Shown here piece by piece: positions 1-64,000 of a DNA stretch of 64,000 bases; the first letter of the stretch is position 1, and every line of letters begins with the position of its first letter. The notes beneath the pieces are model-generated. The model was not told the DNA's origin, made no database searches, and was given only the letters and a program-made list of their open reading frames with translations. The stretch is from a virus. Made by a program: the position numbers and the translations under genes. The DNA lies in the IMG/VR virus record IMGVR_UViG_3300042402_002641, positions 62,001 through 126,000 of that record; one strand, given 5' to 3'.

Positions 1-993
1 ATTCTGATCAAAGACATGCGAGCTGGATTCGGTGAAAAGTCAGTGAACTCTGTGGCCAAGAAAGCCAAGAAGCCCGAATACGCTGTGCCTGTGTTTGAAG
101 TCATGTTGGCACATGATGGTGCTAATCATGAAGGCAAGATCACAGGAAAAAAATTGGTAGAACCCAAGCTAGACGGAGTTCGTGTGGTCACTGTGGTTGA
201 CTTTGAAAGCCGCACAGTTGTGATGTATACCCGCAACGGCAAAGAACTTGTGAACTTTCCGCATATTGTTAAGGCATTTGAAGACAACCTAGATAACTTT
301 GCTCGTAGCTATGTTTTCGACGGTGAAGTGGTATCTACATCGTTCCAGGCCTTGATGAAAGAAGTACATCGCAAAGAAAATGCGCAGGCACAGGATGCCC
401 GACTGATGCTGTTTGATGTGATCCCTTTGTCGGAGTTCAAACTGGGTGAGAGTGCTATGGGGCAACGGCGGCGCAGTGCATTCTTGCGTGAAAACTTTTC
501 CAAGATATTTGCAGACTCAGGCTGCATCGACATCATCGCACAACGTGAATTTGATCTAGATGTGTTCACTGATGAGATCGAGTTCCGTGACTACAACAAG
601 CAGATGGTCACAGAGGGCTTTGAGGGTATCATGATCAAAGATCCCAACGGCAAATGGGAAGGCAAACGCAGCGTGGCCTGGCTCAAACAAAAGCCCTTTA
701 TTGAAGTCAGCCTTGAAATCACAGCAGTAGAAGAAGGCACAGGCCGGAATGAGGGCAGGCTAGGTGCTGTAATCTGTGCAGGGCGAGATGATGGCAAAGA
801 CATTCGAGTTAATGTGGGTTCGGGTTTCACAGATAGCGATCGAAAGGAATACTGGGAAGCTCGAGACAGCCTTCCGGGTCAGGTCATAGAAGTACGTGCA
901 GATGCTGTGACACAGAATCAAGACGGCACCTACAGCCTACGCTTTCCACGCTTTATGCGATTCCGTGGATTCAAGACCGGTGAAAAGATCTAA
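1..993 (+). CDS. ATP-dependent DNA ligase, T4 type (5' end outside window)
   Basis: Seals nicks in phage DNA during replication and recombination. The reading frame is open from base 1 and the N-terminal part lies upstream of the window. The nucleotidyl-transfer motif EPKLDGVR, with the adenylated lysine, starts near residue 56 of the visible part. Further ligase motifs follow: FDGEVV, EGFEGIMIKD and WLKQKP. The C-terminal OB-fold part ends in RLGAVIC...NVGSGF. The region before the lysine motif aligns by eye with the T4 gp30 stretch MRDLECGAS. A downstream ATG at base 16 is in frame but is not the real start. Confidence 0.93.
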   Translation: MLIKDMRAGFGEKSVNSVAKKAKKPEYAVPVFEVMLAHDGANHEGKITGKKLVEPKLDGVRVVTVVDFESRTVVMYTRNGKELVNFPHIVKAFEDNLDNFARSYVFDGEVVSTSFQALMKEVHRKENAQAQDARLMLFDVIPLSEFKLGESAMGQRRRSAFLRENFSKIFADSGCIDIIAQREFDLDVFTDEIEFRDYNKQMVTEGFEGIMIKDPNGKWEGKRSVAWLKQKPFIEVSLEITAVEEGTGRNEGRLGAVICAGRDDGKDIRVNVGSGFTDSDRKEYWEARDSLPGQVIEVRADAVTQNQDGTYSLRFPRFMRFRGFKTGEKI

Positions 994-995
994 TA

Positions 996-1003
996 ATTAA
1001 ATA
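996..1003 (+). promoter_or_regulatory. late-type promoter (ATTAAATA)
   Basis: ATTAAATA, a one- or two-base variant of the T4 late box TATAAATA, ends five bases before the ATG at 1009. This would put the start codon at or next to +1 and is one of a set with the same geometry in this window. Confidence 0.45.
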
Positions 1004-1008
1004 AGCAA

Positions 1009-1590
1009 ATGAAAATAGCCATAACAGGACACACCAAGGGTATAGGCAAGGCCTTGGCTGATGCATACCAACGTCGCGGCCATGAAATTGTTGGTCTGAG
1101 CCGAACCAAAGGATATAATATCTATAGTATACTTAAATGTGCCGATCTAATCGAGTCCTGCGATATGTTTATAAACAATGCACAAGCAGGTTTTGCACAA
1201 ACAGAACTTCTGTTTGAAATTGCCAAAAGGTGGCAAGATACTCACAAACATATTGTGAATATATCGTCTGTAATAACACAACGATATTCAAGTAATTATG
1301 CAGGCTTTGAAGAGGTGCCTCTGTATGAAGTAGAGTTGTACCGTGTGCAGAAAGTTGCACTGGAAGAGGCTGTTATCCGAATCCGTAATACTAGGACCAA
1401 CCTTAAGTTAACCTTGGTAAGGCCAAGCAAGACGATAGCGGGGGGTGAGCCCGCCGCATCGTGGGCTGCGGAGATTAATAATTGGGCAGAAACTCTCGTG
1501 AAAATTTTTGAGACAGCAGCAGCATGTGATCTCATGATTCCAGAAATTTCGCTGACATCAACAATCAAGATAGATGTTGCCCCGATCTAG
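1009..1590 (+). CDS. short-chain dehydrogenase/reductase-like protein
   Basis: 193 aa. The N-terminus has the SDR nucleotide-binding pattern TGHTKGIGKAL (residues 6-16), followed by a short Rossmann-like core with INNAQAG (like the NNAG motif) and IVNISS. A YxxxK-type pair may lie in LYRVQKVALEEA. It is shorter than typical SDRs (about 250 aa), so the substrate region is reduced. Short SDR-like proteins are known in T4-like phages of aquatic bacteria; the substrate is unknown. There is no clear Shine-Dalgarno and the start follows a late-type box. Confidence 0.75.
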   Translation: MKIAITGHTKGIGKALADAYQRRGHEIVGLSRTKGYNIYSILKCADLIESCDMFINNAQAGFAQTELLFEIAKRWQDTHKHIVNISSVITQRYSSNYAGFEEVPLYEVELYRVQKVALEEAVIRIRNTRTNLKLTLVRPSKTIAGGEPAASWAAEINNWAETLVKIFETAAACDLMIPEISLTSTIKIDVAPI

Positions 1591-1620
1591 AAATTTTTTA
1601 TTATGTTGAAAAGGATTTAA

Positions 1621-1899
1621 ATGCAGAACAATCTACCCCCGATCGCAAACAATGAAGAAGAAGCAGAGATCGCTCAGATACAGACTCTGTTAAACAATCA
1701 AAACGCTGTGAGTGCTGTGCAACAGCGGCTGGCCCTACAGCGGCAGCAGCCTTCCGCAGAGTTCTGTGAAGAATGTGGTGAATCTATTCCTCAAGCTAGA
1801 CGCGAATTGGTGCCGGGAGTTCAGATGTGTGTGCCCTGCCAGACCCTGTCAGAAAGATTCAAAGCCAACTATCGACAGCCTGGTGCGAGCACAGAGTAG
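1621..1899 (+). CDS. DksA/TraR-family zinc-finger protein
   Basis: 92 aa. The C-terminal half has CEECG...CVPCQ, the four-cysteine zinc finger of the DksA/TraR family, in the typical setting CxxCGxxIPxxRRxxxPxxxxCxxCQ (residues 49-79). TraR-like proteins bind the RNA polymerase secondary channel and alter promoter choice, so a role in transcription takeover is plausible. The N-terminal coiled coil is short. The 3' end overlaps the convergent YqgE-like gene by about 40 bp. AAAAGGATT before the ATG is a weak ribosome-binding site. Confidence 0.85.
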   Translation: MQNNLPPIANNEEEAEIAQIQTLLNNQNAVSAVQQRLALQRQQPSAEFCEECGESIPQARRELVPGVQMCVPCQTLSERFKANYRQPGASTE

Positions 1900-2419
1900 T
1901 AGCTGAGCTCCACAGATTTTCCGGGTCTTGTTCTAATAGCCATTCAGGACCTAGGTTCTGTGCTACCAACCATGAATGCTGTTTCTGCCAGGGGCCATTA
2001 CCGTTGAGTTCAGCTGAGAGTTGGCCCTGCGTCCATGCACAGTAGCCCATGACTATTCTAAAATGTCTAGGAGTGTCACCATCTGCAATGCTGTGAAACA
2101 TGCTTTCTGATGAAGTCATTGCCCAGGCTGAGCTGATTATAGCAGTGTCATCAGTGACCCAATCTGTGCTGTGCAACATCCATAGGCTGTTAGTGCTAAC
2201 AGGACCGCCCCAGTAAACAGGTATGTCTGGAGGATTGATCACATCAATGTTGCTGTTTTCTAACACATCTCGTAGAGTGTGCGTGGTCAGTCTGTTCACA
2301 CACAAAGCAAAGGATCCTGAATCATGTTCATGTGTGAGCATTAGTACAGCACGGCGGAATCTAGTGTCCGGCATGGCCGGTGGTGCTATCAGTAGATCAG
2401 TACCGGATACTGAGATCAT
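1859..2419 (-). CDS. YqgE/AlgH family protein (UPF0301, DUF179)
   Basis: 186 aa. Family signatures are clear: LLIAPPAMPDTRFRRAVLML near the N-terminus, then YWGGPV around the middle and GYCAWTQGQLSAEL in the C-terminal half. The family is widespread in Proteobacteria; its biochemical role is not settled. The ATG at 2419 overlaps the stop of the upstream gene as ATGA, which decides the start over an in-frame TTG two codons earlier. It is the last gene of a four-gene - strand operon that begins with a lipoprotein gene. Confidence 0.85.
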   Translation of the reverse strand: MISVSGTDLLIAPPAMPDTRFRRAVLMLTHEHDSGSFALCVNRLTTHTLRDVLENSNIDVINPPDIPVYWGGPVSTNSLWMLHSTDWVTDDTAIISSAWAMTSSESMFHSIADGDTPRHFRIVMGYCAWTQGQLSAELNGNGPWQKQHSWLVAQNLGPEWLLEQDPENLWSSATTLCSHQAVDSWL

Positions 2420-2922
2420 GACCAATCAGGCAGGGGACCACCGTACTTCTTGCCCTTGATCTTTTTGCCTTTGACCGTGGTTCTTTCGCTGCCAATTTTG
2501 TGTGACTTGTTGCCATGTCGACCACGATAGCCCTGACTCTTGCATGAAGCCAACTGACTGGCTCCTAGAGCGTTATTGGGCTTGCCGCTGGTGCAAAGAG
2601 CACGGCTGGCAGGTTCTTCATCTACCGCTGCTTCACTGACCTTGGCATCATCACTGCCACTTACACCGTACATGATCTCATCGTTCAAAGGAAAGTCTAG
2701 ATCTAGAAAACGCTCGGGCAGTTCTGCAGTGTCAATGATGTAGTCCAACTCATCATCTGTGGGATGCTGTTTCATCAACACCTTGGCAGCTTCATCATGC
2801 CCATCTGCACGTTCCCAGATGTTGACGTCATAGTGTGTTTGGTACAGATGTGCCACAGCATCCATGACCTTGTGATAATCGCAGGTGAATATGTTTTCTG
2901 TGACTATTTCTCGAATTTTCAT
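2416..2922 (-). CDS. conserved phage protein of unknown function
   Basis: 168 aa. It starts MKIREIV, a start seen in several proteins of T4-like aquatic phages. The N-terminal ~90 residues are acidic and globular. The C-terminal ~60 residues are basic and Gly/Lys-rich (GYRGRHGNKSHKIG, KGKKIKGKKYGG), suggesting nucleic-acid or capsid contact. CGGAGC about 9 bases before the ATG is a good ribosome-binding site. It overlaps both neighbours by 4 bp. No family was recognised. Confidence 0.7.
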   Translation of the reverse strand: MKIREIVTENIFTCDYHKVMDAVAHLYQTHYDVNIWERADGHDEAAKVLMKQHPTDDELDYIIDTAELPERFLDLDFPLNDEIMYGVSGSDDAKVSEAAVDEEPASRALCTSGKPNNALGASQLASCKSQGYRGRHGNKSHKIGSERTTVKGKKIKGKKYGGPLPDWS

Positions 2923-3152
2923 GCTAATTTTGCTCCGATCATTATGCAGCTGACCAAGAGATTTTTTAGATCCATGTCGTCTGCTTCTGCATTTAATTTA
3001 TCCGATTGGATAAGGTCTGCCATCAGAGCCTGGTATTCTGACTGTGAAATCGCACCCTGTTCTGCGGCTTGAGTGATTTCCAGGGCCATCTGTGCTCGTT
3101 GTTCTGCCCATGGTCTGCCACAGGTTGATAAAAATTGCAGTTGTTCTATCAT
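2919..3152 (-). CDS. small hypothetical protein
   Basis: 77 aa, mostly helical and Gln/Ala-rich. The start at 3152 is chosen because it overlaps the stop of the lipoprotein gene (TGATG) and has GGGAG six bases upstream; an in-frame ATG two codons earlier sits on top of that site. It lies in an operon between the lipoprotein and the 168-aa gene. Function is unknown. Confidence 0.65.
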   Translation of the reverse strand: MIEQLQFLSTCGRPWAEQRAQMALEITQAAEQGAISQSEYQALMADLIQSDKLNAEADDMDLKNLLVSCIMIGAKLA

Positions 3153-3532
3153 CACCATCTCCCTAGTATGACCTTACTGGCCCGTTCCGCCTGCTGTAGC
3201 AACAGTTTCTTTTTGATTTCGCAATAGGCTCGAGACCCTTCTTTACGTGTCTGCCATTCTTTAACTGTGCTCTGCATGGGCTCTATCACACGTAACACAT
3301 CCCGCTGTAGACTGCCCTTGGCCTCACTGTACAGTTCAAATCTGCGTAGATCTTCTGCCAACACCTGGACCTGAGTCAGCTGTGGTTCTAGGCAGTTGAT
3401 GCGTTCCGCACTGAGTCTGGCTGTGATGATATAGGCTGATTGATTGTCGTCCCAGAATGATGGTACCCACGACTGTAGAGTCGTACAGCCCGATAACAGC
3501 ACAGTGAGAATAACGCTGGCAATGATTTTCAT
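3152..3532 (-). CDS. predicted small lipoprotein
   Basis: 126 aa. The N-terminus MKIIASVILTVLLSGC is a short signal peptide with a lipobox (LLSGC), so the mature protein should be lipid-anchored in the envelope. The rest is helical and charged with one later Cys pair. It is first in a four-gene operon and divergent from the PBP-like peptidase gene. An outer-membrane spanin role is possible, but no partner was identified. The ATG at 3532 is preferred over an upstream in-frame start because the signal peptide begins there and a late-type box lies five bases upstream. Confidence 0.75.
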   Translation of the reverse strand: MKIIASVILTVLLSGCTTLQSWVPSFWDDNQSAYIITARLSAERINCLEPQLTQVQVLAEDLRRFELYSEAKGSLQRDVLRVIEPMQSTVKEWQTRKEGSRAYCEIKKKLLLQQAERASKVILGRW

Positions 3533-3537
3533 ATAAG

Positions 3538-3545
3538 TATTTACT
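3538..3545 (-). promoter_or_regulatory. late-type promoter (AGTAAATA)
   Basis: AGTAAATA reading on the - strand, with five bases (CTTAT) before the ATG of the lipoprotein gene. It has the same N5 geometry as other late-type boxes in this window. Confidence 0.5.
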
Positions 3546-3552
3546 TCTTTGA

Positions 3553-3581
3553 TTGACAAACACTGTGAACCAGTGTATAGT
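3553..3581 (+). promoter_or_regulatory. sigma70 promoter of the PBP-like gene
   Basis: TTGACA at 3553-3558, 17-nt spacer, TATAGT at 3576-3581. The ATG at 3590 lies eight bases after the -10 box, so the transcript would have almost no leader. A second TATAAT at 3584-3589 has no suitably spaced -35. Confidence 0.7.
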
Positions 3582-3589
3582 GGTATAAT

Positions 3590-4420
3590 ATGAAAAAATT
3601 GCTGACTGTGATGCTATTGATCTTTGCTGCTGGTGCAGAATCTGCAGTGAGTCTAGCTGTCTACAACATCACAGAAGAACGTTGGCAGCACAGCGAAAAT
3701 CTTAATCAAACCAGACCCTTGGCCAGCCTGACCAAGCTGATGACAGTGATGGTGAGTCTAGACTCAGATCAGGATCTAGATCGTGTGATACCCCTGCCGA
3801 CAGCCAGTCCAAGACTCACACAGGGCACCTACACCCGTAGAACCCTGATCACGGCGGTCTTGGTTAGATCAGACAACAGCGCAGCAGAAGCTCTGGCACA
3901 GGCATACCCTGGGGGCCGTAGACAGTTCATACGTGAGATGAACCATAGAGCACAGGCCTTGGGCATGATGAACACACAGTTCGTGGATGCCAGTGGGCTC
4001 AGCAGTCAAAACAGAAGCACAGCCCATGACGTGATCACCATGATCCGAGCCGCAGATCTATACCCTGTGATTTCAGAGATCAGCACCAAGACGCAGGCAG
4101 ATCTAGAAGCAGGTCAGGGTCGCAGATTGAGAACCATCAGGATTGAAAACACCAACGCTCCCGTGTTGATTGAGTTTGATGGCATCACTGTGAGCAAGAC
4201 TGGGTTCACAGGGGCAGCAGGATGGTGCATGGGTCTACTGGTGGTCAAGGGCAGAACCAGATCAGCTGTGGTAATTCTAGGTGCTGACACACAGAGTCAG
4301 AGATTCCGCAGCATCAAAGCGATCATGCTGAACCACATCGCAGACACAGCGCCAGAACCACCAAAACCTGCATCACCCGGAGATCTCATAAGATCATGGA
4401 TGTCTACATGGAACTATTAG
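3590..4420 (+). CDS. exported S11-family serine peptidase (D-Ala-D-Ala carboxypeptidase/endopeptidase, PBP5/PBP7-like)
   Basis: 276 aa with a signal peptide (about residues 1-19). All three active-site motifs of S11 penicillin-binding proteins are present: SxxK as S46-L-T-K49, SxN as S94-D-N96, and K203-T-G205. It should act in the periplasm on peptidoglycan stem peptides. It lacks the second domain and C-terminal amphipathic anchor of PBP5 and is closer in length to PBP7-type endopeptidases. It could remodel the wall during infection or help lysis. Phage wall enzymes are more often M15 or muramidase types, so the family is unusual here. Confidence 0.9.
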   Translation: MKKLLTVMLLIFAAGAESAVSLAVYNITEERWQHSENLNQTRPLASLTKLMTVMVSLDSDQDLDRVIPLPTASPRLTQGTYTRRTLITAVLVRSDNSAAEALAQAYPGGRRQFIREMNHRAQALGMMNTQFVDASGLSSQNRSTAHDVITMIRAADLYPVISEISTKTQADLEAGQGRRLRTIRIENTNAPVLIEFDGITVSKTGFTGAAGWCMGLLVVKGRTRSAVVILGADTQSQRFRSIKAIMLNHIADTAPEPPKPASPGDLIRSWMSTWNY

Positions 4421-4427
4421 AGTCATT

Positions 4428-4961
4428 ATGAATATCCAAGGCCACCGACTGCAGGTCTCACTGCCCTACTTCACCGTTGATCTAGGCACGCACACACAGG
4501 CTCTGGATCTCGCACGACAGGCTCTAGCGGAACTGCGAGTAGAAGCGCCAAGTATAACCAGCAATGTAGCTGCAGACTATGTCAGCCCCTATGACAGTCA
4601 CAGGCGTAACACAAAACTCATGCCTGTGTGCGAACTGGCCAGAAACTGCTGCGAATATCTCACAGAAACTGTGCTGGGCCAGCGTCTAGAACTGCGTGTG
4701 ATCAATTGCTGGGTAGCAGACTACGGACCAGGTGATTTCACACACAGGCATGATCATTGGCCCATGCTGTTCAGCTGTGTGATCTATCTAGACTGTGATC
4801 ATCTCAGTGCACCTTTGATACTGGCCAACAATCATGAAGTCCAAGCCGAAACGGGCAGGATGGTGATCTTTCCAGGATGGGTAGAACATGAAGTCCTGCC
4901 CACTGCCAGTGCTCGTAGCTGTGTGGCAATCAATCTTGCTGCCATGTGGGATCGAGGTTGA
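4428..4961 (+). CDS. putative 2OG-Fe(II) oxygenase (TIGR02466-like)
   Basis: 177 aa. It shows a double-stranded beta-helix layout: FTHRHDHWPMLFSCVIYLDCD, then PLILANN, then GRMVIFPGWVEHEVLP and a final CVAINLA strand. The likely metal ligands are His in HRHDH and His in WVEHEV. It resembles the second oxygenase at 28861-29490. It begins 7 bp after the peptidase gene and is probably co-transcribed. Substrate is unknown. Confidence 0.65.
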   Translation: MNIQGHRLQVSLPYFTVDLGTHTQALDLARQALAELRVEAPSITSNVAADYVSPYDSHRRNTKLMPVCELARNCCEYLTETVLGQRLELRVINCWVADYGPGDFTHRHDHWPMLFSCVIYLDCDHLSAPLILANNHEVQAETGRMVIFPGWVEHEVLPTASARSCVAINLAAMWDRG

Positions 4962-4986
4962 CACCGCAGAAGATTTGTAGTATACT
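4958..4986 (+). promoter_or_regulatory. sigma70 promoter
   Basis: TTGACA 4958-4963, 17 nt, TATACT 4981-4986, upstream of the alpha/beta hydrolase gene at 5016. Confidence 0.85.
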
Positions 4987-5015
4987 AGTGTTTTAAACTC
5001 CAGCCAAGAGGCCGT

Positions 5016-5738
5016 ATGAAAATCCCGCTGATCACAGTGATCTTGTTGTTGACGCTAGTCAGCCCAGCACGGGCCCTAGACCCTGAACACCTAGAAAAAA
5101 CCTGGCAACAGGCCAGGGTCTATGAGCCAGGATCGTGGTGGCCTAGAACTGCAGCGTCATATCGCTCTGAGCAAAAATACCCCGTGATCCTTTACTTCCA
5201 CGGCTGCGGAGGTATCAGCAGCAACAACGACATTCAGTGGGCAGAGTTCTTCAAGAGCCTGGGCTATTTGACAGTGATGCCCGACAGTTTTGCTCAGCCA
5301 GGCAGGGTCAACGGCTGTGATTGGAGAGCTAGACAAAGAGAAAGCTTTGAGACAGCACAGGTGAGGCTGAGAGAAGTAGAATTGGCTCTGACACGCATAA
5401 GGCAAACTGGCTGGAGCACGGGTCAAGTATTCCTTATGGGACACAGCCAGGGCGCTTGGGCCATCAGTGCAGTTAACACCGCAGACATCTCCGGTGTGAT
5501 ACTGAGCTCAATGAAATGCCAACAGGTACAGATCAATCCCACTGTGCCTATACTGCGAATTGGATATGTCAATGATCCCTGGATGCCCGTGAGCATACCC
5601 GAGTGCGGTGATCATGTAGAGCATCCCAGCTATGCTAGACTGTTTGTTGCAGGTCGTGAACACGAAACTGCCTACAGTAGAGAACTGAAGACAGCAGTGC
5701 AAGCGTGGCTGCGACAGCGCACAAGGCAGAGTCAATAG
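5016..5738 (+). CDS. exported alpha/beta hydrolase (dienelactone-hydrolase-like)
   Basis: 240 aa with a signal peptide (MKIPLITVILLLTLVSPARA). The oxyanion-hole region is YFHGCGG (60-66) and the nucleophile elbow is GHSQG (142-146, Ser144). The catalytic His is probably in REHETAY near residue 215. It is therefore a periplasmic or secreted esterase-like enzyme. It has its own sigma70 promoter, next to the PBP-like peptidase, which suggests a shared role at the host envelope. Confidence 0.85.
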   Translation: MKIPLITVILLLTLVSPARALDPEHLEKTWQQARVYEPGSWWPRTAASYRSEQKYPVILYFHGCGGISSNNDIQWAEFFKSLGYLTVMPDSFAQPGRVNGCDWRARQRESFETAQVRLREVELALTRIRQTGWSTGQVFLMGHSQGAWAISAVNTADISGVILSSMKCQQVQINPTVPILRIGYVNDPWMPVSIPECGDHVEHPSYARLFVAGREHETAYSRELKTAVQAWLRQRTRQSQ

Positions 5739-5739
5739 G

Positions 5740-5752
5740 CCGCGAAGCGGCA
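5740..5752. terminator. small GC hairpin between convergent genes
   Basis: GCCGC-GAA-GCGGC forms a perfect five-base-pair hairpin just after the hydrolase stop and before the end of the convergent small-gene operon. There is no U tract, so a terminator role is only possible. Confidence 0.35.
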
Positions 5753-5774
5753 GCGGCGCGACAGATTCCGCGAT

Positions 5775-5900
5775 CTAGTAGAAGAAAAACCATAAAACTA
5801 GGCAAAGAATCAGGACGACAGCAAGGCCTATGACAAAGTCTCGGCTGGTGATTTCAGGTAAAGGTGCTTCATACATATGTGTTATGTATCCGCCCAGCAT
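5775..5900 (-). CDS. small membrane protein (41 aa)
   Basis: 41 aa ending with one strong transmembrane segment (FVIGLAVVLILCLVLWFFF). The start overlaps the stop of the upstream gene by one base (TGATG), typical of coupled translation; an internal ATG eight codons later is an alternative. It is the last gene of a three-gene - strand operon. Function is unknown. Confidence 0.6.
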   Translation of the reverse strand: MLGGYITHMYEAPLPEITSRDFVIGLAVVLILCLVLWFFFY

Positions 5901-6112
5901 CACACATACTCTAGAAGTGGCTGTCTACGAAGTTCTGGATAGCGTAGTATAAACCATGCGTGATAGGCACGAGGCACCCAAAAGTCTATGCTGTCTGCAC
6001 GTATGCTCAGTGAGCCGCCCCAGCTTTGTACATCACGCCATATGGTCTCTTCATCGTAGTCCAGCGTAAGATAGGTGTGATAACGATAGCAGTAGAGAGT
6101 TATATCAAACAT
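5900..6112 (-). CDS. small phage protein, member of a local paralogue family
   Basis: 70 aa. Its C-terminal part (DFWVPRAYHAWFILRYPELRR) resembles the proteins at 23758 and 24368, giving a small family with the pattern F-W/hydrophobic run-L-K/R-Y-P-E. It overlaps the upstream gene by 13 bp. The start at 6112 is chosen because translation from further upstream would run through the neighbour. Function is unknown. Confidence 0.6.
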   Translation of the reverse strand: MFDITLYCYRYHTYLTLDYDEETIWRDVQSWGGSLSIRADSIDFWVPRAYHAWFILRYPELRRQPLLEYV

Positions 6113-6288
6113 AGTAGAAGATAGGTTTTGGGATCGCAGTCTATGAGCACAATGTAACGATCTTCCCATACAGTGCTAAAACCGTCCGAATAATCTGAAA
6201 GCAGGTGTATGATGCGTATGGGGTCGCCAGCAGAAATGCGATCATTCAGGCGTTCAAGTTGTGTGATATCATAGTCCAGAGTGTACAT
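6100..6288 (-). CDS. small hypothetical protein
   Basis: 62 aa, first gene of the - strand trio. Composition is normal for this phage, with the central motif IRIIHLLSDYSDG. A CGTAAATA box lies five bases before the ATG, the same geometry as other late-type starts. No family was recognised. Confidence 0.6.
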   Translation of the reverse strand: MYTLDYDITQLERLNDRISAGDPIRIIHLLSDYSDGFSTVWEDRYIVLIDCDPKTYLLLCLI

Positions 6289-6293
6289 CTACA

Positions 6294-6301
6294 TATTTAC
6301 G
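6294..6301 (-). promoter_or_regulatory. late-type promoter (CGTAAATA)
   Basis: CGTAAATA on the - strand followed by TGTAG and ATG (6288). Confidence 0.45.
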
Positions 6302-6375
6302 TGCGCTGCGCGAGCTCTAGAGATCAGTTACTGAGCTAAGACTGCCATAAACAGGGGGTTGCAGTAAATATTACT

Positions 6376-6546
6376 ATGAGCACAGTGTATGCTATTCGCA
6401 GTGATTGGGACCGTGAGGGCGAACGCTTCACTGTGTTACGTCACAATCGTGTAGTGATTATCACACGCAGTAGACAGATAGTGCGTGAATGGTTTCCCCA
6501 GATGTGGATGGATACTAGATCGATTCCCGATGTGGTTCTAGTATAG
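6376..6546 (+). CDS. small hypothetical protein
   Basis: 56 aa (MSTVYAIRSDWDREGERFTV...), compatible with real coding by codon use. It contains a compact basic centre (VVIITRSRQIVREWF). There is no clear Shine-Dalgarno. It ends 5 bp before the first copy of the AGGCCCCGCTGC repeat. Confidence 0.5.
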   Translation: MSTVYAIRSDWDREGERFTVLRHNRVVIITRSRQIVREWFPQMWMDTRSIPDVVLV

Positions 6547-6939
6547 TGTATAGGCCCCGCTGCAATGGATTACACAGTGTGCATACATATGCGTTTGTAC
6601 ACATAAATGCTCAGTAAGTGTGATTTACTGACCCCCACAGTGCGTGTAGAGGCCGCTGCGCTGGCCGTGAGAGGCAGAATGGTGTGGTTCTGTGTGACAA
6701 AGTGCAATAAAGTGTGGAATTGTGTGACCATTTGAGCATAGCCTCTCCAACCACAGTGATCTCAAAAAATTTTTGCATGATTTCTAGTGTGGGACTCTGT
6801 GTTTTCGCACCGTTCGCCACCATTTTGTCACCAGATCCCACCGAGTCCCTGACCGCGTACGGTGAGTCTACGGTGGCCCCGCTGCGTGAGATTCATGTGC
6901 GCACTGTACTAAGCAGTGGGATCACAGCTATATACTAGT
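6547..6939. other. 393-bp stretch without a convincing gene
   Basis: Two overlapping open frames exist: 6714-6938 (+, GTG start, 74 aa) and 6611-6841 (-, 76 aa, possible internal ATG giving MVANGAKTQSPT). Neither has a recognisable product or ribosome-binding site. The stretch holds two copies of the GGCCCCGCTGC repeat (6552-6563 and 6875-6885). One small gene could be real, more likely the - strand one. Confidence 0.3.
6552..6563 (+). repeat. AGGCCCCGCTGC intergenic repeat, copy 1
   Basis: Exact 12-mer also at 7079-7090, 14901-14912 and 19356-19367; a copy lacking the first base match is at 6875-6885. All but the 6875 copy lie just after a gene end. Confidence 0.7.
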
Positions 6940-7080
6940 ATGATCTCTACACTGGCTATGCTGCCTTTCATCTTCATACTCACACACATAGCTGTTCAAG
7001 GTGATTCATACACAGTGAGATACCAGGCTAGGATCTGTGTCTTCTGTTATCTTGCGATCGCTGTGGCATTTTGGCTATAG
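6940..7080 (+). CDS. small membrane protein (46 aa)
   Basis: 46 aa with two hydrophobic segments (MISTLAMLPFIFILTHIAV and ICVFCYLAIAVAFWL). TATACT lies four bases before the ATG. Its stop codon TAG overlaps the second AGGCCCCGCTGC repeat. Function is unknown. Confidence 0.5.
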   Translation: MISTLAMLPFIFILTHIAVQGDSYTVRYQARICVFCYLAIAVAFWL

Positions 7081-7090
7081 GCCCCGCTGC
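7079..7090 (+). repeat. AGGCCCCGCTGC intergenic repeat, copy 2
   Basis: Exact 12-mer immediately at the stop of the 46-aa gene and upstream of the next sigma70 promoter. Confidence 0.7.
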
Positions 7091-7108
7091 TAGATATACC
7101 AAAATGCA

Positions 7109-7137
7109 TTGACAGTACAGGACTTTGACTGTATAAT
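7109..7137 (+). promoter_or_regulatory. sigma70 promoter
   Basis: TTGACA 7109-7114, 17 nt, TATAAT 7132-7137. An ATG occurs exactly at the expected +1 (7144), in frame with the gene start used below. Confidence 0.9.
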
Positions 7138-7182
7138 ATACACATGCTTAAGAAAAAGCTGTTATCTAGGAGCAGAGAATCC

Positions 7183-7461
7183 GTGACATTACCAGATGAA
7201 AGATACCGTGCAGTGCGGCACACAGAACAGTTTCTTCAACGACTAGCGGCTGGGGAATATCCCCGTGTGGCCAAGGCAGTTCGTGATGAAGCTAGAGCAT
7301 TGCTGCGACACTATCCTAATGGTTATGACATGGATCGTGCAGCGCGAGCCTGTCCTGATGTGTTTGTGGAACGCTATGAAGATCTGCACAGATTCGTCTT
7401 GCAGGCCCGTCGACTAGCTCCCACTGACGGAGGGGAACAGCAGCAGGAGATCACAGACTAA
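7183..7461 (+). CDS. BPSL0761-like conserved protein
   Basis: 92 aa from GTG 7183. The N-terminus (M/V)TLPDERYRAVRHTEQFL and the centre RVAKAVRDEARALLRHYP match a family of small proteins known from proteobacteria and their phages. TAGGAG ten bases upstream supports the GTG. A longer in-frame form from ATG 7144, at the transcription start, would add 13 basic residues (MLKKKLLSRSRES). Function is unknown. Confidence 0.75.
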   Translation: MTLPDERYRAVRHTEQFLQRLAAGEYPRVAKAVRDEARALLRHYPNGYDMDRAARACPDVFVERYEDLHRFVLQARRLAPTDGGEQQQEITD

Positions 7462-7472
7462 GCAACAGTTTA

Positions 7473-7550
<78 letters not shown>

Positions 7551-7570
7551 CAACGCAGCAGCACAGCAAT

Positions 7571-7646
7571 CTGACCGTAGTTCAGGGGATAGAACAACAG
7601 CCTTCTAAGCTGTGGGTCGCTGGTTCGATTCCAGCCGGTCAGGCCA
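7571..7646 (+). tRNA. tRNA-Arg (TCT)
   Basis: Acceptor CTGACCG pairs perfectly with CGGTCAG, T arm GCTGG-TTCGATT-CCAGC, anticodon arm ACAGC-CTTCTAA-GCTGT with anticodon TCT at 7604-7606, encoded CCA. It reads AGA/AGG arginine codons. Confidence 0.93.
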
Positions 7647-7648
7647 TT

Positions 7649-7667
7649 ACAGCAGCAACAGCAGCAG
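7649..7667 (+). repeat. ACAGCAGCAACAGCAGCAG direct repeat, copy 1
   Basis: Exact 19-bp copy of 7820-7838. The two CAG-rich copies flank the 39-aa gene, and a related CAGCAGCA lies between the tRNAs. Confidence 0.6.
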
Positions 7668-7700
7668 AGAGAACGCACAGTGTACCGGCATCCCAATCCC

Positions 7701-7820
7701 ATGGATCCTCTAGATCCCTTTAAACGTTGGTATCGCCAGCTATGGCCCCTGCAGCGTGTGGGAGTGTGGATCTGCGCAGCTGTAGTGGTGTGGGCACTGC
7801 TGCTGTGGGTCACCATCTAA
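7701..7820 (+). CDS. small membrane protein (39 aa)
   Basis: 39 aa with a basic N-terminal helix (DPFKRWYRQL) and one transmembrane segment (VGVWICAAVVVWALLLWV). It lies directly after the tRNA pair and is flanked by two 19-bp CAG repeats. No clear ribosome-binding site. Moderate confidence because of its size. Confidence 0.5.
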   Translation: MDPLDPFKRWYRQLWPLQRVGVWICAAVVVWALLLWVTI

Positions 7821-7838
7821 CAGCAGCAACAGCAGCAG
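7820..7838 (+). repeat. ACAGCAGCAACAGCAGCAG direct repeat, copy 2
   Basis: Exact 19-bp repeat of 7649-7667, beginning at the last base of the stop codon of the 39-aa gene. Confidence 0.6.
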
Positions 7839-7864
7839 GGGCAGAGCGCAGCGAGATATCTGAG

Positions 7865-7879
7865 GAACCCTAAGGGTTC
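7865..7879 (+). terminator. possible weak terminator hairpin
   Basis: GAACCC-TAA-GGGTTC is a perfect six-base-pair hairpin but is followed by only a short TCTTTA run. A related hairpin CGACCC-TAA-GGGTCG occurs at 11449-11463. Confidence 0.4.
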
Positions 7880-7898
7880 AAGGGTCTTTACATTTTGG

Positions 7899-7927
7899 TT
7901 GACAGAATGGTGAAATGGTGCTATAAT
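7899..7927 (+). promoter_or_regulatory. sigma70 promoter
   Basis: TTGACA 7899-7904, 17 nt, TATAAT 7922-7927. The ATG of the gene is at 7934, six bases after the -10, i.e. at the expected +1. Confidence 0.9.
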
Positions 7928-7933
7928 TATAAC

Positions 7934-8272
7934 ATGAACTTAGAAAAGCCCACTCGTAAAAAGCGTCAAGACCGTACTCATATCATCTATGAGCTACGTG
8001 TCAACGGACTGTCTTACATAGGCGTCACTGCCAAGACTGAGACTACTATTAATAAGAGTGTTCTTGCTCGTGCAGCCAAGCACTTCTACAGAGCCAAGAA
8101 AGAGAACAAGGACTGGCTCTTGTGCCGGGCTCTGCGCTCGCTGAACGACAAGAGCGAGATAGAAGTACTTGTTCACGAAACACTCAGAGGCAAGGCAGCG
8201 GCACACCGGCGTGAGGTGGCTCTGCGCCGTGAAATTAACCCTGCGCTGAACACGGATGTTCGCGGGGACTGA
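7934..8272 (+). CDS. GIY-YIG-like small protein
   Basis: 112 aa. IIYELRVNGLSYIGVT (residues 17-32) matches the two opening strands of the GIY-YIG nuclease fold, and the rest resembles a conserved protein family of T4-like phages (RALR..., HETLRGKAAAHRREVALRREINPALN). It may be a degenerate nuclease or a DNA-binding relative. The start at 7934 gives a leaderless transcript; no Shine-Dalgarno is present. Confidence 0.7.
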   Translation: MNLEKPTRKKRQDRTHIIYELRVNGLSYIGVTAKTETTINKSVLARAAKHFYRAKKENKDWLLCRALRSLNDKSEIEVLVHETLRGKAAAHRREVALRREINPALNTDVRGD

Positions 8273-8301
8273 TTGACAGCACAGCAGATTGGCACTATAA
8301 T
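8273..8301 (+). promoter_or_regulatory. sigma70 promoter
   Basis: TTGACA 8273-8278, 17 nt, TATAAT 8296-8301; leader carries AAAGGAGCGAGCA before the ATG. Confidence 0.9.
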
Positions 8302-8328
8302 TAACACATACACACAAAGGAGCGAGCA

Positions 8329-8517
8329 ATGTCATTATTCGATCAAGACTACAAAGTCATACAGGGTCTACAGCAACGCCTGGGCGGGTTGGGTCTCCTA
8401 GAGACTCTGACCTACATAGAGTCCAACACTGCTGAGTTCTCACTGCAGGAACTTCGCAGCTTTTACCACATCATGAGCGAGATGCGTCAGCTGTTCGCGC
8501 CTGCAGAAGCTGGTTGA
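8329..8517 (+). CDS. small conserved phage protein
   Basis: 62 aa, helical (MSLFDQDYKVIQGLQQRLGG...). Strong ribosome-binding site AAAGGAGCGAGCA. Its last codons contain the -35 box of the next promoter. Function is unknown. Confidence 0.75.
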   Translation: MSLFDQDYKVIQGLQQRLGGLGLLETLTYIESNTAEFSLQELRSFYHIMSEMRQLFAPAEAG

Positions 8518-8542
8518 CAGCGTTGCAGAATGGTGCTATAAT
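8514..8542 (+). promoter_or_regulatory. sigma70 promoter
   Basis: TTGACA 8514-8519, 17 nt, TATAAT 8537-8542; ATG at +1 (8549) is in frame with the SD-preceded start at 8570. Confidence 0.9.
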
Positions 8543-8569
8543 ACACACATGTTAACAAAGGAGCGAACG

Positions 8570-8839
8570 ATGTCAGCATTAGCAAAGTTTATAGAACAGA
8601 AGAATCACTGGAACAGCTTCTTCAAGGGCGAGCAATACGAGATCGCTACACAGGCAGGGCGTCAACGTGTAGCAGATATGATCGACTCTGCACTTAGCCC
8701 AGAGAACCTTACCTGCGATGGCGAGCTGCCCAGGTCAGAAGTACAGCGCCGCTACCGAGAGCTGATCACAGCTGCCAAGCAGTTGAAGAAGTTGGACCCT
8801 TCAGTTACATTCTACGAATACTCAGAGGAGATTGCATGA
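8570..8839 (+). CDS. small conserved phage protein
   Basis: 89 aa (MSALAKFIEQKNHWNSFFKGEQYE...). AAAGGAGCGAACG supports 8570; an in-frame ATG at the predicted transcript start would add seven residues. Helical, with acidic and basic patches. Function is unknown. Confidence 0.75.
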   Translation: MSALAKFIEQKNHWNSFFKGEQYEIATQAGRQRVADMIDSALSPENLTCDGELPRSEVQRRYRELITAAKQLKKLDPSVTFYEYSEEIA

Positions 8840-8997
8840 GACCCTACGAGTGTTTTTATCGTAATCAACGTTGCTCTGTAATGGCTGAGTCCAGCTACAG
8901 CGCACAGCAGAAAGCAGCCACGATATTCAAGGCACGTAAAAGCCATGAAGTGAGTGTGGTTTTAGCAGATGTTGTGGTTGACACAGCAGCAGTTTGA
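8836..8997 (+). CDS. small conserved phage protein (53 aa)
   Basis: 53 aa, starting in an ATGA overlap with the upstream stop. The pattern YECFYRNQRCSVMAESSYSAQQKAA...FKARKSHEVSVVLAD matches a short family common in aquatic T4-like phages. The next promoter's -35 box lies inside its last codons. Function is unknown. Confidence 0.7.
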   Translation: MRPYECFYRNQRCSVMAESSYSAQQKAATIFKARKSHEVSVVLADVVVDTAAV

Positions 8998-9006
8998 GCA
9001 TATAAT
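8978..9006 (+). promoter_or_regulatory. sigma70 promoter
   Basis: TTGACA 8978-8983, 17 nt, TATAAT 9001-9006, partly inside the preceding gene. Confidence 0.9.
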
Positions 9007-9039
9007 ATACACTTACACACACTAATAGGAGCGACGACT

Positions 9040-9489
9040 ATGGGAACACGATCAAGAGTAGGTGTCATGCATGGCACAGTCTGCAAGAGTGTCTACTGTC
9101 ACTACGATGGCTATCTAGAGTACACAGGCAAGCTGCTGCTTGACCACTACAACTCAGCAACAGCCAACGAGTTGGTAGCACGTGGAGACAACAGTGGAGT
9201 TCAGAAGTCCCTCGAGGACATGAACTTCTACACGGATCGTGGCGAAACCAATGTCAGCTGGCAGGTTGCGCACACCTTTGAAGAGTTCCTTGAGCAGGTC
9301 CACAACTGCGGGGGCGAGTACTACTATATCATGCGTGATGGTGAGTGGTACGCTGGCTCAGTCTACGGTGCCAAGGGCTTGGTCATGAATGGGTTGGTTC
9401 CCCTAGCAGAAGCTGTTGCTGCCAACACCATTGAGCAATTGACTGCAGAAACAACAGAAACCCAGATAGCACAAGTGTTATTCAAATAG
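9040..9489 (+). CDS. conserved phage protein (MGTRSRVGVMHG family)
   Basis: 149 aa. The N-terminus MGTRSRVGVMHGTVCKSVYCHYDGY is typical of a protein conserved across T4-like and other phages. The fold looks mixed alpha/beta, with a C-terminal YYYIMRDGEWYAGS. Ribosome-binding site TAGGAGCGACGACT. Function unknown. Confidence 0.8.
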   Translation: MGTRSRVGVMHGTVCKSVYCHYDGYLEYTGKLLLDHYNSATANELVARGDNSGVQKSLEDMNFYTDRGETNVSWQVAHTFEEFLEQVHNCGGEYYYIMRDGEWYAGSVYGAKGLVMNGLVPLAEAVAANTIEQLTAETTETQIAQVLFK

Positions 9490-9492
9490 GGG

Positions 9493-9521
9493 TTGACAAC
9501 AGCCCCAAATGGTCGTATAAT
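9493..9521 (+). promoter_or_regulatory. sigma70 promoter
   Basis: TTGACA 9493-9498, 17 nt, TATAAT 9516-9521; ATG at +1 (9528) is in frame with the SD-preceded start at 9555. Confidence 0.9.
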
Positions 9522-9554
9522 ACACACATGTTAAACACAAATAGGAGCGAAACT

Positions 9555-10658
9555 ATGCAGATTATTCTTAGTGCAGGCAAGTACGGTAAGCCTAATCAAA
9601 TCTATGCAGGCATCCAATTGACCCTAGATCAGCCCTTTGTGAGCAGGCCCAAGGAGGGCTACGAAGGCTTCATCAAGGTGGTCAATGACGGAGCAAACAT
9701 CCGTGGCGGTGGCACCACCTGCGAAGTACTGTGCAATGAGGCTGACATCGAATATGTTACTAGTTCAACCCCCGTACCACAAGGAATCAGCATGCTGAAA
9801 GCACTGAAGAAGACTGCCAAGAACTCCGCAGAAGTCACGGACTTCACACAGGTCAAAGTGCCAGACGCTGTGGTTGCGCACGAGACAGACGAAGAGATCG
9901 TAGAGCGACTGCGCAATCGTTTCCAGGTCTTGCAGGACATGACCCAGGCAGTCAAAGAAGGTACTGTACGAGCAATGATCGTCACAGGCCCTCCGGGTGT
10001 AGGCAAGAGCTTCGGAGTTGAAGAAGTTCTGGGCAAACAGGATCTGTTCAATACACTGGGCAACAAGCGTCCCAAGTACGAGATCGTGAAAGGTGCTATG
10101 AGTGCCATTGGCCTCTACTCTAAGCTCTACCACTACAGTGAAAAGGGCAATGTCATCGTGTTTGATGACTGCGATTCAGTGCTGTTAGATGACTTGAGCT
10201 TGAACATTCTCAAGGCCGCTTTGGATTCTAGCAAGAAGCGTACTATCTCGTGGAACACTGATTCACGTATGTTGCGTTCAGAGGGAGTGCCTGACAGCTT
10301 TGAGTTCAAGGCAGGTGCTATCTTTATCACCAACATTAAGTTTGAGAATGTACGCTCTAAGAAGCTACAGGATCACTTGGCGGCACTAGAGTCACGCTGT
10401 CACTACGTGGATCTGCAGATGGACACAGACCGTGAAAAGGTCCTGCGTATCAAGCAGATCGTAGAAGATGGCATGCTGGACTCCTACGAGTTTGAGCCTG
10501 TGGTCAAGGACGAAGTCGTAGACTTTATCGTAGAGAACCGTTCAAAGATGCGTGAGTTGAGCCTGCGTACGGTGCTGAAGGTAGCTGATCTGCGCAAGAG
10601 CTTTGCTACCAATTGGAAAGGCATGGCAGAAGTCACTGTGATGCGGGGAGCACGATAA
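9555..10658 (+). CDS. AAA+ ATPase
   Basis: 367 aa. Walker A GPPGVGKS at 145-152 and Walker B VIVFDDCD at 200-207, followed by a sensor-like IFITNIKF and an arginine-containing ESRCHYVDL. The first ~100 residues are a separate beta-rich domain. The closest general type is a phage AAA ATPase of the helicase/chaperone kind; the substrate is unknown. It heads a short operon with the zinc protein and the membrane protein that follow. Start 9555 has TAGGAGCGAAACT; a leaderless in-frame ATG at 9528 would add nine residues. Confidence 0.85.
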   Translation: MQIILSAGKYGKPNQIYAGIQLTLDQPFVSRPKEGYEGFIKVVNDGANIRGGGTTCEVLCNEADIEYVTSSTPVPQGISMLKALKKTAKNSAEVTDFTQVKVPDAVVAHETDEEIVERLRNRFQVLQDMTQAVKEGTVRAMIVTGPPGVGKSFGVEEVLGKQDLFNTLGNKRPKYEIVKGAMSAIGLYSKLYHYSEKGNVIVFDDCDSVLLDDLSLNILKAALDSSKKRTISWNTDSRMLRSEGVPDSFEFKAGAIFITNIKFENVRSKKLQDHLAALESRCHYVDLQMDTDREKVLRIKQIVEDGMLDSYEFEPVVKDEVVDFIVENRSKMRELSLRTVLKVADLRKSFATNWKGMAEVTVMRGAR

Positions 10659-10888
10659 TGGCAGGGTGCCAATATCTGGGTCCGGAATACGACCCTCACA
10701 GACACAGAGGGCCCACGCCCTTCTGTGGTGCTGAGACCATTCAGGGCAAGAGCTACTGTCACGATCACTACTACGTGGTCTACAAGAAGGGCACAGCAGT
10801 CAACGGCAAGAAGCGTGAGAAGGCTGTGGACCAAGAGATCGCTGAGCTTAAACGCCAGCAGGAGTTAGAGGAGATAGATAATGTTTGA
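10658..10888 (+). CDS. small zinc-binding protein (GcrA-like Cys/His pattern)
   Basis: 76 aa. GCQYLGPEY...PFCGAETIQGKSYCHDHYYVVY places C-x(n)-C-x8-C-x2-H as in the C-terminal zinc region of GcrA-like and related phage proteins. The C-terminal third is a charged helix. The ATG overlaps the upstream stop (TAATG). It may bind DNA or polymerase; this is inference from the zinc pattern. Confidence 0.7.
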   Translation: MAGCQYLGPEYDPHRHRGPTPFCGAETIQGKSYCHDHYYVVYKKGTAVNGKKREKAVDQEIAELKRQQELEEIDNV

Positions 10889-11081
10889 TAGCATGCTGAA
10901 GATTGGGCTAGCCATAGTGTTGATAGTGGTCTTGTTGGCCATTGGACCCTGGTTAGTGATTTGGGCTCTGAATACACTGTTCCCCCTGTTGGCTATCCAG
11001 TTCACGTTTTGGACTTGGTGTGCTGTGGTGATCCTGGGCACGTTCTTTCGAGCGAATGTGTCTGTAAAACGGAAGGATTGA
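10881..11081 (+). CDS. small membrane protein
   Basis: 66 aa with two transmembrane segments (IGLAIVLIVVLLAIGPWLVIW and FTFWTWCAVVILGTFF) and a basic C-terminus. The segment IGPWLVIWALNTLFP is shared by small membrane proteins of many aquatic phages. It overlaps the upstream gene by 8 bp. Confidence 0.75.
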   Translation: MFDSMLKIGLAIVLIVVLLAIGPWLVIWALNTLFPLLAIQFTFWTWCAVVILGTFFRANVSVKRKD

Positions 11082-11083
11082 GG

Positions 11084-11112
11084 TTGCAGATGATCTGTGA
11101 TTCATGTATTAT
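11084..11112 (+). promoter_or_regulatory. sigma70 promoter (weaker)
   Basis: TTGCAG 11084-11089, 17 nt, TATTAT 11107-11112; about 45 nt leader to the HTH-like gene. Confidence 0.7.
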
Positions 11113-11163
11113 TAACTAATGCTGAAGAACAGATAATCAGCTGTTAACAAAGGAAACTTAAAA

Positions 11164-11436
11164 ATGAAGAGATTCAATCCAGAAACAAAGACTTTCAAGG
11201 TCTTCCACGCACTGTACAAAGGTGCTGCTCTTACCCAAAGCCAAGCTGAAAAGCGTTTTGGTGTCAAGAACTTGGCTGCAGAAGCCAGCCGTATCCGCCA
11301 AGCAGGCTACGCTGTTTATTCAAACAGCCGCACAGCTGGCAACGGCGTAACAGTCACAGAGTATGTGATGGGCACACCTAGCCGTGAAATCGTAGCACTT
11401 GGTTACAAAGCCAAGAGCATGGGCATCACAGTCTAA
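11164..11436 (+). CDS. HTH-like conserved phage protein
   Basis: 90 aa. FKVFHALYKGAALTQSQAEKRFGVKNLAAEASRIRQAGYAVY reads as a winged helix-turn-helix, followed by a beta hairpin (GNGVTVTEYVMG). It belongs to a small family common in T4-like cyanophages. Probably a DNA-binding protein. Good ribosome-binding site AAAGGAAACTTAAAA. Codon use suggests strong expression. Two hairpins and a strong terminator follow. Confidence 0.75.
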   Translation: MKRFNPETKTFKVFHALYKGAALTQSQAEKRFGVKNLAAEASRIRQAGYAVYSNSRTAGNGVTVTEYVMGTPSREIVALGYKAKSMGITV

Positions 11437-11465
11437 GCAGTTGTTTCTCGACCCTAAGGGTCGTT

Positions 11466-11502
11466 CAAAGAACAAGCCGATTCGCTCCCGGGGCGTTCTT
11501 TG
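11466..11502 (+). ncRNA. 3' hairpin with anti-Shine-Dalgarno loop, copy 1
   Basis: CAAAGAAC (11466-11473) pairs perfectly with GTTCTTTG (11495-11502). The loop carries CCGATTCGCTCCCGG (11477-11491), identical to 18302-18316. Its centre ATTCGCTCC is the reverse complement of GGAGCGAAT, the leader motif of many genes here. It is followed at once by a terminator, so it could be a stable 3' RNA. The function is inference. Confidence 0.5.
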
Positions 11503-11504
11503 GA

Positions 11505-11533
11505 GGGTGTTGTAGAAATACAACACCCTTTTT
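11505..11533 (+). terminator. Rho-independent terminator
   Basis: GGGTGTTGTA-GAAA-TACAACACCC, a perfect ten-base-pair stem with a GNRA-like loop, then TTTTT. Confidence 0.95.
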
Positions 11534-11559
11534 CTTTGGCCGGCACTCCCAAAAAGAGG

Positions 11560-11588
11560 TTGACAGATTGGATACATAGTGTTATAAT
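11560..11588 (+). promoter_or_regulatory. sigma70 promoter
   Basis: TTGACA 11560-11565, 17 nt, TATAAT 11583-11588; ATG at +1 (11595) is in frame with the start at 11619. Confidence 0.9.
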
Positions 11589-11618
11589 ACACACATGAAC
11601 AAGCAAGGAGTGAACCAA

Positions 11619-11741
11619 ATGGCATTCAATTACGAAAAATACTACGCAACTCTTTTCCGTAAGCGTGGTTACCACCTAATCAACGGTGTGTGGTACTACG
11701 ATGCAGAAGGCAAGTACCAAGTTTACAACACAGCATCCTAA
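11619..11741 (+). CDS. small conserved protein (40 aa)
   Basis: 40 aa (MAFNYEKYYATLFRKRGYHL...), rich in Tyr and basic residues. Start chosen by AAGGAGTGAACCAA; a leaderless in-frame start at 11595 would add eight residues. The stop is followed by the ribosome-binding site of the next gene. Function unknown. Confidence 0.65.
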   Translation: MAFNYEKYYATLFRKRGYHLINGVWYYDAEGKYQVYNTAS

Positions 11742-11750
11742 GGAGTGACT

Positions 11751-12383
11751 ATGCAATTCACTGCTGAACAAGTTTGGGCCTGTGCTGCTGCTGCGCAGCG
11801 TATCAACGAAGGCTACTTCAAAGAAGATCAATGGGACACAGCTGAGGCTGGAGTCAAGATCAAGACCGCCAACAAGCTCTTGGTCAAAGATTGGCTTCGC
11901 ACCAATGACTACTCCCAGATCACTGCTGCAGATACTGCAGAGGGGATCCGTGCTCGTAACCATTTCAAATCTTACACTCTACTGGCCATAGCTGGCAGAC
12001 TCAACGAGTTCCAAGAGACTGCAATGAAGCTGGCAGCCAAAGAAGAGTTCACAGGTCGCGATATGTATGATTTCGCTGTGATCTCATGCTTGCCTTCAGT
12101 GTCTGTGCGTGATGCTGCGAACGCGGAACTCAAACGCGAGATCTATACCTCAGAACAGCTCCACGGAGCTGAAGGGGATAGGATCCAAGGTGAAGTCACT
12201 GTGATCAACACCCGTTTCAATCCTGACTACAACAAGCACAAGATCCGGGGTCGCATGGGCGAGAGCTTCGTGGACTTTTGGTTCGGGTCTGCTCTAGAAG
12301 GCACAGTAAAGATCAAGGCCAAGATCAAGAGCCAACGTGGCGATAAAACAACACAGCTAAACTATGTGAAAATACTTGGTTGA
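11751..12383 (+). CDS. conserved phage protein of unknown function
   Basis: 210 aa. An all-alpha N-terminal part (to about residue 120) is followed by a beta-rich C-terminal part (GEVTVINTRFNPDYNKHKIRG..., VKIKAKIKS), which could be an OB-like or nucleic-acid-binding module. ATG 11751 has AAGGAGTGACT; a GTG two codons upstream overlaps that site and was rejected. Conserved in T4-like phages as far as remembered; function unknown. Confidence 0.75.
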   Translation: MQFTAEQVWACAAAAQRINEGYFKEDQWDTAEAGVKIKTANKLLVKDWLRTNDYSQITAADTAEGIRARNHFKSYTLLAIAGRLNEFQETAMKLAAKEEFTGRDMYDFAVISCLPSVSVRDAANAELKREIYTSEQLHGAEGDRIQGEVTVINTRFNPDYNKHKIRGRMGESFVDFWFGSALEGTVKIKAKIKSQRGDKTTQLNYVKILG

Positions 12384-12408
12384 CAAAGAGCGAAATTGGT
12401 GTTATACT
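12380..12408 (+). promoter_or_regulatory. sigma70 promoter
   Basis: TTGACA 12380-12385, 17 nt, TATACT 12403-12408; about 47-nt leader before the MoxR-type gene. Confidence 0.9.
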
Positions 12409-12461
12409 TATGACACTGAGAGATTAATTGTTTTAACTGTTCTAACTAGCGAGGTCTTAAT

Positions 12462-13547
12462 ATGGCAAAAGCACAAGATATTTCCGTCCGTCAAGTTGGC
12501 CCTAAGGGTGCCAAGAAGGCGATCCGACACGCAATCAAGATGCGTCGTCCAACATTCCTCTGGGGTCCTCCAGGCATTGGCAAATCAGATCTCGTCAAGC
12601 AGATCGGTGATGACGCTGGTCGTGAGGTCATTGACGTTCGCCTGGCTCTTTGGGAACCCACAGACATCAAGGGCATCCCTTATTACAATGCAGAGCAGGG
12701 CAAGATGGTTTGGGCTCCTCCTGCAGAACTGCCCACTGATGCAGACTCTAAGGCAATCATCTTCCTAGATGAATTGAACTCTGCACCTCCAGCAGTCCAG
12801 GCCGCGGCCTATCAGTTGATCCTGAACCGCCGTGTTGGCACATACCATTTGCCCAAGGGCGTGGATGTTGTGGCCGCAGGTAACCGCGAAGGTGACCGTG
12901 GTGTCACATACCGTATGCCTGCTCCGTTGGCTAACCGTTTCATCCACTTGGAAATGAAAGTGGACTTTGATGACTTCCAAGACTGGGCTACTTTGCACAA
13001 GGTGCATCCAGAGGTTGTGGGTTATGTGGGTTTTGCCAAGCAGGACTTGTATGACTTTGATCCTAAGAGTTCCTCTAAGGCGTTTGCAACTCCACGCTCG
13101 TGGGTGTTCGTTAGCGATCTACTGTCAGATGATGACTGCGACAACGACACATTGACAGCACTGATCGCAGGTGCTATTGGTGACGGCTTGGCTTCTAAGT
13201 TCATGGCTCACCGCAAGATCGCAGGCAAACTGCCCAAGGCTGGTGACATCCTCGACGGCAAGGTCAAGGACCTGCAGATCAAGGAAGTGTCAGCGATGTA
13301 TTCTTTGACTGTTAGCCTGTGCTATGAGCTCAAGGACCGTGCAGAGAAGAAGGCTAAGAACTGGGACGATATGGCAGACTGCTTCTTCCGCTACATGATG
13401 GATAACTTCCCAACTGAGTTGGTTGTGATGGGTGCCAAGACCGCGCTCACCAACTATGACTTGCCCTTGGACGCTACTAAGATGAAATCCTTCGATGAAT
13501 TCCACAAGCGTTTTGGTAAGTATGTTTTGAGTGCCATGGAGAATTAA
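12462..13547 (+). CDS. MoxR-type AAA+ ATPase
   Basis: 361 aa. Walker A GPPGIGKS (35-42), Walker B IIFLDE (99-104), and the MoxR-type stretch with AAGNREGDRGVTYRMPAPLANRF. MoxR ATPases usually work as chaperones with a VWA-domain partner encoded next door, and here the next gene is exactly that. The pair probably remodels or activates a protein complex with ATP and a metal-bound partner. It ends in a hairpin terminator and has its own promoter, so it can be expressed apart from its partner. Confidence 0.9.
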   Translation: MAKAQDISVRQVGPKGAKKAIRHAIKMRRPTFLWGPPGIGKSDLVKQIGDDAGREVIDVRLALWEPTDIKGIPYYNAEQGKMVWAPPAELPTDADSKAIIFLDELNSAPPAVQAAAYQLILNRRVGTYHLPKGVDVVAAGNREGDRGVTYRMPAPLANRFIHLEMKVDFDDFQDWATLHKVHPEVVGYVGFAKQDLYDFDPKSSSKAFATPRSWVFVSDLLSDDDCDNDTLTALIAGAIGDGLASKFMAHRKIAGKLPKAGDILDGKVKDLQIKEVSAMYSLTVSLCYELKDRAEKKAKNWDDMADCFFRYMMDNFPTELVVMGAKTALTNYDLPLDATKMKSFDEFHKRFGKYVLSAMEN

Positions 13548-13563
13548 GACCTCGCCCATGGCC

Positions 13564-13602
13564 GGGCTACGGGCTCCTCAGGGTTCGTAGCCCACCTTTT
13601 TT
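13564..13602 (+). terminator. Rho-independent terminator
   Basis: GGGCTACG (13564-13571) pairs with CGTAGCCC (13586-13593), followed by ACC and TTTTTT. The 14-nt loop includes CTCCT, complementary to the core AGGAG of the leaders in this region. Confidence 0.85.
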
Positions 13603-13604
13603 GG

Positions 13605-13633
13605 TTGACAGGTGTGTAAATAGATGCTATAAT
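13605..13633 (+). promoter_or_regulatory. sigma70 promoter
   Basis: TTGACA 13605-13610, 17 nt, TATAAT 13628-13633; leader AAGGAGAGCGACTA before the ATG. Confidence 0.9.
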
Positions 13634-13658
13634 ATACACATACTAAGGAGAGCGACTA

Positions 13659-14867
13659 ATGGACCCAATCATAGAGAAACTAACAACTGCTAGAGTAGGA
13701 CTGTTGCTCAAAGCACCGTTCTTCGGCAACATGGCAACTCGTATGAAGTTGATTGATGCTTCAGACTGGTGCCCTACCGCCGCAACCAACGGTCGTGACT
13801 TCATGTATAACAAGAAGTTCGTAGAGAAACTTTCTGTTAAGAAACTAGAGTTCCTGTTCGCACATGAGATCTGTCATGCCGTATTTGATCACTTTGGTCG
13901 TTTAGGTTCGCGTATTCCACAACTGGCGAACATCGCACAGGACTACGCTGTGAACCAGATCCTGGTAGATGAACGCATTGGTGAGAAGATCACTGAGGTA
14001 AAAATCTGCTATGACGCCAAGTATCGTGGATTGGCCTGGGAAGAGATCTATGACGAGCTCTTCGAAAAAGCAGAGAAGATCCCTATGGAACAACTGCTGG
14101 CACAACTAGGTGATCTCCTAGACGAGCACATCAAAGAAGAAGAAGGTGCTGGCTCGGGTGGTGGTGACAAGACCAAAGACGGCAAGGGCAAGCCCTCGTT
14201 GACTAAAGAAGAAGCCGAACAGATCCGCGATGAGATCAAGAACGCCATGATCCAAAGTGCCGCGGCCGCTGGTGCTGGTAAGGTGCCCGCAGGTATCCAA
14301 CGCTTGATCAAGAACTGGACTGAGCCTAAGATGGACTGGCGCCAGTTGGTGCAACAAGAGATCCAAAGCATTGTTCGCAATGACTACTCCTTTCAGCGTG
14401 TGAATCGCAAGAGTATGCACAGTGGTGCTATCTTGCCAGGCATGAAAGAAGCAACTACCATTGACGTGGCAATCTCAATCGATATGTCAGGTTCTATCGG
14501 TGATGAAGATGCAACTGCATTCCTCAGCGAGATCAAGGGCATCATGGACCAGTACGAGGACTTCAAGATCAACCTGTGGTGCTTTGACACCGATATCTAC
14601 AACTGGAAACAGATCACACACGACGAAGCTCATGAACTGGTAGAATATGAGCCACAGGGCGGCGGTGGCACAGACTTCGAAGTCAACTGGACCTTCATGG
14701 AAGAGAATGGTATCCAGCCCAAGAAGTTCATCATGTTCACAGACGGCTACCCATGTGGCGGTTGGGGCAACGAGGACTACTGCGACACGATCTTTATCGT
14801 CAAAGGCAATGAGAAAGCAGAAGCACCCTTTGGGCAGACTGTGATCTATGAAAAAGAGGCGGCGTGA
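13659..14867 (+). CDS. VWA-domain protein with HExxH motif (MoxR partner)
   Basis: 402 aa. The N-terminal domain has HEICH at 69-73, a zinc metallopeptidase-like motif. An acidic Gly-rich linker follows (about 155-182). The C-terminal VWA domain has the MIDAS motif D275-x-S277-x-S279 and a later GGGTDF with the MIDAS threonine. This matches the putative metallopeptidase/VWA proteins paired with MoxR ATPases. It may be the effector whose activity the ATPase controls. Protease activity is possible but not shown. Confidence 0.88.
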   Translation: MDPIIEKLTTARVGLLLKAPFFGNMATRMKLIDASDWCPTAATNGRDFMYNKKFVEKLSVKKLEFLFAHEICHAVFDHFGRLGSRIPQLANIAQDYAVNQILVDERIGEKITEVKICYDAKYRGLAWEEIYDELFEKAEKIPMEQLLAQLGDLLDEHIKEEEGAGSGGGDKTKDGKGKPSLTKEEAEQIRDEIKNAMIQSAAAAGAGKVPAGIQRLIKNWTEPKMDWRQLVQQEIQSIVRNDYSFQRVNRKSMHSGAILPGMKEATTIDVAISIDMSGSIGDEDATAFLSEIKGIMDQYEDFKINLWCFDTDIYNWKQITHDEAHELVEYEPQGGGGTDFEVNWTFMEENGIQPKKFIMFTDGYPCGGWGNEDYCDTIFIVKGNEKAEAPFGQTVIYEKEAA

Positions 14868-14900
14868 TTGGAGTGCCAGGGGTTGTGGCTTTTCTGCCAC

Positions 14901-14912
14901 AGGCCCCGCTGC
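14901..14912 (+). repeat. AGGCCCCGCTGC intergenic repeat, copy 3
   Basis: Exact 12-mer, just after a GTGGC-TTTTCT-GCCAC hairpin that follows the VWA gene. Confidence 0.7.
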
Positions 14913-14936
14913 TTACGTGTGCGTGTAACCTATCGG

Positions 14937-14965
14937 TTGACATCTAGGCAGATTGGTGTTATAAT
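14937..14965 (+). promoter_or_regulatory. sigma70 promoter
   Basis: TTGACA 14937-14942, 17 nt, TATAAT 14960-14965. Confidence 0.9.
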
Positions 14966-14994
14966 ATAGACATATTAACAGAGAAGGAGCGGTA

Positions 14995-15135
14995 ATGATG
15001 GAACTGATTTTAGCATTCGTAGCAGGTATGATCGTAATGGACGTGATGTGGGCCTGGCGCATGGGCATCCCCCAGATGCTGTGGTATCGCTTCCGTAATC
15101 GCAACAACCCCCAACCTAACTTTGATCAGGAGTAA
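14995..15135 (+). CDS. small membrane protein (46 aa)
   Basis: 46 aa: a hydrophobic N-terminal segment (ELILAFVAGMIVMDVMWAW) followed by a basic tail (WYRFRNRNNPQP). Ribosome-binding site GAAGGAGCGGTA. Two ATG codons in tandem leave the start uncertain by one residue. Function unknown. Confidence 0.65.
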   Translation: MMELILAFVAGMIVMDVMWAWRMGIPQMLWYRFRNRNNPQPNFDQE

Positions 15136-15137
15136 TC

Positions 15138-15266
15138 ATGATGAGTCATCTCGTAGCATTCTTCCTTGGAATCTTCGTGGCAACTGTGGGCATCACAGGT
15201 GTGGCCAGTGTGGCAGACAAGGGCGTTAATCAAGTTCAACAGGTAATGAAAGAGGCAGCTAAATGA
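15138..15266 (+). CDS. small membrane protein (42 aa)
   Basis: 42 aa: HLVAFFLGIFVATVGITGVASVADKGV is one transmembrane segment then a short helix. Similar short proteins recur in aquatic T4-like phages. The stop overlaps the next ATG (AAATGAG). Function unknown. Confidence 0.65.
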   Translation: MMSHLVAFFLGIFVATVGITGVASVADKGVNQVQQVMKEAAK

Positions 15267-15436
15267 GCAAGATGGCAGATCTCACATACGATATCGAGCA
15301 ACTGTACATTGAGGGCCATTCGCCTAGGATGATCTCAATCATGCTGGAGTGCCCCATTGAACAGGTTTATGGATGGTTAGAAGAAGTAGGCCTTGATCCC
15401 GAAGACTACAGCCCGCATGCCACTATAAATAGTTAG
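15263..15436 (+). CDS. small HTH-like protein (57 aa)
   Basis: 57 aa (MSKMADLTYDIEQLYIEGHSPRMISIMLECPIEQVYGWLEE...). The pattern matches a helix-turn-helix of the kind E-x-L-Y-I-E-G-x-S-x-x-x-I-A-x-x-L found in small phage proteins. It overlaps its upstream neighbour by 4 bp and contains a TATAAATA box in its last codons. Confidence 0.65.
   Translation: MSKMADLTYDIEQLYIEGHSPRMISIMLECPIEQVYGWLEEVGLDPEDYSPHATINS
15424..15431 (+). promoter_or_regulatory. late promoter TATAAATA
   Basis: Exact T4-type late box, five bases before the ATG at 15437, inside the preceding gene. Confidence 0.65.
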
Positions 15437-15763
15437 ATGAGCAAGTTAGAGTTCCTAGCAAGGCCCTTGGTGGCCTTTGATCCCTACAACAAGGATCACA
15501 GACGCTACTACGCAGAGTTCCTTGAACTCGGCGGTTGGGGTCGCTGCCCTGTGAGGTTCATCTGCCCAGAAGACACTGGCTTTGATCTGCCTACTATGAT
15601 ACAACGTAGTTTGATCAGCTACTACATCGATCGTGAGTTCGGCGGGGGAAAGTTGGCTCGTGACCGATCAGACATGCTGCGCCGCAAGGCCGACGCTCTC
15701 TACAAAGAAGCGGGCAAACTGCGCATTGAATCTAAAGCTCTGCTAAAACCCAGGCGGTCATAG
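15437..15763 (+). CDS. conserved phage protein of unknown function
   Basis: 108 aa. Central FICPEDTGFDLPTMIQRSLISYYIDREFGG, then a basic helical tail (RKADALYKEAGKLRIESKALLKPRRS). The start codon sits at the predicted +1 of the late promoter and has no Shine-Dalgarno. Function unknown. Confidence 0.7.
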   Translation: MSKLEFLARPLVAFDPYNKDHRRYYAEFLELGGWGRCPVRFICPEDTGFDLPTMIQRSLISYYIDREFGGGKLARDRSDMLRRKADALYKEAGKLRIESKALLKPRRS

Positions 15764-15781
15764 GGTCTTTAGACATATCGG

Positions 15782-15810
15782 TTGACAGATTGGCGACTTG
15801 GTGCTATACT
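15782..15810 (+). promoter_or_regulatory. sigma70 promoter
   Basis: TTGACA 15782-15787, 17 nt, TATACT 15805-15810. Confidence 0.9.
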
Positions 15811-15839
15811 ATAGGTATAGTGAATAACAAGGAGCGAAG

Positions 15840-16106
15840 ATGTATCTACCATTACTAACTGAAAAAGAACAAAAGGCTGTGGTCCGCGCACTGCGTGGCT
15901 GGCAGTTTATCCGTAAAAATCACGGTAGCCTGTTCGATCGTGGTTCAGCAGACAGCTACTACGGTCGTTCACGTATTCCACACTACGGCGGCGTTGGTGG
16001 TGACTCTGGACCTAGGGTCGAAGTCACTGATGCCAAGAGCGTGGCTGAATACATGGCTGGCTATGATGAAAACGAACAATTTGGTGACAAGAAAGACTGG
16101 CGCTGA
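15840..16106 (+). CDS. conserved small protein (DSYYGR family)
   Basis: 88 aa. RGSADSYYGRSRIPHYGG and the C-terminal AEYMAGYDENEQFGDKKDWR match a small protein found widely in proteobacterial phages. Ribosome-binding site AAGGAGCGAAG. The stop overlaps the next start (TGATG). Function unknown. Confidence 0.75.
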   Translation: MYLPLLTEKEQKAVVRALRGWQFIRKNHGSLFDRGSADSYYGRSRIPHYGGVGGDSGPRVEVTDAKSVAEYMAGYDENEQFGDKKDWR

Positions 16107-16441
16107 TGGAGGCTCTACGTGAAATCACAGAATGGACGGGTGTTGAGTATCGCAGTCCCAACCACGACTACCTATTGGACGGTGACAAGATCATTGCTTA
16201 TCGCCCCTGGGGCACTGCAGAGATCCGTGTGCTCCGGTCAGGTATTAAGATCGACCGTCGCGGCCGGAAGTTCGTCAAATTGGATCCAAACCCCTTTAAT
16301 CTCATAGAAAGTAAATCAAATGCAATCACAGTCACTGGTTCTAAAGGTCAAGTCTATTCGGTCGATGCAGAAGCCCATACCTGTACCTGTCCAGGGTTCC
16401 AATTTCGAGGTGCCTGCAAACACCTGGCAAGCCATGGTTGA
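16106..16441 (+). CDS. SWIM zinc-finger protein
   Basis: 111 aa. C-terminal CTCPGFQFRGACKH gives the SWIM pattern CxC-x(n)-CxH (C93, C95, C104, H106). SWIM modules bind DNA or proteins. The N-terminal part (YRSPNHDYLLDGDKIIAYRPWG) is shared with other phage SWIM proteins. Probable nucleic-acid role. Confidence 0.8.
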   Translation: MEALREITEWTGVEYRSPNHDYLLDGDKIIAYRPWGTAEIRVLRSGIKIDRRGRKFVKLDPNPFNLIESKSNAITVTGSKGQVYSVDAEAHTCTCPGFQFRGACKHLASHG

Positions 16442-16467
16442 ACGCATGATGTCAGGCAAATGATTGG

Positions 16468-16496
16468 TTGACATTTTGGCTAACCTGTGCTATAAT
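16468..16496 (+). promoter_or_regulatory. sigma70 promoter
   Basis: TTGACA 16468-16473, 17 nt, TATAAT 16491-16496; the flanks read like the local consensus (GGTTGACATTTTGGCTAA and GTGCTATAAT). Confidence 0.92.
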
Positions 16497-16521
16497 ATAC
16501 ACATACTAAGGAGAGCGAGCA

Positions 16522-16710
16522 ATGACAGTTAAGTTTGAAGATCTGCGTGAAGGTTCTGTGGTCATAGTGCGTGGTGCGTTTGGCACAGGCCCTGAAGAGC
16601 GTGTTAAGGTTGAAGGCTTGGACAGGGACATTAAGAATGGCTACCCTGGCATTGACTACAACGGTTCTTGGGCCTACTTGGACCAGGTAGTGCGTGTGGT
16701 GCAATACTAA
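16522..16710 (+). CDS. small beta-rich conserved phage protein
   Basis: 62 aa. KFEDLREGSVVIVRGAFGTGPEERVKVEG then DIKNGYPGIDYNGSWAYLDQVVRVVQY; reads like a small SH3/KOW-like barrel. The end motif GIDYNGSWAYLDQV is strongly conserved in related phage proteins as remembered. Ribosome-binding site AAGGAGAGCGAGCA. Confidence 0.75.
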   Translation: MTVKFEDLREGSVVIVRGAFGTGPEERVKVEGLDRDIKNGYPGIDYNGSWAYLDQVVRVVQY

Positions 16711-16931
16711 TGAAGAAGTTCACCTTTTGGCGTAATGCCATCATATCAGAACTCTACGTGGTTGATGCGGCAACTGAAGAACAAGCACGTGAGATGCTGC
16801 AGAATGGGGAAGTGGAAGTGTTCAATGAGGAATGGATAGATTGGGCCACGGACGATTTCGAACTTGAGCACGTGGAAATCATTGACCCTTTGTATAGAAT
16901 GGTAAAAGACTATGACACCGCAGGAACATGA
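16710..16931 (+). CDS. small conserved phage protein
   Basis: 73 aa, acidic (MKKFTFWRNAIISELYVVDAATEEQA...). The start overlaps the preceding stop (TAATG). It looks like a compact alpha/beta protein with an E/W-rich second half. Function unknown. Confidence 0.7.
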   Translation: MKKFTFWRNAIISELYVVDAATEEQAREMLQNGEVEVFNEEWIDWATDDFELEHVEIIDPLYRMVKDYDTAGT

Positions 16932-17097
16932 ATACATTCGTAGAGCTGTAGAGGCCCTGGAGAATCCCGAGATCACTCCCATGACACAGCGAAAGATCCT
17001 AAGGACCATGGAACAGATCTGTGGCAAAAATGCCACACTGATTGAACAGAAATTGGTTGACACAGTCGAAGATCGGTTGTATAATAGTAATACTTAA
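16912..17097 (+). CDS. small helical protein (61 aa)
   Basis: 61 aa, overlapping its upstream neighbour by 20 bp. Helical and charged. The following promoter lies within its last 14 codons. There is no clear ribosome-binding site, so confidence is moderate. Confidence 0.5.
   Translation: MTPQEHEYIRRAVEALENPEITPMTQRKILRTMEQICGKNATLIEQKLVDTVEDRLYNSNT
17057..17085 (+). promoter_or_regulatory. sigma70 promoter
   Basis: TTGACA 17057-17062, 17 nt, TATAAT 17080-17085. Confidence 0.9.
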
Positions 17098-17111
17098 ACA
17101 AAGGAGCGAAT

Positions 17112-17741
17112 ATGCCTAATTGGTGTTCAAATCATATCACGGTGCGTGGCACCGACCCTGTGGCAATCAAACGATTGGCTGATGCGTTTGATGCGGGTGA
17201 GTTCTGCGGTACGGTAGTGCCTATGCCAGAAGAACTCAACATCACCTCAGGCCGCCTGGGCGATGGTGTTGAGCAGGCTGAACTAGAGGCCAAGAGTGCG
17301 GCCAACCTAGAGAAGTATGGTTATGCCAACTGGTATGACTTCAATGTGGCCAATTGGGGCACCAAGTGGGAAGTCGGTGGCGATGGCAGCACAGCAGAGA
17401 TCGAAGATGATGGCTTGAGCTTCTCTGCACCCTTTGAATCAGCCTGGTCGCCACCGATTGGAGTCTGTGAGGCCCTGGTTGAACAGGGCTTTGAAGTCAC
17501 TCTTTACTACTACGAACCCGGCATGGGCTATGTGGGCAAGTGGGAGGATGGCATCGACGACTGCTACGAGTATGGTGGTGAGAAAGCCGCTACAGTTCGA
17601 GCTGCCATCGGTGATGAGCTGGACGACATGTTCGGCATCTCAGAGTCCATGGCTGAATACGAAGCAGAGAACGAAGAGGAAGAACTCACAGAATGGATCA
17701 AGGACGGTGTTGAACAGAAGAAGGCTTTGATCGCACTATGA
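17112..17741 (+). CDS. Api92-like (DUF1281) protein
   Basis: 209 aa. It begins MPNWCSNHITVRG and continues with W(G/T)xKW...FxSAWSPPxxV, the hallmark of the DUF1281/Api92-like family with a ferredoxin-like fold, found in phages and plasmids. Role unknown; possibly nucleic-acid or host-protein binding. Leader AAGGAGCGAAT is the best match to the anti-SD loop (nine bases). Confidence 0.85.
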   Translation: MPNWCSNHITVRGTDPVAIKRLADAFDAGEFCGTVVPMPEELNITSGRLGDGVEQAELEAKSAANLEKYGYANWYDFNVANWGTKWEVGGDGSTAEIEDDGLSFSAPFESAWSPPIGVCEALVEQGFEVTLYYYEPGMGYVGKWEDGIDDCYEYGGEKAATVRAAIGDELDDMFGISESMAEYEAENEEEELTEWIKDGVEQKKALIAL

Positions 17742-17917
17742 GAACCTTGAAGTTCCAATTTGAAGTGATCTGTGCCTCAGAGGGCACAGCTGACGAAACC
17801 TTGGTTGAATCAATGATTGATTTGGCCATGCAAGATCTGGTCTATGACGACGAGTTTATCGTGGCCCTAGGCGAGAAAGAGAGTGTCACCATCCGCGTGT
17901 CTAGATTGGACAAATGA
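17738..17917 (+). CDS. small hypothetical protein (59 aa)
   Basis: 59 aa, acidic (MRTLKFQFEVICASEGTADETL...), starting in an ATGA overlap with the DUF1281 gene and so probably coupled to it. Function unknown. Confidence 0.65.
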   Translation: MRTLKFQFEVICASEGTADETLVESMIDLAMQDLVYDDEFIVALGEKESVTIRVSRLDK

Positions 17918-17921
17918 ATGG

Positions 17922-17950
17922 TTGACATTTAGGGTAGCCGATGCTACTAT
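17922..17950 (+). promoter_or_regulatory. sigma70 promoter
   Basis: TTGACA 17922-17927, 17 nt, TACTAT 17945-17950. The ATG six bases after the -10 opens an 11-codon leader frame. Confidence 0.8.
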
Positions 17951-17956
17951 TATAAC

Positions 17957-17992
17957 ATGCTGATTGGCATATTTTTACACACACAGGAGTAA
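17957..17992 (+). other. possible leader peptide MLIGIFLHTQE
   Basis: An 11-codon frame starting at the predicted +1 (17957). Its stop TAA lies inside GGAGTAA, the ribosome-binding site of the gene at 17998. Translating it could control access to that site. Confidence 0.35.
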
Positions 17993-17997
17993 TTGAA

Positions 17998-18300
17998 ATG
18001 AGTACAGAGAAGAAGTTTGCGGTTGCTGGAGTTAGCACACTCGACGGCAAGACCAAGGTGCGTTTTGCCAATGATACCATGCGTATCAAGATCTTGGGCA
18101 AGAACGGCCACACAGATGTCAACCTCGTGGATCTTCCACGTGAAATGACCAAGGCTGAGATCGCTCAGCACATGGTCGAGGTTGGCTTTGGCAAGGGCAA
18201 TGCAGCTATCGAAGCTGCCATCGCCTACGTAGCCAAGAAAAATCCTGCACCCAAGCAGGTCAAGGCCACTGTCGCGAAGACAGAGGCTGTGGTTGCCTGA
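17998..18300 (+). CDS. conserved phage protein of unknown function
   Basis: 100 aa. The N-terminal half is beta-rich (FAVAGVSTLDGKTKVRFANDTMRIKIL), the C-terminal part helical with an Ala/Lys/Val tail. The stop codon lies in the stem of the second anti-SD hairpin, and a strong terminator follows. Well-biased codons suggest high expression. Confidence 0.75.
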   Translation: MSTEKKFAVAGVSTLDGKTKVRFANDTMRIKILGKNGHTDVNLVDLPREMTKAEIAQHMVEVGFGKGNAAIEAAIAYVAKKNPAPKQVKATVAKTEAVVA

Positions 18301-18328
18301 TCCGATTCGCTCCCGGTAATCAGCAACC
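18291..18328 (+). ncRNA. 3' hairpin with anti-Shine-Dalgarno loop, copy 2
   Basis: GGTTG and CTGAT (18291-18295, 18297-18301) pair with ATCAG and CAACC (18319-18328), with one bulged C. The loop carries CCGATTCGCTCCCGG (18302-18316), identical to 11477-11491 although the stems differ. A conserved loop on different stems points to selection on the loop. Confidence 0.5.
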
Positions 18329-18333
18329 TTGAT

Positions 18334-18367
18334 AGAGACCCTACTAACACTAGGGTCTCTTTTTTTT
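18334..18367 (+). terminator. Rho-independent terminator
   Basis: AGAGACCCTA (18334-18343) pairs perfectly with TAGGGTCTCT (18351-18360), followed by seven T. Confidence 0.95.
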
Positions 18368-18369
18368 GG

Positions 18370-18398
18370 TTGACATTTTGGCTAAAGTGCGTTATAAT
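18370..18398 (+). promoter_or_regulatory. sigma70 promoter
   Basis: TTGACA 18370-18375, 17 nt, TATAAT 18393-18398, directly after the terminator. Confidence 0.92.
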
Positions 18399-18426
18399 TG
18401 CTACTTACACACACAAGGAGCCCACA

Positions 18427-18678
18427 ATGTTTACAAACTGCATAGCCTACGCAAAGTTAGTTTACAACAAAAAACTTAACGCATACAAAATGCAGATTGC
18501 ATTTAATGTACACAAAAAGTTAGTAGGCACTAACTACAAATATTTGTTTCCTGTACAAAGCAAATGCAACTATGTTAGCGGGGACTTACTTGCAGAAAAT
18601 TTAGAAGCAGAAGTGCAACGCACTGTGGCTTTTGCACAACAAAACTTGCGTACAACACAAATTGTAATAGTAGACTAA
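18427..18678 (+). CDS. small hypothetical protein with divergent codon use
   Basis: 83 aa (MFTNCIAYAKLVYNKKLNAYK...). Ribosome-binding site AAGGAGCCCACA. Codons are AT-rich (AAC AAA AAA CTT AAC GCA) compared with the neighbours, as in the two following genes; these three may have a separate origin. Function unknown. Confidence 0.65.
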   Translation: MFTNCIAYAKLVYNKKLNAYKMQIAFNVHKKLVGTNYKYLFPVQSKCNYVSGDLLAENLEAEVQRTVAFAQQNLRTTQIVIVD

Positions 18679-18694
18679 GTTGTAGGGCCTTTAC

Positions 18695-18727
18695 AGCACA
18701 CACTTGCATTTTGGACAGGTGTGTGCT
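18695..18727 (+). promoter_or_regulatory. inverted repeat AGCACAC...GTGTGCT around a -35 box
   Basis: AGCACAC at 18695-18701 and GTGTGCT at 18721-18727 bracket the -35 element of the next promoter. The same arms occur at 19143-19149 and 19167-19173. Possible operator. Confidence 0.45.
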
Positions 18728-18732
18728 ATAAT
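18704..18732 (+). promoter_or_regulatory. sigma70 promoter (TTGCAT type)
   Basis: TTGCAT 18704-18709, 17 nt, TATAAT 18727-18732. Confidence 0.8.
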
Positions 18733-18763
18733 TGTTTTTTAAACACAGCATTAGGAGCGAACT

Positions 18764-19135
18764 ATGCAAGCAACGACATTTAACGTAAGCGACAAGCTAA
18801 CACTGGTAAGCACAGACACAGACACAGACAGCGTTAGCACAACATACAACTGTAACGTAGAAGTGCAACTAGCAGGCGACAGCATATGGGACTGCGAGCT
18901 AGAGGCAGTTACAGTTACAAGCATACACATACACGAGAACTTTTGGGAAGACACAAGCACAGTACACATTGCAGTTTGCTACAACGTAGACGGTGTAGAC
19001 GGCAGTGAAGTAGAGGGCAGCTGGCGTATGTATACAGACAGCGGCTTTGAAGAGGCTGTTAGTGCTTTGCTAGGCACAGACGTTAGATTTACGGAGCAGG
19101 GAATGCAAGACGACGGCTTTGCGAGCATGGAATAA
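18764..19135 (+). CDS. hypothetical protein with divergent codon use
   Basis: 123 aa, acidic and beta-rich (KLTLVSTDTDTDSVSTTYNCNVEVQL). Leader TAGGAGCGAACT. Repeated ACAGACACAGACACAGAC codons encode the TDTDTD run. Unlike its neighbours it favours AGC, ACA and GTA. Function unknown. Confidence 0.65.
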   Translation: MQATTFNVSDKLTLVSTDTDTDSVSTTYNCNVEVQLAGDSIWDCELEAVTVTSIHIHENFWEDTSTVHIAVCYNVDGVDGSEVEGSWRMYTDSGFEEAVSALLGTDVRFTEQGMQDDGFASME

Positions 19136-19142
19136 AAACAAC

Positions 19143-19173
19143 AGCACACTTGCATTTTGGATGTAAGTGTGCT
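19143..19173 (+). promoter_or_regulatory. inverted repeat AGCACAC...GTGTGCT, second copy
   Basis: Arms at 19143-19149 and 19167-19173 bracket the TTGCAT -35 box, as at 18695-18727. Confidence 0.45.
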
Positions 19174-19178
19174 ATAAT
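19150..19178 (+). promoter_or_regulatory. sigma70 promoter (TTGCAT type)
   Basis: TTGCAT 19150-19155, 17 nt, TATAAT 19173-19178. Confidence 0.8.
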
Positions 19179-19200
19179 ACATTTTTAAAGAAAGCACTAG

Positions 19201-19341
19201 ATGAAAACAGCAACTAAACAAAAAATTGACAGCTTAATGCTACAGCTACAAGACTTGTTAGAGGACGAGTACAGCGAACATGACGCTATACAGACAGCGT
19301 TTAACGACCTAGCTATTGCGCTAGACGATGTTGTAAATTAA
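19201..19341 (+). CDS. small helical protein (46 aa)
   Basis: 46 aa (MKTATKQKIDSLMLQLQDLLEDEYSEHDAIQ...), a likely two-helix acidic protein. It has no good Shine-Dalgarno and shares the AT-rich codon style of the two genes before it. Function unknown. Confidence 0.55.
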   Translation: MKTATKQKIDSLMLQLQDLLEDEYSEHDAIQTAFNDLAIALDDVVN

Positions 19342-19355
19342 CAACACAGGGGTGT

Positions 19356-19367
19356 AGGCCCCGCTGC
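19356..19367 (+). repeat. AGGCCCCGCTGC intergenic repeat, copy 4
   Basis: Exact 12-mer eight bases upstream of the next -35 box. Confidence 0.7.
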
Positions 19368-19375
19368 TTAAGGGG

Positions 19376-19404
19376 TTGACGCAGCCCCCTTTTGGCAGTA
19401 TAAT
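19376..19404 (+). promoter_or_regulatory. sigma70 promoter
   Basis: TTGACG 19376-19381, 17 nt, TATAAT 19399-19404. Confidence 0.85.
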
Positions 19405-19431
19405 GAACACATACACACACAGGAGCACTCC

Positions 19432-19722
19432 ATGAACATCACCCAGATCAACTCAGCCATCATGCAAGGCCAATTCACCAACGATGAACTAACCTCTGTG
19501 ATCGATGCGGTCAAGTTTGCTCGAGCACGACTCAACAGAGAGGTCAAGAGCGGCCTGATGGTGGGAGACAATGTGGAGTTTACATCCAGCAAGACTGGAC
19601 GGGCCATGCGTGGGTTCGTAACCAAAGTAGCCATCAAGTATGTCACTGTGAACACGGGTGCAGGCCTTTGGCGAGTGCCGGCCAACATGCTGACTCGGGT
19701 AAAAGAGTCAGAGCTGGCGTAA
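19432..19722 (+). CDS. conserved phage protein of unknown function
   Basis: 96 aa. An N-terminal helical half (INSAIMQGQFTNDELTSVIDAVKFARARL) and a small beta barrel-like end (VGDNVEFTSSKTGRAMRGFVTKVAIKYVTVNTGAGLWRVPANML). The same arrangement is remembered from small cyanophage proteins. Leader CAGGAGCACTCC. Confidence 0.75.
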   Translation: MNITQINSAIMQGQFTNDELTSVIDAVKFARARLNREVKSGLMVGDNVEFTSSKTGRAMRGFVTKVAIKYVTVNTGAGLWRVPANMLTRVKESELA

Positions 19723-19726
19723 ATAC

Positions 19727-20107
19727 ATGATGCTAGAACTTGTTATCGTATTCGCTCTGGGGTGGATCTTAGGCTGGAAGATCAATGATGCTCTAAGAAC
19801 CGCTGCCATCAAAGCCCTACTCAAAGAACTGGGAGTCACTGACCAGGATCTCCGGGCAGCCGCAGCTCGAAACGGCATTGAAATCTCAGCGGCCCCTGAC
19901 ACAGCAGCTGATGAAACTGTGGTGGAAGTCAAGCTGGAACAGCACGGGGGGCAGATCTTTGCTTACCGCAAGAGTGATGACACATTCTTGGCTCAGGGCA
20001 CAGACAGAGATTCTCTGATCGAGCGATTGAACCAGACCATGCGGCCCTGTAGGATCTTGATCGACAAAGAAGACGGCGCTGATCTGTTGCAGAAAAACAA
20101 CACCTAA
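19727..20107 (+). CDS. membrane-anchored small protein
   Basis: 126 aa. One N-terminal transmembrane segment (MLELVIVFALGWILGWKI), then a helical and a beta-rich cytosolic part (GGQIFAYRKSDDTFLAQGTDRDSLIERL). CGTAAATA lies just upstream; ATG codons at 19727 and 19730 are both possible. Function unknown. Confidence 0.65.
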   Translation: MMLELVIVFALGWILGWKINDALRTAAIKALLKELGVTDQDLRAAAARNGIEISAAPDTAADETVVEVKLEQHGGQIFAYRKSDDTFLAQGTDRDSLIERLNQTMRPCRILIDKEDGADLLQKNNT

Positions 20108-20112
20108 ATTGG

Positions 20113-20141
20113 TTGACAGTTTGGCAGTTCAGTGTTATAAT
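20113..20141 (+). promoter_or_regulatory. sigma70 promoter
   Basis: TTGACA 20113-20118, 17 nt, TATAAT 20136-20141; the ATG is at the expected +1 (20148). Confidence 0.92.
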
Positions 20142-20147
20142 ACACAC

Positions 20148-20384
20148 ATGACACAAACACAAATAGACAACACCCTACAGTGGACCGGAGCAGCGGCCAT
20201 CATCGCCATGCACGTACTCAACGCAGCAGGCCCCGAGGCTTATCCCTGGAACATCATCGCAGCTTTCATCGGAACTGTTGCATTCCTTTCATGGACCATC
20301 CGTGTGAGAAACCTGCCGCAGTTCACGGTAAACGTGGTAGCATTAGCCATAGGCTTTGTAGGGTTATATCGAGCGTTTGGTTGA
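20148..20384 (+). CDS. small membrane protein, probably leaderless
   Basis: 78 aa with two to three transmembrane segments (AAAIIAMHVLNAAG, WNIIAAFIGTVAFLSWTI, VNVVALAIGFVGLY). The ATG lies six bases after the -10 box and there is no Shine-Dalgarno. Function unknown. Confidence 0.7.
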   Translation: MTQTQIDNTLQWTGAAAIIAMHVLNAAGPEAYPWNIIAAFIGTVAFLSWTIRVRNLPQFTVNVVALAIGFVGLYRAFG

Positions 20385-20409
20385 CACATTGGCGTTTTGG
20401 TGTTACAAT
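20381..20409 (+). promoter_or_regulatory. sigma70 promoter of the noncoding element
   Basis: TTGACA 20381-20386, 17 nt, TACAAT 20404-20409. No gene begins within the next 290 bases. Confidence 0.85.
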
Positions 20410-20415
20410 AGATAC

Positions 20416-20630
20416 ATAGACAGTTAGGAAAGAGCAAAAGGTTACCTACACCGTTAGGTACTTAGAGGGTTAGGACAGTGGCGACGGTCACGCTCAATCT
20501 AGGTACATGAAACAGGGCAGTGATGCTCGGAGAAGCGGCGGATCTTGTAGGCAGTAATGACGGTACAAGCCCTTGTGGAGACGGTCCCTGGGGTAGACTA
20601 CATGTTCCTTTGCTTTTTCCCAACTGTCTA
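20416..20630 (+). ncRNA. structured noncoding RNA candidate (~215 nt)
   Basis: The ends pair: 20418-20425 (AGACAGTT) with 20622-20629 (AACTGTCT), continued by 20427-20441 with 20607-20620, about 22 pairs with one A/C mismatch, one bulge and one G-U. Inside are ACCTA/TAGGT (20444-20459), GTGGC-GACG-GTCAC (about 20478-20491), CTTGTA/TACAAG (about 20544-20569) and GGA-GACGG-TCC; GACGGT occurs in three of these. It has its own promoter and ends before the next one. No known RNA family was recognised. Confidence 0.65.
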
Positions 20631-20639
20631 ACAGCCAGG

Positions 20640-20668
20640 TTGACAACTAGCCAAATTAGTTGTATAAT
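20640..20668 (+). promoter_or_regulatory. sigma70 promoter
   Basis: TTGACA 20640-20645, 17 nt, TATAAT 20663-20668. Confidence 0.92.
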
Positions 20669-20702
20669 AGACACATACAAACAAACATTAGGAGCGAACC
20701 CA

Positions 20703-21086
20703 ATGACTAAAGTAAATTATGACCGTTTTGCCTCGTTTGACATTAACGAGTGCTGTGACCACTTTGATAGCGAGAAACAGAGCAACTGGAAGAAGATCGG
20801 CAAGTTCATCGTAGCAGATGGACAAGAGTACGCCCACATTATGGAAACAGAGTTCGACTTTGAAGACGTGGGTAGTGGCGAGTACGAGGCCTTTGACGCA
20901 GGTGTTAAGTATGCCCTTACTAAGATGAACATTGCCTTTGAGGCAGCAGGTTTGGACCTACAGATCTGCGAGGTAGACCTTGTAGAGAGCATGGGCTTTA
21001 TGATGGTACGTTGCGATGACGAGCCCGAGGACTTTGTCAAGCGTGTGATGAAGAAGCCCGTGATGATGGTAGACAGCTGGATTTGA
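20703..21086 (+). CDS. conserved phage protein of unknown function
   Basis: 127 aa, acidic (MTKVNYDRFASFDINECCDHF...). Leader TAGGAGCGAACCCA decides this start; the frame is open further upstream into the noncoding RNA, but that part reads as noncoding. Function unknown. Confidence 0.7.
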   Translation: MTKVNYDRFASFDINECCDHFDSEKQSNWKKIGKFIVADGQEYAHIMETEFDFEDVGSGEYEAFDAGVKYALTKMNIAFEAAGLDLQICEVDLVESMGFMMVRCDDEPEDFVKRVMKKPVMMVDSWI

Positions 21087-21101
21087 TAGAGTGCCAAAGT
21101 T

Positions 21102-21150
21102 CAACCCGCCACTAGACCCTGCAACTCGCCTGGGCACTTCGCGGGTTGAC
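21102..21150 (+). other. hairpin-forming spacer (CAACCCGC...GCGGGTTG)
   Basis: CAACCCGC pairs perfectly with GCGGGTTG about 30 bases later, and GTGCC at 21091 could pair with GGCAC inside the loop. It lies in the leader of the 21177 gene. Possible RNA structure or attenuator; no U tract. Confidence 0.4.
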
Positions 21151-21176
21151 ACTGAGGCTTTATTCAAGGATGTGAC

Positions 21177-21413
21177 ATGGGTTGGGTAGTCTACGATGAG
21201 AAGTCGGGTCATATGCAGAAGTACTACAAATTGGCTTCTACAGCCAAGCGGATCTGTACTCAGCACAACACTGAGAGAGAATACGATTTCTACACATATC
21301 GTGCTCAATCCACGTGGTCCTTCTGCAGCTACAGGGACTACGAAGGGGTCTTGATGGGACTTAGAGGGGATGCTCTAAAGATGTGGCAGTTCTGCAACAC
21401 TGAAATTGGTTGA
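21177..21413 (+). CDS. small conserved phage protein
   Basis: 78 aa (MGWVVYDEKSGHMQKYYKLASTAKRICTQHN...), Tyr-rich and basic in the middle. It probably depends on the upstream promoter, as no -10 box fits the TTGACA at 21146. Function unknown. Confidence 0.65.
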   Translation: MGWVVYDEKSGHMQKYYKLASTAKRICTQHNTEREYDFYTYRAQSTWSFCSYRDYEGVLMGLRGDALKMWQFCNTEIG

Positions 21414-21438
21414 CACTTTGGTAGATCGGTGCTATACT
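21410..21438 (+). promoter_or_regulatory. sigma70 promoter
   Basis: TTGACA 21410-21415, 17 nt, TATACT 21433-21438; overlaps the end of the preceding gene. Confidence 0.9.
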
Positions 21439-21468
21439 AGAGACTAAGTTAAACAAAAGGAGCGGACT

Positions 21469-21582
21469 ATGTTGAAACTGATCGGAATCGCGGCTGTGGC
21501 CTACATTGGTTGGGTAACTGGCTTGATACAGGCCACCTTGATGATCACTGCAGGCGTATTGATCGCCATTGCTGGAGTCTAA
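21469..21582 (+). CDS. small membrane protein (37 aa)
   Basis: 37 aa, almost entirely hydrophobic (LIGIAAVAYIGWVTGLIQATLMITAGVLIAIAGV), likely two short membrane helices. Ribosome-binding site AAGGAGCGGACT. Function unknown. Confidence 0.65.
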   Translation: MLKLIGIAAVAYIGWVTGLIQATLMITAGVLIAIAGV

Positions 21583-21583
21583 C

Positions 21584-21784
21584 ATGGCCTACAGAATAGT
21601 CAACGATGTGCTCCAGGGATACGGACCGCGAAAGGGTCTCGAGGGGCCGTTCAACATCGGTGGTCGCCCACTCTACTACGATGCCCGAGAGGGCAGCTAC
21701 TGGGATCCCCGCACGGATTTCTACGTGGATCAATCAGAGGTCAACTACCTGCACAACGAACTCATGCGAATCATGGGTGGTTGA
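21584..21784 (+). CDS. small conserved phage protein
   Basis: 66 aa. MAYRIVNDVLQGYGPRKGLEGPF...PLYYDAREGSYWDPRTDFYV matches a recurring small phage protein that has tandem aromatic motifs. The next promoter's -35 box overlaps its stop codon. Function unknown. Confidence 0.7.
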   Translation: MAYRIVNDVLQGYGPRKGLEGPFNIGGRPLYYDAREGSYWDPRTDFYVDQSEVNYLHNELMRIMGG

Positions 21785-21809
21785 CAGTTTGGCTAAAAGA
21801 TCGTATAAT
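21781..21809 (+). promoter_or_regulatory. sigma70 promoter
   Basis: TTGACA 21781-21786, 17 nt, TATAAT 21804-21809. Confidence 0.92.
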
Positions 21810-21841
21810 ACGTACATACACACAGCAACTAGGAACACACA

Positions 21842-22174
21842 ATGAAACTGCTGATCACCACACAAGTCTACGAGAACTACGGTGCCCACGATTGGGACGG
21901 AGTTGGCGCATGCCCACAGTACTGGAAGGCCAAAGGCGGTTCAGACTATGTGATCCGGAACATCAACGTGAATCAAGTCACTGAGACTGTGATGGCTGTG
22001 CGTGGCCAGATCGAGCAGGACAATGACGCCTTCCGCGAGTCAATCATCGATTGGAGCATAGTCTCCGATGATGCGCTCACAGAGTTTGAGCAGAGCCAGT
22101 TGGCCTACGAAGGCGTGATCCGTTATGCTTCCAAAGAGATCCAGCCTGCGGACCCAGTCTACTACGGCGCCTAA
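21842..22174 (+). CDS. conserved phage protein of unknown function
   Basis: 110 aa (MKLLITTQVYENYGAHDWDGVGACPQYWKAKGG...). The N-terminal motif TQVYENYGAH...G.CPQYWK.KGG is conserved in phage relatives as remembered. Leader TAGGAACACACA. Function unknown. Confidence 0.75.
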   Translation: MKLLITTQVYENYGAHDWDGVGACPQYWKAKGGSDYVIRNINVNQVTETVMAVRGQIEQDNDAFRESIIDWSIVSDDALTEFEQSQLAYEGVIRYASKEIQPADPVYYGA

Positions 22175-22179
22175 AGTGG

Positions 22180-22208
22180 TTGACAATTTGGCTAAAAGAC
22201 CGTATAAT
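22180..22208 (+). promoter_or_regulatory. sigma70 promoter
   Basis: TTGACA 22180-22185, 17 nt, TATAAT 22203-22208. Confidence 0.92.
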
Positions 22209-22242
22209 TAACACATACACAAACACTCACAGAAAGACACAA

Positions 22243-22428
22243 ATGACAACCAAACAAGCCATGTTCGTATTCGTAGCAGGACTGCTTCTCACACTGGCTG
22301 CTGTAGGCGGTGTAGAGCACAGCGTGGACAACGAGCAACTCACAGGTAGTCTGCTGTTGGCAGTGATAGGACTGCTGGGCATGTATGCGGGCACCCTGGG
22401 TTTCCGTAACGCAGATCTCTATGATTGA
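22243..22428 (+). CDS. small membrane protein
   Basis: 61 aa with two transmembrane segments (AMFVFVAGLLLTLAAVGGV and LTGSLLLAVIGLLGMYAGTLGF). Weak ribosome-binding site (AGAAAG). Function unknown. Confidence 0.65.
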   Translation: MTTKQAMFVFVAGLLLTLAAVGGVEHSVDNEQLTGSLLLAVIGLLGMYAGTLGFRNADLYD

Positions 22429-22453
22429 CAGCTGGGACAGAACCTAGTATAAT
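22425..22453 (+). promoter_or_regulatory. sigma70 promoter
   Basis: TTGACA 22425-22430, 17 nt, TATAAT 22448-22453; overlaps the preceding stop. Confidence 0.9.
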
Positions 22454-22473
22454 ACACACACAAGGAGCAGACT

Positions 22474-22824
22474 ATGACCAAATCAGTCGAGATTTTTATT
22501 GTTGAAGCTGCACATCAAAAGGCCCTGGCCGCAGCTGAGCAGGCCGCACGGGCATTCGCAGACCGGCACATGAACGGTCAAGACGGGGGCCCCTGTGGCT
22601 TTTCATGGGTAGACGTCTACGGTGTTCGCTCAAACTCCAAGCTGGGACAAGCACTGAAGTCTGTGGGCTTCGCCAAGAGCTACACAGGAAGCCTGCAACT
22701 GTGGAACCGTTGGTGGCAAGGTCAATCAGTGGACGCAGGTGAGCATGGTGCCACTGCCTACGCCACTGTGCTGAAACAAGAGCTGGGCCTTGACAAGATC
22801 TACAGTGGTTCACGTTTAGACTAA
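22474..22824 (+). CDS. conserved phage protein of unknown function
   Basis: 116 aa. PCGFSWVDVYGVRSNSKLGQALKSVGF and C-terminal YSGSRLD match a recurring phage and proteobacterial family. An N-terminal long helix precedes a compact domain. Ribosome-binding site AAGGAGCAGACT. Confidence 0.75.
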   Translation: MTKSVEIFIVEAAHQKALAAAEQAARAFADRHMNGQDGGPCGFSWVDVYGVRSNSKLGQALKSVGFAKSYTGSLQLWNRWWQGQSVDAGEHGATAYATVLKQELGLDKIYSGSRLD

Positions 22825-22832
22825 GGTACGCA

Positions 22833-23072
22833 ATGACTATCACTATACACGGACTCACGGTTAGACAGCAGCAGCTCTGCGAGTTGATGTGGTCATGCAG
22901 GGACATTGAGCAGGTCAGGACTCTGATCCGTGCCCTGCCCACAGTGGAAGATCAGCAGAGTGCCAACACGCTGATGCAGGTGATCGTACACGAAACACTA
23001 GAAGATGAAGGAGCTCTCAATGACTATGCCGAAGCTGCTGCTGGCGTTATTGATCGCGTTCGCAGCCGTTAG
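22833..23072 (+). CDS. small conserved phage protein
   Basis: 79 aa. LTVRQQQLCELMWSCRDIEQVRTLIRALP is a helical motif seen in small proteins of several phage groups. Co-transcribed with the gene before and overlapping the lipoprotein gene after. Function unknown. Confidence 0.7.
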   Translation: MTITIHGLTVRQQQLCELMWSCRDIEQVRTLIRALPTVEDQQSANTLMQVIVHETLEDEGALNDYAEAAAGVIDRVRSR

Positions 23073-23229
23073 CACAGTGGGCTGCGCTACGTATGATCGT
23101 AGGGATGCTGCTTGGGATCCCAAACCTGGTGTCAACCTATTCGATCAGATCCCCAACGAGATCGCAGCCAGCCGTCGCTGCTGTGGACATCTCAAGACCT
23201 GTGCTCCGGGACAGACTCCGAGGTGTTGA
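23020..23229 (+). CDS. predicted small lipoprotein
   Basis: 69 aa. Signal peptide KLLLALLIAFAAVSTVGC with lipobox TVGC; mature part YDRRDAAWDPKPGVNLFDQIPN and a Cys-rich end (RRCCGHLKTCAPG), a pattern remembered from other phage lipoproteins. It starts inside the preceding gene (53-bp overlap). An envelope role is likely. Confidence 0.7.
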   Translation: MTMPKLLLALLIAFAAVSTVGCATYDRRDAAWDPKPGVNLFDQIPNEIAASRRCCGHLKTCAPGQTPRC

Positions 23230-23389
23230 GAAGGTGATGGAGGGGCTGGGGCCGACCGGTATAGTACTGTATGTGTATACTGTAGTTTACAGTTGGTATG
23301 GTCTAGAATCACCACCCAAGAAACATAAGTACTTCCCACTAATTTTTTGCACAGCAATTTTTAACCATTCCTAACTCTTTTTCCGCACT

Positions 23390-23659
23390 ATGAATCATCA
23401 ACTAACCCATAGAGACATTGCTGGATCACATCTCTCACCCGGAGATCACTGTCTAGTCACTGAACACAATAGACTCATTCTAGCTCGTGTCATACAGATC
23501 TATGACAGCAGTAATCAAGTCAAACTACAGCCGTTAAAGAGCTCTGCAGGTGGCCGCAGATCTACACCCTCACAAAAAACCATTCGCAGAGAGTGCTACA
23601 ATGTATATAGGATCGCAGACACAGAGATCACAATCAGCATTCTCAGAGGCGCTGTGTAA
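23390..23659 (+). CDS. small beta-rich protein
   Basis: 89 aa. LSPGDHCLVTEHNRLILARVIQIYDSSNQVKLQPL reads like a small KOW/SH3-like barrel. No Shine-Dalgarno is clear. It lies between two AT-rich poly-T spacers (23340-23370 and 23690-23715). Function unknown. Confidence 0.55.
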   Translation: MNHQLTHRDIAGSHLSPGDHCLVTEHNRLILARVIQIYDSSNQVKLQPLKSSAGGRRSTPSQKTIRRECYNVYRIADTEITISILRGAV

Positions 23660-23757
23660 ATCACCACTGGGACTACTCAAGTACTGCCCTAAATTTTTTT
23701 GCGCAGTATTTTTTTCCCGCTAGCATCCCATTCTGCTAGGTTAGCATAATTACATAT

Positions 23758-23967
23758 GTGTTACAATACTACATTCTAAATCAAGATCCTAGGGCTCTAG
23801 AAGTGTTTGACTTTATTCGTCAGCACAGTCTAGCAGTGGAAGTACATCTTAATCGCACACGCTTTTGGATAGCCAAAGACTCGTCAGTGCTCACAGAGTT
23901 TGTGTTACGCTTCGCAGACTCATGTCCCCCAGTAGATTCCAACCTAGATCCTATCACTGGTCTATAA
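23758..23967 (+). CDS. small protein, local paralogue family
   Basis: 69 aa from a GTG start. LNRTRFWIAKDSSVLTEFVLRFADSC resembles the C-terminal halves of the proteins at 5900-6112 and 24368-24592. A late-promoter box for the next gene lies in its last codons. Function unknown. Confidence 0.55.
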   Translation: MLQYYILNQDPRALEVFDFIRQHSLAVEVHLNRTRFWIAKDSSVLTEFVLRFADSCPPVDSNLDPITGL

Positions 23968-23970
23968 ATA
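23963..23970 (+). promoter_or_regulatory. late promoter TATAAATA
   Basis: Exact late box, four bases before the ATG at 23975. Confidence 0.65.
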
Positions 23971-23974
23971 CTTC

Positions 23975-24178
23975 ATGAGACTCTTTTACTCTACGCTTAC
24001 TCTAGCACCTGCACCCTTGTTTCTACTTGGAACGATTTGGAGTATATTCAACATCACGCACACTGCTACATGCGGCTCGCACAGTTGGGAAATGCCCGTG
24101 ATGTGGTTTGTGATGTTTCTAGCACACTCAGTGAGTTGGGTCATGTGGCTGCAACAGCGAAACTTTACCCGGAATTGA
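23975..24178 (+). CDS. small membrane protein
   Basis: 67 aa with two transmembrane segments (LTLAPAPLFLLGTIWSIFNI and MPVMWFVMFLAHSVSWVMWL). The start codon is at the predicted +1 of an exact late promoter; no Shine-Dalgarno. Function unknown. Confidence 0.65.
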   Translation: MRLFYSTLTLAPAPLFLLGTIWSIFNITHTATCGSHSWEMPVMWFVMFLAHSVSWVMWLQQRNFTRN

Positions 24179-24355
24179 AAAACAGCAGTGGTATGCGCCC
24201 TGCAACACTGCCCATGATTCCCAATAGCAGATTTCCAGCAAATCCTGTCTGTCCGTGGGCATCCACACTAGATCACAGATCTTGATCACACCTCGAGGAC
24301 CCTGTATGGTCACAGTGGTGTTATATTCTCCAGTAGTGGTCAACAGTGTCAGCAT
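24128..24355 (-). CDS. possible small protein on the - strand
   Basis: 75 aa, MLTLLTTTGEYNTTVTIQGPRGVIKICDLVWMPTD... Codon use looks like the phage's own, and no + strand gene covers 24179-24354. The end overlaps the membrane protein gene by 50 bp. No ribosome-binding site or promoter was found, so it stays tentative. Confidence 0.4.
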   Translation of the reverse strand: MLTLLTTTGEYNTTVTIQGPRGVIKICDLVWMPTDRQDLLEICYWESWAVLQGAYHCCFSIPGKVSLLQPHDPTH

Positions 24356-24362
24356 GTAAATA
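24355..24362 (+). promoter_or_regulatory. late-type promoter (TGTAAATA)
   Basis: TGTAAATA followed by CTTAT and then GTG at 24368, the same N5 geometry as other late starts. Confidence 0.45.
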
Positions 24363-24367
24363 CTTAT

Positions 24368-24592
24368 GTGCTGATAGCGTACCTAGAACCATTTCAAGCA
24401 CCGCAGGTTTCATTGTTGATCACCTGGCGGGATGCGGTATCTTATTGGCCCAGATCTTCTATACATTTCGAACTCGCAGACTCAGCCGTGGTCACAGATT
24501 GGTGGCTGCTGTTTTCCAATCCCGTATTCGCTGACATATGGCTCATAAAGTATCCAGAACACAGTCGTATTATACGCACTTTATTCGACTGA
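24368..24592 (+). CDS. small protein, local paralogue family
   Basis: 74 aa from GTG. FSNPVFADIWLIKYPEHSRIIRTLF parallels WFILRYPELRR of the 5900-6112 protein. The overlapping ATG two bases earlier is out of frame and stops at once. Function unknown. Confidence 0.55.
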   Translation: MLIAYLEPFQAPQVSLLITWRDAVSYWPRSSIHFELADSAVVTDWWLLFSNPVFADIWLIKYPEHSRIIRTLFD

Positions 24593-24641
24593 AAAATCTG
24601 CGCTTCTGCTTCGCAAAAAAAATTTGCGCTGCGCTTCGCCG

Positions 24642-24649
24642 AGTAAATA
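24642..24649 (+). promoter_or_regulatory. late-type promoter (AGTAAATA)
   Basis: AGTAAATA upstream of a leader with CAAGGAGTCGCA before the ATG at 24674. Confidence 0.5.
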
Positions 24650-24673
24650 CCTGACCATTACCAAGGAGTCGCA

Positions 24674-24925
24674 ATGATCGCATTCTTACAGCGTGTTTTC
24701 CGCAGTGACCAACATGATATAGAGCTAACCGAAGGACTCTACGCAGATCAATATCCCGAATCAGATGATCCCCGTAACATCAGAGCAGAAATTAGACGCA
24801 GTTATCGAGCTCGTTGGACTGAACCCAATCGCTCACCGCTGACTCATCCTTGGCTGTTTGATCCCTGTGACCCACCTCGGGGATGGCGTTACGATCCCTA
24901 TTACGAATGTTGGATACAGCTATGA
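24674..24925 (+). CDS. small hypothetical protein
   Basis: 83 aa, charged, with a C-terminal Pro/Trp/Tyr-rich end (LFDPCDPPRGWRYDPYYECWIQL). Good ribosome-binding site AAGGAG. Function unknown. Confidence 0.65.
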   Translation: MIAFLQRVFRSDQHDIELTEGLYADQYPESDDPRNIRAEIRRSYRARWTEPNRSPLTHPWLFDPCDPPRGWRYDPYYECWIQL

Positions 24926-25275
24926 TCACGACCACTCAATTAATCGCTGCTAATCTCGCAGCATTGTGTCTATTATATTTGGTCTATAATCACATCACAT
25001 TCGCTAAAATACAGGCCTGCTACAAGATGTGGTTTACTCGTGAATACTGGACTGACTACAACACAGTGGAATTTCTATCCTGGACTGCCAAGGCTGCGAT
25101 CATTATTCCGGGCTTGATTTTTGGCGTCAGCATATGGTGGCTGTTCTTCTTTACTCTGGCAACGTCATTGACTCTGATATGGGCCAGCGAAAAGAAACTG
25201 TTGCCCACATTGGTAGGATTTAATACTATTTGGGTGTGGATATCTTGCATGGTGCTGGCACAGCATTTGATATAA
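24922..25275 (+). CDS. membrane protein, three or four TM segments
   Basis: 117 aa, start in an ATGA overlap with the preceding gene. Hydrophobic segments: QLIAANLAALCLLYLVY, AIIIPGLIFGVSIWWLFFFTLATSL and VGFNTIWVWISCMVLA. The end contains the next late promoter. Function unknown. Confidence 0.65.
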   Translation: MITTTQLIAANLAALCLLYLVYNHITFAKIQACYKMWFTREYWTDYNTVEFLSWTAKAAIIIPGLIFGVSIWWLFFFTLATSLTLIWASEKKLLPTLVGFNTIWVWISCMVLAQHLI

Positions 25276-25278
25276 ATA
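25271..25278 (+). promoter_or_regulatory. late promoter TATAAATA
   Basis: Exact late box, five bases before the ATG at 25284. Confidence 0.65.
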
Positions 25279-25283
25279 TTCGT

Positions 25284-25493
25284 ATGAGCGAACAATATCT
25301 ATTACCCATGGCCCGCAACACTCGCACAGGACAGACTGTGAAAACACAGGATCTATCTGGATTGAAATACACTCTCAACCAACGAGCTCTGGCAGACATC
25401 GCAGCTGACCAATGTGCAGAGAAAATGACAGCTAGAACCGGTGACGTCTGGCAGGGCTTTGTGCAGATCTACACTCCCCGCCCTCGCAGCTAA
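25284..25493 (+). CDS. small conserved phage protein
   Basis: 69 aa. MSEQYLLPMARNTRTGQTVKTQDLSG...ADQCAEKMTARTGDVWQGFVQIYTP matches a small protein shared by many T4-like and other phages. The start codon sits at +1 of an exact late promoter. Role unknown. Confidence 0.75.
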   Translation: MSEQYLLPMARNTRTGQTVKTQDLSGLKYTLNQRALADIAADQCAEKMTARTGDVWQGFVQIYTPRPRS

Positions 25494-25931
25494 TTATCTG
25501 TAGAGATAGTTCACGGTGGTTTCGTTTTCTTGGAAAACTTCTGCGCCGTTCTTGAGGTGGAATTTACGAGCCATTTCAGTCTTTGGGCTCAGAGTCACAT
25601 AGGTAGTGACTTCGGGTCGTTCCAATTTGATTTCGGCCTGTGCTTCTTCTATCAGCCTGCGACCCGCACCCTGTGCATAACTCCAAATGGTATAGAATAC
25701 CGCAGTGTTGGTGTTGACCACAGTGTCAGCTAGATCCTCCACGGTTTTTGGTATCATTTCCAGAAACTTCACGCAGGTCACTGCCAGGGGTTGATCGTTG
25801 TCATCTTTGAGCACAAAGATTTTGCTGTTGGCGTTCACACGCTGTTCTGCTGGGATCTCTGGACGCACAGGATCGTCTTTGATCAGGGCAAGAAAATTAT
25901 CACTGAGATCCTGTATTACATGTAGCATCAT
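25494..25931 (-). CDS. GNAT-fold protein (malonyl-CoA decarboxylase C-terminal-like)
   Basis: 145 aa. The end TYVTLSPKTEMARKFHLKNGAEV resembles the LSP...FHxxNGA region of the GNAT-fold C-terminal domain of malonyl-CoA decarboxylase, and similar proteins occur in cyanophages. The acyl-CoA role is inference. SD AAAGGA precedes the ATG; a TATAAATA box lies upstream on the same strand. Confidence 0.65.
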   Translation of the reverse strand: MMLHVIQDLSDNFLALIKDDPVRPEIPAEQRVNANSKIFVLKDDNDQPLAVTCVKFLEMIPKTVEDLADTVVNTNTAVFYTIWSYAQGAGRRLIEEAQAEIKLERPEVTTYVTLSPKTEMARKFHLKNGAEVFQENETTVNYLYR

Positions 25932-25947
25932 GGCGTCCTTTACTGGG

Positions 25948-25955
25948 TATTTATA
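25948..25955 (-). promoter_or_regulatory. late promoter TATAAATA
   Basis: Exact late box on the - strand, 16 bases before the start of the GNAT-like gene, with a normal ribosome-binding site in between. Confidence 0.65.
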
Positions 25956-25992
25956 TCTTGGCTAATAAACCATATATTGACATGGTTTATCA

Positions 25993-26021
25993 TTGACTGA
26001 GTAAATATTTTACTGTATACT
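25993..26021 (+). promoter_or_regulatory. sigma70 promoter
   Basis: TTGACT 25993-25998, 17 nt, TATACT 26016-26021. Confidence 0.8.
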
Positions 26022-26051
26022 GGTAGTATAGTCAACCACAAGGAGTTCAAA

Positions 26052-26750
26052 ATGTTTGGAACAAATTACACAGGCGGCGCTGTCCTGAATTATAGAAGCG
26101 CCGAAGAAATCAACTCGGCCATGGGCAGAGTCTACGGCCACATGAGTCTAGCAGTTATTGTCAGCATGTTGGTAAGTTACTGGATCGGTACCAGTCCAGA
26201 ACTTCTTCAGTTCTTTTTCACAGGAGTGTTGAAGTGGATCGTGATATTCGCACCATTGGCTGCGGTGTTTGCAGTCAGTTGGATGTTGGCTACAAACCCC
26301 AGTAAATCTGTAGCACAGTTGTTGCTGCATGGGTTTGCTGCTTTGATGGGACTGAGTTTCTCTATGATCTTTGCGGTGTTTAATATGGGATCGATTGTGT
26401 CAGCATTTATGGGTGCAGCTGTCTTGTTTGCTGTGATGAGCGGCTACGGTTATTTTACCAAGACCAGTCTCGACAGCCTAGGAAAATTCCTGTTTGTGGG
26501 ATTGATAGCTGTGATAATTGCCAGTGTGATTAATATCTTTATTGGATCAACTGTGATGCAGATGGTGATCTCATCCCTAGCGATTCTGGTATTTCTAGGA
26601 CTTACTGCCTACGACACACAGCAGATTCGTCAACAACTGATGGTAGAAACTTCACCCGCTGCGGAAGTCCGAGGAGCACTGAGTCTTTACATGGACTTTA
26701 TCAATCTGTTCCTAAATCTTCTACAGTTGTTTGGGGATCGTAAAGAATGA
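26052..26750 (+). CDS. Bax inhibitor-1/YccA family membrane protein
   Basis: 232 aa with about seven transmembrane segments. Family features: the cytosolic N-terminus ahead of the first helix, VFLGLTAYDTQQIRQ in the sixth-helix region and a C-terminal LSLYMDFINLFLNLLQLF. BI-1 proteins are inner-membrane calcium-leak or protease-regulating proteins. The phage copy may act on host membrane homeostasis. Leader CAAGGAGTTCAAA. It overlaps the halogenase gene by 4 bp. Confidence 0.92.
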   Translation: MFGTNYTGGAVLNYRSAEEINSAMGRVYGHMSLAVIVSMLVSYWIGTSPELLQFFFTGVLKWIVIFAPLAAVFAVSWMLATNPSKSVAQLLLHGFAALMGLSFSMIFAVFNMGSIVSAFMGAAVLFAVMSGYGYFTKTSLDSLGKFLFVGLIAVIIASVINIFIGSTVMQMVISSLAILVFLGLTAYDTQQIRQQLMVETSPAAEVRGALSLYMDFINLFLNLLQLFGDRKE

Positions 26751-28270
26751 ATATAACCATAGTTGGTGGTGGTACGGCTGCGTGGACCGCAGCCGCATTT
26801 CTGATCCGCAATCGACCGCAACACACCTATACCATTATCGAAAGTTCCAGCATCAAGACCATTGGTGTAGGCGAAGCTGCAACAGGTATGCTCAGTGGTT
26901 TGATACAGCAGTTAGGTATCGATAAATGGGAGTTTATGCAGAGAACAGATGCCTTGCCTAAGTTGGCGATAGATTTTCAAAATTGGAGAGGCGACGGCGG
27001 TAGATATCTTCATCCCATCGACAGCAGTTTTTCTTCTAACAGTTTCATAGATTACACTGTTTATCATTCAGTGGCTGCAAATCAAAGTCTTTCCTCAACC
27101 AGCCGAAACAACATGCTGGTTGATTTGGGTCTCAGCAATATCGCATGGATCAACAATCAATTTGAAGAAATGGGCAGTCTCACATGGGTAGTTGACCCTG
27201 CAAAGCTGGCAGACCTCCTTAGAGAATATTGTATCAGCGAAAATGCCATAGTGATAGATACCACAGTAGATGAAGTTGTGATAGAAAATGGATACGTAAC
27301 TGGACTTGTAACTGACCTCGGAACTCTTACTGCAGATCTGTTTATTGACTGCACTGGCAGTGCCCGAGTTCTGTCTTCTAAATTAAACTCCAAATGGATC
27401 AGCTATGAAAAATATCTGCCAGTGAACAAGGCCATACCGTTTCGTCTAGAATACGATACCGCAGATCGCGAATCCACAGTGACCTGCAGAGCCATGAACA
27501 ACGGATGGATGTGGGCAGCTCATACTAGACACAGAATCGGTAGAGGCTATGTGTACAGCGATCGATTTGCTTCGACTGAAGATATTCTACAAGAACTCGA
27601 AGAACATTTTCAACAAAAAGTAATACCAATTAAAACCATTGATTTTGATACCGGAGTTTGTGAATCATCATTTAACGCCAATGTGTTAACGTTGGGACTA
27701 GGTGCTGGGTTTCTTGAACCCATGCAGGCTACCAGCATACATGCTAGCCTAGTGCAAATCAGCGACTGGGCCAATCTATGTCTCAGCGGCAGTGTTGAAG
27801 CCACTGTGGATCCCGTTGTTGCCGCAGTTTATAATTCAAGAGTTAACAATTTATACAAGGACATGATGGAATTTGTGGCCATACACTATGCCACAGATAG
27901 ACAAGACACAAAATTTTGGAAATTTGTCAAGGAGGAATTAGATCGTCCTGATAAGGTCAAAGAAATGATTGCTCTAGCCAAGAAAAGACTAATTAGAAAT
28001 GATGATTTTGCACAGTATCTAGGATCAGCCGGAGCTCCGTTATGGATCTATTCAATGGCTGGACTAGGACTGTTTGACCCAGAAGTATGCAGGCGTGTTC
28101 TGACAGAATACAATTACAATTTTGATCATATCCAGGGAATCAAACAGGCACATCTTGAAGAAATTTTAAAATATAAAAATCAAATCTTTACACCTACAGA
28201 TCTAAATAATTTTTTAAAAAATAGTGTAAAAATCAAAGATGGTAATTTTGAATTGAAAAAACATGATTGA
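26747..28270 (+). CDS. flavin-dependent tryptophan-halogenase-like protein
   Basis: 507 aa. N-terminal dinucleotide motif GGGTAAWTAA (7-16), then VGEAATGML, and the conserved lysine region ALPKLAIDFQNW (K72), which matches the catalytic-lysine segment of tryptophan halogenases. The WxWxIP motif is present as W254-M-W256-A-A-H, so the Ile-Pro part differs. Later GLGAGFLEPMQATSIH matches the family. FADH2-dependent halogenases are known from cyanophages; the substrate here is unknown. First of three overlapping genes with two oxygenases. Confidence 0.88.
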   Translation: MNITIVGGGTAAWTAAAFLIRNRPQHTYTIIESSSIKTIGVGEAATGMLSGLIQQLGIDKWEFMQRTDALPKLAIDFQNWRGDGGRYLHPIDSSFSSNSFIDYTVYHSVAANQSLSSTSRNNMLVDLGLSNIAWINNQFEEMGSLTWVVDPAKLADLLREYCISENAIVIDTTVDEVVIENGYVTGLVTDLGTLTADLFIDCTGSARVLSSKLNSKWISYEKYLPVNKAIPFRLEYDTADRESTVTCRAMNNGWMWAAHTRHRIGRGYVYSDRFASTEDILQELEEHFQQKVIPIKTIDFDTGVCESSFNANVLTLGLGAGFLEPMQATSIHASLVQISDWANLCLSGSVEATVDPVVAAVYNSRVNNLYKDMMEFVAIHYATDRQDTKFWKFVKEELDRPDKVKEMIALAKKRLIRNDDFAQYLGSAGAPLWIYSMAGLGLFDPEVCRRVLTEYNYNFDHIQGIKQAHLEEILKYKNQIFTPTDLNNFLKNSVKIKDGNFELKKHD

Positions 28271-28868
28271 TTATAATAAAGGCATTCATCCTCAGAGTGG
28301 GATTACCTATACTGTAGAAAAAGACATAGTAATTACTCCTTTTTGGACCGAGGAGTTTTGTAAAGAACTTGTTGATCTTGCAGAAAGTAACTGTGACAGA
28401 TTCTCAGGTCATCAACAAAAAAATGTAGATGGATCTGCAATGGGCTACGATGCCCTTTATTTTTCTAATCTAAGTTTTTATCTGTTTGAAGATTATACCA
28501 AACACTATGCCAAAGATCTATTTCCAATTATAAAAAAAGTTTGGCCTTATACCAGAATCACAGGCTGGCAAAGTCCTTTTATCTTGAAGTACAGCAACAA
28601 TGGTAAACGTCATCTTAGTCCCCATCATGATCTAAGTGAATTGTCTTGGAATATAAAATTGAATGATAATTACAGTGGGGCTGAATTGCGATTTCCAAGA
28701 CAGGGAATAGATAATAAAGATATTCCAATAGGGCATATGATGCTTTGGCCTAGCACCGTAACCCACTATCATGAAGTTCCTAACCTTATTTCTGGAGTAA
28801 AATACAGTGTTACTGGGTGGACCTGGCCTAGTGGAGCAGAGCATTGGGCTGGAATAAAAAATGTCTAA
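28263..28868 (+). CDS. 2OG-Fe(II) oxygenase (prolyl/lysyl hydroxylase-like)
   Basis: 201 aa. The iron-binding H-x-D is at H121/D123 (SPHHDLSEL), with a distal His in TVTHYHEVP (about 168-170) and K180 for 2-oxoglutarate. GAELRFPRQG is the central strand. It is a P4H/PLOD-type hydroxylase by pattern. Overlaps the halogenase by 8 bp, so the two should be made together. Confidence 0.85.
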   Translation: MIDYNKGIHPQSGITYTVEKDIVITPFWTEEFCKELVDLAESNCDRFSGHQQKNVDGSAMGYDALYFSNLSFYLFEDYTKHYAKDLFPIIKKVWPYTRITGWQSPFILKYSNNGKRHLSPHHDLSELSWNIKLNDNYSGAELRFPRQGIDNKDIPIGHMMLWPSTVTHYHEVPNLISGVKYSVTGWTWPSGAEHWAGIKNV

Positions 28869-29490
28869 AATTATAAAAAAAGAAATATTAAGATTGTTTC
28901 CTAGTCTAGTGTTCAAGGGATCAATAGATGATCACACAGTTATCGATCGTGCCAGCGAACACGTGAATACCTTAAAAAAATCTAAGATTGGATCGCTCAC
29001 TAGAGAAAAATTTACCACCCAAGATAATTTGCATGAATTACCTCAGTTTACGGAATTGACTGAAATTATCCTAGAAGAAACCAGTCAGGTATTAGACTTT
29101 TATGCGGTAGTCAGAGAAAGTCATTACATTACCAATATGTGGGCGCACAGCACTTCCAACGGACATAGACACGCTACACACATACATCCTAACAGCTACT
29201 TGTCCGGTATTGTTTATCTCAAAACACCTGCTAATTGTGGTAACACAATATTCATTGATCCAAGAAACGGATCAACTATGATTCATCCAGACTTCAGCGA
29301 ACAGAACTATTTTAACATGGATTCATTTATACATAGTCCCGAAAAAGGAGTAATACTTATTTGGAATAGCTGGTTGCCTCACACAGTTGATCAAAGTTCT
29401 GTTCTAACTGACGAAGAACGTGTGGTTATTGCATTTAATATTATGATAAAAGGTTCTGTTCAACGTAAGAGTGAACAGATTGTTTTCTAA
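28861..29490 (+). CDS. 2OG-Fe(II) oxygenase (TIGR02466 family)
   Basis: 209 aa. NMWAHSTSNGHRHATHIHPNSYLSGIVYL carries H107/H109, and WNSWLPHTVDQS the distal His, as in the TIGR02466 family of putative oxygenases found in marine phages and bacteria. Overlaps the previous gene by 8 bp. Substrate unknown. Confidence 0.85.
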   Translation: MSKIIKKEILRLFPSLVFKGSIDDHTVIDRASEHVNTLKKSKIGSLTREKFTTQDNLHELPQFTELTEIILEETSQVLDFYAVVRESHYITNMWAHSTSNGHRHATHIHPNSYLSGIVYLKTPANCGNTIFIDPRNGSTMIHPDFSEQNYFNMDSFIHSPEKGVILIWNSWLPHTVDQSSVLTDEERVVIAFNIMIKGSVQRKSEQIVF

Positions 29491-30206
29491 TCTAAGACGT
29501 TTTGTTGAGCAGTTTCTAAACTAAGTTCTTTATCTTCTAATTCTCTAATCTTCTCAGAAATTTTATCAATAAGGCCTAGGTTGCGCAGAATCTTAAACAC
29601 AAGATTTTCTACACTCCATTCTCCTGCACGATCCAGTCCGGCCTTGCGCATTTCTGTGATACGTTCTTTGACTCTACGAAGACGTTCAAGATCTTGACTG
29701 AGTAAGGCAGTTTCCATGTCGTGGACCATGGAATCTTTTTTGCGTTCTACTGCACTGTCATCTACTTCCGGTTTGATTTTCTTAGGTTCAACCAGCCATT
29801 GATCTTTAGCTATGCTAAACACACCAGTGCTGTGGTGTTCTTCCTGCTCGCCCTGTACATAACATTCCACAGGCAGTCCTCGCACAGTGATCGTATGCTG
29901 TTCGGCCCAGAGTGCCTTTTTGGCGTTGTAGAGTTCACGTTCTGCGTCAGTGACTGCGCCTTTAACGATTAGATGAAGGTCTAGATCTGAGTGCTGAGTC
30001 CAGGTATAATTGGCATTTGATCCAGTTATGGTATAGTCTACAACCGGCAGATCTATGCCTATGAATTTTTCAAAGGCCTCTGCTATATCCTGCAGTTTTG
30101 TGCTGACTTCTAGATCCAGTTCTCCGTTGTGCCAGAGTTTTGGATTCAATCGGCGATTTACCGTGACCAGCTGTGATGATGATTCTTCAAGTTCTCTTAG
30201 ACGCAT
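29487..30206 (-). CDS. nucleotidyltransferase-fold protein
   Basis: 239 aa. GSNANYTWTQHSDLDLHLIV (62-81) is the polymerase-beta-type motif G-S-x(n)-S-D-x-D with D74 and D76. The start MRLRELEE is typical of this phage group. The C-terminal half is a long charged helical region. It may transfer a nucleotide to a protein, RNA or small molecule. A GCTAAATA box lies four bases before the ATG. Confidence 0.8.
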   Translation of the reverse strand: MRLRELEESSSQLVTVNRRLNPKLWHNGELDLEVSTKLQDIAEAFEKFIGIDLPVVDYTITGSNANYTWTQHSDLDLHLIVKGAVTDAERELYNAKKALWAEQHTITVRGLPVECYVQGEQEEHHSTGVFSIAKDQWLVEPKKIKPEVDDSAVERKKDSMVHDMETALLSQDLERLRRVKERITEMRKAGLDRAGEWSVENLVFKILRNLGLIDKISEKIRELEDKELSLETAQQNVLD

Positions 30207-30209
30207 CCA

Positions 30210-30446
30210 TTATTTAGCCCACATTAAGTGGTAAGCAGTGATCAACTCGGTGTTATAGAATTCTGCTACTAACCTGCAGTACATATCTGTACGTTCTAAG
30301 ATCAGTTGACACTGCGAGCGATCCTGCTTTAACAGCCAATTAGTGTGATCTACTCCTATGGTTTTATGCACCTTGGGCCAATCAATTTCAATGTTTTCGC
30401 CCTCGTTGGGCAGCCACTTTAACAGCTCAATCTTAGATGTCTTCAT
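30210..30446 (-). CDS. hypothetical protein
   Basis: 78 aa, rich in Trp and charged residues (MKTSKIELLKWLPNEGENIEIDWPKVHK...). Overlaps the end of the helicase gene by 14 bp. The stop codon forms part of the late-type box of the next gene. Function unknown. Confidence 0.65.
   Translation of the reverse strand: MKTSKIELLKWLPNEGENIEIDWPKVHKTIGVDHTNWLLKQDRSQCQLILERTDMYCRLVAEFYNTELITAYHLMWAK
30211..30218 (-). promoter_or_regulatory. late-type promoter (GCTAAATA)
   Basis: GCTAAATA on the - strand, four bases before the ATG at 30206. Confidence 0.4.
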
Positions 30447-31869
30447 CTATGTTCATACCATTTAGAATCTCACGTAGTTTTGTGCCTTCTACATTGGCTC
30501 GTACCTTGGCCACAGGAGCTCCTTGCGCAGGATCAATTTCACCTGTAACAGGATCTATTCTCTGCAGGTCTGTCTTGCGTTTGATCTGTTCAATGATACT
30601 GGTGCTGCCGCGACTGGCGTTGTTTTGTGTGTCTTGTTCATCTTCTGGTAGATCTGAAATCTTTAGACTGTCTATATTAAATTCTAGATCAATCTTTTGA
30701 CCTACACCTGAACTGGATCTTGTCTTCATTAATTGCAGTTGATAGCGGCCACGCTCACGCATGGCTCTAGATGTAAAGATACCAAACACATTATCTGCAG
30801 TTTGGATCTTACTCAATCCGCCTGAGATATGGCTGTGATCGAATTCCACTTCTTCTACGGCACCTCGATTTAACTGTGCCGCGGTCACACACAGCACCTG
30901 TTTTTCCATAGCCAAGTTGCGTATTTCTTCAGATACATATTTGTCTTTGACGAAGAGATTCTCCGCGGAGATCTTTTTACCTATAGGCATCAGCAAGTCC
31001 ATGTAATCTATCAACAACACGTCGATGGGTTTACCGCATTTGATTTCATATTCTTTGACATAGGCTCGTATGTCATTGACTGTTTTACCCGAAGGCATAT
31101 ATTTAATCTGCAGCTGTCCCGCCTTCTTGCCGATCATCTTGACCTTCATTTCTACATCATCGAGATCACGGAAAATCTCTCTGGTGGGTACTCCAGTGAT
31201 CATAGAATCAATCCGCATACTGACTAGTGCTTCTGAAAGTTCCAGAGTCAGATAAACCACGTTAAGCCCCTGCAGAGCCCAATTCACTCCCAGATTGGCC
31301 AAGAACAGACTTTTGCCTGCACCCGATCCCCCTGCAAAAATATTCAGCTCGCCTCGGTTCATACCGCCAAATAGCTTACGATCCATGCAGGGCCAACCTG
31401 TAGAGATCTGACCGTTCTTGTCTTTGAGACCCATAAGCCTGCCTCGGGGATCTTCAAAGTAGTCTGTGCCCATGTCTCTGGCCAGTCCTATCTGTACTGC
31501 AGTCTTGATCAGTGTTTCCACTTCACCGTAGTTATGTTTTTCTAATAGATCTGCAGACGCAATGATAGCACGTTCGATGGCTTTATGACGTGTGAATGAT
31601 TCAAACTCATCCATGAGCCATTCTAGATGTCCATCTTTGACTATATCTGGTCTTTTGAGATCTAGTCTGCATGATGCATTAACCATGTCATATTCTGGCA
31701 GCACTGTGTACTGTTTGGCATATTCATTAATGAACTCTGCGGCGTCCTGCAGTTTGCGATCAAATAGGCTGTGATCAAATATACCTTGACAGCGTACAAA
31801 TACTTCTGCATCTGACAGCATTAGTTCAAGATATAATTTTTGTACTTCGTATCCGTAGTCTTTTATCAT
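30433..31869 (-). CDS. 41: replicative DNA helicase, gp41/DnaB type
   Basis: 478 aa. Walker A GGSGAGKS (180-187), Walker B VLLIDYMDLL, and SGGLSKIQTADNVFGI plus the later arginine region typical of the RecA-like domain of DnaB/gp41. The N-terminal ~140 residues are the helical hexamerisation domain. It unwinds DNA at the phage replication fork with the gp61 primase encoded nearby. Confidence 0.95.
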   Translation of the reverse strand: MIKDYGYEVQKLYLELMLSDAEVFVRCQGIFDHSLFDRKLQDAAEFINEYAKQYTVLPEYDMVNASCRLDLKRPDIVKDGHLEWLMDEFESFTRHKAIERAIIASADLLEKHNYGEVETLIKTAVQIGLARDMGTDYFEDPRGRLMGLKDKNGQISTGWPCMDRKLFGGMNRGELNIFAGGSGAGKSLFLANLGVNWALQGLNVVYLTLELSEALVSMRIDSMITGVPTREIFRDLDDVEMKVKMIGKKAGQLQIKYMPSGKTVNDIRAYVKEYEIKCGKPIDVLLIDYMDLLMPIGKKISAENLFVKDKYVSEEIRNLAMEKQVLCVTAAQLNRGAVEEVEFDHSHISGGLSKIQTADNVFGIFTSRAMRERGRYQLQLMKTRSSSGVGQKIDLEFNIDSLKISDLPEDEQDTQNNASRGSTSIIEQIKRKTDLQRIDPVTGEIDPAQGAPVAKVRANVEGTKLREILNGMNIDEDI

Positions 31870-31875
31870 AGTTTA

Positions 31876-32823
31876 TTATACACTGATCTCTAGGTGTTTT
31901 GCAACACCAAAATTATAGTCCCACACACGTTGTTTTGTATGATATAGCACTGCACCTATACTAGAACTAGGATCTCCAGGATTAGGTAAGGTCCATCGAT
32001 ATTTAAACATGGGCTCAACTATTTTTTTATTGGCCAAGCTATTCATAGCACAACCACCCATATAGACTAATGTATCTGTGCCCACAGCAGATCTAGCCAT
32101 AGTCATTATCAATGAAATTTGTTCTTCAAACACACGCTGCACTGCGGCGGCAATGTCCCATCGATCTCGATCGCTGGAAATTGGTTCATTCCAATTTGTT
32201 ACCCCTCGATGAAAGTTATAGGTCACTGCTAACACACCACCGAAATAAGATCTAATTTTATTATAGTATCTGTTGGAATCACCTAGCACACTGTCCTGTT
32301 GCAGTTTATATTCTTCTAGTATAGGTTGGTAACCAATTAATTTTGTAAATGCAGAATAAAACAATCCAAGACTATGAGGATAATCTCGTCCCCAGATTTT
32401 TTTTAATTCTCCGTGCCGGCCTTCCCAGATGCTTGCGCATTCAAATTCTCCTATGGCATCTAGCACCACGATTGCACAATGATCAAAAGGACTGGTATAA
32501 TACCCTGCAGCTGCATGACTAGCATGATGCGGAGTATATCTTAGATCGGCGTACTGCGTTTTGATTTCTTTGATATAAGTTGACGGTATGTCACTAAAAT
32601 CAAAAACTCTGTCCCATTGACCTGCAGTAAATTGTCGTAACTTTTTCAACCAAGGACGTTCGTACCAAAATATTGTGCTAGGACCGCCGTAGTTAAATGC
32701 ACTATGAATGATCTTTGTATCTAATCGATCACTGACTGAATGTTCAAGCATCGATAGTCTGCCATCAGAAAAAACAGCCAGACTACTGCCATGATTAAGA
32801 GCGTTAATTCCCCAAGTAATCAT
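31876..32823 (-). CDS. NodU/TobZ-type carbamoyltransferase, Kae1-like domain only
   Basis: 315 aa. NHGSSLAV at the N-terminus, HHASH (99-103) for metal binding, VVLDAIGE, GGCAMN and PNPGDPSSSIGAVL are all Kae1-like domain motifs of carbamoyltransferases. The C-terminal YrdC-like domain, which makes carbamoyl-adenylate in full-length enzymes (about 550 aa), is missing. It would need a partner or have another role. It sits between helicase and primase genes. Confidence 0.85.
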   Translation of the reverse strand: MITWGINALNHGSSLAVFSDGRLSMLEHSVSDRLDTKIIHSAFNYGGPSTIFWYERPWLKKLRQFTAGQWDRVFDFSDIPSTYIKEIKTQYADLRYTPHHASHAAAGYYTSPFDHCAIVVLDAIGEFECASIWEGRHGELKKIWGRDYPHSLGLFYSAFTKLIGYQPILEEYKLQQDSVLGDSNRYYNKIRSYFGGVLAVTYNFHRGVTNWNEPISSDRDRWDIAAAVQRVFEEQISLIMTMARSAVGTDTLVYMGGCAMNSLANKKIVEPMFKYRWTLPNPGDPSSSIGAVLYHTKQRVWDYNFGVAKHLEISV

Positions 32824-32936
32824 TTGTAGATAAACGGATCACGTTTTCTCAACTCAGCAAGTCTTTTCTTAAATCGCCTGTGTTCTTGAAACTTGGTCCA
32901 AGGCCACAGCAGTATTTCAACTATTTTCTTTATCAT
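32820..32936 (-). CDS. small conserved basic protein (38 aa)
   Basis: 38 aa (MIKKIVEILLWPWTKFQEHR...) ending RLAELRKRDPFIYK. The end RKRDPFIYK is conserved in tiny proteins of aquatic T4-like phages as remembered. It overlaps the primase gene by 20 bp and the carbamoyltransferase start as ATGA. Function unknown. Confidence 0.75.
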   Translation of the reverse strand: MIKKIVEILLWPWTKFQEHRRFKKRLAELRKRDPFIYK

Positions 32937-33948
32937 ATTCTAACCTCTGTAATTTATGTTCTTGTTGTTGTTTAGCCATTTTAATTTTTATCTGGCCTCG
33001 CTGTGCAGTTTTAATAGCATCTACTATCACAAATAATTGACCGTAACGCTGTACAGCATCTGCTACATCTTTAATCTCCGGATCCCAATTTGGCATTGCT
33101 ATGCTCCAATCTAGTTCAGCTGCACGATCAAATAATATTAGACCCGCAGCGTCTTGATCCGGTATCACAATAACTTCTGCTCCTAGACTATTGATTATCC
33201 TTGCCTGTTGTTCAGCGATTTCATTGGTTAGTAGTGCAACACCCCCCACCGCTAGAGCGTCGAACGGTCCTTCACAGACAAGTATATACTTCTGTTCTTC
33301 CAGCTGACGATCAAAGTTGAATACAAAATGCGGATGTTGATCTGATAGATATTTTGGCTTTCCGTCGATGATTTTACGAGCAGTATTGCCTACTATGTGT
33401 CCCTGCCATCTAAAAGGCAAAATAACACGATTTTCGTATCCTGGGCTAGGACTCCAGTAAAAATCGCCGTTGTAGGGGTCGTAGCCGCGGTTTACAACAT
33501 AAGAAATCACCGGTTCTAACAAAATAGACACTTCTTTGAAATATTCGCTGTTTACCCAGTCTAACAAGGGCATTGCACCCTCCGGCAGTTCTTTATCTGT
33601 AAATGCGACCTGTATTATAGACGGTGATGGACGATAAGCTTCGCCTTCGGTTTTCATCGCTTCAAACACTAATTCTTTCACAGTATCTTCACTAGCACCC
33701 ATCCAACGACTCAGCGTTTTCATCTTTTCTCCAAACGGAGAACCGGGTTGCCAACCAGTAGTAAATTTACAGTTAAAACAGTTATAGACTATGCTGTCGC
33801 CATCAAAACGAATACCAGCTCGTTTGCGTGTATCCGATTTATGTCCTCTATGATGACAGCAGGGTGCGTTAAACGACGTCCAACCGGAAGGACTGTGTTT
33901 GGCACGAGGAGGTAATAGAGTACTGAACTTGTCCACAACGAGAGTCAT
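32917..33948 (-). CDS. 61: DNA primase, gp61 type
   Basis: 343 aa. Zinc ribbon CCHHRGHK...CFNCKF near residues 30-60 and a Toprim domain with VCEGPFDALA and VIPDQDAAG. It makes RNA primers for the lagging strand with the gp41 helicase. The ATG lies exactly six bases after the -10 of a consensus promoter, so the mRNA may have no leader. Confidence 0.93.
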   Translation of the reverse strand: MTLVVDKFSTLLPPRAKHSPSGWTSFNAPCCHHRGHKSDTRKRAGIRFDGDSIVYNCFNCKFTTGWQPGSPFGEKMKTLSRWMGASEDTVKELVFEAMKTEGEAYRPSPSIIQVAFTDKELPEGAMPLLDWVNSEYFKEVSILLEPVISYVVNRGYDPYNGDFYWSPSPGYENRVILPFRWQGHIVGNTARKIIDGKPKYLSDQHPHFVFNFDRQLEEQKYILVCEGPFDALAVGGVALLTNEIAEQQARIINSLGAEVIVIPDQDAAGLILFDRAAELDWSIAMPNWDPEIKDVADAVQRYGQLFVIVDAIKTAQRGQIKIKMAKQQQEHKLQRLEYDKENS

Positions 33949-33954
33949 ACATAC

Positions 33955-33983
33955 AGTATACTATCTGTAAAGGATCTTGTCAA
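33955..33983 (-). promoter_or_regulatory. sigma70 promoter of the primase gene
   Basis: On the - strand TTGACA 33983-33978, 17 nt, TATACT 33960-33955; six bases to the ATG at 33948. Confidence 0.9.
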
Positions 33984-34788
33984 CTGTTCCTGTGTTTGCA
34001 GTGGTTGGTACATGCTTGATTCTAAACCAATTGTACTTGCCCACGACGTTTTTGTATTTGGCAGTGGTTAAATCTACGGTAGCCACAGTGGCCCATTTGG
34101 ATTCTCTTGGAGTAGCACCCTGAGTGTCTAGACTGCCCTCGATGGTGACTGTGCCTTGATAGTTGTTTGTGGTATAAAATTGGAACGTGTGTGTGGAATT
34201 AGCGGTATTCAGCGTAGGTCTTGCATCTATGATTTGGCTGACGAAAAACTTAGGGGTCTCATCTCCCTGAGTGAATGGGTTGGTATAATTAAACGTATCT
34301 ACTAGCACACTGGGTTCTACATCACCATATACATCACCACTGATCTCTAGTGTACCTACTGTATCATACTGTGCATCTACGTACATAGGCGTCTTGGATG
34401 TGACCCTGTAATCTGTGGAATCTACGGTAGTACGGATTTCTTTAATAATGCTGTAGTTATAGAACCCATTGTCAAAGTCCATAAGTTCAGTCTCAGTAAG
34501 AGTCACAGTGACCTTGCCTGTGGCAAGATCCATGGCTGTGAAATCTTTCTGCATGACTAAATCTTTGGTGTCTCGGCTAACGAGGTTAAATACCAAAGTA
34601 CTACCAACGATGTTACTAGCCTTTTGATCTGCGTTACGAACCTGGATGTCTATGCGATTATCAACACCACGAAATATTTTTAGATTGCGATTATACACTT
34701 TACGATACCTCTCTGTTGACCAAGCGTCCATGGAACTGGTAAAAACATCTAACTTATTTGAGTATAAATAAACTGGATTAAATTGCAT
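33961..34788 (-). CDS. structural protein candidate (baseplate/tail-like)
   Basis: 275 aa. The N-terminal ~150 residues are beta-rich with ...IDIQVRNADQKASNIVGSTLVFNLVSRDT, resembling BppU-type baseplate N-terminal domains. The C-terminal part (THTFQFYTTNNYQGTVTIEGSL...WFRIKHVPTT) reads like a beta sandwich. A structural role is inference. The leader has AAAGG and an upstream GATAAATA box. Confidence 0.6.
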   Translation of the reverse strand: MQFNPVYLYSNKLDVFTSSMDAWSTERYRKVYNRNLKIFRGVDNRIDIQVRNADQKASNIVGSTLVFNLVSRDTKDLVMQKDFTAMDLATGKVTVTLTETELMDFDNGFYNYSIIKEIRTTVDSTDYRVTSKTPMYVDAQYDTVGTLEISGDVYGDVEPSVLVDTFNYTNPFTQGDETPKFFVSQIIDARPTLNTANSTHTFQFYTTNNYQGTVTIEGSLDTQGATPRESKWATVATVDLTTAKYKNVVGKYNWFRIKHVPTTANTGTVDKILYR

Positions 34789-34809
34789 ACATTAACGGAC
34801 CTTTAGCAT

Positions 34810-34817
34810 TATTTATC
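34810..34817 (-). promoter_or_regulatory. late-type promoter (GATAAATA)
   Basis: GATAAATA on the - strand, 21 bases upstream of the ATG at 34788, with AAAGG in between. Confidence 0.55.
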
Positions 34818-34819
34818 GA

Positions 34820-35191
34820 ATGAGAATATCAACTAACCTACAAGAAAACTTTCCGTTCATCAGCGTTATCAACCACGTAAATCACGAATATGTTGGTATA
34901 ATCATCAACCAAGATGCACAGGTTACCAGTATCTACGACTACAGTAGTATTCGCACCGATCTCGAAAAACAGCAGTTTTTAGAATTCGGCGAAACTTGGT
35001 GGTGGGAATCAAATAGACAGATTCCTATCAATATCTTTCTAGCTAAAGAATTATCAATTTTCCGTTACGTAGTTAAGACCTTTGCTACCAAAGACGTCAA
35101 AGTGCTGTTTGGTCCCTGCACCAGTCTCAATGACATCATAGTCAAACGAGTCAAGCGTAAATCAATCACACTGATTAGAAAGATCTCTTAA
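34820..35191 (+). CDS. conserved hypothetical protein
   Basis: 123 aa. LQENFPFISVINHVNHEYVGIIINQDAQVTSIYDY and a basic C-terminus (VKRVKRKSITLIRKIS). A lone + strand gene among - strand genes. Known only as conserved in T4-like aquatic phages as far as remembered. Confidence 0.7.
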   Translation: MRISTNLQENFPFISVINHVNHEYVGIIINQDAQVTSIYDYSSIRTDLEKQQFLEFGETWWWESNRQIPINIFLAKELSIFRYVVKTFATKDVKVLFGPCTSLNDIIVKRVKRKSITLIRKIS

Positions 35192-35948
35192 ATCGATCCA
35201 ATAATATTTTTTGTGTTTCTTCATTTTTTTTAGCAGTCAACGACCATATTTTACATGATAGGTCTTTGTTTCCTAGAAACTTTTCTATTTGAGTTAAGTT
35301 TAAGAAATCGATAGATGTTGTATCTTCTGATTGCATAGCTATAGATATACACACTTGATCTAATGCATACATATTTGCTCGTTCATACTTAGGCATTTCC
35401 TCGTGAATACTTTCAAAGTTAATTTGTGACAATCTAGAATAATATTCTTCGATAATCTTCCGAAGAAAATCTTTCCTATCTTTAGATATTAATAAAAAAT
35501 TTGCACCTGTTTGTTTCCACAGATTGTCTTTGTACTCAGGATAATATAAAACACCTAATTTATAATTTTGCAGTGATATTTTTTCATTGAATATGATATC
35601 TGCATCTGTAACATATGCAAGATCTATTAAATTTTTAGAAAACAAATAATCTGTAATGAAGTATCTTGAAGTGAAATAATAACTTTTCAATTTATAAAAA
35701 TTAACATCGGTATTTATAACTTCACAAGAGATAGAAAGATCAATAGACAACTGTAAATCTAAAACTTTGCTTAAAAATTCATCCGAGACATTGATAAAAT
35801 GAATATGGACATCTTGATTAAGTTTATCACAAGATAATAGATTATAAAATCCGTAGTTTTGAAAATAGTTTTGGTCACACTGGAAAACTACAACATTTTT
35901 TGAAATAGGCTTTTTAATTATCTGAATATTCTTAAAGAATTCGTGCAT
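35175..35948 (-). CDS. putative glycosyltransferase (GT-A type)
   Basis: 257 aa from 35948. VTDADIIFN provides a DxD-type motif in a GT8-like layout, and LDQVCISIAM is also seen in such enzymes. AT-rich codon use. It overlaps the preceding methyltransferase gene by 17 bp and ends against the convergent 34820 gene. Confidence 0.6.
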   Translation of the reverse strand: MHEFFKNIQIIKKPISKNVVVFQCDQNYFQNYGFYNLLSCDKLNQDVHIHFINVSDEFLSKVLDLQLSIDLSISCEVINTDVNFYKLKSYYFTSRYFITDYLFSKNLIDLAYVTDADIIFNEKISLQNYKLGVLYYPEYKDNLWKQTGANFLLISKDRKDFLRKIIEEYYSRLSQINFESIHEEMPKYERANMYALDQVCISIAMQSEDTTSIDFLNLTQIEKFLGNKDLSCKIWSLTAKKNEETQKILLDRFKRSF

Positions 35949-36504
35949 GCTTGGCCCAGTCACGATACTCTATGATGTTAAAGTCGATATCATTGTTTAC
36001 ATACCAGGTTTCAAAATGACATTCGCCATACCATGATTTTCTTCTCCGCATTGTGAATACATTATTAACTGCGATTTTATAACCTTTGGATGTAAGAAAA
36101 TCAGTCGCATTATCAATCGTTTTTACAAAGGCTCTTTCTTCTCTCCAGTACTCGTCGTGTTCAAATGTAATACAATCAAACTCTATTCCTTGATTGATTA
36201 TGTTCTTTAATGCTAACAAAGTAAGTTCTGGAGGGTTGATATCGCAACTGAGATATCCGTATCTTAGAATATTTTGATACTTAAAATTTACAGCATCTTG
36301 ATAATAGCATTTATTTCTTCGTTTGTAGAGCCATTCTTTTTCAAATTTATTGTCTAATTCTATACTGAATCCGGTCCAGGCGTTTTCTTCGAGTAGCAAC
36401 GTGTTGCTATATTTAGAAGGATCGGCTGCTCCTATTTCGATGTATGAATTACGTTTCGAAACTTGAAGTGCAAATATATCTTGTCCTACTTGAGAATAGT
36501 GCAT
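35932..36504 (-). CDS. FkbM-type methyltransferase
   Basis: 190 aa from 36504. It begins HYSQVGQDIFAL then YIEIGAADPSKYSNTLLLEE...GFSIELD, the standard N-terminus of FkbM methyltransferases (SAM-binding). FkbM enzymes methylate sugars or polyketides. The start before MHYSQVG is preferred; the longer frame overlaps the upstream gene. Confidence 0.8.
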   Translation of the reverse strand: MHYSQVGQDIFALQVSKRNSYIEIGAADPSKYSNTLLLEENAWTGFSIELDNKFEKEWLYKRRNKCYYQDAVNFKYQNILRYGYLSCDINPPELTLLALKNIINQGIEFDCITFEHDEYWREERAFVKTIDNATDFLTSKGYKIAVNNVFTMRRRKSWYGECHFETWYVNNDIDFNIIEYRDWAKHARIL

Positions 36505-36505
36505 G

Positions 36506-37084
36506 TTAATAATATCCGTAGCTGATGCTTTCACAGATTAAATTCATCTGCACTACGATGGCTACAGCATAGGCAGTAGCGTGACTTTTCTTAAAGTAGT
36601 ACTCGTCAGTCTCTGGTTTCGTCCAAACTTCTTTCATTATCTCCGTCCAAGTCCGGCCAATCAAATGCCTCTTGGCTGGCCGTATCATGGCAAGGACCGC
36701 AGCTAATTGTTCCACGGAAGTAGGGCAACATTGTTTCAGAATTGCACCATGGCCATTCAAATGAAATAACAGATCGACGAACTCTTGTTGTTGAAGTAGA
36801 TCCCATAGAGGCTCCTGATTCATTAATTCCACTAGATGCGCTTCATCGCGAACACCTTTGTAGATACCAACATTTAAAAAATCTATCTTGAAATATCCTT
36901 GCGTTTCTGCTTGATCATAGGGCACAGCACAGACATTGACCTCAGCATTTACTGGAACTGCGTGAAAATACACACCGGTATTGTGTTTGACCAATTGACC
37001 GCTATCTACACGACTGGCTCTGATATGTCGGAACAGATCAAGTGCAGAATCTCTATCAACGAAGTCTATGTCAATGTCAGGCAT
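36506..37084 (-). CDS. fragment-like relative of DNA polymerase III alpha subunit
   Basis: 192 aa. It opens MPDIDIDFVDRD, matching the PDIDIDF catalytic motif of C-family (DnaE/PolC) polymerases, then KHNTGVYFH, GYFKIDFLNV and LAAVLAMIRPAKRHLIG, and ends KSHATAYAVAIVVQM, all as in the palm/fingers of DnaE but at one sixth of its length. Similar short proteins are remembered from T4-like cyanophages. Independent polymerase activity seems unlikely. Confidence 0.75.
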   Translation of the reverse strand: MPDIDIDFVDRDSALDLFRHIRASRVDSGQLVKHNTGVYFHAVPVNAEVNVCAVPYDQAETQGYFKIDFLNVGIYKGVRDEAHLVELMNQEPLWDLLQQQEFVDLLFHLNGHGAILKQCCPTSVEQLAAVLAMIRPAKRHLIGRTWTEIMKEVWTKPETDEYYFKKSHATAYAVAIVVQMNLICESISYGYY

Positions 37085-37085
37085 G

Positions 37086-37283
37086 TTAGTTCCAAATAAA
37101 TTCTAGATCACCCTGTGCGATCTTACGCCACTGACTAGGCCCCGGAGTTGCGTACGGAGTGTATACTTCGCCGGTCTCTTGATCAATCAGCATGTATTTT
37201 TGCGGGCACTTGGTCTTGATAGTGAGTATCACTGGGATTTCCAGTTCCTCGACTTGTTCTCCGTTTTTTAAAGTTCTAGGCAT
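37086..37283 (-). CDS. small hypothetical protein
   Basis: 65 aa (MPRTLKNGEQVEELEIPVILTIKTKCPQKYM...). The ATG overlaps the upstream stop (TGATG), which favours it over an in-frame TTG just before. Beta-rich. Function unknown. Confidence 0.65.
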   Translation of the reverse strand: MPRTLKNGEQVEELEIPVILTIKTKCPQKYMLIDQETGEVYTPYATPGPSQWRKIAQGDLEFIWN

Positions 37284-37510
37284 CAATGCATCCTTGTGGT
37301 TTCAAACAACAGCAATGGCAATGTTTCTGCAAGAAATTCTGCGTAAGCTTCAGCATCTTCTACATCTGCAAAATTAGTAAACTTTACATAAACAGAAGGT
37401 TCTTCATCACTGGTGCACATCACTTCTATCTCAATATCTTCGTCTGAAATAAAAGTTTCATTCTCAGCTAGTTCTTCCGGAATTTCTTCTACCTTGAGTT
37501 TTTTTGGCAT
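37283..37510 (-). CDS. small acidic hypothetical protein
   Basis: 75 aa, very acidic (MPKKLKVEEIPEELAENETF...). Overlaps the zinc-finger gene upstream by one base. Function unknown. Confidence 0.65.
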   Translation of the reverse strand: MPKKLKVEEIPEELAENETFISDEDIEIEVMCTSDEEPSVYVKFTNFADVEDAEAYAEFLAETLPLLLFETTRMH

Positions 37511-38193
37511 TACAGTATCTTAGCCTCCTTGATGACATCACGTACCAGTTCTAGGTCTGCAGGCAATTCTTTAAATCTACGCAGCCAGAATTGTGGATCG
37601 ATCACTGGGCCAACTATGGCTAACTGTTCGTCATTCATCTTTTGCAGCATGGTCTTGCCTTCTCGAGTATTTAACAGGATCCAAGGAGAGATCAATCCCT
37701 CCTTGATATCATGTGTGGCACGGTTGAGATTCACATAGGCAAAATAGTGTTCCCAAGTACTGTTATTCTTTTCACTCCAGGCCATCATGTTTTGTATGGT
37801 TCTTTGTATGGCTCCGTCGGCTGGTTCGATCTTGATCAATTCGCTGATGTATGAATCGTATAACTCATCACGACACCAATGATCCAGTTTGACTCCGCTC
37901 TTGATCACAAAGTCAACGAATCTTTCAGGATAGATGGGCGCAGTATTGATCATGAAACTGCCAAACTTTACAAATGCAGTATAGTACGGACTGGCAGCAA
38001 ATTCGTCAAAGGTCTTGGTGCCTTTGGATTTTTGTGTGAGATCGTAGAATCGTTGAAAGGTGATTAATCCCATCTGTACATGTCGTTCATTTTGTCCGAG
38101 ATGACGACGTTTCTGTTCGCAGACATGCACAAACAGAGTCTTTTCCTTGGCAAATAGTTTACTGCAATATTCGCACTTAAAGTTTAAGTCCAT
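37510..38193 (-). CDS. conserved phage protein with a C2H2-like zinc finger
   Basis: 227 aa from 38193. N-terminal CEYCSKLFAKEKTLFVHVCE is a C2H(C)-type finger (C-x2-C-x12-H-x2-C). The rest is helical with many aromatic residues. The same arrangement is remembered from T4-like cyanophages near replication genes. Probably DNA-associated. Confidence 0.75.
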   Translation of the reverse strand: MDLNFKCEYCSKLFAKEKTLFVHVCEQKRRHLGQNERHVQMGLITFQRFYDLTQKSKGTKTFDEFAASPYYTAFVKFGSFMINTAPIYPERFVDFVIKSGVKLDHWCRDELYDSYISELIKIEPADGAIQRTIQNMMAWSEKNNSTWEHYFAYVNLNRATHDIKEGLISPWILLNTREGKTMLQKMNDEQLAIVGPVIDPQFWLRRFKELPADLELVRDVIKEAKIL

Positions 38194-38656
38194 GGATCTG
38201 CTTTTTGTCCCAACCAAGGTTCTCACAGTACTGTTTGATTTCTTGATCTGTGGTGATTTCTGCCAGTGTTTCAATGTCTGCTCGCTTCATGTTAGGAAAA
38301 TGTTCTGCAATAAATTCTTCCTTTTTGTTCTTGCGTGTTTTCAAAGGAATCCATTCGTGGAAGTGTGCTTTCTTAGATTCATGACTGCAGAGACACAGCG
38401 TCTGCCATACTAACTGCGGATGCTGTTGTATGTCTGCCCAATGCTTGTTATAGTATTCATTGACTGTGAGTAGATAGTGTTCTTGCAGTTCTGAGCTTGA
38501 GGATTTAACCGAACTGATATAGCGATTGAGATTCCAGAAATCGCCTTTGATTTCTTTTCGGCCATCGTCTGTGGCCGCATCCCAAAGTTCTTTGACTCCC
38601 ATATCTACTGCAGGAATCATATCTTTGAATAGGTCTACGTGTTTATTTTTTCCCAT
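38177..38656 (-). CDS. 62: clamp-loader small subunit, gp62-like
   Basis: 159 aa. FWNLNRYISSVKS, then LLTVNEYYNKHWADIQQHPQLVWQTLCLC and FHEWIPLKTRKNKK match the overall pattern of gp62 (NRSLSYF...LQYDFLLNSIRPKKRFSKW). gp62 with gp44 loads the gp45 sliding clamp; those genes are not in this window. Length is close to T4 gp62 (187 aa). Confidence 0.7.
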   Translation of the reverse strand: MGKNKHVDLFKDMIPAVDMGVKELWDAATDDGRKEIKGDFWNLNRYISSVKSSSSELQEHYLLTVNEYYNKHWADIQQHPQLVWQTLCLCSHESKKAHFHEWIPLKTRKNKKEEFIAEHFPNMKRADIETLAEITTDQEIKQYCENLGWDKKQIHGLKL

Positions 38657-38903
38657 GATCTTTGCTTAGATGATATAATATTTTAACACGTTCTATGGCT
38701 TCTTGTAAAGTGGGATTCGTCCGAGATTCTCTTAAAATATCTTTCCATGTATTTTCTAATTCATAATTGATGGTTATATTTTCATTAAACGGATCGATGT
38801 ATTTTCCAATCATCTTTCGTTCTGTCTTGCCTGCTTCTCTAGCATAGATTTCCGTGCCGTTGCGTTCGTAGATATAGGTTGCTCCAGGGGTTAGTGATCC
38901 CAT
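38643..38903 (-). CDS. small conserved phage protein
   Basis: 86 aa. N-terminal GATYIYERNGTEIYAREAG, then LENTWKDILRESRTNPTLQEAIERVKILYHL, a helical motif shared with other T4-like phages. Overlaps gp62 by 14 bp. Function unknown. Confidence 0.7.
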   Translation of the reverse strand: MGSLTPGATYIYERNGTEIYAREAGKTERKMIGKYIDPFNENITINYELENTWKDILRESRTNPTLQEAIERVKILYHLSKDHGKK

Positions 38904-38904
38904 A

Positions 38905-39639
38905 TTAACTCTTTAATATTTCTTGAGCAATAGTTGAAAACCAACGTTTTCTACTATTGCCTTTGAAATCTAAAAATATCGCAGTTTTACTATAGCCTGC
39001 GGAACTTTTTTTCACACCAAATACAAATTCTTCTGAGTAGTTAAAAAATTTAAATTTTAAACCGCAAGATTCGTGCAATGACGATTGCCCCGGAAGTAGT
39101 CGTGGTAGTTGATATTTTTCCTCTAAAACTGATTGAATACTTATCTGATCACCTAACCAAGATTTTTCTAAAGAAGCTAGTTTATAAAACGCATCGGTTC
39201 TTTCTTGAAAAAAAGATATAATTTTTTCTTTATTTCCAAATTCTGTATTAACTAACACCACAGTGTTATTCACTTCGCCACCGTTCCACAATATACCAAT
39301 ATCAAAATCTTCTTTAAAGAAGTCGTCAAGATTTCCAGATATTAGATGATCGGCACCACATAGAACTATTTTTCCTTCTGATTGTTTGACGAGAGCTAAA
39401 TTAGACAACACTAACGATTCCATGATGTTACAAGATTCTAAATCGGTTCTAAAACTCTCCCCAGATTCTAGTTTTATGTTTGTGGCTGTATCAGTGGCAA
39501 GAATAAATTTTCCGATCGGATTAAATTTTTTAAATGTTTTTTCTAAAGAATAAAGTGCGTTCTCATAGTCAAATTCTTGAGTTAGATTGGGATTAGGGGA
39601 GTCTAAAATATGTTTATAAAAGGCAGCTAGAATTGTCAT
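38905..39639 (-). CDS. putative glycosyltransferase-like protein
   Basis: 244 aa. IGKFILATDTATN and KIVLCGADHLISGNLDDFF place a possible metal-binding CGADH where DxD would be in a GT-A fold; WLGDQISIQSVLEE is typical of GT8-like enzymes. It overlaps the aminotransferase gene by 26 bp. Substrate unknown. Confidence 0.55.
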   Translation of the reverse strand: MTILAAFYKHILDSPNPNLTQEFDYENALYSLEKTFKKFNPIGKFILATDTATNIKLESGESFRTDLESCNIMESLVLSNLALVKQSEGKIVLCGADHLISGNLDDFFKEDFDIGILWNGGEVNNTVVLVNTEFGNKEKIISFFQERTDAFYKLASLEKSWLGDQISIQSVLEEKYQLPRLLPGQSSLHESCGLKFKFFNYSEEFVFGVKKSSAGYSKTAIFLDFKGNSRKRWFSTIAQEILKS

Positions 39640-40654
39640 GAATTATCTCTATAACAGATTTATAATCTACACCTGGATAGATTGGTAGACTTACTTGTTT
39701 GCTAGATACCCAGTCAGTCACTGGTAAAGAATAAGGTGCTCGATATGCTGTTAGCCTGTGCACCGGAACTGGATAATGCATTTTTAAGTCAAGTTTAGAT
39801 TTAACATCTGCAATCAATTTTTCTCTATCATTAACTAGGATAGGATAGATATGATAACTATGGTTTGAATTCTTAGTCGTTACATATGAAAAATGTTTGT
39901 TATATTCGGCTGCAATTTTTCTTTTTTCTTCTAGAACAGAATCAAAATTCTTTAATTTTATTCTTAAAAATTCAGCTTGTATATTGGCCATTCTGTAATT
40001 ATAACCAACATCGTTGTCGTCCCATTGTCTTACCTTATACATGAATTTATATAAATTTTCATCGTCGGTAACCACGCATCCTGCATCGCCCAGCGCCCCA
40101 AGCCCTTTTCCTGGATAGAAACTAAAAGTTCCTAGATTGCCGAATGTTCCAACATGTTTATTGTTTAATGTAGTACCGTGTGCTTGGCTGCAATCTTCAA
40201 TAACTGGAATATTCTTTTCAGCAGCAATGGCATTGATTAAATCCATTGCTGCGGCATTACCATATATGTGAACTGGCAATATACATTTTGTTTTTGATGT
40301 AACGGCGTTACGAAGACTATCAGGATCCATGGTAAATGTTTCCTTATCAATGTCGACATAAACAGGAGTTGCACCACAATACTTGATTGCTGCCGCAGTA
40401 GCCCTAAAAGTATGTGACACAGTGATAACTTCATCCCCTGGACCTACTCCTAACGATAACAATGCTAGATGTATTGCAGATGTTCCGTTTGACACAGCTA
40501 CGCAATATTTTGCACCGACATAATTGGCAAATTCCTCTTCAAATTTTTCAGTACCAAATACATAGTTACCACTCCTGATAACAGATTCTGATTTTTGAAT
40601 TAACTCATCTAATACACTTTCGTGTATTTCTTTAAAACTGTAAAAAGGGATCAT
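39614..40654 (-). CDS. DegT/DnrJ/EryC1/StrS sugar aminotransferase
   Basis: 346 aa from 40654. NGTSAIHLAL, GDEVITVSHTFRATAAA, VHIYGN, IEDCSQAHG and the PLP lysine in FSFYPGKGLGALGDAG (K183) are all present. It transfers an amino group to a keto-sugar nucleotide. With the next two genes it matches the WlbC/WbpE step of 3-acetamido-sugar synthesis. Confidence 0.93.
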   Translation of the reverse strand: MIPFYSFKEIHESVLDELIQKSESVIRSGNYVFGTEKFEEEFANYVGAKYCVAVSNGTSAIHLALLSLGVGPGDEVITVSHTFRATAAAIKYCGATPVYVDIDKETFTMDPDSLRNAVTSKTKCILPVHIYGNAAAMDLINAIAAEKNIPVIEDCSQAHGTTLNNKHVGTFGNLGTFSFYPGKGLGALGDAGCVVTDDENLYKFMYKVRQWDDNDVGYNYRMANIQAEFLRIKLKNFDSVLEEKRKIAAEYNKHFSYVTTKNSNHSYHIYPILVNDREKLIADVKSKLDLKMHYPVPVHRLTAYRAPYSLPVTDWVSSKQVSLPIYPGVDYKSVIEIIHDNSSCLL

Positions 40655-41556
40655 AGTACCCACTCCATAATTTTTTTGGCTGTATATATGCTAGTTAGCG
40701 GTTGTGATCTAGATTCTATACATTTTAGAAAATGTGTTCTTCCTGTATATAATGCTTCTGCGGTTCCAACTTTTGGAGCCAACATATCACCTAGTTGATT
40801 AGCGTTGAAATCCGGATTTATTTCTCCGGTAGAATAAATTTTAATTTTGTCAAGATCAATATCGTCGTAGACAACACTGTTCTTATCCCCAGTTAGTATA
40901 ATTTGTCTCTTTTTTACCGGACTAACCCAATTACAATTTGTTGTGGTGGTAAATCCGTTGGTAAATTTTAAATTGACAATTACTTGATTTGCTTTATCAT
41001 TGATATGATTGTTTTTAATGATTGTCCTATCTTTTAATTCTAGATCAGGGTAAAGATAATTTACAATACTTAAATCATGAATGGCAAGATCTAGCAAAGC
41101 ATCAACATCACTTTGAAATAGTCCTAGACTAATTCTAGTGCTATCGTAATATATTGGTTTGCCAATATCAATGTTTTTTAATTGTTCTACAGCAGGATTA
41201 TAGCAAAATGTATGATCAACAAAAATAATATTCTTTGTTTTTTCAGATTCTCTAATAAGATTATTAATCTGATCTAAAGTTTCGCAAGCTGGTTTTTCAA
41301 TCCAGAGATCTTTTCCTTTTGCCAGAGACTGTAAAGCAATATCGTAGTGTGTATTTGCTTTAGTAGCAATTACAACTGCTTTGATTCCCTGGTGTTCTAA
41401 TGCAGATTCCAGTGATGTGTATGTTGTAATTGCAGGATATAAAGATTTTGCAATTTCTAATTTTTTAATATCTGCGTCACATACTGCTGTTAATTCTTTG
41501 CTAAAGTTCCTAGCTAAATTTTTACCCCAATAACCATATCCTACTAATAAAATCAT
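40651..41556 (-). CDS. Gfo/Idh/MocA-type sugar oxidoreductase
   Basis: 301 aa from 41556. N-terminal LLVGYGYWGKNLAR Rossmann motif, VIATKANTHYDIALQSL, and EKPACETLDQ (the EKP motif). It would oxidise a UDP-sugar C3 hydroxyl as WlbA/WbpB does, feeding the aminotransferase downstream. Starts in an ATGA overlap. Confidence 0.9.
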   Translation of the reverse strand: MILLVGYGYWGKNLARNFSKELTAVCDADIKKLEIAKSLYPAITTYTSLESALEHQGIKAVVIATKANTHYDIALQSLAKGKDLWIEKPACETLDQINNLIRESEKTKNIIFVDHTFCYNPAVEQLKNIDIGKPIYYDSTRISLGLFQSDVDALLDLAIHDLSIVNYLYPDLELKDRTIIKNNHINDKANQVIVNLKFTNGFTTTTNCNWVSPVKKRQIILTGDKNSVVYDDIDLDKIKIYSTGEINPDFNANQLGDMLAPKVGTAEALYTGRTHFLKCIESRSQPLTSIYTAKKIMEWVL

Positions 41557-42248
41557 AAATATTTTCCTTGAGTTGGCCATACCCAGTCTTTTACTATAGT
41601 GCGTTTTGCAATAGTTGTCACTGCTGTTTTTGTCGGAACCGTTTTCCAGGTCATTAATTCGGGTTCTACAACACCATTCCTGCAGGTGTAAGTGGTTTTT
41701 AAAATTTCAAATCCGTTTTGCTGAAAGCCGTCAGTATGAACAATGGTTCCAAAATTCCAGTATCCGTGATTTAACTTGCTTATTGGCGCAGCAGTTATAA
41801 ATATTCCGTCTTTTTTAATAACCGAACAGATATTTTTAAATGCTTGTCCTACGTTAAAACAGTGCTCTAATGTCCCTGTGTCTATAACTAAATCAAATTG
41901 TTCAAAATATATATTTGATATCGGTTCATTTAAATCTACTAATGTTTCAATACCTCGATGAGAGATAAGATCAAAAATCTCAACGTCAAATCCAAAGTGT
42001 TTAAATATCCACAACGGGTCAAAGATTCGTGGCAAAGATGATTTATGCCAGGCTCGAACTGAATCGGCCATCGACTCCTCTGGAATATTTTTCACAAATT
42101 CTTGACCAAATATTGAGATGAGATGTTCCTCATCAACTAAAAAATCAGGATATCCCAAACACAAAACTTTTCGATTTTTTACGGTAGCCGGTAAATGATT
42201 TTTAACAACCTCGATAACGTCGTTGAAATAGCGATTATCTATGCCCAT
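41553..42248 (-). CDS. putative SAM methyltransferase
   Basis: 231 aa. FDLVIDTGTLEHCFNVGQAFKNICSVIKKDGIFITAAP is the class I methyltransferase stretch after the acidic strand; the Gly-rich motif is degenerate (KVLCLGYPD). It lies between the oxidoreductase and the acetyltransferase genes. Confidence 0.7.
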   Translation of the reverse strand: MGIDNRYFNDVIEVVKNHLPATVKNRKVLCLGYPDFLVDEEHLISIFGQEFVKNIPEESMADSVRAWHKSSLPRIFDPLWIFKHFGFDVEIFDLISHRGIETLVDLNEPISNIYFEQFDLVIDTGTLEHCFNVGQAFKNICSVIKKDGIFITAAPISKLNHGYWNFGTIVHTDGFQQNGFEILKTTYTCRNGVVEPELMTWKTVPTKTAVTTIAKRTIVKDWVWPTQGKYL

Positions 42249-42249
42249 T

Positions 42250-42669
42250 TTATTTTAACCTAACAGCAGGATTTCCTACGTATGTTCCAGGCTCTGTAAT
42301 GTTCTTTGTAACTACCGAGCCTGCACCAATAACAACGTCATCACAAATAGTCACAGGTAAAATAGAAGAATTGGACCCAACATACACTTTATTACCTAAT
42401 TTTGTTGGTAAAAATTCTTTAGATAATTTTCTATCAATAAACTTATCATTGATAAACATAACACCGTGACCAATAAAACAATCAGATCCTATCTCAACAG
42501 TTGAGCATATAAAACTATGACTCTGAATCCTAGTACGCTCTCCAATTATTACATCGTTTTGTATTTCAACAAATGGTCCTACAAATACTTCGTTTTGTAA
42601 GGTACATCCGTATAAATTTACAGGTTCGATAATTTTTACGCCGATTCCTTTTGTTACTTCATTGATCAT
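42250..42669 (-). CDS. left-handed beta-helix acetyltransferase (WlbB/WbpD-like)
   Basis: 139 aa. Hexapeptide repeats run through most of the protein (VFVGPFVEIQNDVIIGERTRI, EIGSDCFIGHGVMFIND, VVIGAGSVVTKNI, PGTYVGNPAVRLK). It should acetylate the amino sugar made by the aminotransferase, completing a 3-acetamido sugar pathway. Confidence 0.88.
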   Translation of the reverse strand: MINEVTKGIGVKIIEPVNLYGCTLQNEVFVGPFVEIQNDVIIGERTRIQSHSFICSTVEIGSDCFIGHGVMFINDKFIDRKLSKEFLPTKLGNKVYVGSNSSILPVTICDDVVIGAGSVVTKNITEPGTYVGNPAVRLK

Positions 42670-42672
42670 AAA

Positions 42673-43275
42673 TTATCCTAAAAGTTCTATCTCAGCTGTG
42701 ACTGATTTTTTGGCTTCGCTAACAATCTGTATAATTTTGAAACATTCCTCAAGAAATATCTCTCCAGTTTTTTTATTTTTTCTGAGGTCCACAATTATTC
42801 TAGTTCCGCTATGCGAATGTTTTTTAATTAGTGATGCGTAGGTAGAGACAGGATAGTGAAATCCACAAGATAACCAAGAAGTTATTAAATCAAACTTTAT
42901 ATCTGGCAACGTTAAGTTGTTACAGTCTATTAACGTGTAGTCTTTGGTACCTAATTTTTTTAGTTCGTCGTCTAATCTACAGAACGAATTATAATATAAA
43001 AACGTGTCTGCCGATTGATGATAGTTAACATCTTTAGATTTAGCATCCTTAGTCTGATTATTGCTTGCATCGCCGTCAATTAAATACAACGTTGTATTGT
43101 ATTTTACATTAAACATTCTAGATTCCCAAGCTAGTCCGCAGCCGATATCTAATATTGTCATTGGCTGAAATTTGAGATATGAGTCTAATGTATTAAAGTT
43201 GTTTTCTTTTATTTTTTGATAAGCAAAATCTTGCCATTCGTTACTCATCCAGTCTTGCGTAAATCTATCACTCAT
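42673..43275 (-). CDS. SAM-dependent methyltransferase
   Basis: 200 aa. ILDIGCGLAWESRMF is motif I and LYLIDGDAS the acidic-strand motif; FDLITSWLSCGFHYP follows. Part of the sugar gene block. Substrate unknown. Confidence 0.75.
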   Translation of the reverse strand: MSDRFTQDWMSNEWQDFAYQKIKENNFNTLDSYLKFQPMTILDIGCGLAWESRMFNVKYNTTLYLIDGDASNNQTKDAKSKDVNYHQSADTFLYYNSFCRLDDELKKLGTKDYTLIDCNNLTLPDIKFDLITSWLSCGFHYPVSTYASLIKKHSHSGTRIIVDLRKNKKTGEIFLEECFKIIQIVSEAKKSVTAEIELLG

Positions 43276-43616
43276 TTCGAATATCCTACAGTTTCTCTAG
43301 AAATATCATCATGGTCAAATTCAGCCCAATACAATTCAAATGCAATGCAATCAGTAATTGCTTCAAACTGATGATATTCACCTGGAGCAACTTTTGTATA
43401 TTCACCTGCTCTCAACAAGGTCTCGTCGACTAAATCGTAATTGTTTTTCCACACACGAATGATCATTTCTCCAGACTCTACAAAGAACCCATTCCACTTA
43501 AATTTATGTTTGTGCTTGGAACACACACCACCTGCTGTGGCTTCGATGCGATGAAACTCTAATACACCGTTAGCCTCTAATAACTCTGTTTGACCCCATA
43601 CTTTTCCTGCTTTCAT
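43272..43616 (-). CDS. cupin-fold protein
   Basis: 114 aa. GGVCSKHKHKFKWNGFFVESGEMIIRVW and KVAPGEYHQFEAITDCIAFELYWAEF form the two cupin motifs with likely metal His residues. Single-domain cupins of this sort are common in cyanophages. It may be a sugar-nucleotide isomerase or sensor; unknown. SD AAAAGG; AATAAATA box upstream. Confidence 0.8.
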   Translation of the reverse strand: MKAGKVWGQTELLEANGVLEFHRIEATAGGVCSKHKHKFKWNGFFVESGEMIIRVWKNNYDLVDETLLRAGEYTKVAPGEYHQFEAITDCIAFELYWAEFDHDDISRETVGYSK

Positions 43617-43640
43617 ATTGCACCTTTTTAATTAACTGAG

Positions 43641-43648
43641 TATTTATT
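43641..43648 (-). promoter_or_regulatory. late-type promoter (AATAAATA)
   Basis: AATAAATA on the - strand, 24 bases upstream of the cupin start, with a normal leader. Confidence 0.45.
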
Positions 43649-44155
43649 TCAAACTAACTTGTGTAGTTGCACAACTTCACTCTGCCTGCTAACTTCTTTG
43701 ACAAAAAACACACAAGGGGGATTCGGATCGTCATGCAAGGGCACAGTTAGCAACTGTCCGTTTTTCATCTTAGGAAAGTACCAGCGTACATCTTGGAAGA
43801 TGTTTATAATTTCTATGGGTAAAAAATCCGTCTTAAATCCCTTGATAGGATTAAACACCAGTGCATCAAATCCCCGTTCGTTGATACTGGTCAAGGGCAA
43901 TACTTCCGGGTCTAGTCCACATTCCTTATCGCCCACCACCATGCACCAATCTAAAGGCATCTGCACTTCGTGACCACCTATACGCAACAGTATTGCTGGC
44001 GAATTAAATGACTCTAGGAATATTAATGGCATGAAAAAGAAATCTGGTTCTTGAGGATTACTATTGTCTAATACTGAAAATCTAGTATCTTCATCTACTT
44101 CTTCTGGCAGTTCGTTGAGATCAAATGATCTATTGTTTAGTGTAAGTATTTTCAT
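43649..44155 (-). CDS. conserved phage protein of unknown function
   Basis: 168 aa from 44155 (MKILTLNNRSFDLNELPEEVDEDTRF...). Contains AILLRIGGHEVQMPLDWCMVVGD. Conserved in T4-like aquatic phages as remembered; no function known. It overlaps the methyltransferase gene upstream by 4 bp. Confidence 0.7.
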   Translation of the reverse strand: MKILTLNNRSFDLNELPEEVDEDTRFSVLDNSNPQEPDFFFMPLIFLESFNSPAILLRIGGHEVQMPLDWCMVVGDKECGLDPEVLPLTSINERGFDALVFNPIKGFKTDFLPIEIINIFQDVRWYFPKMKNGQLLTVPLHDDPNPPCVFFVKEVSRQSEVVQLHKLV

Positions 44156-44793
44156 TTTAATTTTCCTAATATTACGTTTCGGTGATCGACATCCCATGAT
44201 AAAATGTCATACTTAAAATTGATCTTACAGAAATCAATTGCTCTGGTATCACCGTTTTCTTGTTCTACAATCAACAGAGGATTGTATTTCTTAATAGTAT
44301 TAACTGCACCTTGTAAAACATTTAATTCGTAACCGTCCACATCAATTTTAATATAATCAATATCTGAAAAATTAAATTCATCTATAGTGTATAGCTGTTC
44401 ATCATACCACTTTTCTTGCGGTATTTTTCCGGTGGTTATACTTCCGCCACCGCTTACTTTTATAATTTTATGCTCTTCACCTAACGCACATTTAAAATGT
44501 GTAATTTTAGATAGGTCGACATTTTTATGAAATAATTTTCTTCTTCGATAATCAAAACAAAAAACATGATTAAAATCTTTATGAAGATATCTTGTGTATT
44601 CCCCATCTCTACAACCAACATCTATGGCATTTCTTTTTTCTGTAATAAAAGGAAGACTAGCTACCCACGTTTTTTTACAATGGTGATTAGGAAATTCTTG
44701 TATACCATCTGGGCTAAAGAAAAAATCGGTATCGTACAACTCCCAGTTAAATGTATTTTTAGAAAACTGAGTAGGTTCAAAAGGATATATCAT
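44152..44793 (-). CDS. FkbM-type methyltransferase
   Basis: 213 aa. NAIDVGCRDGEYTRYL (motif I) and DYIKIDVDGYELNVLQGA, the diagnostic FkbM motif. Overlaps UvsW by 4 bp. Probably a sugar O-methyltransferase. Confidence 0.82.
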   Translation of the reverse strand: MIYPFEPTQFSKNTFNWELYDTDFFFSPDGIQEFPNHHCKKTWVASLPFITEKRNAIDVGCRDGEYTRYLHKDFNHVFCFDYRRRKLFHKNVDLSKITHFKCALGEEHKIIKVSGGGSITTGKIPQEKWYDEQLYTIDEFNFSDIDYIKIDVDGYELNVLQGAVNTIKKYNPLLIVEQENGDTRAIDFCKINFKYDILSWDVDHRNVILGKLK

Positions 44794-46244
44794 ATGTTTA
44801 CCTTGGTTACTGTAAAGGGATATTTGGCCTCTTTGTAATACTTCTTTCTTTCTGTGAGATGTCGTTTAGCGTACTTGCAGGTGGAGGTGATGTCCCAGAT
44901 TTCTACATGATCTTTGTCTTCTGCTTTTCTAATGCCTCGCCCAATGCTTTGTATAACGCGGACAAAGCTCTTTCCGGGCTCAAGAAGAACCAGATTAAAA
45001 ATCCTTGGAATATTAATACCCACAGCGGCCACACCATAAGTCGCCACAATAATCTTGCCATCACTTGTTTTAATTTCATCATACTCTTCCTTGCGGTCGT
45101 CTAGTTTCATACCGCCACTGACAAACACAGCATCGGGAATCAAGGCGATTAATTTGTTTCCTGTGTCAATCCTGTTAATCAACACCAAGGTGTTGCCGCT
45201 AGAGGATATGTTCTTAATTTTATTAGCAATCCACTCTAACCTTGTATCATCTGTGACCAAGAATGTGTATTCATCTTGGAAGGACGTGAACACTTCTACA
45301 TCTGTGGTCTGTAACACATTGATGTTTAATTGTGCCAGAACCCCTTTGTTCTGTAAGTCATGCGCACTCACTTGATTGATCACTGGACCGATACTGGCCA
45401 GTATGCCCTGATATTCCCAGGCTTCCTTAGGAACTGTACCTGTGAGTCCCCATCGTATGGCACAGTTCTTAAAGTTCTGTGTCAGCAGTTTAGTCAGCAC
45501 TTCGGCCTTGGCCTGATGTACCTCGTCTACGATCACTGCTACCACGTCCTCGCAGAATTCTGCCAGAGTCAGTGTGGCTTCGTCATGACTTTTCTTGTCT
45601 AAGATGTTGAGACTCTGCCAGGTACAGATGGTGTGGGTTCGCCCCAGTTCTTTTCTATCACCGAAATATACGCCAACATCTAATCCGAGATTTCGATAGT
45701 CCTCTTCAGTCTGCACTACCAGGCTCTTGTTGGGCACGATGATCATAGTGCGACCATAAGGTTCACATAAATGGCTCAACGTGGCAGTGGTTATAGTCTT
45801 GCCCGCTCCTGTGGCCACTTCTTGCAGGGCCTGTGGATTTTCTAAAAATTTGTTGATGACATCATATTGATAATCACGCAGCACAATGGGCTGACCTGCT
45901 TCGATATGTCCTTGCGGCCATGTTTTGCCCTGATCCGCCCAATAGGTTTCCGACACGGGTTGGAATGAAAATTTATGCAGCGATCTTAGATCTTCAATAT
46001 CTAACTCATAGCCCGAATCTTCGATGATAGGAAGGATCACATCTAGATGTGCGAGATATCCAGTGCCACCAATACCAAAATAGGTTTTAGTGCCATCCCA
46101 CCTGCCTAGTTTATATGCAGGCATGTGTCGAGCATAGGGAAGATCGTATTTTAATTTGTTTACGATCTTGCGACGAGTCTCCACGCTGAGACCTTCAAAT
46201 TTTACGTTGACTTCGTCTCGGATGATCAATTTACAGCTCGACAA
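44790..46244 (-). CDS. uvsW: UvsW-type SF2 helicase
   Basis: About 484 aa. N-terminal YARHMPAYKLGRWDGTKTY matches the UvsW N-domain, then Walker A ATGAGKT, DEVH, LTGTVP and the C-terminal QSIGRGIRK motif VI. UvsW remodels recombination intermediates and R-loops. TTG at 46244 is preferred: AAAGGA lies seven bases upstream, whereas the first ATG (46283) would overlap the upstream gene by 53 bp. Confidence 0.93.
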   Translation of the reverse strand: MSSCKLIIRDEVNVKFEGLSVETRRKIVNKLKYDLPYARHMPAYKLGRWDGTKTYFGIGGTGYLAHLDVILPIIEDSGYELDIEDLRSLHKFSFQPVSETYWADQGKTWPQGHIEAGQPIVLRDYQYDVINKFLENPQALQEVATGAGKTITTATLSHLCEPYGRTMIIVPNKSLVVQTEEDYRNLGLDVGVYFGDRKELGRTHTICTWQSLNILDKKSHDEATLTLAEFCEDVVAVIVDEVHQAKAEVLTKLLTQNFKNCAIRWGLTGTVPKEAWEYQGILASIGPVINQVSAHDLQNKGVLAQLNINVLQTTDVEVFTSFQDEYTFLVTDDTRLEWIANKIKNISSSGNTLVLINRIDTGNKLIALIPDAVFVSGGMKLDDRKEEYDEIKTSDGKIIVATYGVAAVGINIPRIFNLVLLEPGKSFVRVIQSIGRGIRKAEDKDHVEIWDITSTCKYAKRHLTERKKYYKEAKYPFTVTKVNI

Positions 46245-47421
46245 TTTTTTGTCCTTTGGTTTCTGATGGTTTGATATCTCCAAGGTATATCACGCAAGGA
46301 TGGCTGTTAAACCAATCTCTAGTCATGATATTAGTAGGAGGAAATACATTGTTTGTTACTAACAGTGTAACATCATCTAGATCTTTAAACAACCATTTAG
46401 CTGGCCGCGATTCAAATATCAATAGTTTTCCTGTCTCTACCTTGCCGCCAACACCTGCTAACTTAATCCACTCATTGATGCCTGTGTCGCGATCCTTGTT
46501 ATCTCTAAAACACACCTTGATTTCATCCCTATTGATACCTTGTGCATCAGCGTCTGCCACAAACTGCTGTAACCAGGTCAGTGTGTCTCCGGCTCGATCT
46601 AACACCACTGCGGCCTTGCCTGTGATATTTTTATATAGGTAAAAAAATTTATCGTTGGATCTAATCCAAAAGCTGTTTTCTGCGTGGGCAGCTATTTTTT
46701 CATTGATATTTTTAGGTTGTCCACGATACGAATATCCCATGTGCTTGGCTCTAAGTAAATCTTTATCAGTCTCGCCTACACTGTGAAGATTGAACCACTG
46801 TTCGGCTTCAGCAGTGGCATTTACCAGTTGCACTCTATCATTGATGATATCCGACACTGGTAAAATTTCTTCCTGATTTTGCCAGATTTCTTCTACATCT
46901 GCTAACACATTTATAAAGGTATCATCTATTTCAAAATTATTTCGATTGGCAAATTCGTACAGTGCTATGAGATTGAAATCATAGAGATTCAATCGACGTA
47001 GTTTTTGATCTGCGTCCCAGTTGTTGAATCTGGTACTTGAAAGTTGATACGAATTTATCTGGTCATCAAACTCTTTTTTCAGCTGATAGGGAAATTTCAC
47101 ACAGACCTCAAGTTGGCCGGCAGCAGCTCGTTCTACATAGATTCTTTTAGTAAGGTCCAGTATGCGGAACGGTTGCTTCCACTGAAAATTTTTCACAGAG
47201 CCCGAATAATCTAATCCAGCCATCATGGCTGCGAGTTGATATTTTTCTAGAATTTTCACCACATAGTCAGCTTGATTTTTCGTCAGAGGTTCTTGCTGTA
47301 ATAGCTTTGTATAAAAACTTACCACAGGAGGATGATCCTGATGCTGCACGGTTACTTGACCAGAATCTACCAGTTGAAAAAACAGTTGAAATATATCTTC
47401 TGCGAATAATGATGATGACAT
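46231..47421 (-). CDS. conserved T4-like phage protein of unknown function
   Basis: 396 aa. N-terminal LTKNQADYVVKILEKYQ motif recurs in phage replication-linked proteins; the remainder is alpha/beta with FFYLYKNITGKAAVVLDRAG. It precedes uvsW on the same transcript. Six bases separate its ATG from the -10 of a sigma70 promoter, so leaderless translation is likely. Confidence 0.65.
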   Translation of the reverse strand: MSSSLFAEDIFQLFFQLVDSGQVTVQHQDHPPVVSFYTKLLQQEPLTKNQADYVVKILEKYQLAAMMAGLDYSGSVKNFQWKQPFRILDLTKRIYVERAAAGQLEVCVKFPYQLKKEFDDQINSYQLSSTRFNNWDADQKLRRLNLYDFNLIALYEFANRNNFEIDDTFINVLADVEEIWQNQEEILPVSDIINDRVQLVNATAEAEQWFNLHSVGETDKDLLRAKHMGYSYRGQPKNINEKIAAHAENSFWIRSNDKFFYLYKNITGKAAVVLDRAGDTLTWLQQFVADADAQGINRDEIKVCFRDNKDRDTGINEWIKLAGVGGKVETGKLLIFESRPAKWLFKDLDDVTLLVTNNVFPPTNIMTRDWFNSHPCVIYLGDIKPSETKGQKIVEL

Positions 47422-47427
47422 TACACT

Positions 47428-47456
47428 AGTATACGTTGTTGTAATCAGTAAGTCAA
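47428..47456 (-). promoter_or_regulatory. sigma70 promoter
   Basis: On the - strand TTGACT 47456-47451, 17 nt, TATACT 47433-47428; six bases to the ATG at 47421. Confidence 0.85.
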
Positions 47457-48286
47457 GTGATTTTTGATATTAATCTGGCTAATGGAATGCCCTGGCTGAT
47501 TTCAACCACGGTCCATTCAGTGTGACACAGCCTCAAAAACCATTCATCTCTATTTGGCATGACTGGAGTTTCTATTTGATCCCAAGTGATAGACAAATCC
47601 GAGGCCAAACTAGTAGAATCACACAGCACAGGTACGCCTTGTATAGCAGCCTGGACTGCAGGACCACTGTTGTGATTGATCACACAGTGATAATTGTAGA
47701 AAATATCAAAATCGTCATAGCTGCCCGATATCAATCGAGGACGTTCTAAGGTCACACCTGGTATATCTACATCAAACAATGATCTAGGATGTGGTCTCAC
47801 TATGATTTTTCGTTGAGATTTAGCCTGTATCTGTTTCACCGTGTTTTCAACCCAGGTTTTCATCGGAGGCATACCTTCCCATTGCAGGCTATGACTGTGT
47901 TGACACGCTATGAGTATGTCTAGCCGTTGATCAGATCTTCTATCTCTCAGATCAACACCTAATTTTTTTGGTCGATCAGCATCGAGATCCGAGTTGTTGG
48001 CAAACTCTCCGAGATTATTGATATGATTCAGTGAAATTCGCCATGTGTGATTTCTACGTAGGTTGCCCACTTCGATGATGATCACTGGTTTTTTGATATT
48101 TCTACACTGATAGTAGACTTCACGGTTTGGACTCATCCTGCCAGACCATAACACTGACCAAATCACTGCTACATCCTCGTGTTCATCGACTATGCTATGA
48201 CCGAGAGACTGTGCTCCTTGTGCAAACGCATCAAAGATTGGTTGGCTGTTCAGGGCACCGTATTGGCGATATAATTTGAAGCGCAT
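47453..48286 (-). CDS. capsule-type glycosyltransferase paralogue 1
   Basis: 277 aa. KIIVRPHPRSLFD, YHCVINHNSGPAVQAAIQGVPVLCDS and the end CHTEWTVVEISQGIPLA are shared with four more proteins nearby. The H(N)SGPAVQAAxxGVPV element resembles the C-terminal nucleotide-binding region of KpsC/KpsS-like and other GT-B capsule transferases. Probably adds a sugar to a glycan; acceptor unknown. Confidence 0.75.
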   Translation of the reverse strand: MRFKLYRQYGALNSQPIFDAFAQGAQSLGHSIVDEHEDVAVIWSVLWSGRMSPNREVYYQCRNIKKPVIIIEVGNLRRNHTWRISLNHINNLGEFANNSDLDADRPKKLGVDLRDRRSDQRLDILIACQHSHSLQWEGMPPMKTWVENTVKQIQAKSQRKIIVRPHPRSLFDVDIPGVTLERPRLISGSYDDFDIFYNYHCVINHNSGPAVQAAIQGVPVLCDSTSLASDLSITWDQIETPVMPNRDEWFLRLCHTEWTVVEISQGIPLARLISKIT

Positions 48287-48321
48287 CTAATATAATAAAT
48301 AACTGTGTATTTAATGAGATT

Positions 48322-48720
48322 ATGGCCAAGTTCGCAAAAAGATTAAGAAAATTATCCGGTTACACAGAAAACGCCTTGGTTGTAGGCACGGCGTTCGGAA
48401 ATCTCGACCAATTATTGGAGATCTATACTAATGTGTTTGTTGTGGATGATGAACCACCATCCGCAAAAGCAAGAAATCTCATCTACAAAGAAAATTTCAA
48501 TGATCTAAATGTGTTGACACAGGTTGGTGCTATATTCATCGACCTAGATAAGATTGATCAATTAGAAATCCTGGAAGATTTTTGGCAAAGGCACAAGTCG
48601 ACTATATTCGTCGAAGGCAACGATTGCATACTTAGACATCTATCTAAGCCATTATTTAAAACAGGGTGGCAGTGTACCAGTTTACAGGGAATTTATCACG
48701 TATGGGAAAAGATAAAATGA
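48322..48720 (+). CDS. hypothetical protein
   Basis: 132 aa. A Rossmann-like pattern (ALVVGTAFGNLDQLLEIYTNVFVVDDEP) suggests a reduced methyltransferase or related fold. It is co-transcribed with the following glycosyltransferase (ATGA overlap), one of the few + strand units in this half of the window. Confidence 0.6.
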   Translation: MAKFAKRLRKLSGYTENALVVGTAFGNLDQLLEIYTNVFVVDDEPPSAKARNLIYKENFNDLNVLTQVGAIFIDLDKIDQLEILEDFWQRHKSTIFVEGNDCILRHLSKPLFKTGWQCTSLQGIYHVWEKIK

Positions 48721-49550
48721 AAATAGCAGTGGTTACAACCTTCCACGAAGAAGGTCTTAGAAAATATGGTCAAAGAATGATCAACACATTCTGTGAAAAC
48801 TGGCCTGCTGAGGTGAAATTGCATATCTATCCTGAATCATGTAATCCCGCCATACGCGATCACAGTCATGTCACACTAAAAAGGTTAGAAGAAATTCCAG
48901 AACTCATGGCATTCAAAGAACGTTGGCAAAATGTTCCCAAGGCTAATGGAGATGTTTCGGCAGACCCTATAAGATCTCGAAGAAAAGACGCAGGCAAGGG
49001 ATTTAAATGGCATGCTGTGAGATTTGCACACAAAGTCTATGCTATTTTTCACTGTGCTCAAGAAACTGATGCAGATATATTGATATGGATGGACGCCGAT
49101 ACTATATGTCATAGTCCTATCACTGTACAGGACCTGCATAGAATGATCCCCATAGATAGTGAACTGTGTTATCTGGGCAGAAAAGGAAAATATTCAGAAT
49201 GCGGTCTGTATGCCATGAATCTAAGATCTCCGAACATACAAAATTTTCTAAAAGAATTCCAACGTATGTATGATGATGCCGAACATGGAATTTTTCTTCT
49301 TGAAGAATGGCATGACAGTTTCGTGTTTGATGCTGTTCGTGTAAAGTTTCCACAGATGCGTCAGTTAGATTGGGCGGCACATCTACATAACCTAAAACCT
49401 CATCCACACAGCAGCACAGGTGAAGGCCATCCTCTGATTAACAGCGAGTGGGGTGCATGGTTAGATCATCTAAAAGGTTCAAGAAAGAATCTTGGTCGCA
49501 GCAAACAAGAAGATTTGAAGGTGCAGCGTGACGAAGCGTATTGGCGCTAG
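48717..49550 (+). CDS. GT-A type glycosyltransferase-like protein
   Basis: 277 aa from 48717. ADILIWMDADTICHS gives the DxD motif; ECGLYAMNLRSPNIQNFLKEF fits nucleotide-sugar transferases. Longer upstream frame rejected because ATG 48717 overlaps the previous stop. Ends 4 bp into the convergent capsule-type gene. Confidence 0.75.
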   Translation: MKIAVVTTFHEEGLRKYGQRMINTFCENWPAEVKLHIYPESCNPAIRDHSHVTLKRLEEIPELMAFKERWQNVPKANGDVSADPIRSRRKDAGKGFKWHAVRFAHKVYAIFHCAQETDADILIWMDADTICHSPITVQDLHRMIPIDSELCYLGRKGKYSECGLYAMNLRSPNIQNFLKEFQRMYDDAEHGIFLLEEWHDSFVFDAVRVKFPQMRQLDWAAHLHNLKPHPHSSTGEGHPLINSEWGAWLDHLKGSRKNLGRSKQEDLKVQRDEAYWR

Positions 49551-50473
49551 ATATATTTCTTAAAGAATTGCCAAGCTTCACCGGAACGCAGTTCATTGAA
49601 ATTCCAATGACACATTGCGATGCGTTCAATCCATGATTGTCTATCTGGCATCTCGGGATTTTCTAACAAACTAAGATCAGTATTGGCCACACCGTATGTC
49701 TGACTGTGTTGTGGGACTGGATCTGTGATGAATGCTGGAACTCCCTCGATCAAACTGGCTACACTAGGACTGCTGTTGTAAACCACAGTGGCCCATGCGT
49801 GCCTTAGATCATCGATTAATCTTTCATTGACACTAACATGCACATTCTTGTGATTAATTTTTAAAATCGATTTAATTTTTTTGTCTCCTGGATGAGTTCG
49901 CACGATGATAGGACGTTTTCTACTGTGTTGCCTAATCTGTGCAATGGTTTGATCTAACCATGTCTGCACACTAACTCCTCCCATGCTCCACCCGCCATGT
50001 CTTTGCAGACAGATCAATATATGATTGCCCTGTGCTCTCCACGGTTTAAGACTGATGTTGAGATCTTGGCTTATTTTTGACCAACGAGTAGAATCAATAT
50101 CTTGATCAAAATAAAATCCTGTGGTCGGAAACACTCCGTCGAAACTATATCTTAGATAGGTTTTGGTATTAGTTGGATCTGCGTATAGAAAAAGATTACT
50201 GTCTACAATAAGGCTTCGACGATTTGTTTTTTTCTGTAAATTCACAGCATCTTGTCTTAATTGCAAATGAGCTGCAGATTTGCCATGTTCATGCACAAAC
50301 CCCTGTATCAATGCAACATCACAAGATATCGCATTCATTCCTTGATGCTGTATAGCAGTATCACCGGATGCACGAACTCCTTGACAGAAATTATCTAAAA
50401 TCAGAGGCTTTTCTAGATTCCGATTATTAGGCGGAATTCCAGCATAGTAGGCCACAGCAGTGAGATTAGACAC
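49547..50473 (-). CDS. capsule-type glycosyltransferase paralogue 2
   Basis: 308 aa. RPIIVRTHPGDKK, ATVVYNSSPSVASLIEGVPAFI and the end CHWNFNELRSGEAW. Same motifs in the same order as paralogue 1. Acceptor unknown. Confidence 0.75.
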   Translation of the reverse strand: MSNLTAVAYYAGIPPNNRNLEKPLILDNFCQGVRASGDTAIQHQGMNAISCDVALIQGFVHEHGKSAAHLQLRQDAVNLQKKTNRRSLIVDSNLFLYADPTNTKTYLRYSFDGVFPTTGFYFDQDIDSTRWSKISQDLNISLKPWRAQGNHILICLQRHGGWSMGGVSVQTWLDQTIAQIRQHSRKRPIIVRTHPGDKKIKSILKINHKNVHVSVNERLIDDLRHAWATVVYNSSPSVASLIEGVPAFITDPVPQHSQTYGVANTDLSLLENPEMPDRQSWIERIAMCHWNFNELRSGEAWQFFKKYI

Positions 50474-51560
50474 CGTGATAACGCCTCACGATATCTAAGG
50501 CAGTGCCGTCCATTAATTCATCAAAGGTGAATTGGCAATAGCTGAGCCAGGCCAACCAATCTCCCAGAGGTCCATAATATAGATCGTTAATCTCGTTTAG
50601 ATTGCTCTTTGTCACAGGATTACTCACATGCTTGTTCAAGGTAATAGCAGGAACTCCTGCCCATATAGATTCTATAGCACTATTGGAATTGATACTAACA
50701 GTGCAGTAGTAATCGCCGGTTAATAGTTGTTGATATAGGCTGGTTCTAGTTTTTTTATTTGTTTTCGATCTAAATTCAATAGGGCGATCTGTGTATTTTT
50801 TCAACTCGTCTGCTACCTTCTGTCCCCAAGATTTAGCCTCCACATGCATTATACCGGCAGCAAATTCTCCAGGTTCGACAATTAAAATTTTAGAGCCATC
50901 GTGTCGCCACGGTCTAGGAAAACTAGGGAAGATATCTAATCGATTTACTGGTGCTACAAAATTACGATTGAAATGTAAATGATTTCTTACTAGTCTATGC
51001 CACTTCTTATTGGGCTCTATAAAATTAGTGTACCCGCTGTCAATAAACCAAAAAGGCAGATCGTGATCTATTTTATTAACAAGTATCTGTTCGTTGCCCA
51101 CGGTGTTACGCAGAAGACAATCTTCTTCCACTGAATCAAAATGTCTGCGTCTCATCATTTCTGCGACTGGATCGATTTGAAGCCCTACAGTTTTAATAAA
51201 ATTTTGTTTTGGATGGAATTTATAGAGTTCTAATATCTGTTCTTCTCCTAGTCTATCTATGAGAACATCTATGTGTTGATGTATATTTTTATAAAAATAT
51301 TCTTTGTGATTGCTGATCTGTTGATTTATCAAATCCATCCATGCTTTGAGATCTTTGCGAATTCCCTGAGTGATCTTTTGTTTGATTTTATCTCTATGTT
51401 TTTCTAAATTGAATCTAGGTTTATTTTTTGTTTCGATAATCCAATGAATCATTCCAGCAGTATGGCGCTCGTCAAATTCAATGTGTTTGCAGGCATCCGA
51501 GACATTGACCAATTCAATCAAAAATCTAGCGATTTCTTTGTCGTTAAGTAGCAGTTTCAT
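50466..51560 (-). CDS. capsule-type glycosyltransferase paralogue 3
   Basis: 364 aa, the longest of the set, with an extra helical N-terminal ~120 residues. FWFIDSGYTNF...WHRLVRNHLHF, CTVSINSNSAIESIWAGVPAITL and the end CQFTFDELMDGTALDIV. Overlaps paralogues 2 and 4. Confidence 0.75.
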   Translation of the reverse strand: MKLLLNDKEIARFLIELVNVSDACKHIEFDERHTAGMIHWIIETKNKPRFNLEKHRDKIKQKITQGIRKDLKAWMDLINQQISNHKEYFYKNIHQHIDVLIDRLGEEQILELYKFHPKQNFIKTVGLQIDPVAEMMRRRHFDSVEEDCLLRNTVGNEQILVNKIDHDLPFWFIDSGYTNFIEPNKKWHRLVRNHLHFNRNFVAPVNRLDIFPSFPRPWRHDGSKILIVEPGEFAAGIMHVEAKSWGQKVADELKKYTDRPIEFRSKTNKKTRTSLYQQLLTGDYYCTVSINSNSAIESIWAGVPAITLNKHVSNPVTKSNLNEINDLYYGPLGDWLAWLSYCQFTFDELMDGTALDIVRRYHGV

Positions 51561-52323
51561 TTAATATTTTCCATGCTGTGCCATTGGCCATTTCTTCTTG
51601 GGTGAATTGGCCATATGCCAACCAGTGGCATTGTTTCATCATAGTTTCTTGTGAAGGCCTATAAAGATTCTTTAACATTGAAAGATCAGTAGATGCTAAC
51701 GGTGAAGCTGCACAAGGTACACTGACAAAAGCCGGTATACCATAAAGTACACTTTCTAATGACGCAATGCTGTTAAACGACACCGTGGCATATACTCCGG
51801 AATCAAAAGCGGAGTAAATGGAATATCCGTGATTTCTTTCGCTTCTTGATCCTTTAACTCTAACCTCAATGGGGAGATTGGAGTAGATCTTTATTTTTTC
51901 TGTGGTTTCTTCAATCCACTGTTCACAATCAATATCATAGTATCTGCAGGCCTTAGGATTAGGTAATACCAATAGTATTTTCTTGTTGTAGTTTTTCCAA
52001 CCAGACCACTGCAGTCTAGGATCTTGTTTGACTAATCTTTGCCATCTATCTGACGGCATATGCTGTGATACACTATGCTGCAGGTCATTTTTAACTACTC
52101 TATGCCACAGTTTTTTACCAGAAGTATTGCCTATACTAGGAAAATTTCCTAGATATCCTGTGTCTATATAATAAAAATCTCTTTTATTTTTTTGACATTC
52201 AACTATTTCACTTTTGCTAGTAACGCCTCGAACCACCATCGGTTTATTGTTGTCAGCCATATCCACAGTACAAACGCCGTTGGATCCATTTACCAATGAT
52301 TCTTCTAAAGATAAATCTTTCAT
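51544..52323 (-). CDS. capsule-type glycosyltransferase paralogue 4
   Basis: 259 aa from 52323. FYYIDTGYLGN...LWHRVVKNDLQH, ATVSFNSIASLESVLYGIPAFV and the end AYGQFTQEEMANGTAWKIL. Closest to paralogue 5, which points to recent tandem duplication. Confidence 0.75.
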   Translation of the reverse strand: MKDLSLEESLVNGSNGVCTVDMADNNKPMVVRGVTSKSEIVECQKNKRDFYYIDTGYLGNFPSIGNTSGKKLWHRVVKNDLQHSVSQHMPSDRWQRLVKQDPRLQWSGWKNYNKKILLVLPNPKACRYYDIDCEQWIEETTEKIKIYSNLPIEVRVKGSRSERNHGYSIYSAFDSGVYATVSFNSIASLESVLYGIPAFVSVPCAASPLASTDLSMLKNLYRPSQETMMKQCHWLAYGQFTQEEMANGTAWKILNETAT

Positions 52324-53114
52324 GATTTTAATAACATTTCTATGGCTTTGCCGTTGCGCAATTCGCTGTTGTGGAATTGACCGTAGGCCAAATGGCAGGC
52401 CCATTGATAAACTTCATCGCTGTCTGGGTAACAAGGAGTTTCTATCAAAGAAAGATCCTGCAGTCCCATTGGCTCAGCTGCATTAGTTGGTGCTAGGGTA
52501 AACACTGGAATGCCGTGAAACACAGATTCTACAGCAGCCACACTGTTAAAAGTCACAAGTGCGAACACATCGTCATCTAATGCTTCCTGTAGTGTGTTGT
52601 GCTGTATTCTATCTATGCGTTTGGCCGCACGATCCCTGATTTCTATAGGCCTGTCAGTGTGTTTACGGATAGTGTCAACGGTATTCTGCAGCCATAGATC
52701 CATGTCGTAGTCGTAGAATCTCATTGGCTTATCATCAGGCTTTGCGATTAATATTTTAGATCCTGTTTTTTTCCAAGGTGAAATTGTTTTCTTAAAATTC
52801 TTAAATCTGTCATCAGATCTTGGTACGACATGTTTGTGTTGTAGATCGTTCTTTACAATTCTGTGCCAATACTTCCAACCATTAGGATTACTGGCAGTTA
52901 TCTCGTTGCCAAAGTATCCTGTGTCTACGTAGTAAAATGTTCTACCATCGGCTAAACAACGATGTATGATTTTTTTCTTGAGTATGCCTCTAAGCACAAT
53001 AGGTTCAGAACTGGCATCATAATCGAAGTCGTTGGTATTGGTGACTTTTTTACCACAACCCTGTGCCAACATATTAATATAGGGATCCTGGCCGTCTTTG
53101 CTGAGGAAGATCAT
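52320..53114 (-). CDS. capsule-type glycosyltransferase paralogue 5
   Basis: 264 aa. FYYVDTGYFGN...YWHRIVKNDLQHKH, ALVTFNSVAAVESVFHGIPVFTL and the end AYGQFHNSELRNGKAIEML. Overlaps paralogue 4 by 4 bp. Confidence 0.75.
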   Translation of the reverse strand: MIFLSKDGQDPYINMLAQGCGKKVTNTNDFDYDASSEPIVLRGILKKKIIHRCLADGRTFYYVDTGYFGNEITASNPNGWKYWHRIVKNDLQHKHVVPRSDDRFKNFKKTISPWKKTGSKILIAKPDDKPMRFYDYDMDLWLQNTVDTIRKHTDRPIEIRDRAAKRIDRIQHNTLQEALDDDVFALVTFNSVAAVESVFHGIPVFTLAPTNAAEPMGLQDLSLIETPCYPDSDEVYQWACHLAYGQFHNSELRNGKAIEMLLKS

Positions 53115-53758
53115 TTTTTAATTCTAATTGAACATTGCATATGTCTGCTTCGCAGCAAGGGTTCGAATTCTCGATCGTATTCAATTACCCATTCTTTTAA
53201 TGCTTTAAATTCACCGTGTTGCCATTCTAGATATATTTCGTGACCGCCCCAAGGATACAATTCGTCGAAAAGTATAATTGTGCCTGGTACGATAAACGGA
53301 TTTAACATAGTTAAAATATCTCTAGCACTCGAATAAAGATCGCTGTCAATATGAATGAATTTTATTTCAGATTGATTATTCTGTATCCATTGAGGCAATG
53401 TTTCTTTAAAAAATCCTTTTACTAATTTAACATTCTTACCAAATTTAGGTAGCTCATCAATACGAAAATGGCCTTTTGGATGGGAGGGTTCTGTTTTAGA
53501 AATCGTAAACCAATCTTCAGGTAACCCCTCGAAGCTATCGAATCCCCATACTACTTCAGAGGGAAAATGATTCGATATCATTCTAAGGCTTTTTCCTTTC
53601 CATACACCAAATTCTAAAATTGATCCACTTATCATTGGCAGATCTAAAACTTGATATAGGTGCCATTTTCTATCAATACTCACTCCTTCATACTCTTCAT
53701 CTATAACTGTGAAATTATCTAGAAAATTTTCTGAAAAATTAAATTTATTTGTAATCAT
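53111..53758 (-). CDS. TylF/MycF-type methyltransferase
   Basis: 215 aa. ILEFGVWKGKSLRMI, WGFDSFEGLPEDW and FIHIDSDLYSSARDIL...PGTIILFDE are TylF (macrocin O-methyltransferase) signatures. Probably methylates a sugar hydroxyl. Overlaps its neighbours by 4 bp. Confidence 0.85.
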   Translation of the reverse strand: MITNKFNFSENFLDNFTVIDEEYEGVSIDRKWHLYQVLDLPMISGSILEFGVWKGKSLRMISNHFPSEVVWGFDSFEGLPEDWFTISKTEPSHPKGHFRIDELPKFGKNVKLVKGFFKETLPQWIQNNQSEIKFIHIDSDLYSSARDILTMLNPFIVPGTIILFDELYPWGGHEIYLEWQHGEFKALKEWVIEYDREFEPLLRSRHMQCSIRIKK

Positions 53759-54432
53759 AGTCCGTGCTGTAGACAGTAGTCAGTGTAGATGCGTTCTCGG
53801 TGCCATTCGTCACCCATCGGAGTAGTAGCAAAATCATGAAAGCTAGGAGTTCCTAGAGTGTAATGTAGTAATTTTGCTCCAGGGTTGGCACCGTACTCGT
53901 CGGGTAGCCAATTCCATTCGATGGGTAATTGTCCCACTAGATTAGCATCTAACCATGTGAATCTGTGCAAGGTAGCACCGGTAGCAGACTGTATAAAATC
54001 GGTAGTTACAGATCGGTTAGCAGGATGTCCGCAATTCCAAAGTATCACACTACTCCAATTTTTACAAGGATAATTTTCATTTTTAGAACCGAGATATTTT
54101 TCAGTCATTTTAGTTTTATAATCATGTTTGACAACCATAACTGCTTTTGACTCGTCTCGTAGTGCCCATAGTTTTTCAATGTCATCACGCAACAGCATGT
54201 CTCCATCCATAAATATTGCCCAACCCTTGTATTCCATGAGATGAGGAACAAGGAAACGACTATAGATAAAATGATTACTGCCATCTGTGTGCTGTTCTTT
54301 ATAGTCTTTTAATATGTTTAGAGCTAATGGTGATATCGATACTGGCTGGCTTGAATGTCTAATGATACTATTCGTGCATACATGGTATGCTATGGCTTCC
54401 CGAGGATCGTATCCGATAAAAATTGGTATCAT
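53755..54432 (-). CDS. GT8-like glycosyltransferase
   Basis: 225 aa from 54432. FIGYDPREAIAYHVC, GWAIFMDGDMLLRDDI (DxD as DGD) and a late HYTLGTPSFHDF. The pattern is that of phage-encoded glycosyltransferases conserved in T4-like a aquatic phages. Co-transcribed with the cytidylyltransferase-cupin gene upstream. Confidence 0.8.
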   Translation of the reverse strand: MIPIFIGYDPREAIAYHVCTNSIIRHSSQPVSISPLALNILKDYKEQHTDGSNHFIYSRFLVPHLMEYKGWAIFMDGDMLLRDDIEKLWALRDESKAVMVVKHDYKTKMTEKYLGSKNENYPCKNWSSVILWNCGHPANRSVTTDFIQSATGATLHRFTWLDANLVGQLPIEWNWLPDEYGANPGAKLLHYTLGTPSFHDFATTPMGDEWHRERIYTDYCLQHGL

Positions 54433-55193
54433 AATCTTTCTATATCCTCTTCTATGCACTGATCTCCGTATTGTATTTCTACAACTTTCAGAGGCTGGTC
54501 GGTTTCATTGCATAATTTATGCCATTGATGTTGGTTAATATGTATGTGTTGAAATCGAGTAAACTCGCCTAGCAGGTCCATATCTGTAGATTTGTCGACG
54601 GTATAGACAGTGGCTGTGCCTTCAGATACAAACCAATGTTCTGCTCGATTTTGATGGCGTTGCATACTGAGACAGGTCTTAGGTAGTACTGTAAGTTCTT
54701 TGACCTTAACTTCTCGATCTTGTTCATGCAATACCCGATAGTAGCCCCAGGCCCTACCAATCTTAGGAGCCTTCCATTCTTCTAATATCCACGAACTAGA
54801 ATTGGCCTTGTTAAATCCGCCAACACCGAATGCAAATTCAAGATGGTTATCTTCAAATTCCATCTCTGGTATATTAGCATCTGTGCGATCGCCGCCATTG
54901 GCAAACACAATCTTATGATCTGGCCATGTCTGCCTGGCTAACTTTATAGCCTGTTTGGCGCTGCCATCATCGTCATTAAACTCTAAAACAAAATCTACAT
55001 CTTTGATATTTTTGACGATATTCATGCGTTCGTCCCAAGGCATAAATGCTCGGCCTTTTTTACGAACTAACCACGCATCAGAATTAACACCAACAACTAG
55101 CGTGTCTCCTAATTGTTTTGCTGCACGAAAGTAGGCGATGTGCCCGGAGTGTAGAGGATCAAATCCTCCTGTGACAAGTACTAAGGTTTTCAT
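54429..55193 (-). CDS. cytidylyltransferase-like domain fused to a cupin
   Basis: 254 aa from 55193. The N-terminal ~135 residues have GGFDPLHSGHIAYF (the HxGH motif) and VVGVNSDAWL, as in RfaE-type and glycerol-3-phosphate cytidylyltransferases. The C-terminal ~110 residues are a cupin (LSMQRHQNRAEHWFVSEGTATVY...VVEIQYGDQCIEEDIERL) like the type II phosphomannose isomerase domain. It may couple sugar isomerisation to nucleotide activation. The ATG follows a GATAAATA box by five bases. Confidence 0.88.
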   Translation of the reverse strand: MKTLVLVTGGFDPLHSGHIAYFRAAKQLGDTLVVGVNSDAWLVRKKGRAFMPWDERMNIVKNIKDVDFVLEFNDDDGSAKQAIKLARQTWPDHKIVFANGGDRTDANIPEMEFEDNHLEFAFGVGGFNKANSSSWILEEWKAPKIGRAWGYYRVLHEQDREVKVKELTVLPKTCLSMQRHQNRAEHWFVSEGTATVYTVDKSTDMDLLGEFTRFQHIHINQHQWHKLCNETDQPLKVVEIQYGDQCIEEDIERL

Positions 55194-55198
55194 GCAGA

Positions 55199-55206
55199 TA
55201 TTTATC
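55199..55206 (-). promoter_or_regulatory. late-type promoter (GATAAATA)
   Basis: GATAAATA on the - strand with TCTGC before the ATG at 55193. Confidence 0.55.
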
Positions 55207-55220
55207 TGCACATATAATGA

Positions 55221-56189
55221 CTAACTTAAAAGATTGGCTTGATAATATGAGGAATTTTTCAACCATTGATAATAACGTTCGAAACCTTCCTCTATGTCTA
55301 TCTTAGGATCAAATCCGAAATCTTGCCGTGCAGCAGAAATGTCTAAGGCACCGCGACTAGGAAAATCTTGATCTTTATCACCGATAGCAATACTACCATT
55401 GCCAACTAATTCCACCGCTAATTGTGCGGCTGCGTACAAGGTTTTACTATGGCTTTTGGTTATATTGTATGTTTTGTTTTTGGTCTTTTCACTTAACAAT
55501 GCCTGTACTATACCCTGGGCTGCGTCGTCAACGTAGGTGAAATCTAAAGTTTCATGAATGCCGTTTACCTTTAATACACCGCCTCTCATGGCAGTAAGCA
55601 GAAACTTTGAAATAACACGATCCTCAACATCTAATGGTCCATACACCGCACTAGGTCTAAAGATAGTATGATCGATACCTTTACGTTGGTAATCTCTCAC
55701 CAACCACTCGCCTGCCAACTTCATTATACCGTACTGACCCTGTGGACGGCAAACAGCATCTTCTTTGACATAATCTTTAAAATCACCATAGACCATACTG
55801 GAGCTGGCATACAGGAATCTCGGACATTGGTATTTCACACTGGCCTCTAATAGGTTCAGTAGTCCTTCACTCATAACTTTAGCGCCTTGCGCAGGATCAG
55901 CATTGACTACTTTTTGCCGGGGAAATGATGCTAGATGTATAACTGCTGAGGGTCGATAGTGTCTAAACAACCATTCTACACTATCTCTTTCGCTGATGTC
56001 AACGCGATGTATTTTATCAGTTGTGATTAAGTTTAATCTTTGAGAAATTAGATAATCGATTTCAGCCTGAGGTATAATACCGTAGTTGGTTCTAGTGTCA
56101 GTAATTACCACTTGTTCACCAAGATCTTCTAATTTCTTAACTACGTGGTGGCCTATTAATCCTAGGCCACCAGTTACTAAAATTGTCAT
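55221..56189 (-). CDS. NAD-dependent nucleotide-sugar epimerase/dehydratase
   Basis: 322 aa. N-terminal TGGLGLIGHHVV, ASSSMVYGD, YGIMK (YxxxK catalytic pair) and RPSAVYGP mark the extended SDR family (GalE/GMD-like). It should modify an NDP-sugar for the glycosyltransferases on the same strand. Overlaps uvsY by 4 bp. Confidence 0.9.
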   Translation of the reverse strand: MTILVTGGLGLIGHHVVKKLEDLGEQVVITDTRTNYGIIPQAEIDYLISQRLNLITTDKIHRVDISERDSVEWLFRHYRPSAVIHLASFPRQKVVNADPAQGAKVMSEGLLNLLEASVKYQCPRFLYASSSMVYGDFKDYVKEDAVCRPQGQYGIMKLAGEWLVRDYQRKGIDHTIFRPSAVYGPLDVEDRVISKFLLTAMRGGVLKVNGIHETLDFTYVDDAAQGIVQALLSEKTKNKTYNITKSHSKTLYAAAQLAVELVGNGSIAIGDKDQDFPSRGALDISAARQDFGFDPKIDIEEGFERYYQWLKNSSYYQANLLS

Positions 56190-56641
56190 AGAGTAGCGTC
56201 TTCTAGTCCTGCGGTTCTAAGTTTGACGATATTACTCAACTGCCATTGCTTGATATCTAAGGCTTTGATAATGCCTAGCCATTTATTGCGTAGCAGAGCA
56301 AAGTCATTGATGATCTTTTCAAAATCTACAACATCAGCTTCACCTTCCACAAACTTTTCACAGTCTCTGGAACTGAGCTGACGTTGATAGTTTTCGAGAT
56401 ATTTACGAAAGTGTTGACTACGAAGTCTACGAAGTTCGATATTGAGATATTCTAGGATACCCTCAATTTCTTGCAATTGATTGAACCGAGTTTCTACGAT
56501 GCCAGGCATCTGCGCAGAGGCTTTCTCGATGCTTCCCGTTACACGGACATCTTGTTTTGCTGAAAGTAATTCAGCTTCATAATAGGCCACGGCATCGGGA
56601 ATATTCGAAATATCCTTGGAAACTCGATCATACCAATTCAT
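56186..56641 (-). CDS. uvsY: UvsY-type recombination mediator
   Basis: 151 aa. Central RKYLENYQRQLSSRDCEKFVEGEADVVDFEKIINDFALLRNKWLGIIKALD and end LRTAGLEDATL match cyanophage UvsY. UvsY helps UvsX replace gp32 on single-stranded DNA. Next to uvsX as in related phages. Confidence 0.88.
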   Translation of the reverse strand: MNWYDRVSKDISNIPDAVAYYEAELLSAKQDVRVTGSIEKASAQMPGIVETRFNQLQEIEGILEYLNIELRRLRSQHFRKYLENYQRQLSSRDCEKFVEGEADVVDFEKIINDFALLRNKWLGIIKALDIKQWQLSNIVKLRTAGLEDATL

Positions 56642-56869
56642 TTATTCCTCGTCGTCTTCGTATTCTTCTTCGATTTCCTCACCATCAATAGCATATTCGA
56701 TGGCATCGTCTAGATAGGGATCTACTCCTTGCAGTGACTCTAACACAGAGTCTTTGATACCGTGGTCTAATAGTGTGTTAACAAAATCAGCGGCAACATC
56801 AGCTCGTTGTTTTTCTGGAATATGACCAATCACTACATTCCATATATCGGCGATTAAATCTTCTTTCAT
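56642..56869 (-). CDS. small acidic conserved phage protein
   Basis: 75 aa. IWNVVIGHIPEKQRADVAADFVNTLLDHGIKDSVLESL...DPYLDDAIEYAIDG and an acidic tail. The same short protein sits between uvsX and uvsY in related phages as remembered. Function unknown. Confidence 0.78.
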   Translation of the reverse strand: MKEDLIADIWNVVIGHIPEKQRADVAADFVNTLLDHGIKDSVLESLQGVDPYLDDAIEYAIDGEEIEEEYEDDEE

Positions 56870-57945
56870 TCGGCTTCCTCCAAGTCTGGTTCAACTGTAG
56901 TAGTTATCTCAGAAATGGATTTTTCACCGTGTTTTGATACATCTGCCATGGCCTTGTCAAGACCGAGATTGTCATTGCGTTCCCAAGCCTTGCGGAATTG
57001 TTTAATGATCTCGCCATCGGCAGTGGTATAGACTAGGCTGTTTCCTTCTTTCTTGAGCATGCCTTTGGCTTCGAACAGGTCGACCAGTCCACTATATGGA
57101 TTCATACCTGTTTCATAAGGAATCTTCACCTGCACTGATTCAAAAGGTTTAGCATATCGTGTTTTCATAACCTTGCAAGCAGCACGGATACCTTTGACCT
57201 CTGAAATCTTGTTACCGTCTTCGTCTTCTTTGAGTTTCAGCTTACGCATGGCCACTACGATTGAACTGGCGTAGATAAAACCCTGACCACCGCTGATCTT
57301 GTCATCTGGATCAAACATGTCTTGGCTGGCATAGGTATGATTAGTACACACCAAACCGATATTAAGACTACCAAACATGTTCACACAGTTGCGAACCAGT
57401 GCCGTAAGTGCTTTGGGCTTACGGCCCATGTCACCTTTGAGATCCCCGGCTTCAAACTGATTAACATCCGTGGGAGTCAGTAACATTCCAAGACTGTCTA
57501 TCACGAACAAGATCTTAGGACGTGTGGCTTCATCCATGGATTTATATTCTGCTACGAACTCCACGATGGTCTTGGCCACATCATCGATCATGGCCATGTT
57601 CAACTTCATCAATTTATCTTCTGAAGTGTCTACGCCTAAGGCTTCTAGCCAATCTTTATCTAAGGCGTTTTCTGTGTCAATCAATATAGGAAATATGCCC
57701 GATGCCTGTGCGTTCTTGACCAAGTTACCGGCACAGATAAAACTCTTGCCTGCACCAGACTCACCAGCAAACACAGTGACCTTACCTAGGGGAATACCTT
57801 TGTAAAAATCTCCACTGATCAAATAGTTCAGTGCGAAGTTGTTGGTTGAGATCCAGTCTACTGGATCATTGAAGCCAATACTAAGTCCTTCGATGCTCTT
57901 AGTAATTGACTTTCTAAATTTAGAAATATCAAATGCTTTTGCCAT
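56866..57945 (-). CDS. uvsX: UvsX RecA-like recombinase
   Basis: 359 aa. Walker A GESGAGKS (61-68), Walker B ILFVIDSLGML, and ISGGQGFIYASSIVVAM in the loop L2 region. It drives strand exchange and recombination-dependent replication with UvsY and gp32, whose genes flank it. Overlaps the following 75-aa gene by 4 bp. Confidence 0.95.
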   Translation of the reverse strand: MAKAFDISKFRKSITKSIEGLSIGFNDPVDWISTNNFALNYLISGDFYKGIPLGKVTVFAGESGAGKSFICAGNLVKNAQASGIFPILIDTENALDKDWLEALGVDTSEDKLMKLNMAMIDDVAKTIVEFVAEYKSMDEATRPKILFVIDSLGMLLTPTDVNQFEAGDLKGDMGRKPKALTALVRNCVNMFGSLNIGLVCTNHTYASQDMFDPDDKISGGQGFIYASSIVVAMRKLKLKEDEDGNKISEVKGIRAACKVMKTRYAKPFESVQVKIPYETGMNPYSGLVDLFEAKGMLKKEGNSLVYTTADGEIIKQFRKAWERNDNLGLDKAMADVSKHGEKSISEITTTVEPDLEEAE

Positions 57946-57966
57946 ATTATTATCCTGTGATGAGAA

Positions 57967-58005
57967 GAACTCGGGCGTAAGAACTACGTCTCATTGGCCC
58001 GAGCC
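57967..58005 (-). terminator. hairpin between gp32 and uvsX
   Basis: CTCGGGC pairs with GCCCGAG about 20 bases apart on the transcribed strand, followed by TTCTTCTC. It could attenuate transcription from the abundant gp32 gene into uvsX. Confidence 0.45.
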
Positions 58006-58012
58006 GTGTTAA

Positions 58013-58993
58013 TTACTGCTTTTGACGATTGCGAATCATTGCAAGAATATCTTGCGCACGACTAGCACCTTCTGCGGTTGCTGCTGCTGGTGCTGCTGGT
58101 GTTGCAACAGGAGCGGCCTTTGGAGCAGGAGCATCATCTGCATCTTCATCAACTGGTGCTGCACGAGCAGCGACCTTGTTAGGATCGCCAGTGGCCTGTC
58201 CCATGCCTGCTGGTTTGAAATATTGACCCCAACGATCCATATCGTAGGCTTCGCCATCTACAGATGCTTCAAACATCTCTTTCATGACCTTGAGCTCAAC
58301 ATCTGTGGGCTTCTTAGGAAGGAACCCACTTAGATCAAAAAGTCCGTGACTGTCAATGGCTGATTTTTCAACATCGCTCAAAGCACGTTCTCTGCGGCTC
58401 CACTTTGATGTAGAGTAGTCAGCAAATCCGCCTTTAGATGTCTTAGCAATACGGAAGTCTAGACCTTTCAGGAAGTCTGTTGGCAGTTCATCTAGTTCTG
58501 GATCCATCAATGCCGAGCGGATGATGTTGTAGATCTGAGGACCAATGATAAATCTACGGATTGGATTTTCTGGAATCTTATCTTCCTTGATTGGATCTTC
58601 AACTACAAAACCTTGGAAAATGTATGAACGTTTTTTCCAATACTTACGACCCATTTCTTCTAGTGATTTGTCCTTGAACCAACCACGTACCTCTGCTAGG
58701 ATCGGGCAAACTGTACCGTCGTTGTACATTTCAACGCAAGGGACTTGCACTTGAACTGGACGACTGTCTGTTTCACCTTTGATACCTGCGAACGGCAATT
58801 TGATCATTGCTCGTTCTACCCAGAAAAATGTGTTGTTGGGATTACCGTCGGGTAGCAAGCGAATTACTGCTTCCTTACCTTCCTGCATGTTCCAGTGTGG
58901 GTAAATTGCGTTGTCTCCACCGCCGGTGGATTGTCCTGTGGACTTTGATTGTGCTTCTTGAAGTTTAGCACGGATTTCTGATAATGTAGCCAT
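58013..58993 (-). CDS. 32: single-stranded DNA-binding protein gp32
   Basis: 326 aa. N-terminal basic/hydrophobic arm, IRLLPDGNP...FFWVERAMIKLPF, a central Cys-containing part (VPCVEMYNDGTVCPIL) and a long Ala/Pro-rich acidic C-terminal linker ending DILAMIRNRQKQ, as in cyanophage gp32. It coats ssDNA in replication and recombination. AAGGAGG is near-consensus; its own sigma70 promoter lies upstream. Confidence 0.93.
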   Translation of the reverse strand: MATLSEIRAKLQEAQSKSTGQSTGGGDNAIYPHWNMQEGKEAVIRLLPDGNPNNTFFWVERAMIKLPFAGIKGETDSRPVQVQVPCVEMYNDGTVCPILAEVRGWFKDKSLEEMGRKYWKKRSYIFQGFVVEDPIKEDKIPENPIRRFIIGPQIYNIIRSALMDPELDELPTDFLKGLDFRIAKTSKGGFADYSTSKWSRRERALSDVEKSAIDSHGLFDLSGFLPKKPTDVELKVMKEMFEASVDGEAYDMDRWGQYFKPAGMGQATGDPNKVAARAAPVDEDADDAPAPKAAPVATPAAPAAATAEGASRAQDILAMIRNRQKQ

Positions 58994-59050
58994 TTTAAAT
59001 GCCTCCTTGTGTTATGCCTAAAATGTTTATATGCCTTATGCACATGTTTT

Positions 59051-59079
59051 ATTATGCGCTTTTTATTTATCAAGGTCAA
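59051..59079 (-). promoter_or_regulatory. sigma70 promoter of gp32
   Basis: On the - strand TTGACC 59079-59074, 17 nt, CATAAT 59056-59051. A GATAAATA late-type sequence lies inside the spacer, so early and late reading is possible. Confidence 0.75.
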
Positions 59080-59116
59080 TGATTATCTATGTGTTTTTTG
59101 ATTTTGTTTTGCCAAA

Positions 59117-59150
59117 AGAAAAAGTGGGTCAAGCCCACTTTTCCTTATAC
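59117..59150 (-). terminator. Rho-independent terminator
   Basis: On the - strand AAAAGTGGG-CTTGA-CCCACTTTT then TCTTTT, just after the 59129 gene and before the gp32 promoter. Confidence 0.9.
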
Positions 59151-59296
59151 TTGGCCAGTGCCAGTTGTCTTGCTCGCCATAATCTCCATACTACGTAATC
59201 AGATAGATCATCATCTACTATCTCGCCAAACTTGCGTGACTGGAGATTACGACCAAAAACAATCTCATCATCTATGACAAGACTGTTTTGTTCTAG
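59129..59296 (-). CDS. conserved short phage domain without an evident start codon
   Basis: About 55 aa: VIDDEIVFGRNLQSRKFGEIVDDDLSDYV...RLWRARQLALAKYKEKW. The end matches a small acidic protein of T4-like phages. No ATG, GTG or TTG lies in frame after the end of the 59304 gene; the frame continues into that gene in another frame. A +1 frameshift at AAG-TAA, or an unusual start, would be needed. Confidence 0.5.
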   Translation of the reverse strand, partial: LEQNSLVIDDEIVFGRNLQSRKFGEIVDDDLSDYVVWRLWRARQLALAKYKEKWA

Positions 59297-59303
59297 ATCA
59301 AGA

Positions 59304-59510
59304 TTACTTAGCTGCTGGCTTTGCGTCTGCCTTAGCTGCGTCTTTCTTAGCAGGTTCACTTTTGGCAGGCTTCTTTTCGTCCTTCTTGGCATCTGCTTTA
59401 GCTGGAGCGGCAGCAGGAGCGGTTGGCTTGGCTTCTTCTTTCTTGGCAGGTGCCTGAGCAAATGCTGATACTGCGAACAACGATGCTACTACGATTGCGA
59501 TTGATTTCAT
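59304..59510 (-). CDS. exported Ala/Lys/Pro-rich protein
   Basis: 68 aa. Signal peptide MKSIAIVVASLFAVSAFA, then a low-complexity tail of A, K, P, D and E, like small exported proteins of betaproteobacteria. AAAGGAAAC is a good ribosome-binding site. An eight-base-pair palindrome lies upstream. Confidence 0.75.
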   Translation of the reverse strand: MKSIAIVVASLFAVSAFAQAPAKKEEAKPTAPAAAPAKADAKKDEKKPAKSEPAKKDAAKADAKPAAK

Positions 59511-59530
59511 TTTAAAGTTTCCTTTAGTTA

Positions 59531-59552
59531 TATACAGAAAACTATCTGTATA
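59531..59552. promoter_or_regulatory. palindrome TATACAGA-6-TCTGTATA
   Basis: Perfect inverted repeat (59531-59538 and 59545-59552) in the AT-rich leader region of the exported protein gene; possible operator or leader hairpin. Confidence 0.4.
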
Positions 59553-59600
59553 CTATATATAACGTCTTTGTGCGTATTTTCGTTTACATTTGATTTAGCC

Positions 59601-59624
59601 AAAAGAAAGGGCACCGAAGTGCCC
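59601..59624 (-). terminator. Rho-independent terminator
   Basis: On the - strand GGGCAC-TTCG-GTGCCC followed by TTTCTTTT, after the 684-aa-class gene. Confidence 0.9.
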
Positions 59625-59644
59625 GATCTAACTGCGACGAAACT

Positions 59645-61684
59645 TTAATAGCCTGCTAATTCTCTAATACGAGCCAGTTCTGCGATCTGTGGATCTTGTT
59701 GTTGTGGAGCCATGCGTTCGACCATTTTGCGAGCAACCATTTCTGCCTGTTCACCAAACTTCTTGCCTACCATAATAACGACGCCTTCTGGGCCTTTGGG
59801 GAATGTACCTGAATCACGATCATAGAAGCTGTGAATAAATTCTGCTAATTCTTGTACGTTCATTTTAGACTGCATGCCTCGCTGTGCTAGTGCTCTAGCA
59901 CTATCTTGACCTGTGCGGTTTGGATTATTGGGCTTTTTAAAATTTGACTTTTCATCGTCATCAGTATCCCAAGGAGGAGATTTTTCATCATCCTTTTCGT
60001 TATCAGCTTCGCCCATACCTAGTTCTTTCTTTCTACGTGCTAGCCCAGCGGAACTCGTTGGCGATTTTGTTTTTTCATCTTCGAGATCCTTCAAAGTCAG
60101 TGGATCATCACCTTTCTGTTTGCGTAGATATGCAGGAACATCACTTTTATTTGGGCCGCCGGCCTGCGTAGATTCCTGTGGCACTGGTTCTTCTGCAGGC
60201 ACAGCCGCTGCTGCCGGATCAACTGCTACTGGTTCTTCTTCCGGGGCAGTTTGGTCACCTCCTTGGGCTGCTTCCGGCTCTGTTACCATATCACCAAAAT
60301 CCAACTGCTCTAGTATTTCTGGAGCATTGAGTTGTAGCCAACTCTGTATCTGTTCGCGCATATCTGTGTCAGAATCTTCGACTGACAGTTCTTTGATTCT
60401 TTTGTATAACTCAGGATCTTCAATTATGCCTTTGAGACTCTCTATAGCATTCGTACCATCTACACCTGCTGGAAAAGGTTGGCTGACCAATTCCTGTAGT
60501 TCCTGTACTGCTGTTGCCTGTTCATCTGGATCTTCTGAAGTAATAGCCGATGCTTCTCCAAGACCCATAACCCATGATTCAAACTGATCAAATGGATCGT
60601 AGGCATCTTCACTTACTTCAAGATCTTCGTTGGCTATTTCTTCTTGTGTCATTGCGACTATGTCGTCGTAGCCTATGGTGTTTCCTTCTTTCATCAGTCT
60701 ATACAACACAGGAAACACTGATGCGATATCTTCTTTGAATGATTTTACAGTGAATTTTTCTTTGAAATCTTCTACCACGTCCTGTGGAATTTCTTCACTG
60801 TCATAGGCCTGGAAGTTTTCTTTATATGCTTCATAATGGCTCTGTTTGCTCAGTGCCTTGATCTGCTCACGCAGTTGATTTAGATATGCGGTTGATCTTT
60901 CCACGACTGAATTAGTGTCCGAGTTCATTAGATCGTTGCGTACCACATAGTTGCCGAAACTTTTTAACTGTGCGATTTCTTCGCTCATGCCAATGATGCT
61001 TTTGCCTAGATCGTCATAGGGAACTCCGCCATTGGCCACATGTCGTTGCATGGCTCTTGCACCTGCTAGATGGATGAACGGATATTTAAATCTTTCACCG
61101 TCTTGATTTTCCACAAACAAGGCGCCGATGTGGCGTGTTCTTGCACCAGGTTGATTTTCATCCATGACCGCTTGATTGTGTTTGATAATCAATCTAGTAT
61201 CCATTAGTTTTTGGTAGCTCATGGTTCTGCTGCCATACATGTTGCTTTCTGCCATCATACTTTCTCCGACTGGTTTTTGTATAGTGTTCTGCTTGGTCTG
61301 CTTGGGCTGTGAGTTCTGCACTAGAAATTCGTAGTCCCTGCGATCCAGATTATCTTTGGCAATGTCTCTGGTATCGAAACTCAGCAGTCTGCGTTTAGCG
61401 AACTGGCGTAGTTCTTTGAGAAACCCGTACCAATTGACCTTTTGTTTTTCATCCATACCTTCAGAAATACCGTGGCTGAAATACACCTTCATCGAGTTAG
61501 GCTCTGCAAGACTGATACTGACATGTCCTATGGGGGTCTTTCCTTCCATGTAGTCAAAATCAAAAAATCGAGCTTCTTCAGGATTAATGGTAATTTCCCC
61601 GGTTTCCGCGCCTAGTTTAAGGCCAGAAAAGCGGCTGCGTACCTTGTAGAATAAATCTGTTGCTATGTTATTTCTTGCGTCCAT
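59645..61684 (-). CDS. large conserved T4-like phage protein, probably structural
   Basis: 679 aa from ATG 61684. Middle part MDTRLIIKHNQAVMDENQPGARTRHIGALFVENQDGERFKYPFIHLAGARAMQRHV is strongly conserved in marine T4-like phages as remembered. A Pro/Glu/Asp-rich disordered region (about 500-600) precedes a C-terminal helical domain. It follows the terminase gene. A virion role is likely but not proven. Confidence 0.75.
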   Translation of the reverse strand: MDARNNIATDLFYKVRSRFSGLKLGAETGEITINPEEARFFDFDYMEGKTPIGHVSISLAEPNSMKVYFSHGISEGMDEKQKVNWYGFLKELRQFAKRRLLSFDTRDIAKDNLDRRDYEFLVQNSQPKQTKQNTIQKPVGESMMAESNMYGSRTMSYQKLMDTRLIIKHNQAVMDENQPGARTRHIGALFVENQDGERFKYPFIHLAGARAMQRHVANGGVPYDDLGKSIIGMSEEIAQLKSFGNYVVRNDLMNSDTNSVVERSTAYLNQLREQIKALSKQSHYEAYKENFQAYDSEEIPQDVVEDFKEKFTVKSFKEDIASVFPVLYRLMKEGNTIGYDDIVAMTQEEIANEDLEVSEDAYDPFDQFESWVMGLGEASAITSEDPDEQATAVQELQELVSQPFPAGVDGTNAIESLKGIIEDPELYKRIKELSVEDSDTDMREQIQSWLQLNAPEILEQLDFGDMVTEPEAAQGGDQTAPEEEPVAVDPAAAAVPAEEPVPQESTQAGGPNKSDVPAYLRKQKGDDPLTLKDLEDEKTKSPTSSAGLARRKKELGMGEADNEKDDEKSPPWDTDDDEKSNFKKPNNPNRTGQDSARALAQRGMQSKMNVQELAEFIHSFYDRDSGTFPKGPEGVVIMVGKKFGEQAEMVARKMVERMAPQQQDPQIAELARIRELAGY

Positions 61685-61689
61685 AAGTA

Positions 61690-61697
61690 TATTTATC
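61690..61697 (-). promoter_or_regulatory. late-type promoter (GATAAATA)
   Basis: GATAAATA on the - strand with TACTT before ATG 61684; it overlaps the stop of the terminase gene. Confidence 0.55.
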
Positions 61698-63282
61698 AAA
61701 GGCCCATGCTAACAAAGATTGGCATAGGCATGCTTTCTTCGGAGACTTTTTCAGTCATTTTATCGTAGATCTGTGGATCCCAATCAGCTAACACATCGGC
61801 CATGCGTATGATTAACAGTGTGCTGGATACGAGATCGTCGTGTTCACCGCTTTTGGCCTTGAAACCCAACCCTGTGGCCACAAAGGTCTTGAGTTCTGAA
61901 ATCAAGGGCTTTGATTTCAAACTCATTTTATTAGTTTCGATGAGATTTTTTAACTGACTGCAGGCAGTGATCTTTGAACGGTGCGTGGTGTTGAACCCTT
62001 TTCGGAACTTGCGTATGTGTCCTTTGCGTATAGGTTCGCTGAGAAACAGACCGTAGAAGTTTTCTTCGCCTATGTCGTTGATCACTATCAACGCAGCTTC
62101 ACCGAGGCTGTTGTTTTCCACTGAATAATAGATCTGCGGTACACCGCCCTGTTCTTCTCCACGGTCGTGTATGTATCTCAGTATTTCCCGCATGTGTTTG
62201 ACCTGCTGCTGCACTGGAGTCTGGTTATGATGCCATTCTGCTACCTGAGTCATCGTAGGCATTTCATAGACCTGTATAGCACCATAATCTCCACCAGTGC
62301 CTAGGCTGGGATCTAGAGCCACTAGATAAGTGGCCTTGTAGTCTACGTCCTTGTACCAGCGTGTCTGTCCCATGGTCATCACAGGATCTGAGCCGGCGAG
62401 CTCAACCAGTTTCACAGAGTTGATTAGGGTTTCATCAAAAATCAAGAATTCGCATTCAAACTCACGGCGGAAACGTTCTTCACCAATTTTAGATCTTTCT
62501 TGGTTGGCCCAGGCATCATCTCGATCTGGATGCTCCGACCAATGAGCTGTATATGAAGCAAATCCGTTTTGTCCTACATCAGCTTCGTTACCAAACTCAT
62601 CAAATTTTTTGTTAGCCTCGGCCCATATCAACGCAAACTGATCTTCGTCTGAGTTTGGGGTTGATGTGATTATACACTTACCGCCAGTGGCTAGTGTAGG
62701 GCTTAATGCAGTCCAGAATTCTTTGGCCTTTTCGGGAGGTTGCACGAACGCAAACTCATCGCAGTAGATCAATGAAAGAGATTTACCACGACCAGTGTTT
62801 TCTGTTGTAGTTGTGGCCTGTATCCTAGCACCGTTGTCATATTCAATGGTGTTTCTATTATATGAATACACACCTGCACGTATGAAGTCTGGTAGATTTT
62901 CGTAGCCAAATCGATATCTATCCATGATGTCTTTGGCACCTTCATATTTGTGGGCAGCTATCAATACCTGACAGTCTGGTATGAACATGGTGTACCAAAG
63001 CAGATAGCCAGTAGCACAGGTGGTCTTGCCCATCTGGCGAGGCAGCATGGCTATACACTGTCTATTGGTGTGTATGCTTTTTATCAATCTTTCTTGATAT
63101 TCGTAGGGTTCGAAATTAATAGCGCCACGAGTTGGATGCTGTATCTTTAAAAAATTGGTGCAGAAATACAAAGGTCCTGTAACAGGATCCAAGCAGGCTT
63201 CAAGATGCTTGACCTCATCCATTGTGTATTTGGTCTGAGCGTGAGCCTTTTTAATCAGTACGCCGTCGAGTGATTTTCCCAT
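61696..63282 (-). CDS. 17: large terminase subunit, gp17 type
   Basis: 528 aa. ATPase motifs RQMGKTT (82-88) and Walker B LIYCDE (171-176), the coupling motif ITSTPN, and nuclease acidic residues beginning with VALDPSLGTGGDY (D324). It packages DNA into proheads. Length is below T4 gp17 (610 aa), as in other aquatic T4-like phages. ATTAAATA lies five bases before the ATG. Confidence 0.96.
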   Translation of the reverse strand: MGKSLDGVLIKKAHAQTKYTMDEVKHLEACLDPVTGPLYFCTNFLKIQHPTRGAINFEPYEYQERLIKSIHTNRQCIAMLPRQMGKTTCATGYLLWYTMFIPDCQVLIAAHKYEGAKDIMDRYRFGYENLPDFIRAGVYSYNRNTIEYDNGARIQATTTTENTGRGKSLSLIYCDEFAFVQPPEKAKEFWTALSPTLATGGKCIITSTPNSDEDQFALIWAEANKKFDEFGNEADVGQNGFASYTAHWSEHPDRDDAWANQERSKIGEERFRREFECEFLIFDETLINSVKLVELAGSDPVMTMGQTRWYKDVDYKATYLVALDPSLGTGGDYGAIQVYEMPTMTQVAEWHHNQTPVQQQVKHMREILRYIHDRGEEQGGVPQIYYSVENNSLGEAALIVINDIGEENFYGLFLSEPIRKGHIRKFRKGFNTTHRSKITACSQLKNLIETNKMSLKSKPLISELKTFVATGLGFKAKSGEHDDLVSSTLLIIRMADVLADWDPQIYDKMTEKVSEESMPMPIFVSMGL

Positions 63283-63287
63283 ATGTT

Positions 63288-63295
63288 TATTTAAT
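63288..63295 (-). promoter_or_regulatory. late-type promoter (ATTAAATA)
   Basis: ATTAAATA on the - strand with AACAT before ATG 63282. Confidence 0.45.
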
Positions 63296-63296
63296 G

Positions 63297-63325
63297 AAAA
63301 AAATAGGCTCCGGAGAGCCTATTTG
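63297..63325 (-). terminator. Rho-independent terminator
   Basis: On the - strand AAATAGGCTC-TCCG-GAGCCTATTT, a ten-base-pair stem continuing into TTTTTT. It ends the transcript of the partial upstream gene. Confidence 0.93.
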
Positions 63326-63340
63326 GATATGTAGATATAA

Positions 63341-64000
63341 TTAAGTTGTTGGCAGAGTGGTACCGTCTATAGCAGTCACTGTGACATCTGTGTGAGCTGC
63401 TTTTGGAGTAATGGGTGCTTTCACTGTCAATACTGCTTGTGTTTCAGCGCCTTGTGTTCCGTCATAGACTCTGTAACTCCTAGTGAATATGTCGCCTGCC
63501 CCAACTGCTGTACTAACATCGGTCACATAATCTTGATAGCCTTTGGTGATACCACGAACCACTAATTCTTCAATAGCCAACGCAGTTGTGCTGGTAGTAG
63601 TAGCTGAGCCTAATGTTTCGTGATCTGAATTTTTAGCAACACCACCTGTGGTTCTGCCTTCTGCGATCAAGAAATTTTGTACGTTGCCCAACACAAAGGC
63701 ATCTCTGTCATACTGCACGGTAAATGTTAGAGTAACTGTGACATCGTCTGCATTATCTAATGCGCTTGGGCCTGTAGATTCTAATTCTTCTATGTCTAAG
63801 ATTCTAAAATCACCACCACGACCTAGATTTTCTAAAATTCCTTGCCAGCGTAGATTGCCTCGCGCTCTGCGTTGACCGTTAGCTAATGTAGTGTTTTGTG
63901 TTGCAAATGCACTGCTGTCTCTGGTTTCTACACCGCCTGCATCTGTGTCAGCTGCTGTGCTGGAATATCCTGAGAGATCGATCACAACACGGTATAGGCC
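63341..64000 (-). CDS. phage structural protein candidate (5' end outside window)
   Basis: At least 219 residues, frame open to the window edge; GTG 63985 is in frame but the protein probably starts upstream. Beta-rich, Thr/Ala-rich sequence (DNADDVTVTLTFTVQYDRDAF, YVTDVSTAVGAGDIFTRSYRVYD) as in neck, tail or head decoration proteins. Next to the terminase gene, which supports a virion role. Confidence 0.6.
   Translation of the reverse strand, partial: GLYRVVIDLSGYSSTAADTDAGGVETRDSSAFATQNTTLANGQRRARGNLRWQGILENLGRGGDFRILDIEELESTGPSALDNADDVTVTLTFTVQYDRDAFVLGNVQNFLIAEGRTTGGVAKNSDHETLGSATTTSTTALAIEELVVRGITKGYQDYVTDVSTAVGAGDIFTRSYRVYDGTQGAETQAVLTVKAPITPKAAHTDVTVTAIDGTTLPTT

Follow-up and report, generated by a model that had tools for sequence, protein, structure and literature searches.

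Background

Besides tRNAs, the tRNA cluster of phage T4 encodes species 1 and 2 (RNA C and D), which are small and stable and have no known function. GOLLD and ROOL are structured phage RNAs often found near tRNA islands; GOLLD is in many cases longer than 800 nt, the ROOL that has been studied measures 659 nt, and both form nanocages (PMC12286853). GOLLD has reportedly been pulled down with ribosomes, yet it may instead be a container (PMC12286853). In Escherichia coli, the leader and trailer of the 23S rRNA form a helix of 27 bp that is processed by RNase III, and the rrn leaders carry the series boxB-boxA-boxC (PMC10250234).

Here, I describe a locus in the window, i.e. the whole stretch of 64,000 nucleotides analysed, which corresponds to positions 62,001-126,000 of IMGVR_UViG_3300042402_002641, a 280-kb virus record (G000). 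Positions 20417-20630 (+ strand) are almost certainly the gene for a conserved structured noncoding RNA, as judged from the comparison of related sequences.

Results

The RNA element is about 210 nt long (~215 nt) and is preceded by a sigma70-type promoter, TTGACA-17-TACAAT, at 20381-20409 (+), with its -35 hexamer at 20381-20386, a spacer of 17 nt, its -10 hexamer TACAAT at 20404-20409 and a predicted start at about 20416. The original prediction, made from the letters of this stretch alone, had placed here such a promoter, a structured noncoding RNA of some 215 nt, and gene-free space up to 20703, and all three are borne out: the first plausible gene 3' of the promoter begins with the ATG at 20703. 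An ORF at 20520-21086 was discarded as a mere 5' extension of that gene, whose homologs align from the ATG at 20703. The second promoter expected right after the RNA is present as well (TTGACA-17-TATAAT, 20640-20668, +); it serves the conserved gene at 20703 and sets the outer limit of the RNA gene. A protein-coding reading of the RNA was likewise rejected, for the closed ORFs of its members are short (median 22 aa) and member lengths are spread over all three residues modulo 3.

About 25 near-consensus TTGACA-17-TATAAT promoters lie between 3553 and 22453 (+), many before small orphan genes, and promoter-pattern matches in the window number 34 versus 10 expected. In the same region (12462-14867, +), a gene for a MoxR-like AAA ATPase adjoins one for a DUF2201 putative metallopeptidase/VWA-like protein.

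Through the gene at 20703, 80 related IMG/VR loci were reached, and blastn with the RNA region found relatives of the RNA at many different genomic positions in them. Twelve relatives were aligned with MAFFT and folded with RNAalifold (50 pairs, 31 of them with compensated double changes), and a covariance model, R1, matched 29 of 81 sources. A degenerate pattern combining the conserved 5' joint with GUAAUG matched at least 119 viral stretches or contigs in IMG/VR, and among the pattern matches listed all 119 score at least 29 bits with R1 on the strand of the pattern. Among 84,980 cellular genomes, the same pattern occurred at four places only, and the covariance model accepted none of them; a cellular origin was rejected, these sole matches being non-members. 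A second pattern, taken from the 3' half, added members not chosen by the 5' motif, and the distant ones among them have a wholly changed P2 (helices are numbered P1 to P6, see below), such as GCAGA/UCUGC in locus L247. At least 114 distinct sequences were collected in total from IMG/VR, and most full-length members measure ~200-260 nt.

Antisense hits of R1 (16-32 bits) proved to be shadows of the near-palindromic P1 and were gone with a refined model, R2, which was positive in 18 of 26 tested records with one copy each and no antisense shadows. Two tandem copies of the RNA were observed in locus L275 (79-298 and 305-529, - strand), followed by a tRNA-Asp. The carriers include uncultured phages of up to ~380 kb, and the T4-like terminase of the source record shares ~54% identity with its counterpart in Pseudomonas phage PA5oct. 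When INPHARED was searched for cultured carriers, blastn with divergent members returned nothing real, and both R1 and R2 were negative in the nearest cultured terminase relatives (PA5oct, Phosso, CBB and GAP32). The 54 blastn hits in Synechococcus phages were set aside, for they span the neighbouring promoter only and do not cover the RNA.

The two computable checks proposed in the original prediction, an Rfam search and a comparative alignment for compensatory changes, were carried out and neither refuted it, the latter revealing very strong covariation. The folding energy of the single sequence (20410-20645; -78.0 kcal/mol versus -66.6 +/- 4.6 for dinucleotide shuffles, z = -2.46) lends modest support when taken alone; it is the comparative evidence that is decisive for the predicted fold. 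In an alignment of 91 distinct rows fitted to the covariance model, 92.5% of the cells are paired versus 37-46% in slid controls, double changes occur in 42 of the 50 pairs, and the covariation score reaches 0.609 versus 0.174 for shuffled alignments and 0.05-0.09 for slid structures. Because this alignment had been fitted to a model, a second, structure-blind one was made from 91 held-out members absent from the training set, and its strongest covarying columns fall on the same antidiagonals, corresponding to P1-P6. Comparison of the sequences shows, in other words, an RNA fold on which selection acts, with a long helix closing its ends, in many large phages.

In this fold (all positions on the + strand), P1 encloses two arms. 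One is P2-P3, from which P4 and P5 branch, and the other is P6; the result is two nested three-way junctions, supported by covariation. P1 joins 20417-20441 with 20607-20630, the latter being the predicted 3' end region of the RNA; its pairs covary and number 23, close to the 22 or so of the predicted closing helix, while among members its length has a median of 24 bp (interquartile range 22-27) and falls well below 20 bp in some. The 5' strand of P1 is followed by J1/2, an unpaired and near-invariant UUA (20442-20444, 98-100%), and by the 5' strands of P2 (20445-20450) and P3 (20451-20455), whose 3' strands lie at 20546-20551 and 20537-20541, respectively. Covariation in these two helices is plain to see (CCUAC/GUAGG, CCUAG/CUAGG, CCCAC/GUGGG; CCGUU/GGCGG, CCAGU/GCUGG etc.).

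An invariant AG (20456-20457) separates P3 from the P4 hairpin (20458-20506), which is capped by a GNCG tetraloop (20483-20486, here GACG) with a covarying closing pair; J4/5 (20507-20514), with its invariant A20507 and GAA (20509-20511), leads to the P5 hairpin (20515-20528), which ends in a GNRA tetraloop (here GUGA). The joint from P2 to P6, GUAAUG (20554-20559), is invariant (100%). The P6 arm (20559-20606) comprises P6a (20559-20565/20599-20606) and P6b (20569-20579/20585-20594), closed by the loop GACGG (20580-20584), of which GACG (20580-20583) is near-invariant and unpaired. The expectation that the interior would consist of hairpins was right in kind and too high in number, three terminal hairpins (P4, P5 and P6) being found where at least four had been counted. 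Similarly, the motif GACGGT does occur three times, as foreseen, with only two copies, those of P4 and P6, in hairpin loops. The third (20559-20564) is at the base of P6, where the first G alone is conserved; its equivalents in homologs read GACCGT, GATGAA or GTGG, and among the members the P6 base comes in three or more sequence versions. No pseudoknot was detected by covariation, the additional pairs being extensions of P1 and P6 only.

Rfam 15 recognised two tRNAs and nothing else in the whole window; between 20380 and 20700, at E values up to 10, it gave a single chance hit (REN-SRE, 10.5 bits versus a cut-off of 41), and in 19 homologous loci only tRNA and tmRNA, located elsewhere in those loci. 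No Rfam family thus reached its gathering threshold at the RNA, be it 6S RNA, RNase P, tmRNA, SRP RNA, a group I or II intron or a riboswitch. That the RNA would be neither 6S RNA, RNase P nor tmRNA, as initially supposed, agrees with these searches and with the covarying structure: where 6S RNA folds into one long hairpin, interrupted by a large bulge at its centre, this RNA has two nested three-way junctions, and neither ARAGORN nor Rfam found at the locus the tRNA-like domain and tag reading frame of a tmRNA. The covariance models of GOLLD and ROOL had no match in the window or in the 19 homologous loci (Rfam), and the RNA is shorter than the roughly 600-800 nt or more of that class; the setting of the class, i.e. 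phages or prophages near tRNA islands, is shared by the family and not by the copy in the window. The literature searched, subscription papers and most preprints aside, contains no description of this RNA, which a candidate catalogue may list. Its sequence, its size and its fold make it a new RNA family, one that belongs among the structured RNAs associated with phage tRNA islands.

The genomic context was counted in 108 distinct members with enough upstream sequence. A sigma70-like promoter of their own is present in 35 of them, with a -10 that most often ends 9 nt before the start of the model, so that transcription is predicted to begin at the foot of P1; most of these own-promoter members (about a third of the total, the window's included) have no adjacent tRNA. 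A boxA-like TTCTTTAA[AC] is found upstream of 25/108, in most of them between -40 and -48, the background frequency being 0.026 per kb; the window copy has a promoter and no boxA. In this set of members a promoter is followed by a boxB-like hairpin, for example CTAGTTAGGAAATTAACTAG, and then by a boxA-like TGTTCTTTAAAAA, which resembles the boxA of the E. coli rrn operons, TGCTCTTTAACA. Furthermore, the RNA abuts the 3' end of a tRNA in 16/108, a tRNA starts at most 15 nt downstream of it in 34/108, and a tRNA lies within 300 nt in 60/108; the window copy is not among the latter, its nearest tRNA being 12.8 kb away. Since three independent arrangements (promoter, leader with boxB-like hairpin and boxA-like motif, and tRNA abutment) converge on the foot of P1, the RNA is taken to end there.

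Leaders resembling the rRNA type (promoter-boxB-boxA) were also noticed as such, before phage tRNA arrays and ~150 nt upstream of the RNA, sometimes in tandem, in L112, L157, L121, L130, L275 and others; in some units that begin with tRNA-Glu, boxA stands ahead of the tRNA. A second conserved structured element, of ~92 nt (GCAAGGCGATCCTC...GGATACGAAGCGAGTTTAGAGACTCGGCCTAAGC), gave 63 hits, has no Rfam match and displays apparent compensatory changes (CGAGT/ACTCG, AGAGT/ACTCT). It is located directly upstream of the RNA in L116, L214, L172 and L103, sometimes under one shared promoter, and stands by itself in L005 (7735), L006 (10485) and L061 (2048).

Among these phages, a permuted tmRNA (two-piece type) is encoded in 14 of 17 records (102-144 bits versus a cut-off of 47), in this phage at G000:26664-26993 (-), outside the window, and also in L112, L121 and L156. 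The ribosomal protein bS21 is encoded in 9/17, here at G000:15466-15624 (-), again outside the window. The link of the RNA to both is contextual, because one record (G003) has tmRNA and bS21 and no detected RNA, and several records that do carry the RNA yielded no bS21. Neither SmpB nor a phage-encoded RNase III was found in the 17 records, nor were reverse transcriptase (PF00078, 0/17, control genomes positive) and Ro/TROVE (PF05731, 0/17, control positive), all of these absences being weak, for the records are perhaps incomplete; host enzymes would be needed in place of the first two.

Discussion

The explanation favoured here, which as a whole falls just short of probable, is that of a phage RNA expressed and trimmed like rRNA and tRNA and working with translation. 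Its first part, that the RNA is made as rRNA and tRNA are made, is probable by analogy. The product would be a stable, trans-acting, compactly folded RNA of ~210 nt. In the window, a strong promoter of its own would start transcription at the foot of P1. In relatives rich in tRNAs, the RNA either follows a promoter-boxB-boxA leader, by which the host Nus antitermination complex would be brought in, or sits directly between tRNAs. P1, forming co-transcriptionally, would act as a leader-trailer helix of the pre-rRNA type, and trimming would be left to host RNase III, or to tRNA-end processing where tRNAs abut.

The second part, a role in translation, is a tentative proposal suggested by the company of the RNA and its mode of expression. 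In the infected cell, the mature RNA might bind the translation machinery, either the ribosome itself or one of its proteins, perhaps in concert with tmRNA, tRNAs and bS21 of the phage. The putative binding surface would be the GUAAUG/UUA junction, which is invariant, together with the GACG loops of P4 and P6. That it is a virus-encoded ribosome-associated RNA, i.e. a small rRNA-like component of a large phage class, is a doubtful further step. A complementarity of GGUUACC to 16S rRNA near the decoding site was considered and dropped, for some members have GGUUGGC or GGUUAAC, and the CC of the motif is paired inside P2.

The main rival is an RNA-only structural particle, that is, an oligomer self-assembling as GOLLD, ROOL and OLE do and serving as scaffold or container; GOLLD, in a similar setting, is perhaps a container. 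The GNRA and GNCG loops and the invariant joints are typical of tertiary packing, and the tRNA-island setting is shared with the nanocage-forming GOLLD and ROOL (PMC12286853). Against it, the RNA is three to four times smaller than these, and neither mutually complementary conserved loops nor extra covarying loop-loop pairs were seen, so that this reading is unlikely.

Less likely still is a regulatory RNA directed at the host, which would act as a CsrB-like protein sponge or inhibit some enzyme or defence of the host. The GACG motif repeated in two hairpin loops would suit a sponge or inhibitor of this kind, as would a sigma70-type promoter of its own among many similar ones. CsrA sites, however, read ANGGA, and the loops here are GNCG and GACGG; moreover, the fold is kept through large sequence change, unlike that of sponges, and an rRNA-type leader would be unusual for a regulator.

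The RNA often comes first behind the boxA leader, or immediately between tRNA-Glu and tRNA-Asp, which may bring to mind a cis-acting element of tRNA arrays, for processing or as a spacer, aiding the folding, antitermination or maturation of a polycistronic tRNA precursor. This is improbable, for about a third of the members have their own promoter, most of them with no tRNA adjacent, and the interior is conserved far beyond the needs of a processing stem. Finally, one may think of an RNA partner of an enzyme (retron msr-msd, omega or guide RNA, Y RNA for Ro, packaging pRNA), since a long helix joining both ends also occurs in retrons, Y RNAs and pRNA. None of the analyses pointed that way, and this is very improbable, as no reverse transcriptase or TROVE/Ro was found in the 17 records, the neighbouring genes vary and Rfam is negative.

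If the RNA is such a ribosome-associated component, it would be transcribed behind an antitermination leader of the rRNA type and would serve, together with phage tmRNA, tRNAs and bS21, to remodel host translation. The arrangements described are the mark of a stable RNA comparable to rRNA and tRNA, and they suggest that it may be an unrecognised phage tool, perhaps one controlling translation; the takeover of translation is the place to look.

Comparison with known systems

Some members of the family resemble an rrn operon in their succession of promoter, boxB-like hairpin, boxA-like motif, an RNA within a terminal helix of 22-27 bp and a tRNA thereafter. The family differs in that the enclosed RNA is not rRNA, in having been found only in phage contigs and in the lack of boxA at the window copy; it recalls pre-rRNA by what seems an analogy of expression, not homology. 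With the permuted tmRNA (RF04321) it shares being a stable structured RNA of these phages, and some arrays contain both; in this phage, however, it sits at another locus than the tmRNA, and it has neither tRNA-like domain nor tag reading frame. The T4 RNAs (species 1 and 2, RNA C and D), likened by description only, are also non-tRNA stable RNAs among phage tRNAs, and are shorter. From GOLLD and ROOL it is set apart by its ~210 nt here, its unrelated sequence and the lack of an Rfam match, and yet, like them, it is a structured phage RNA, often near tRNA islands, with a complex multi-branch fold; being short (~210 nt), usually single-copy and strongly covarying, it offers a compact model for the role of such RNAs.
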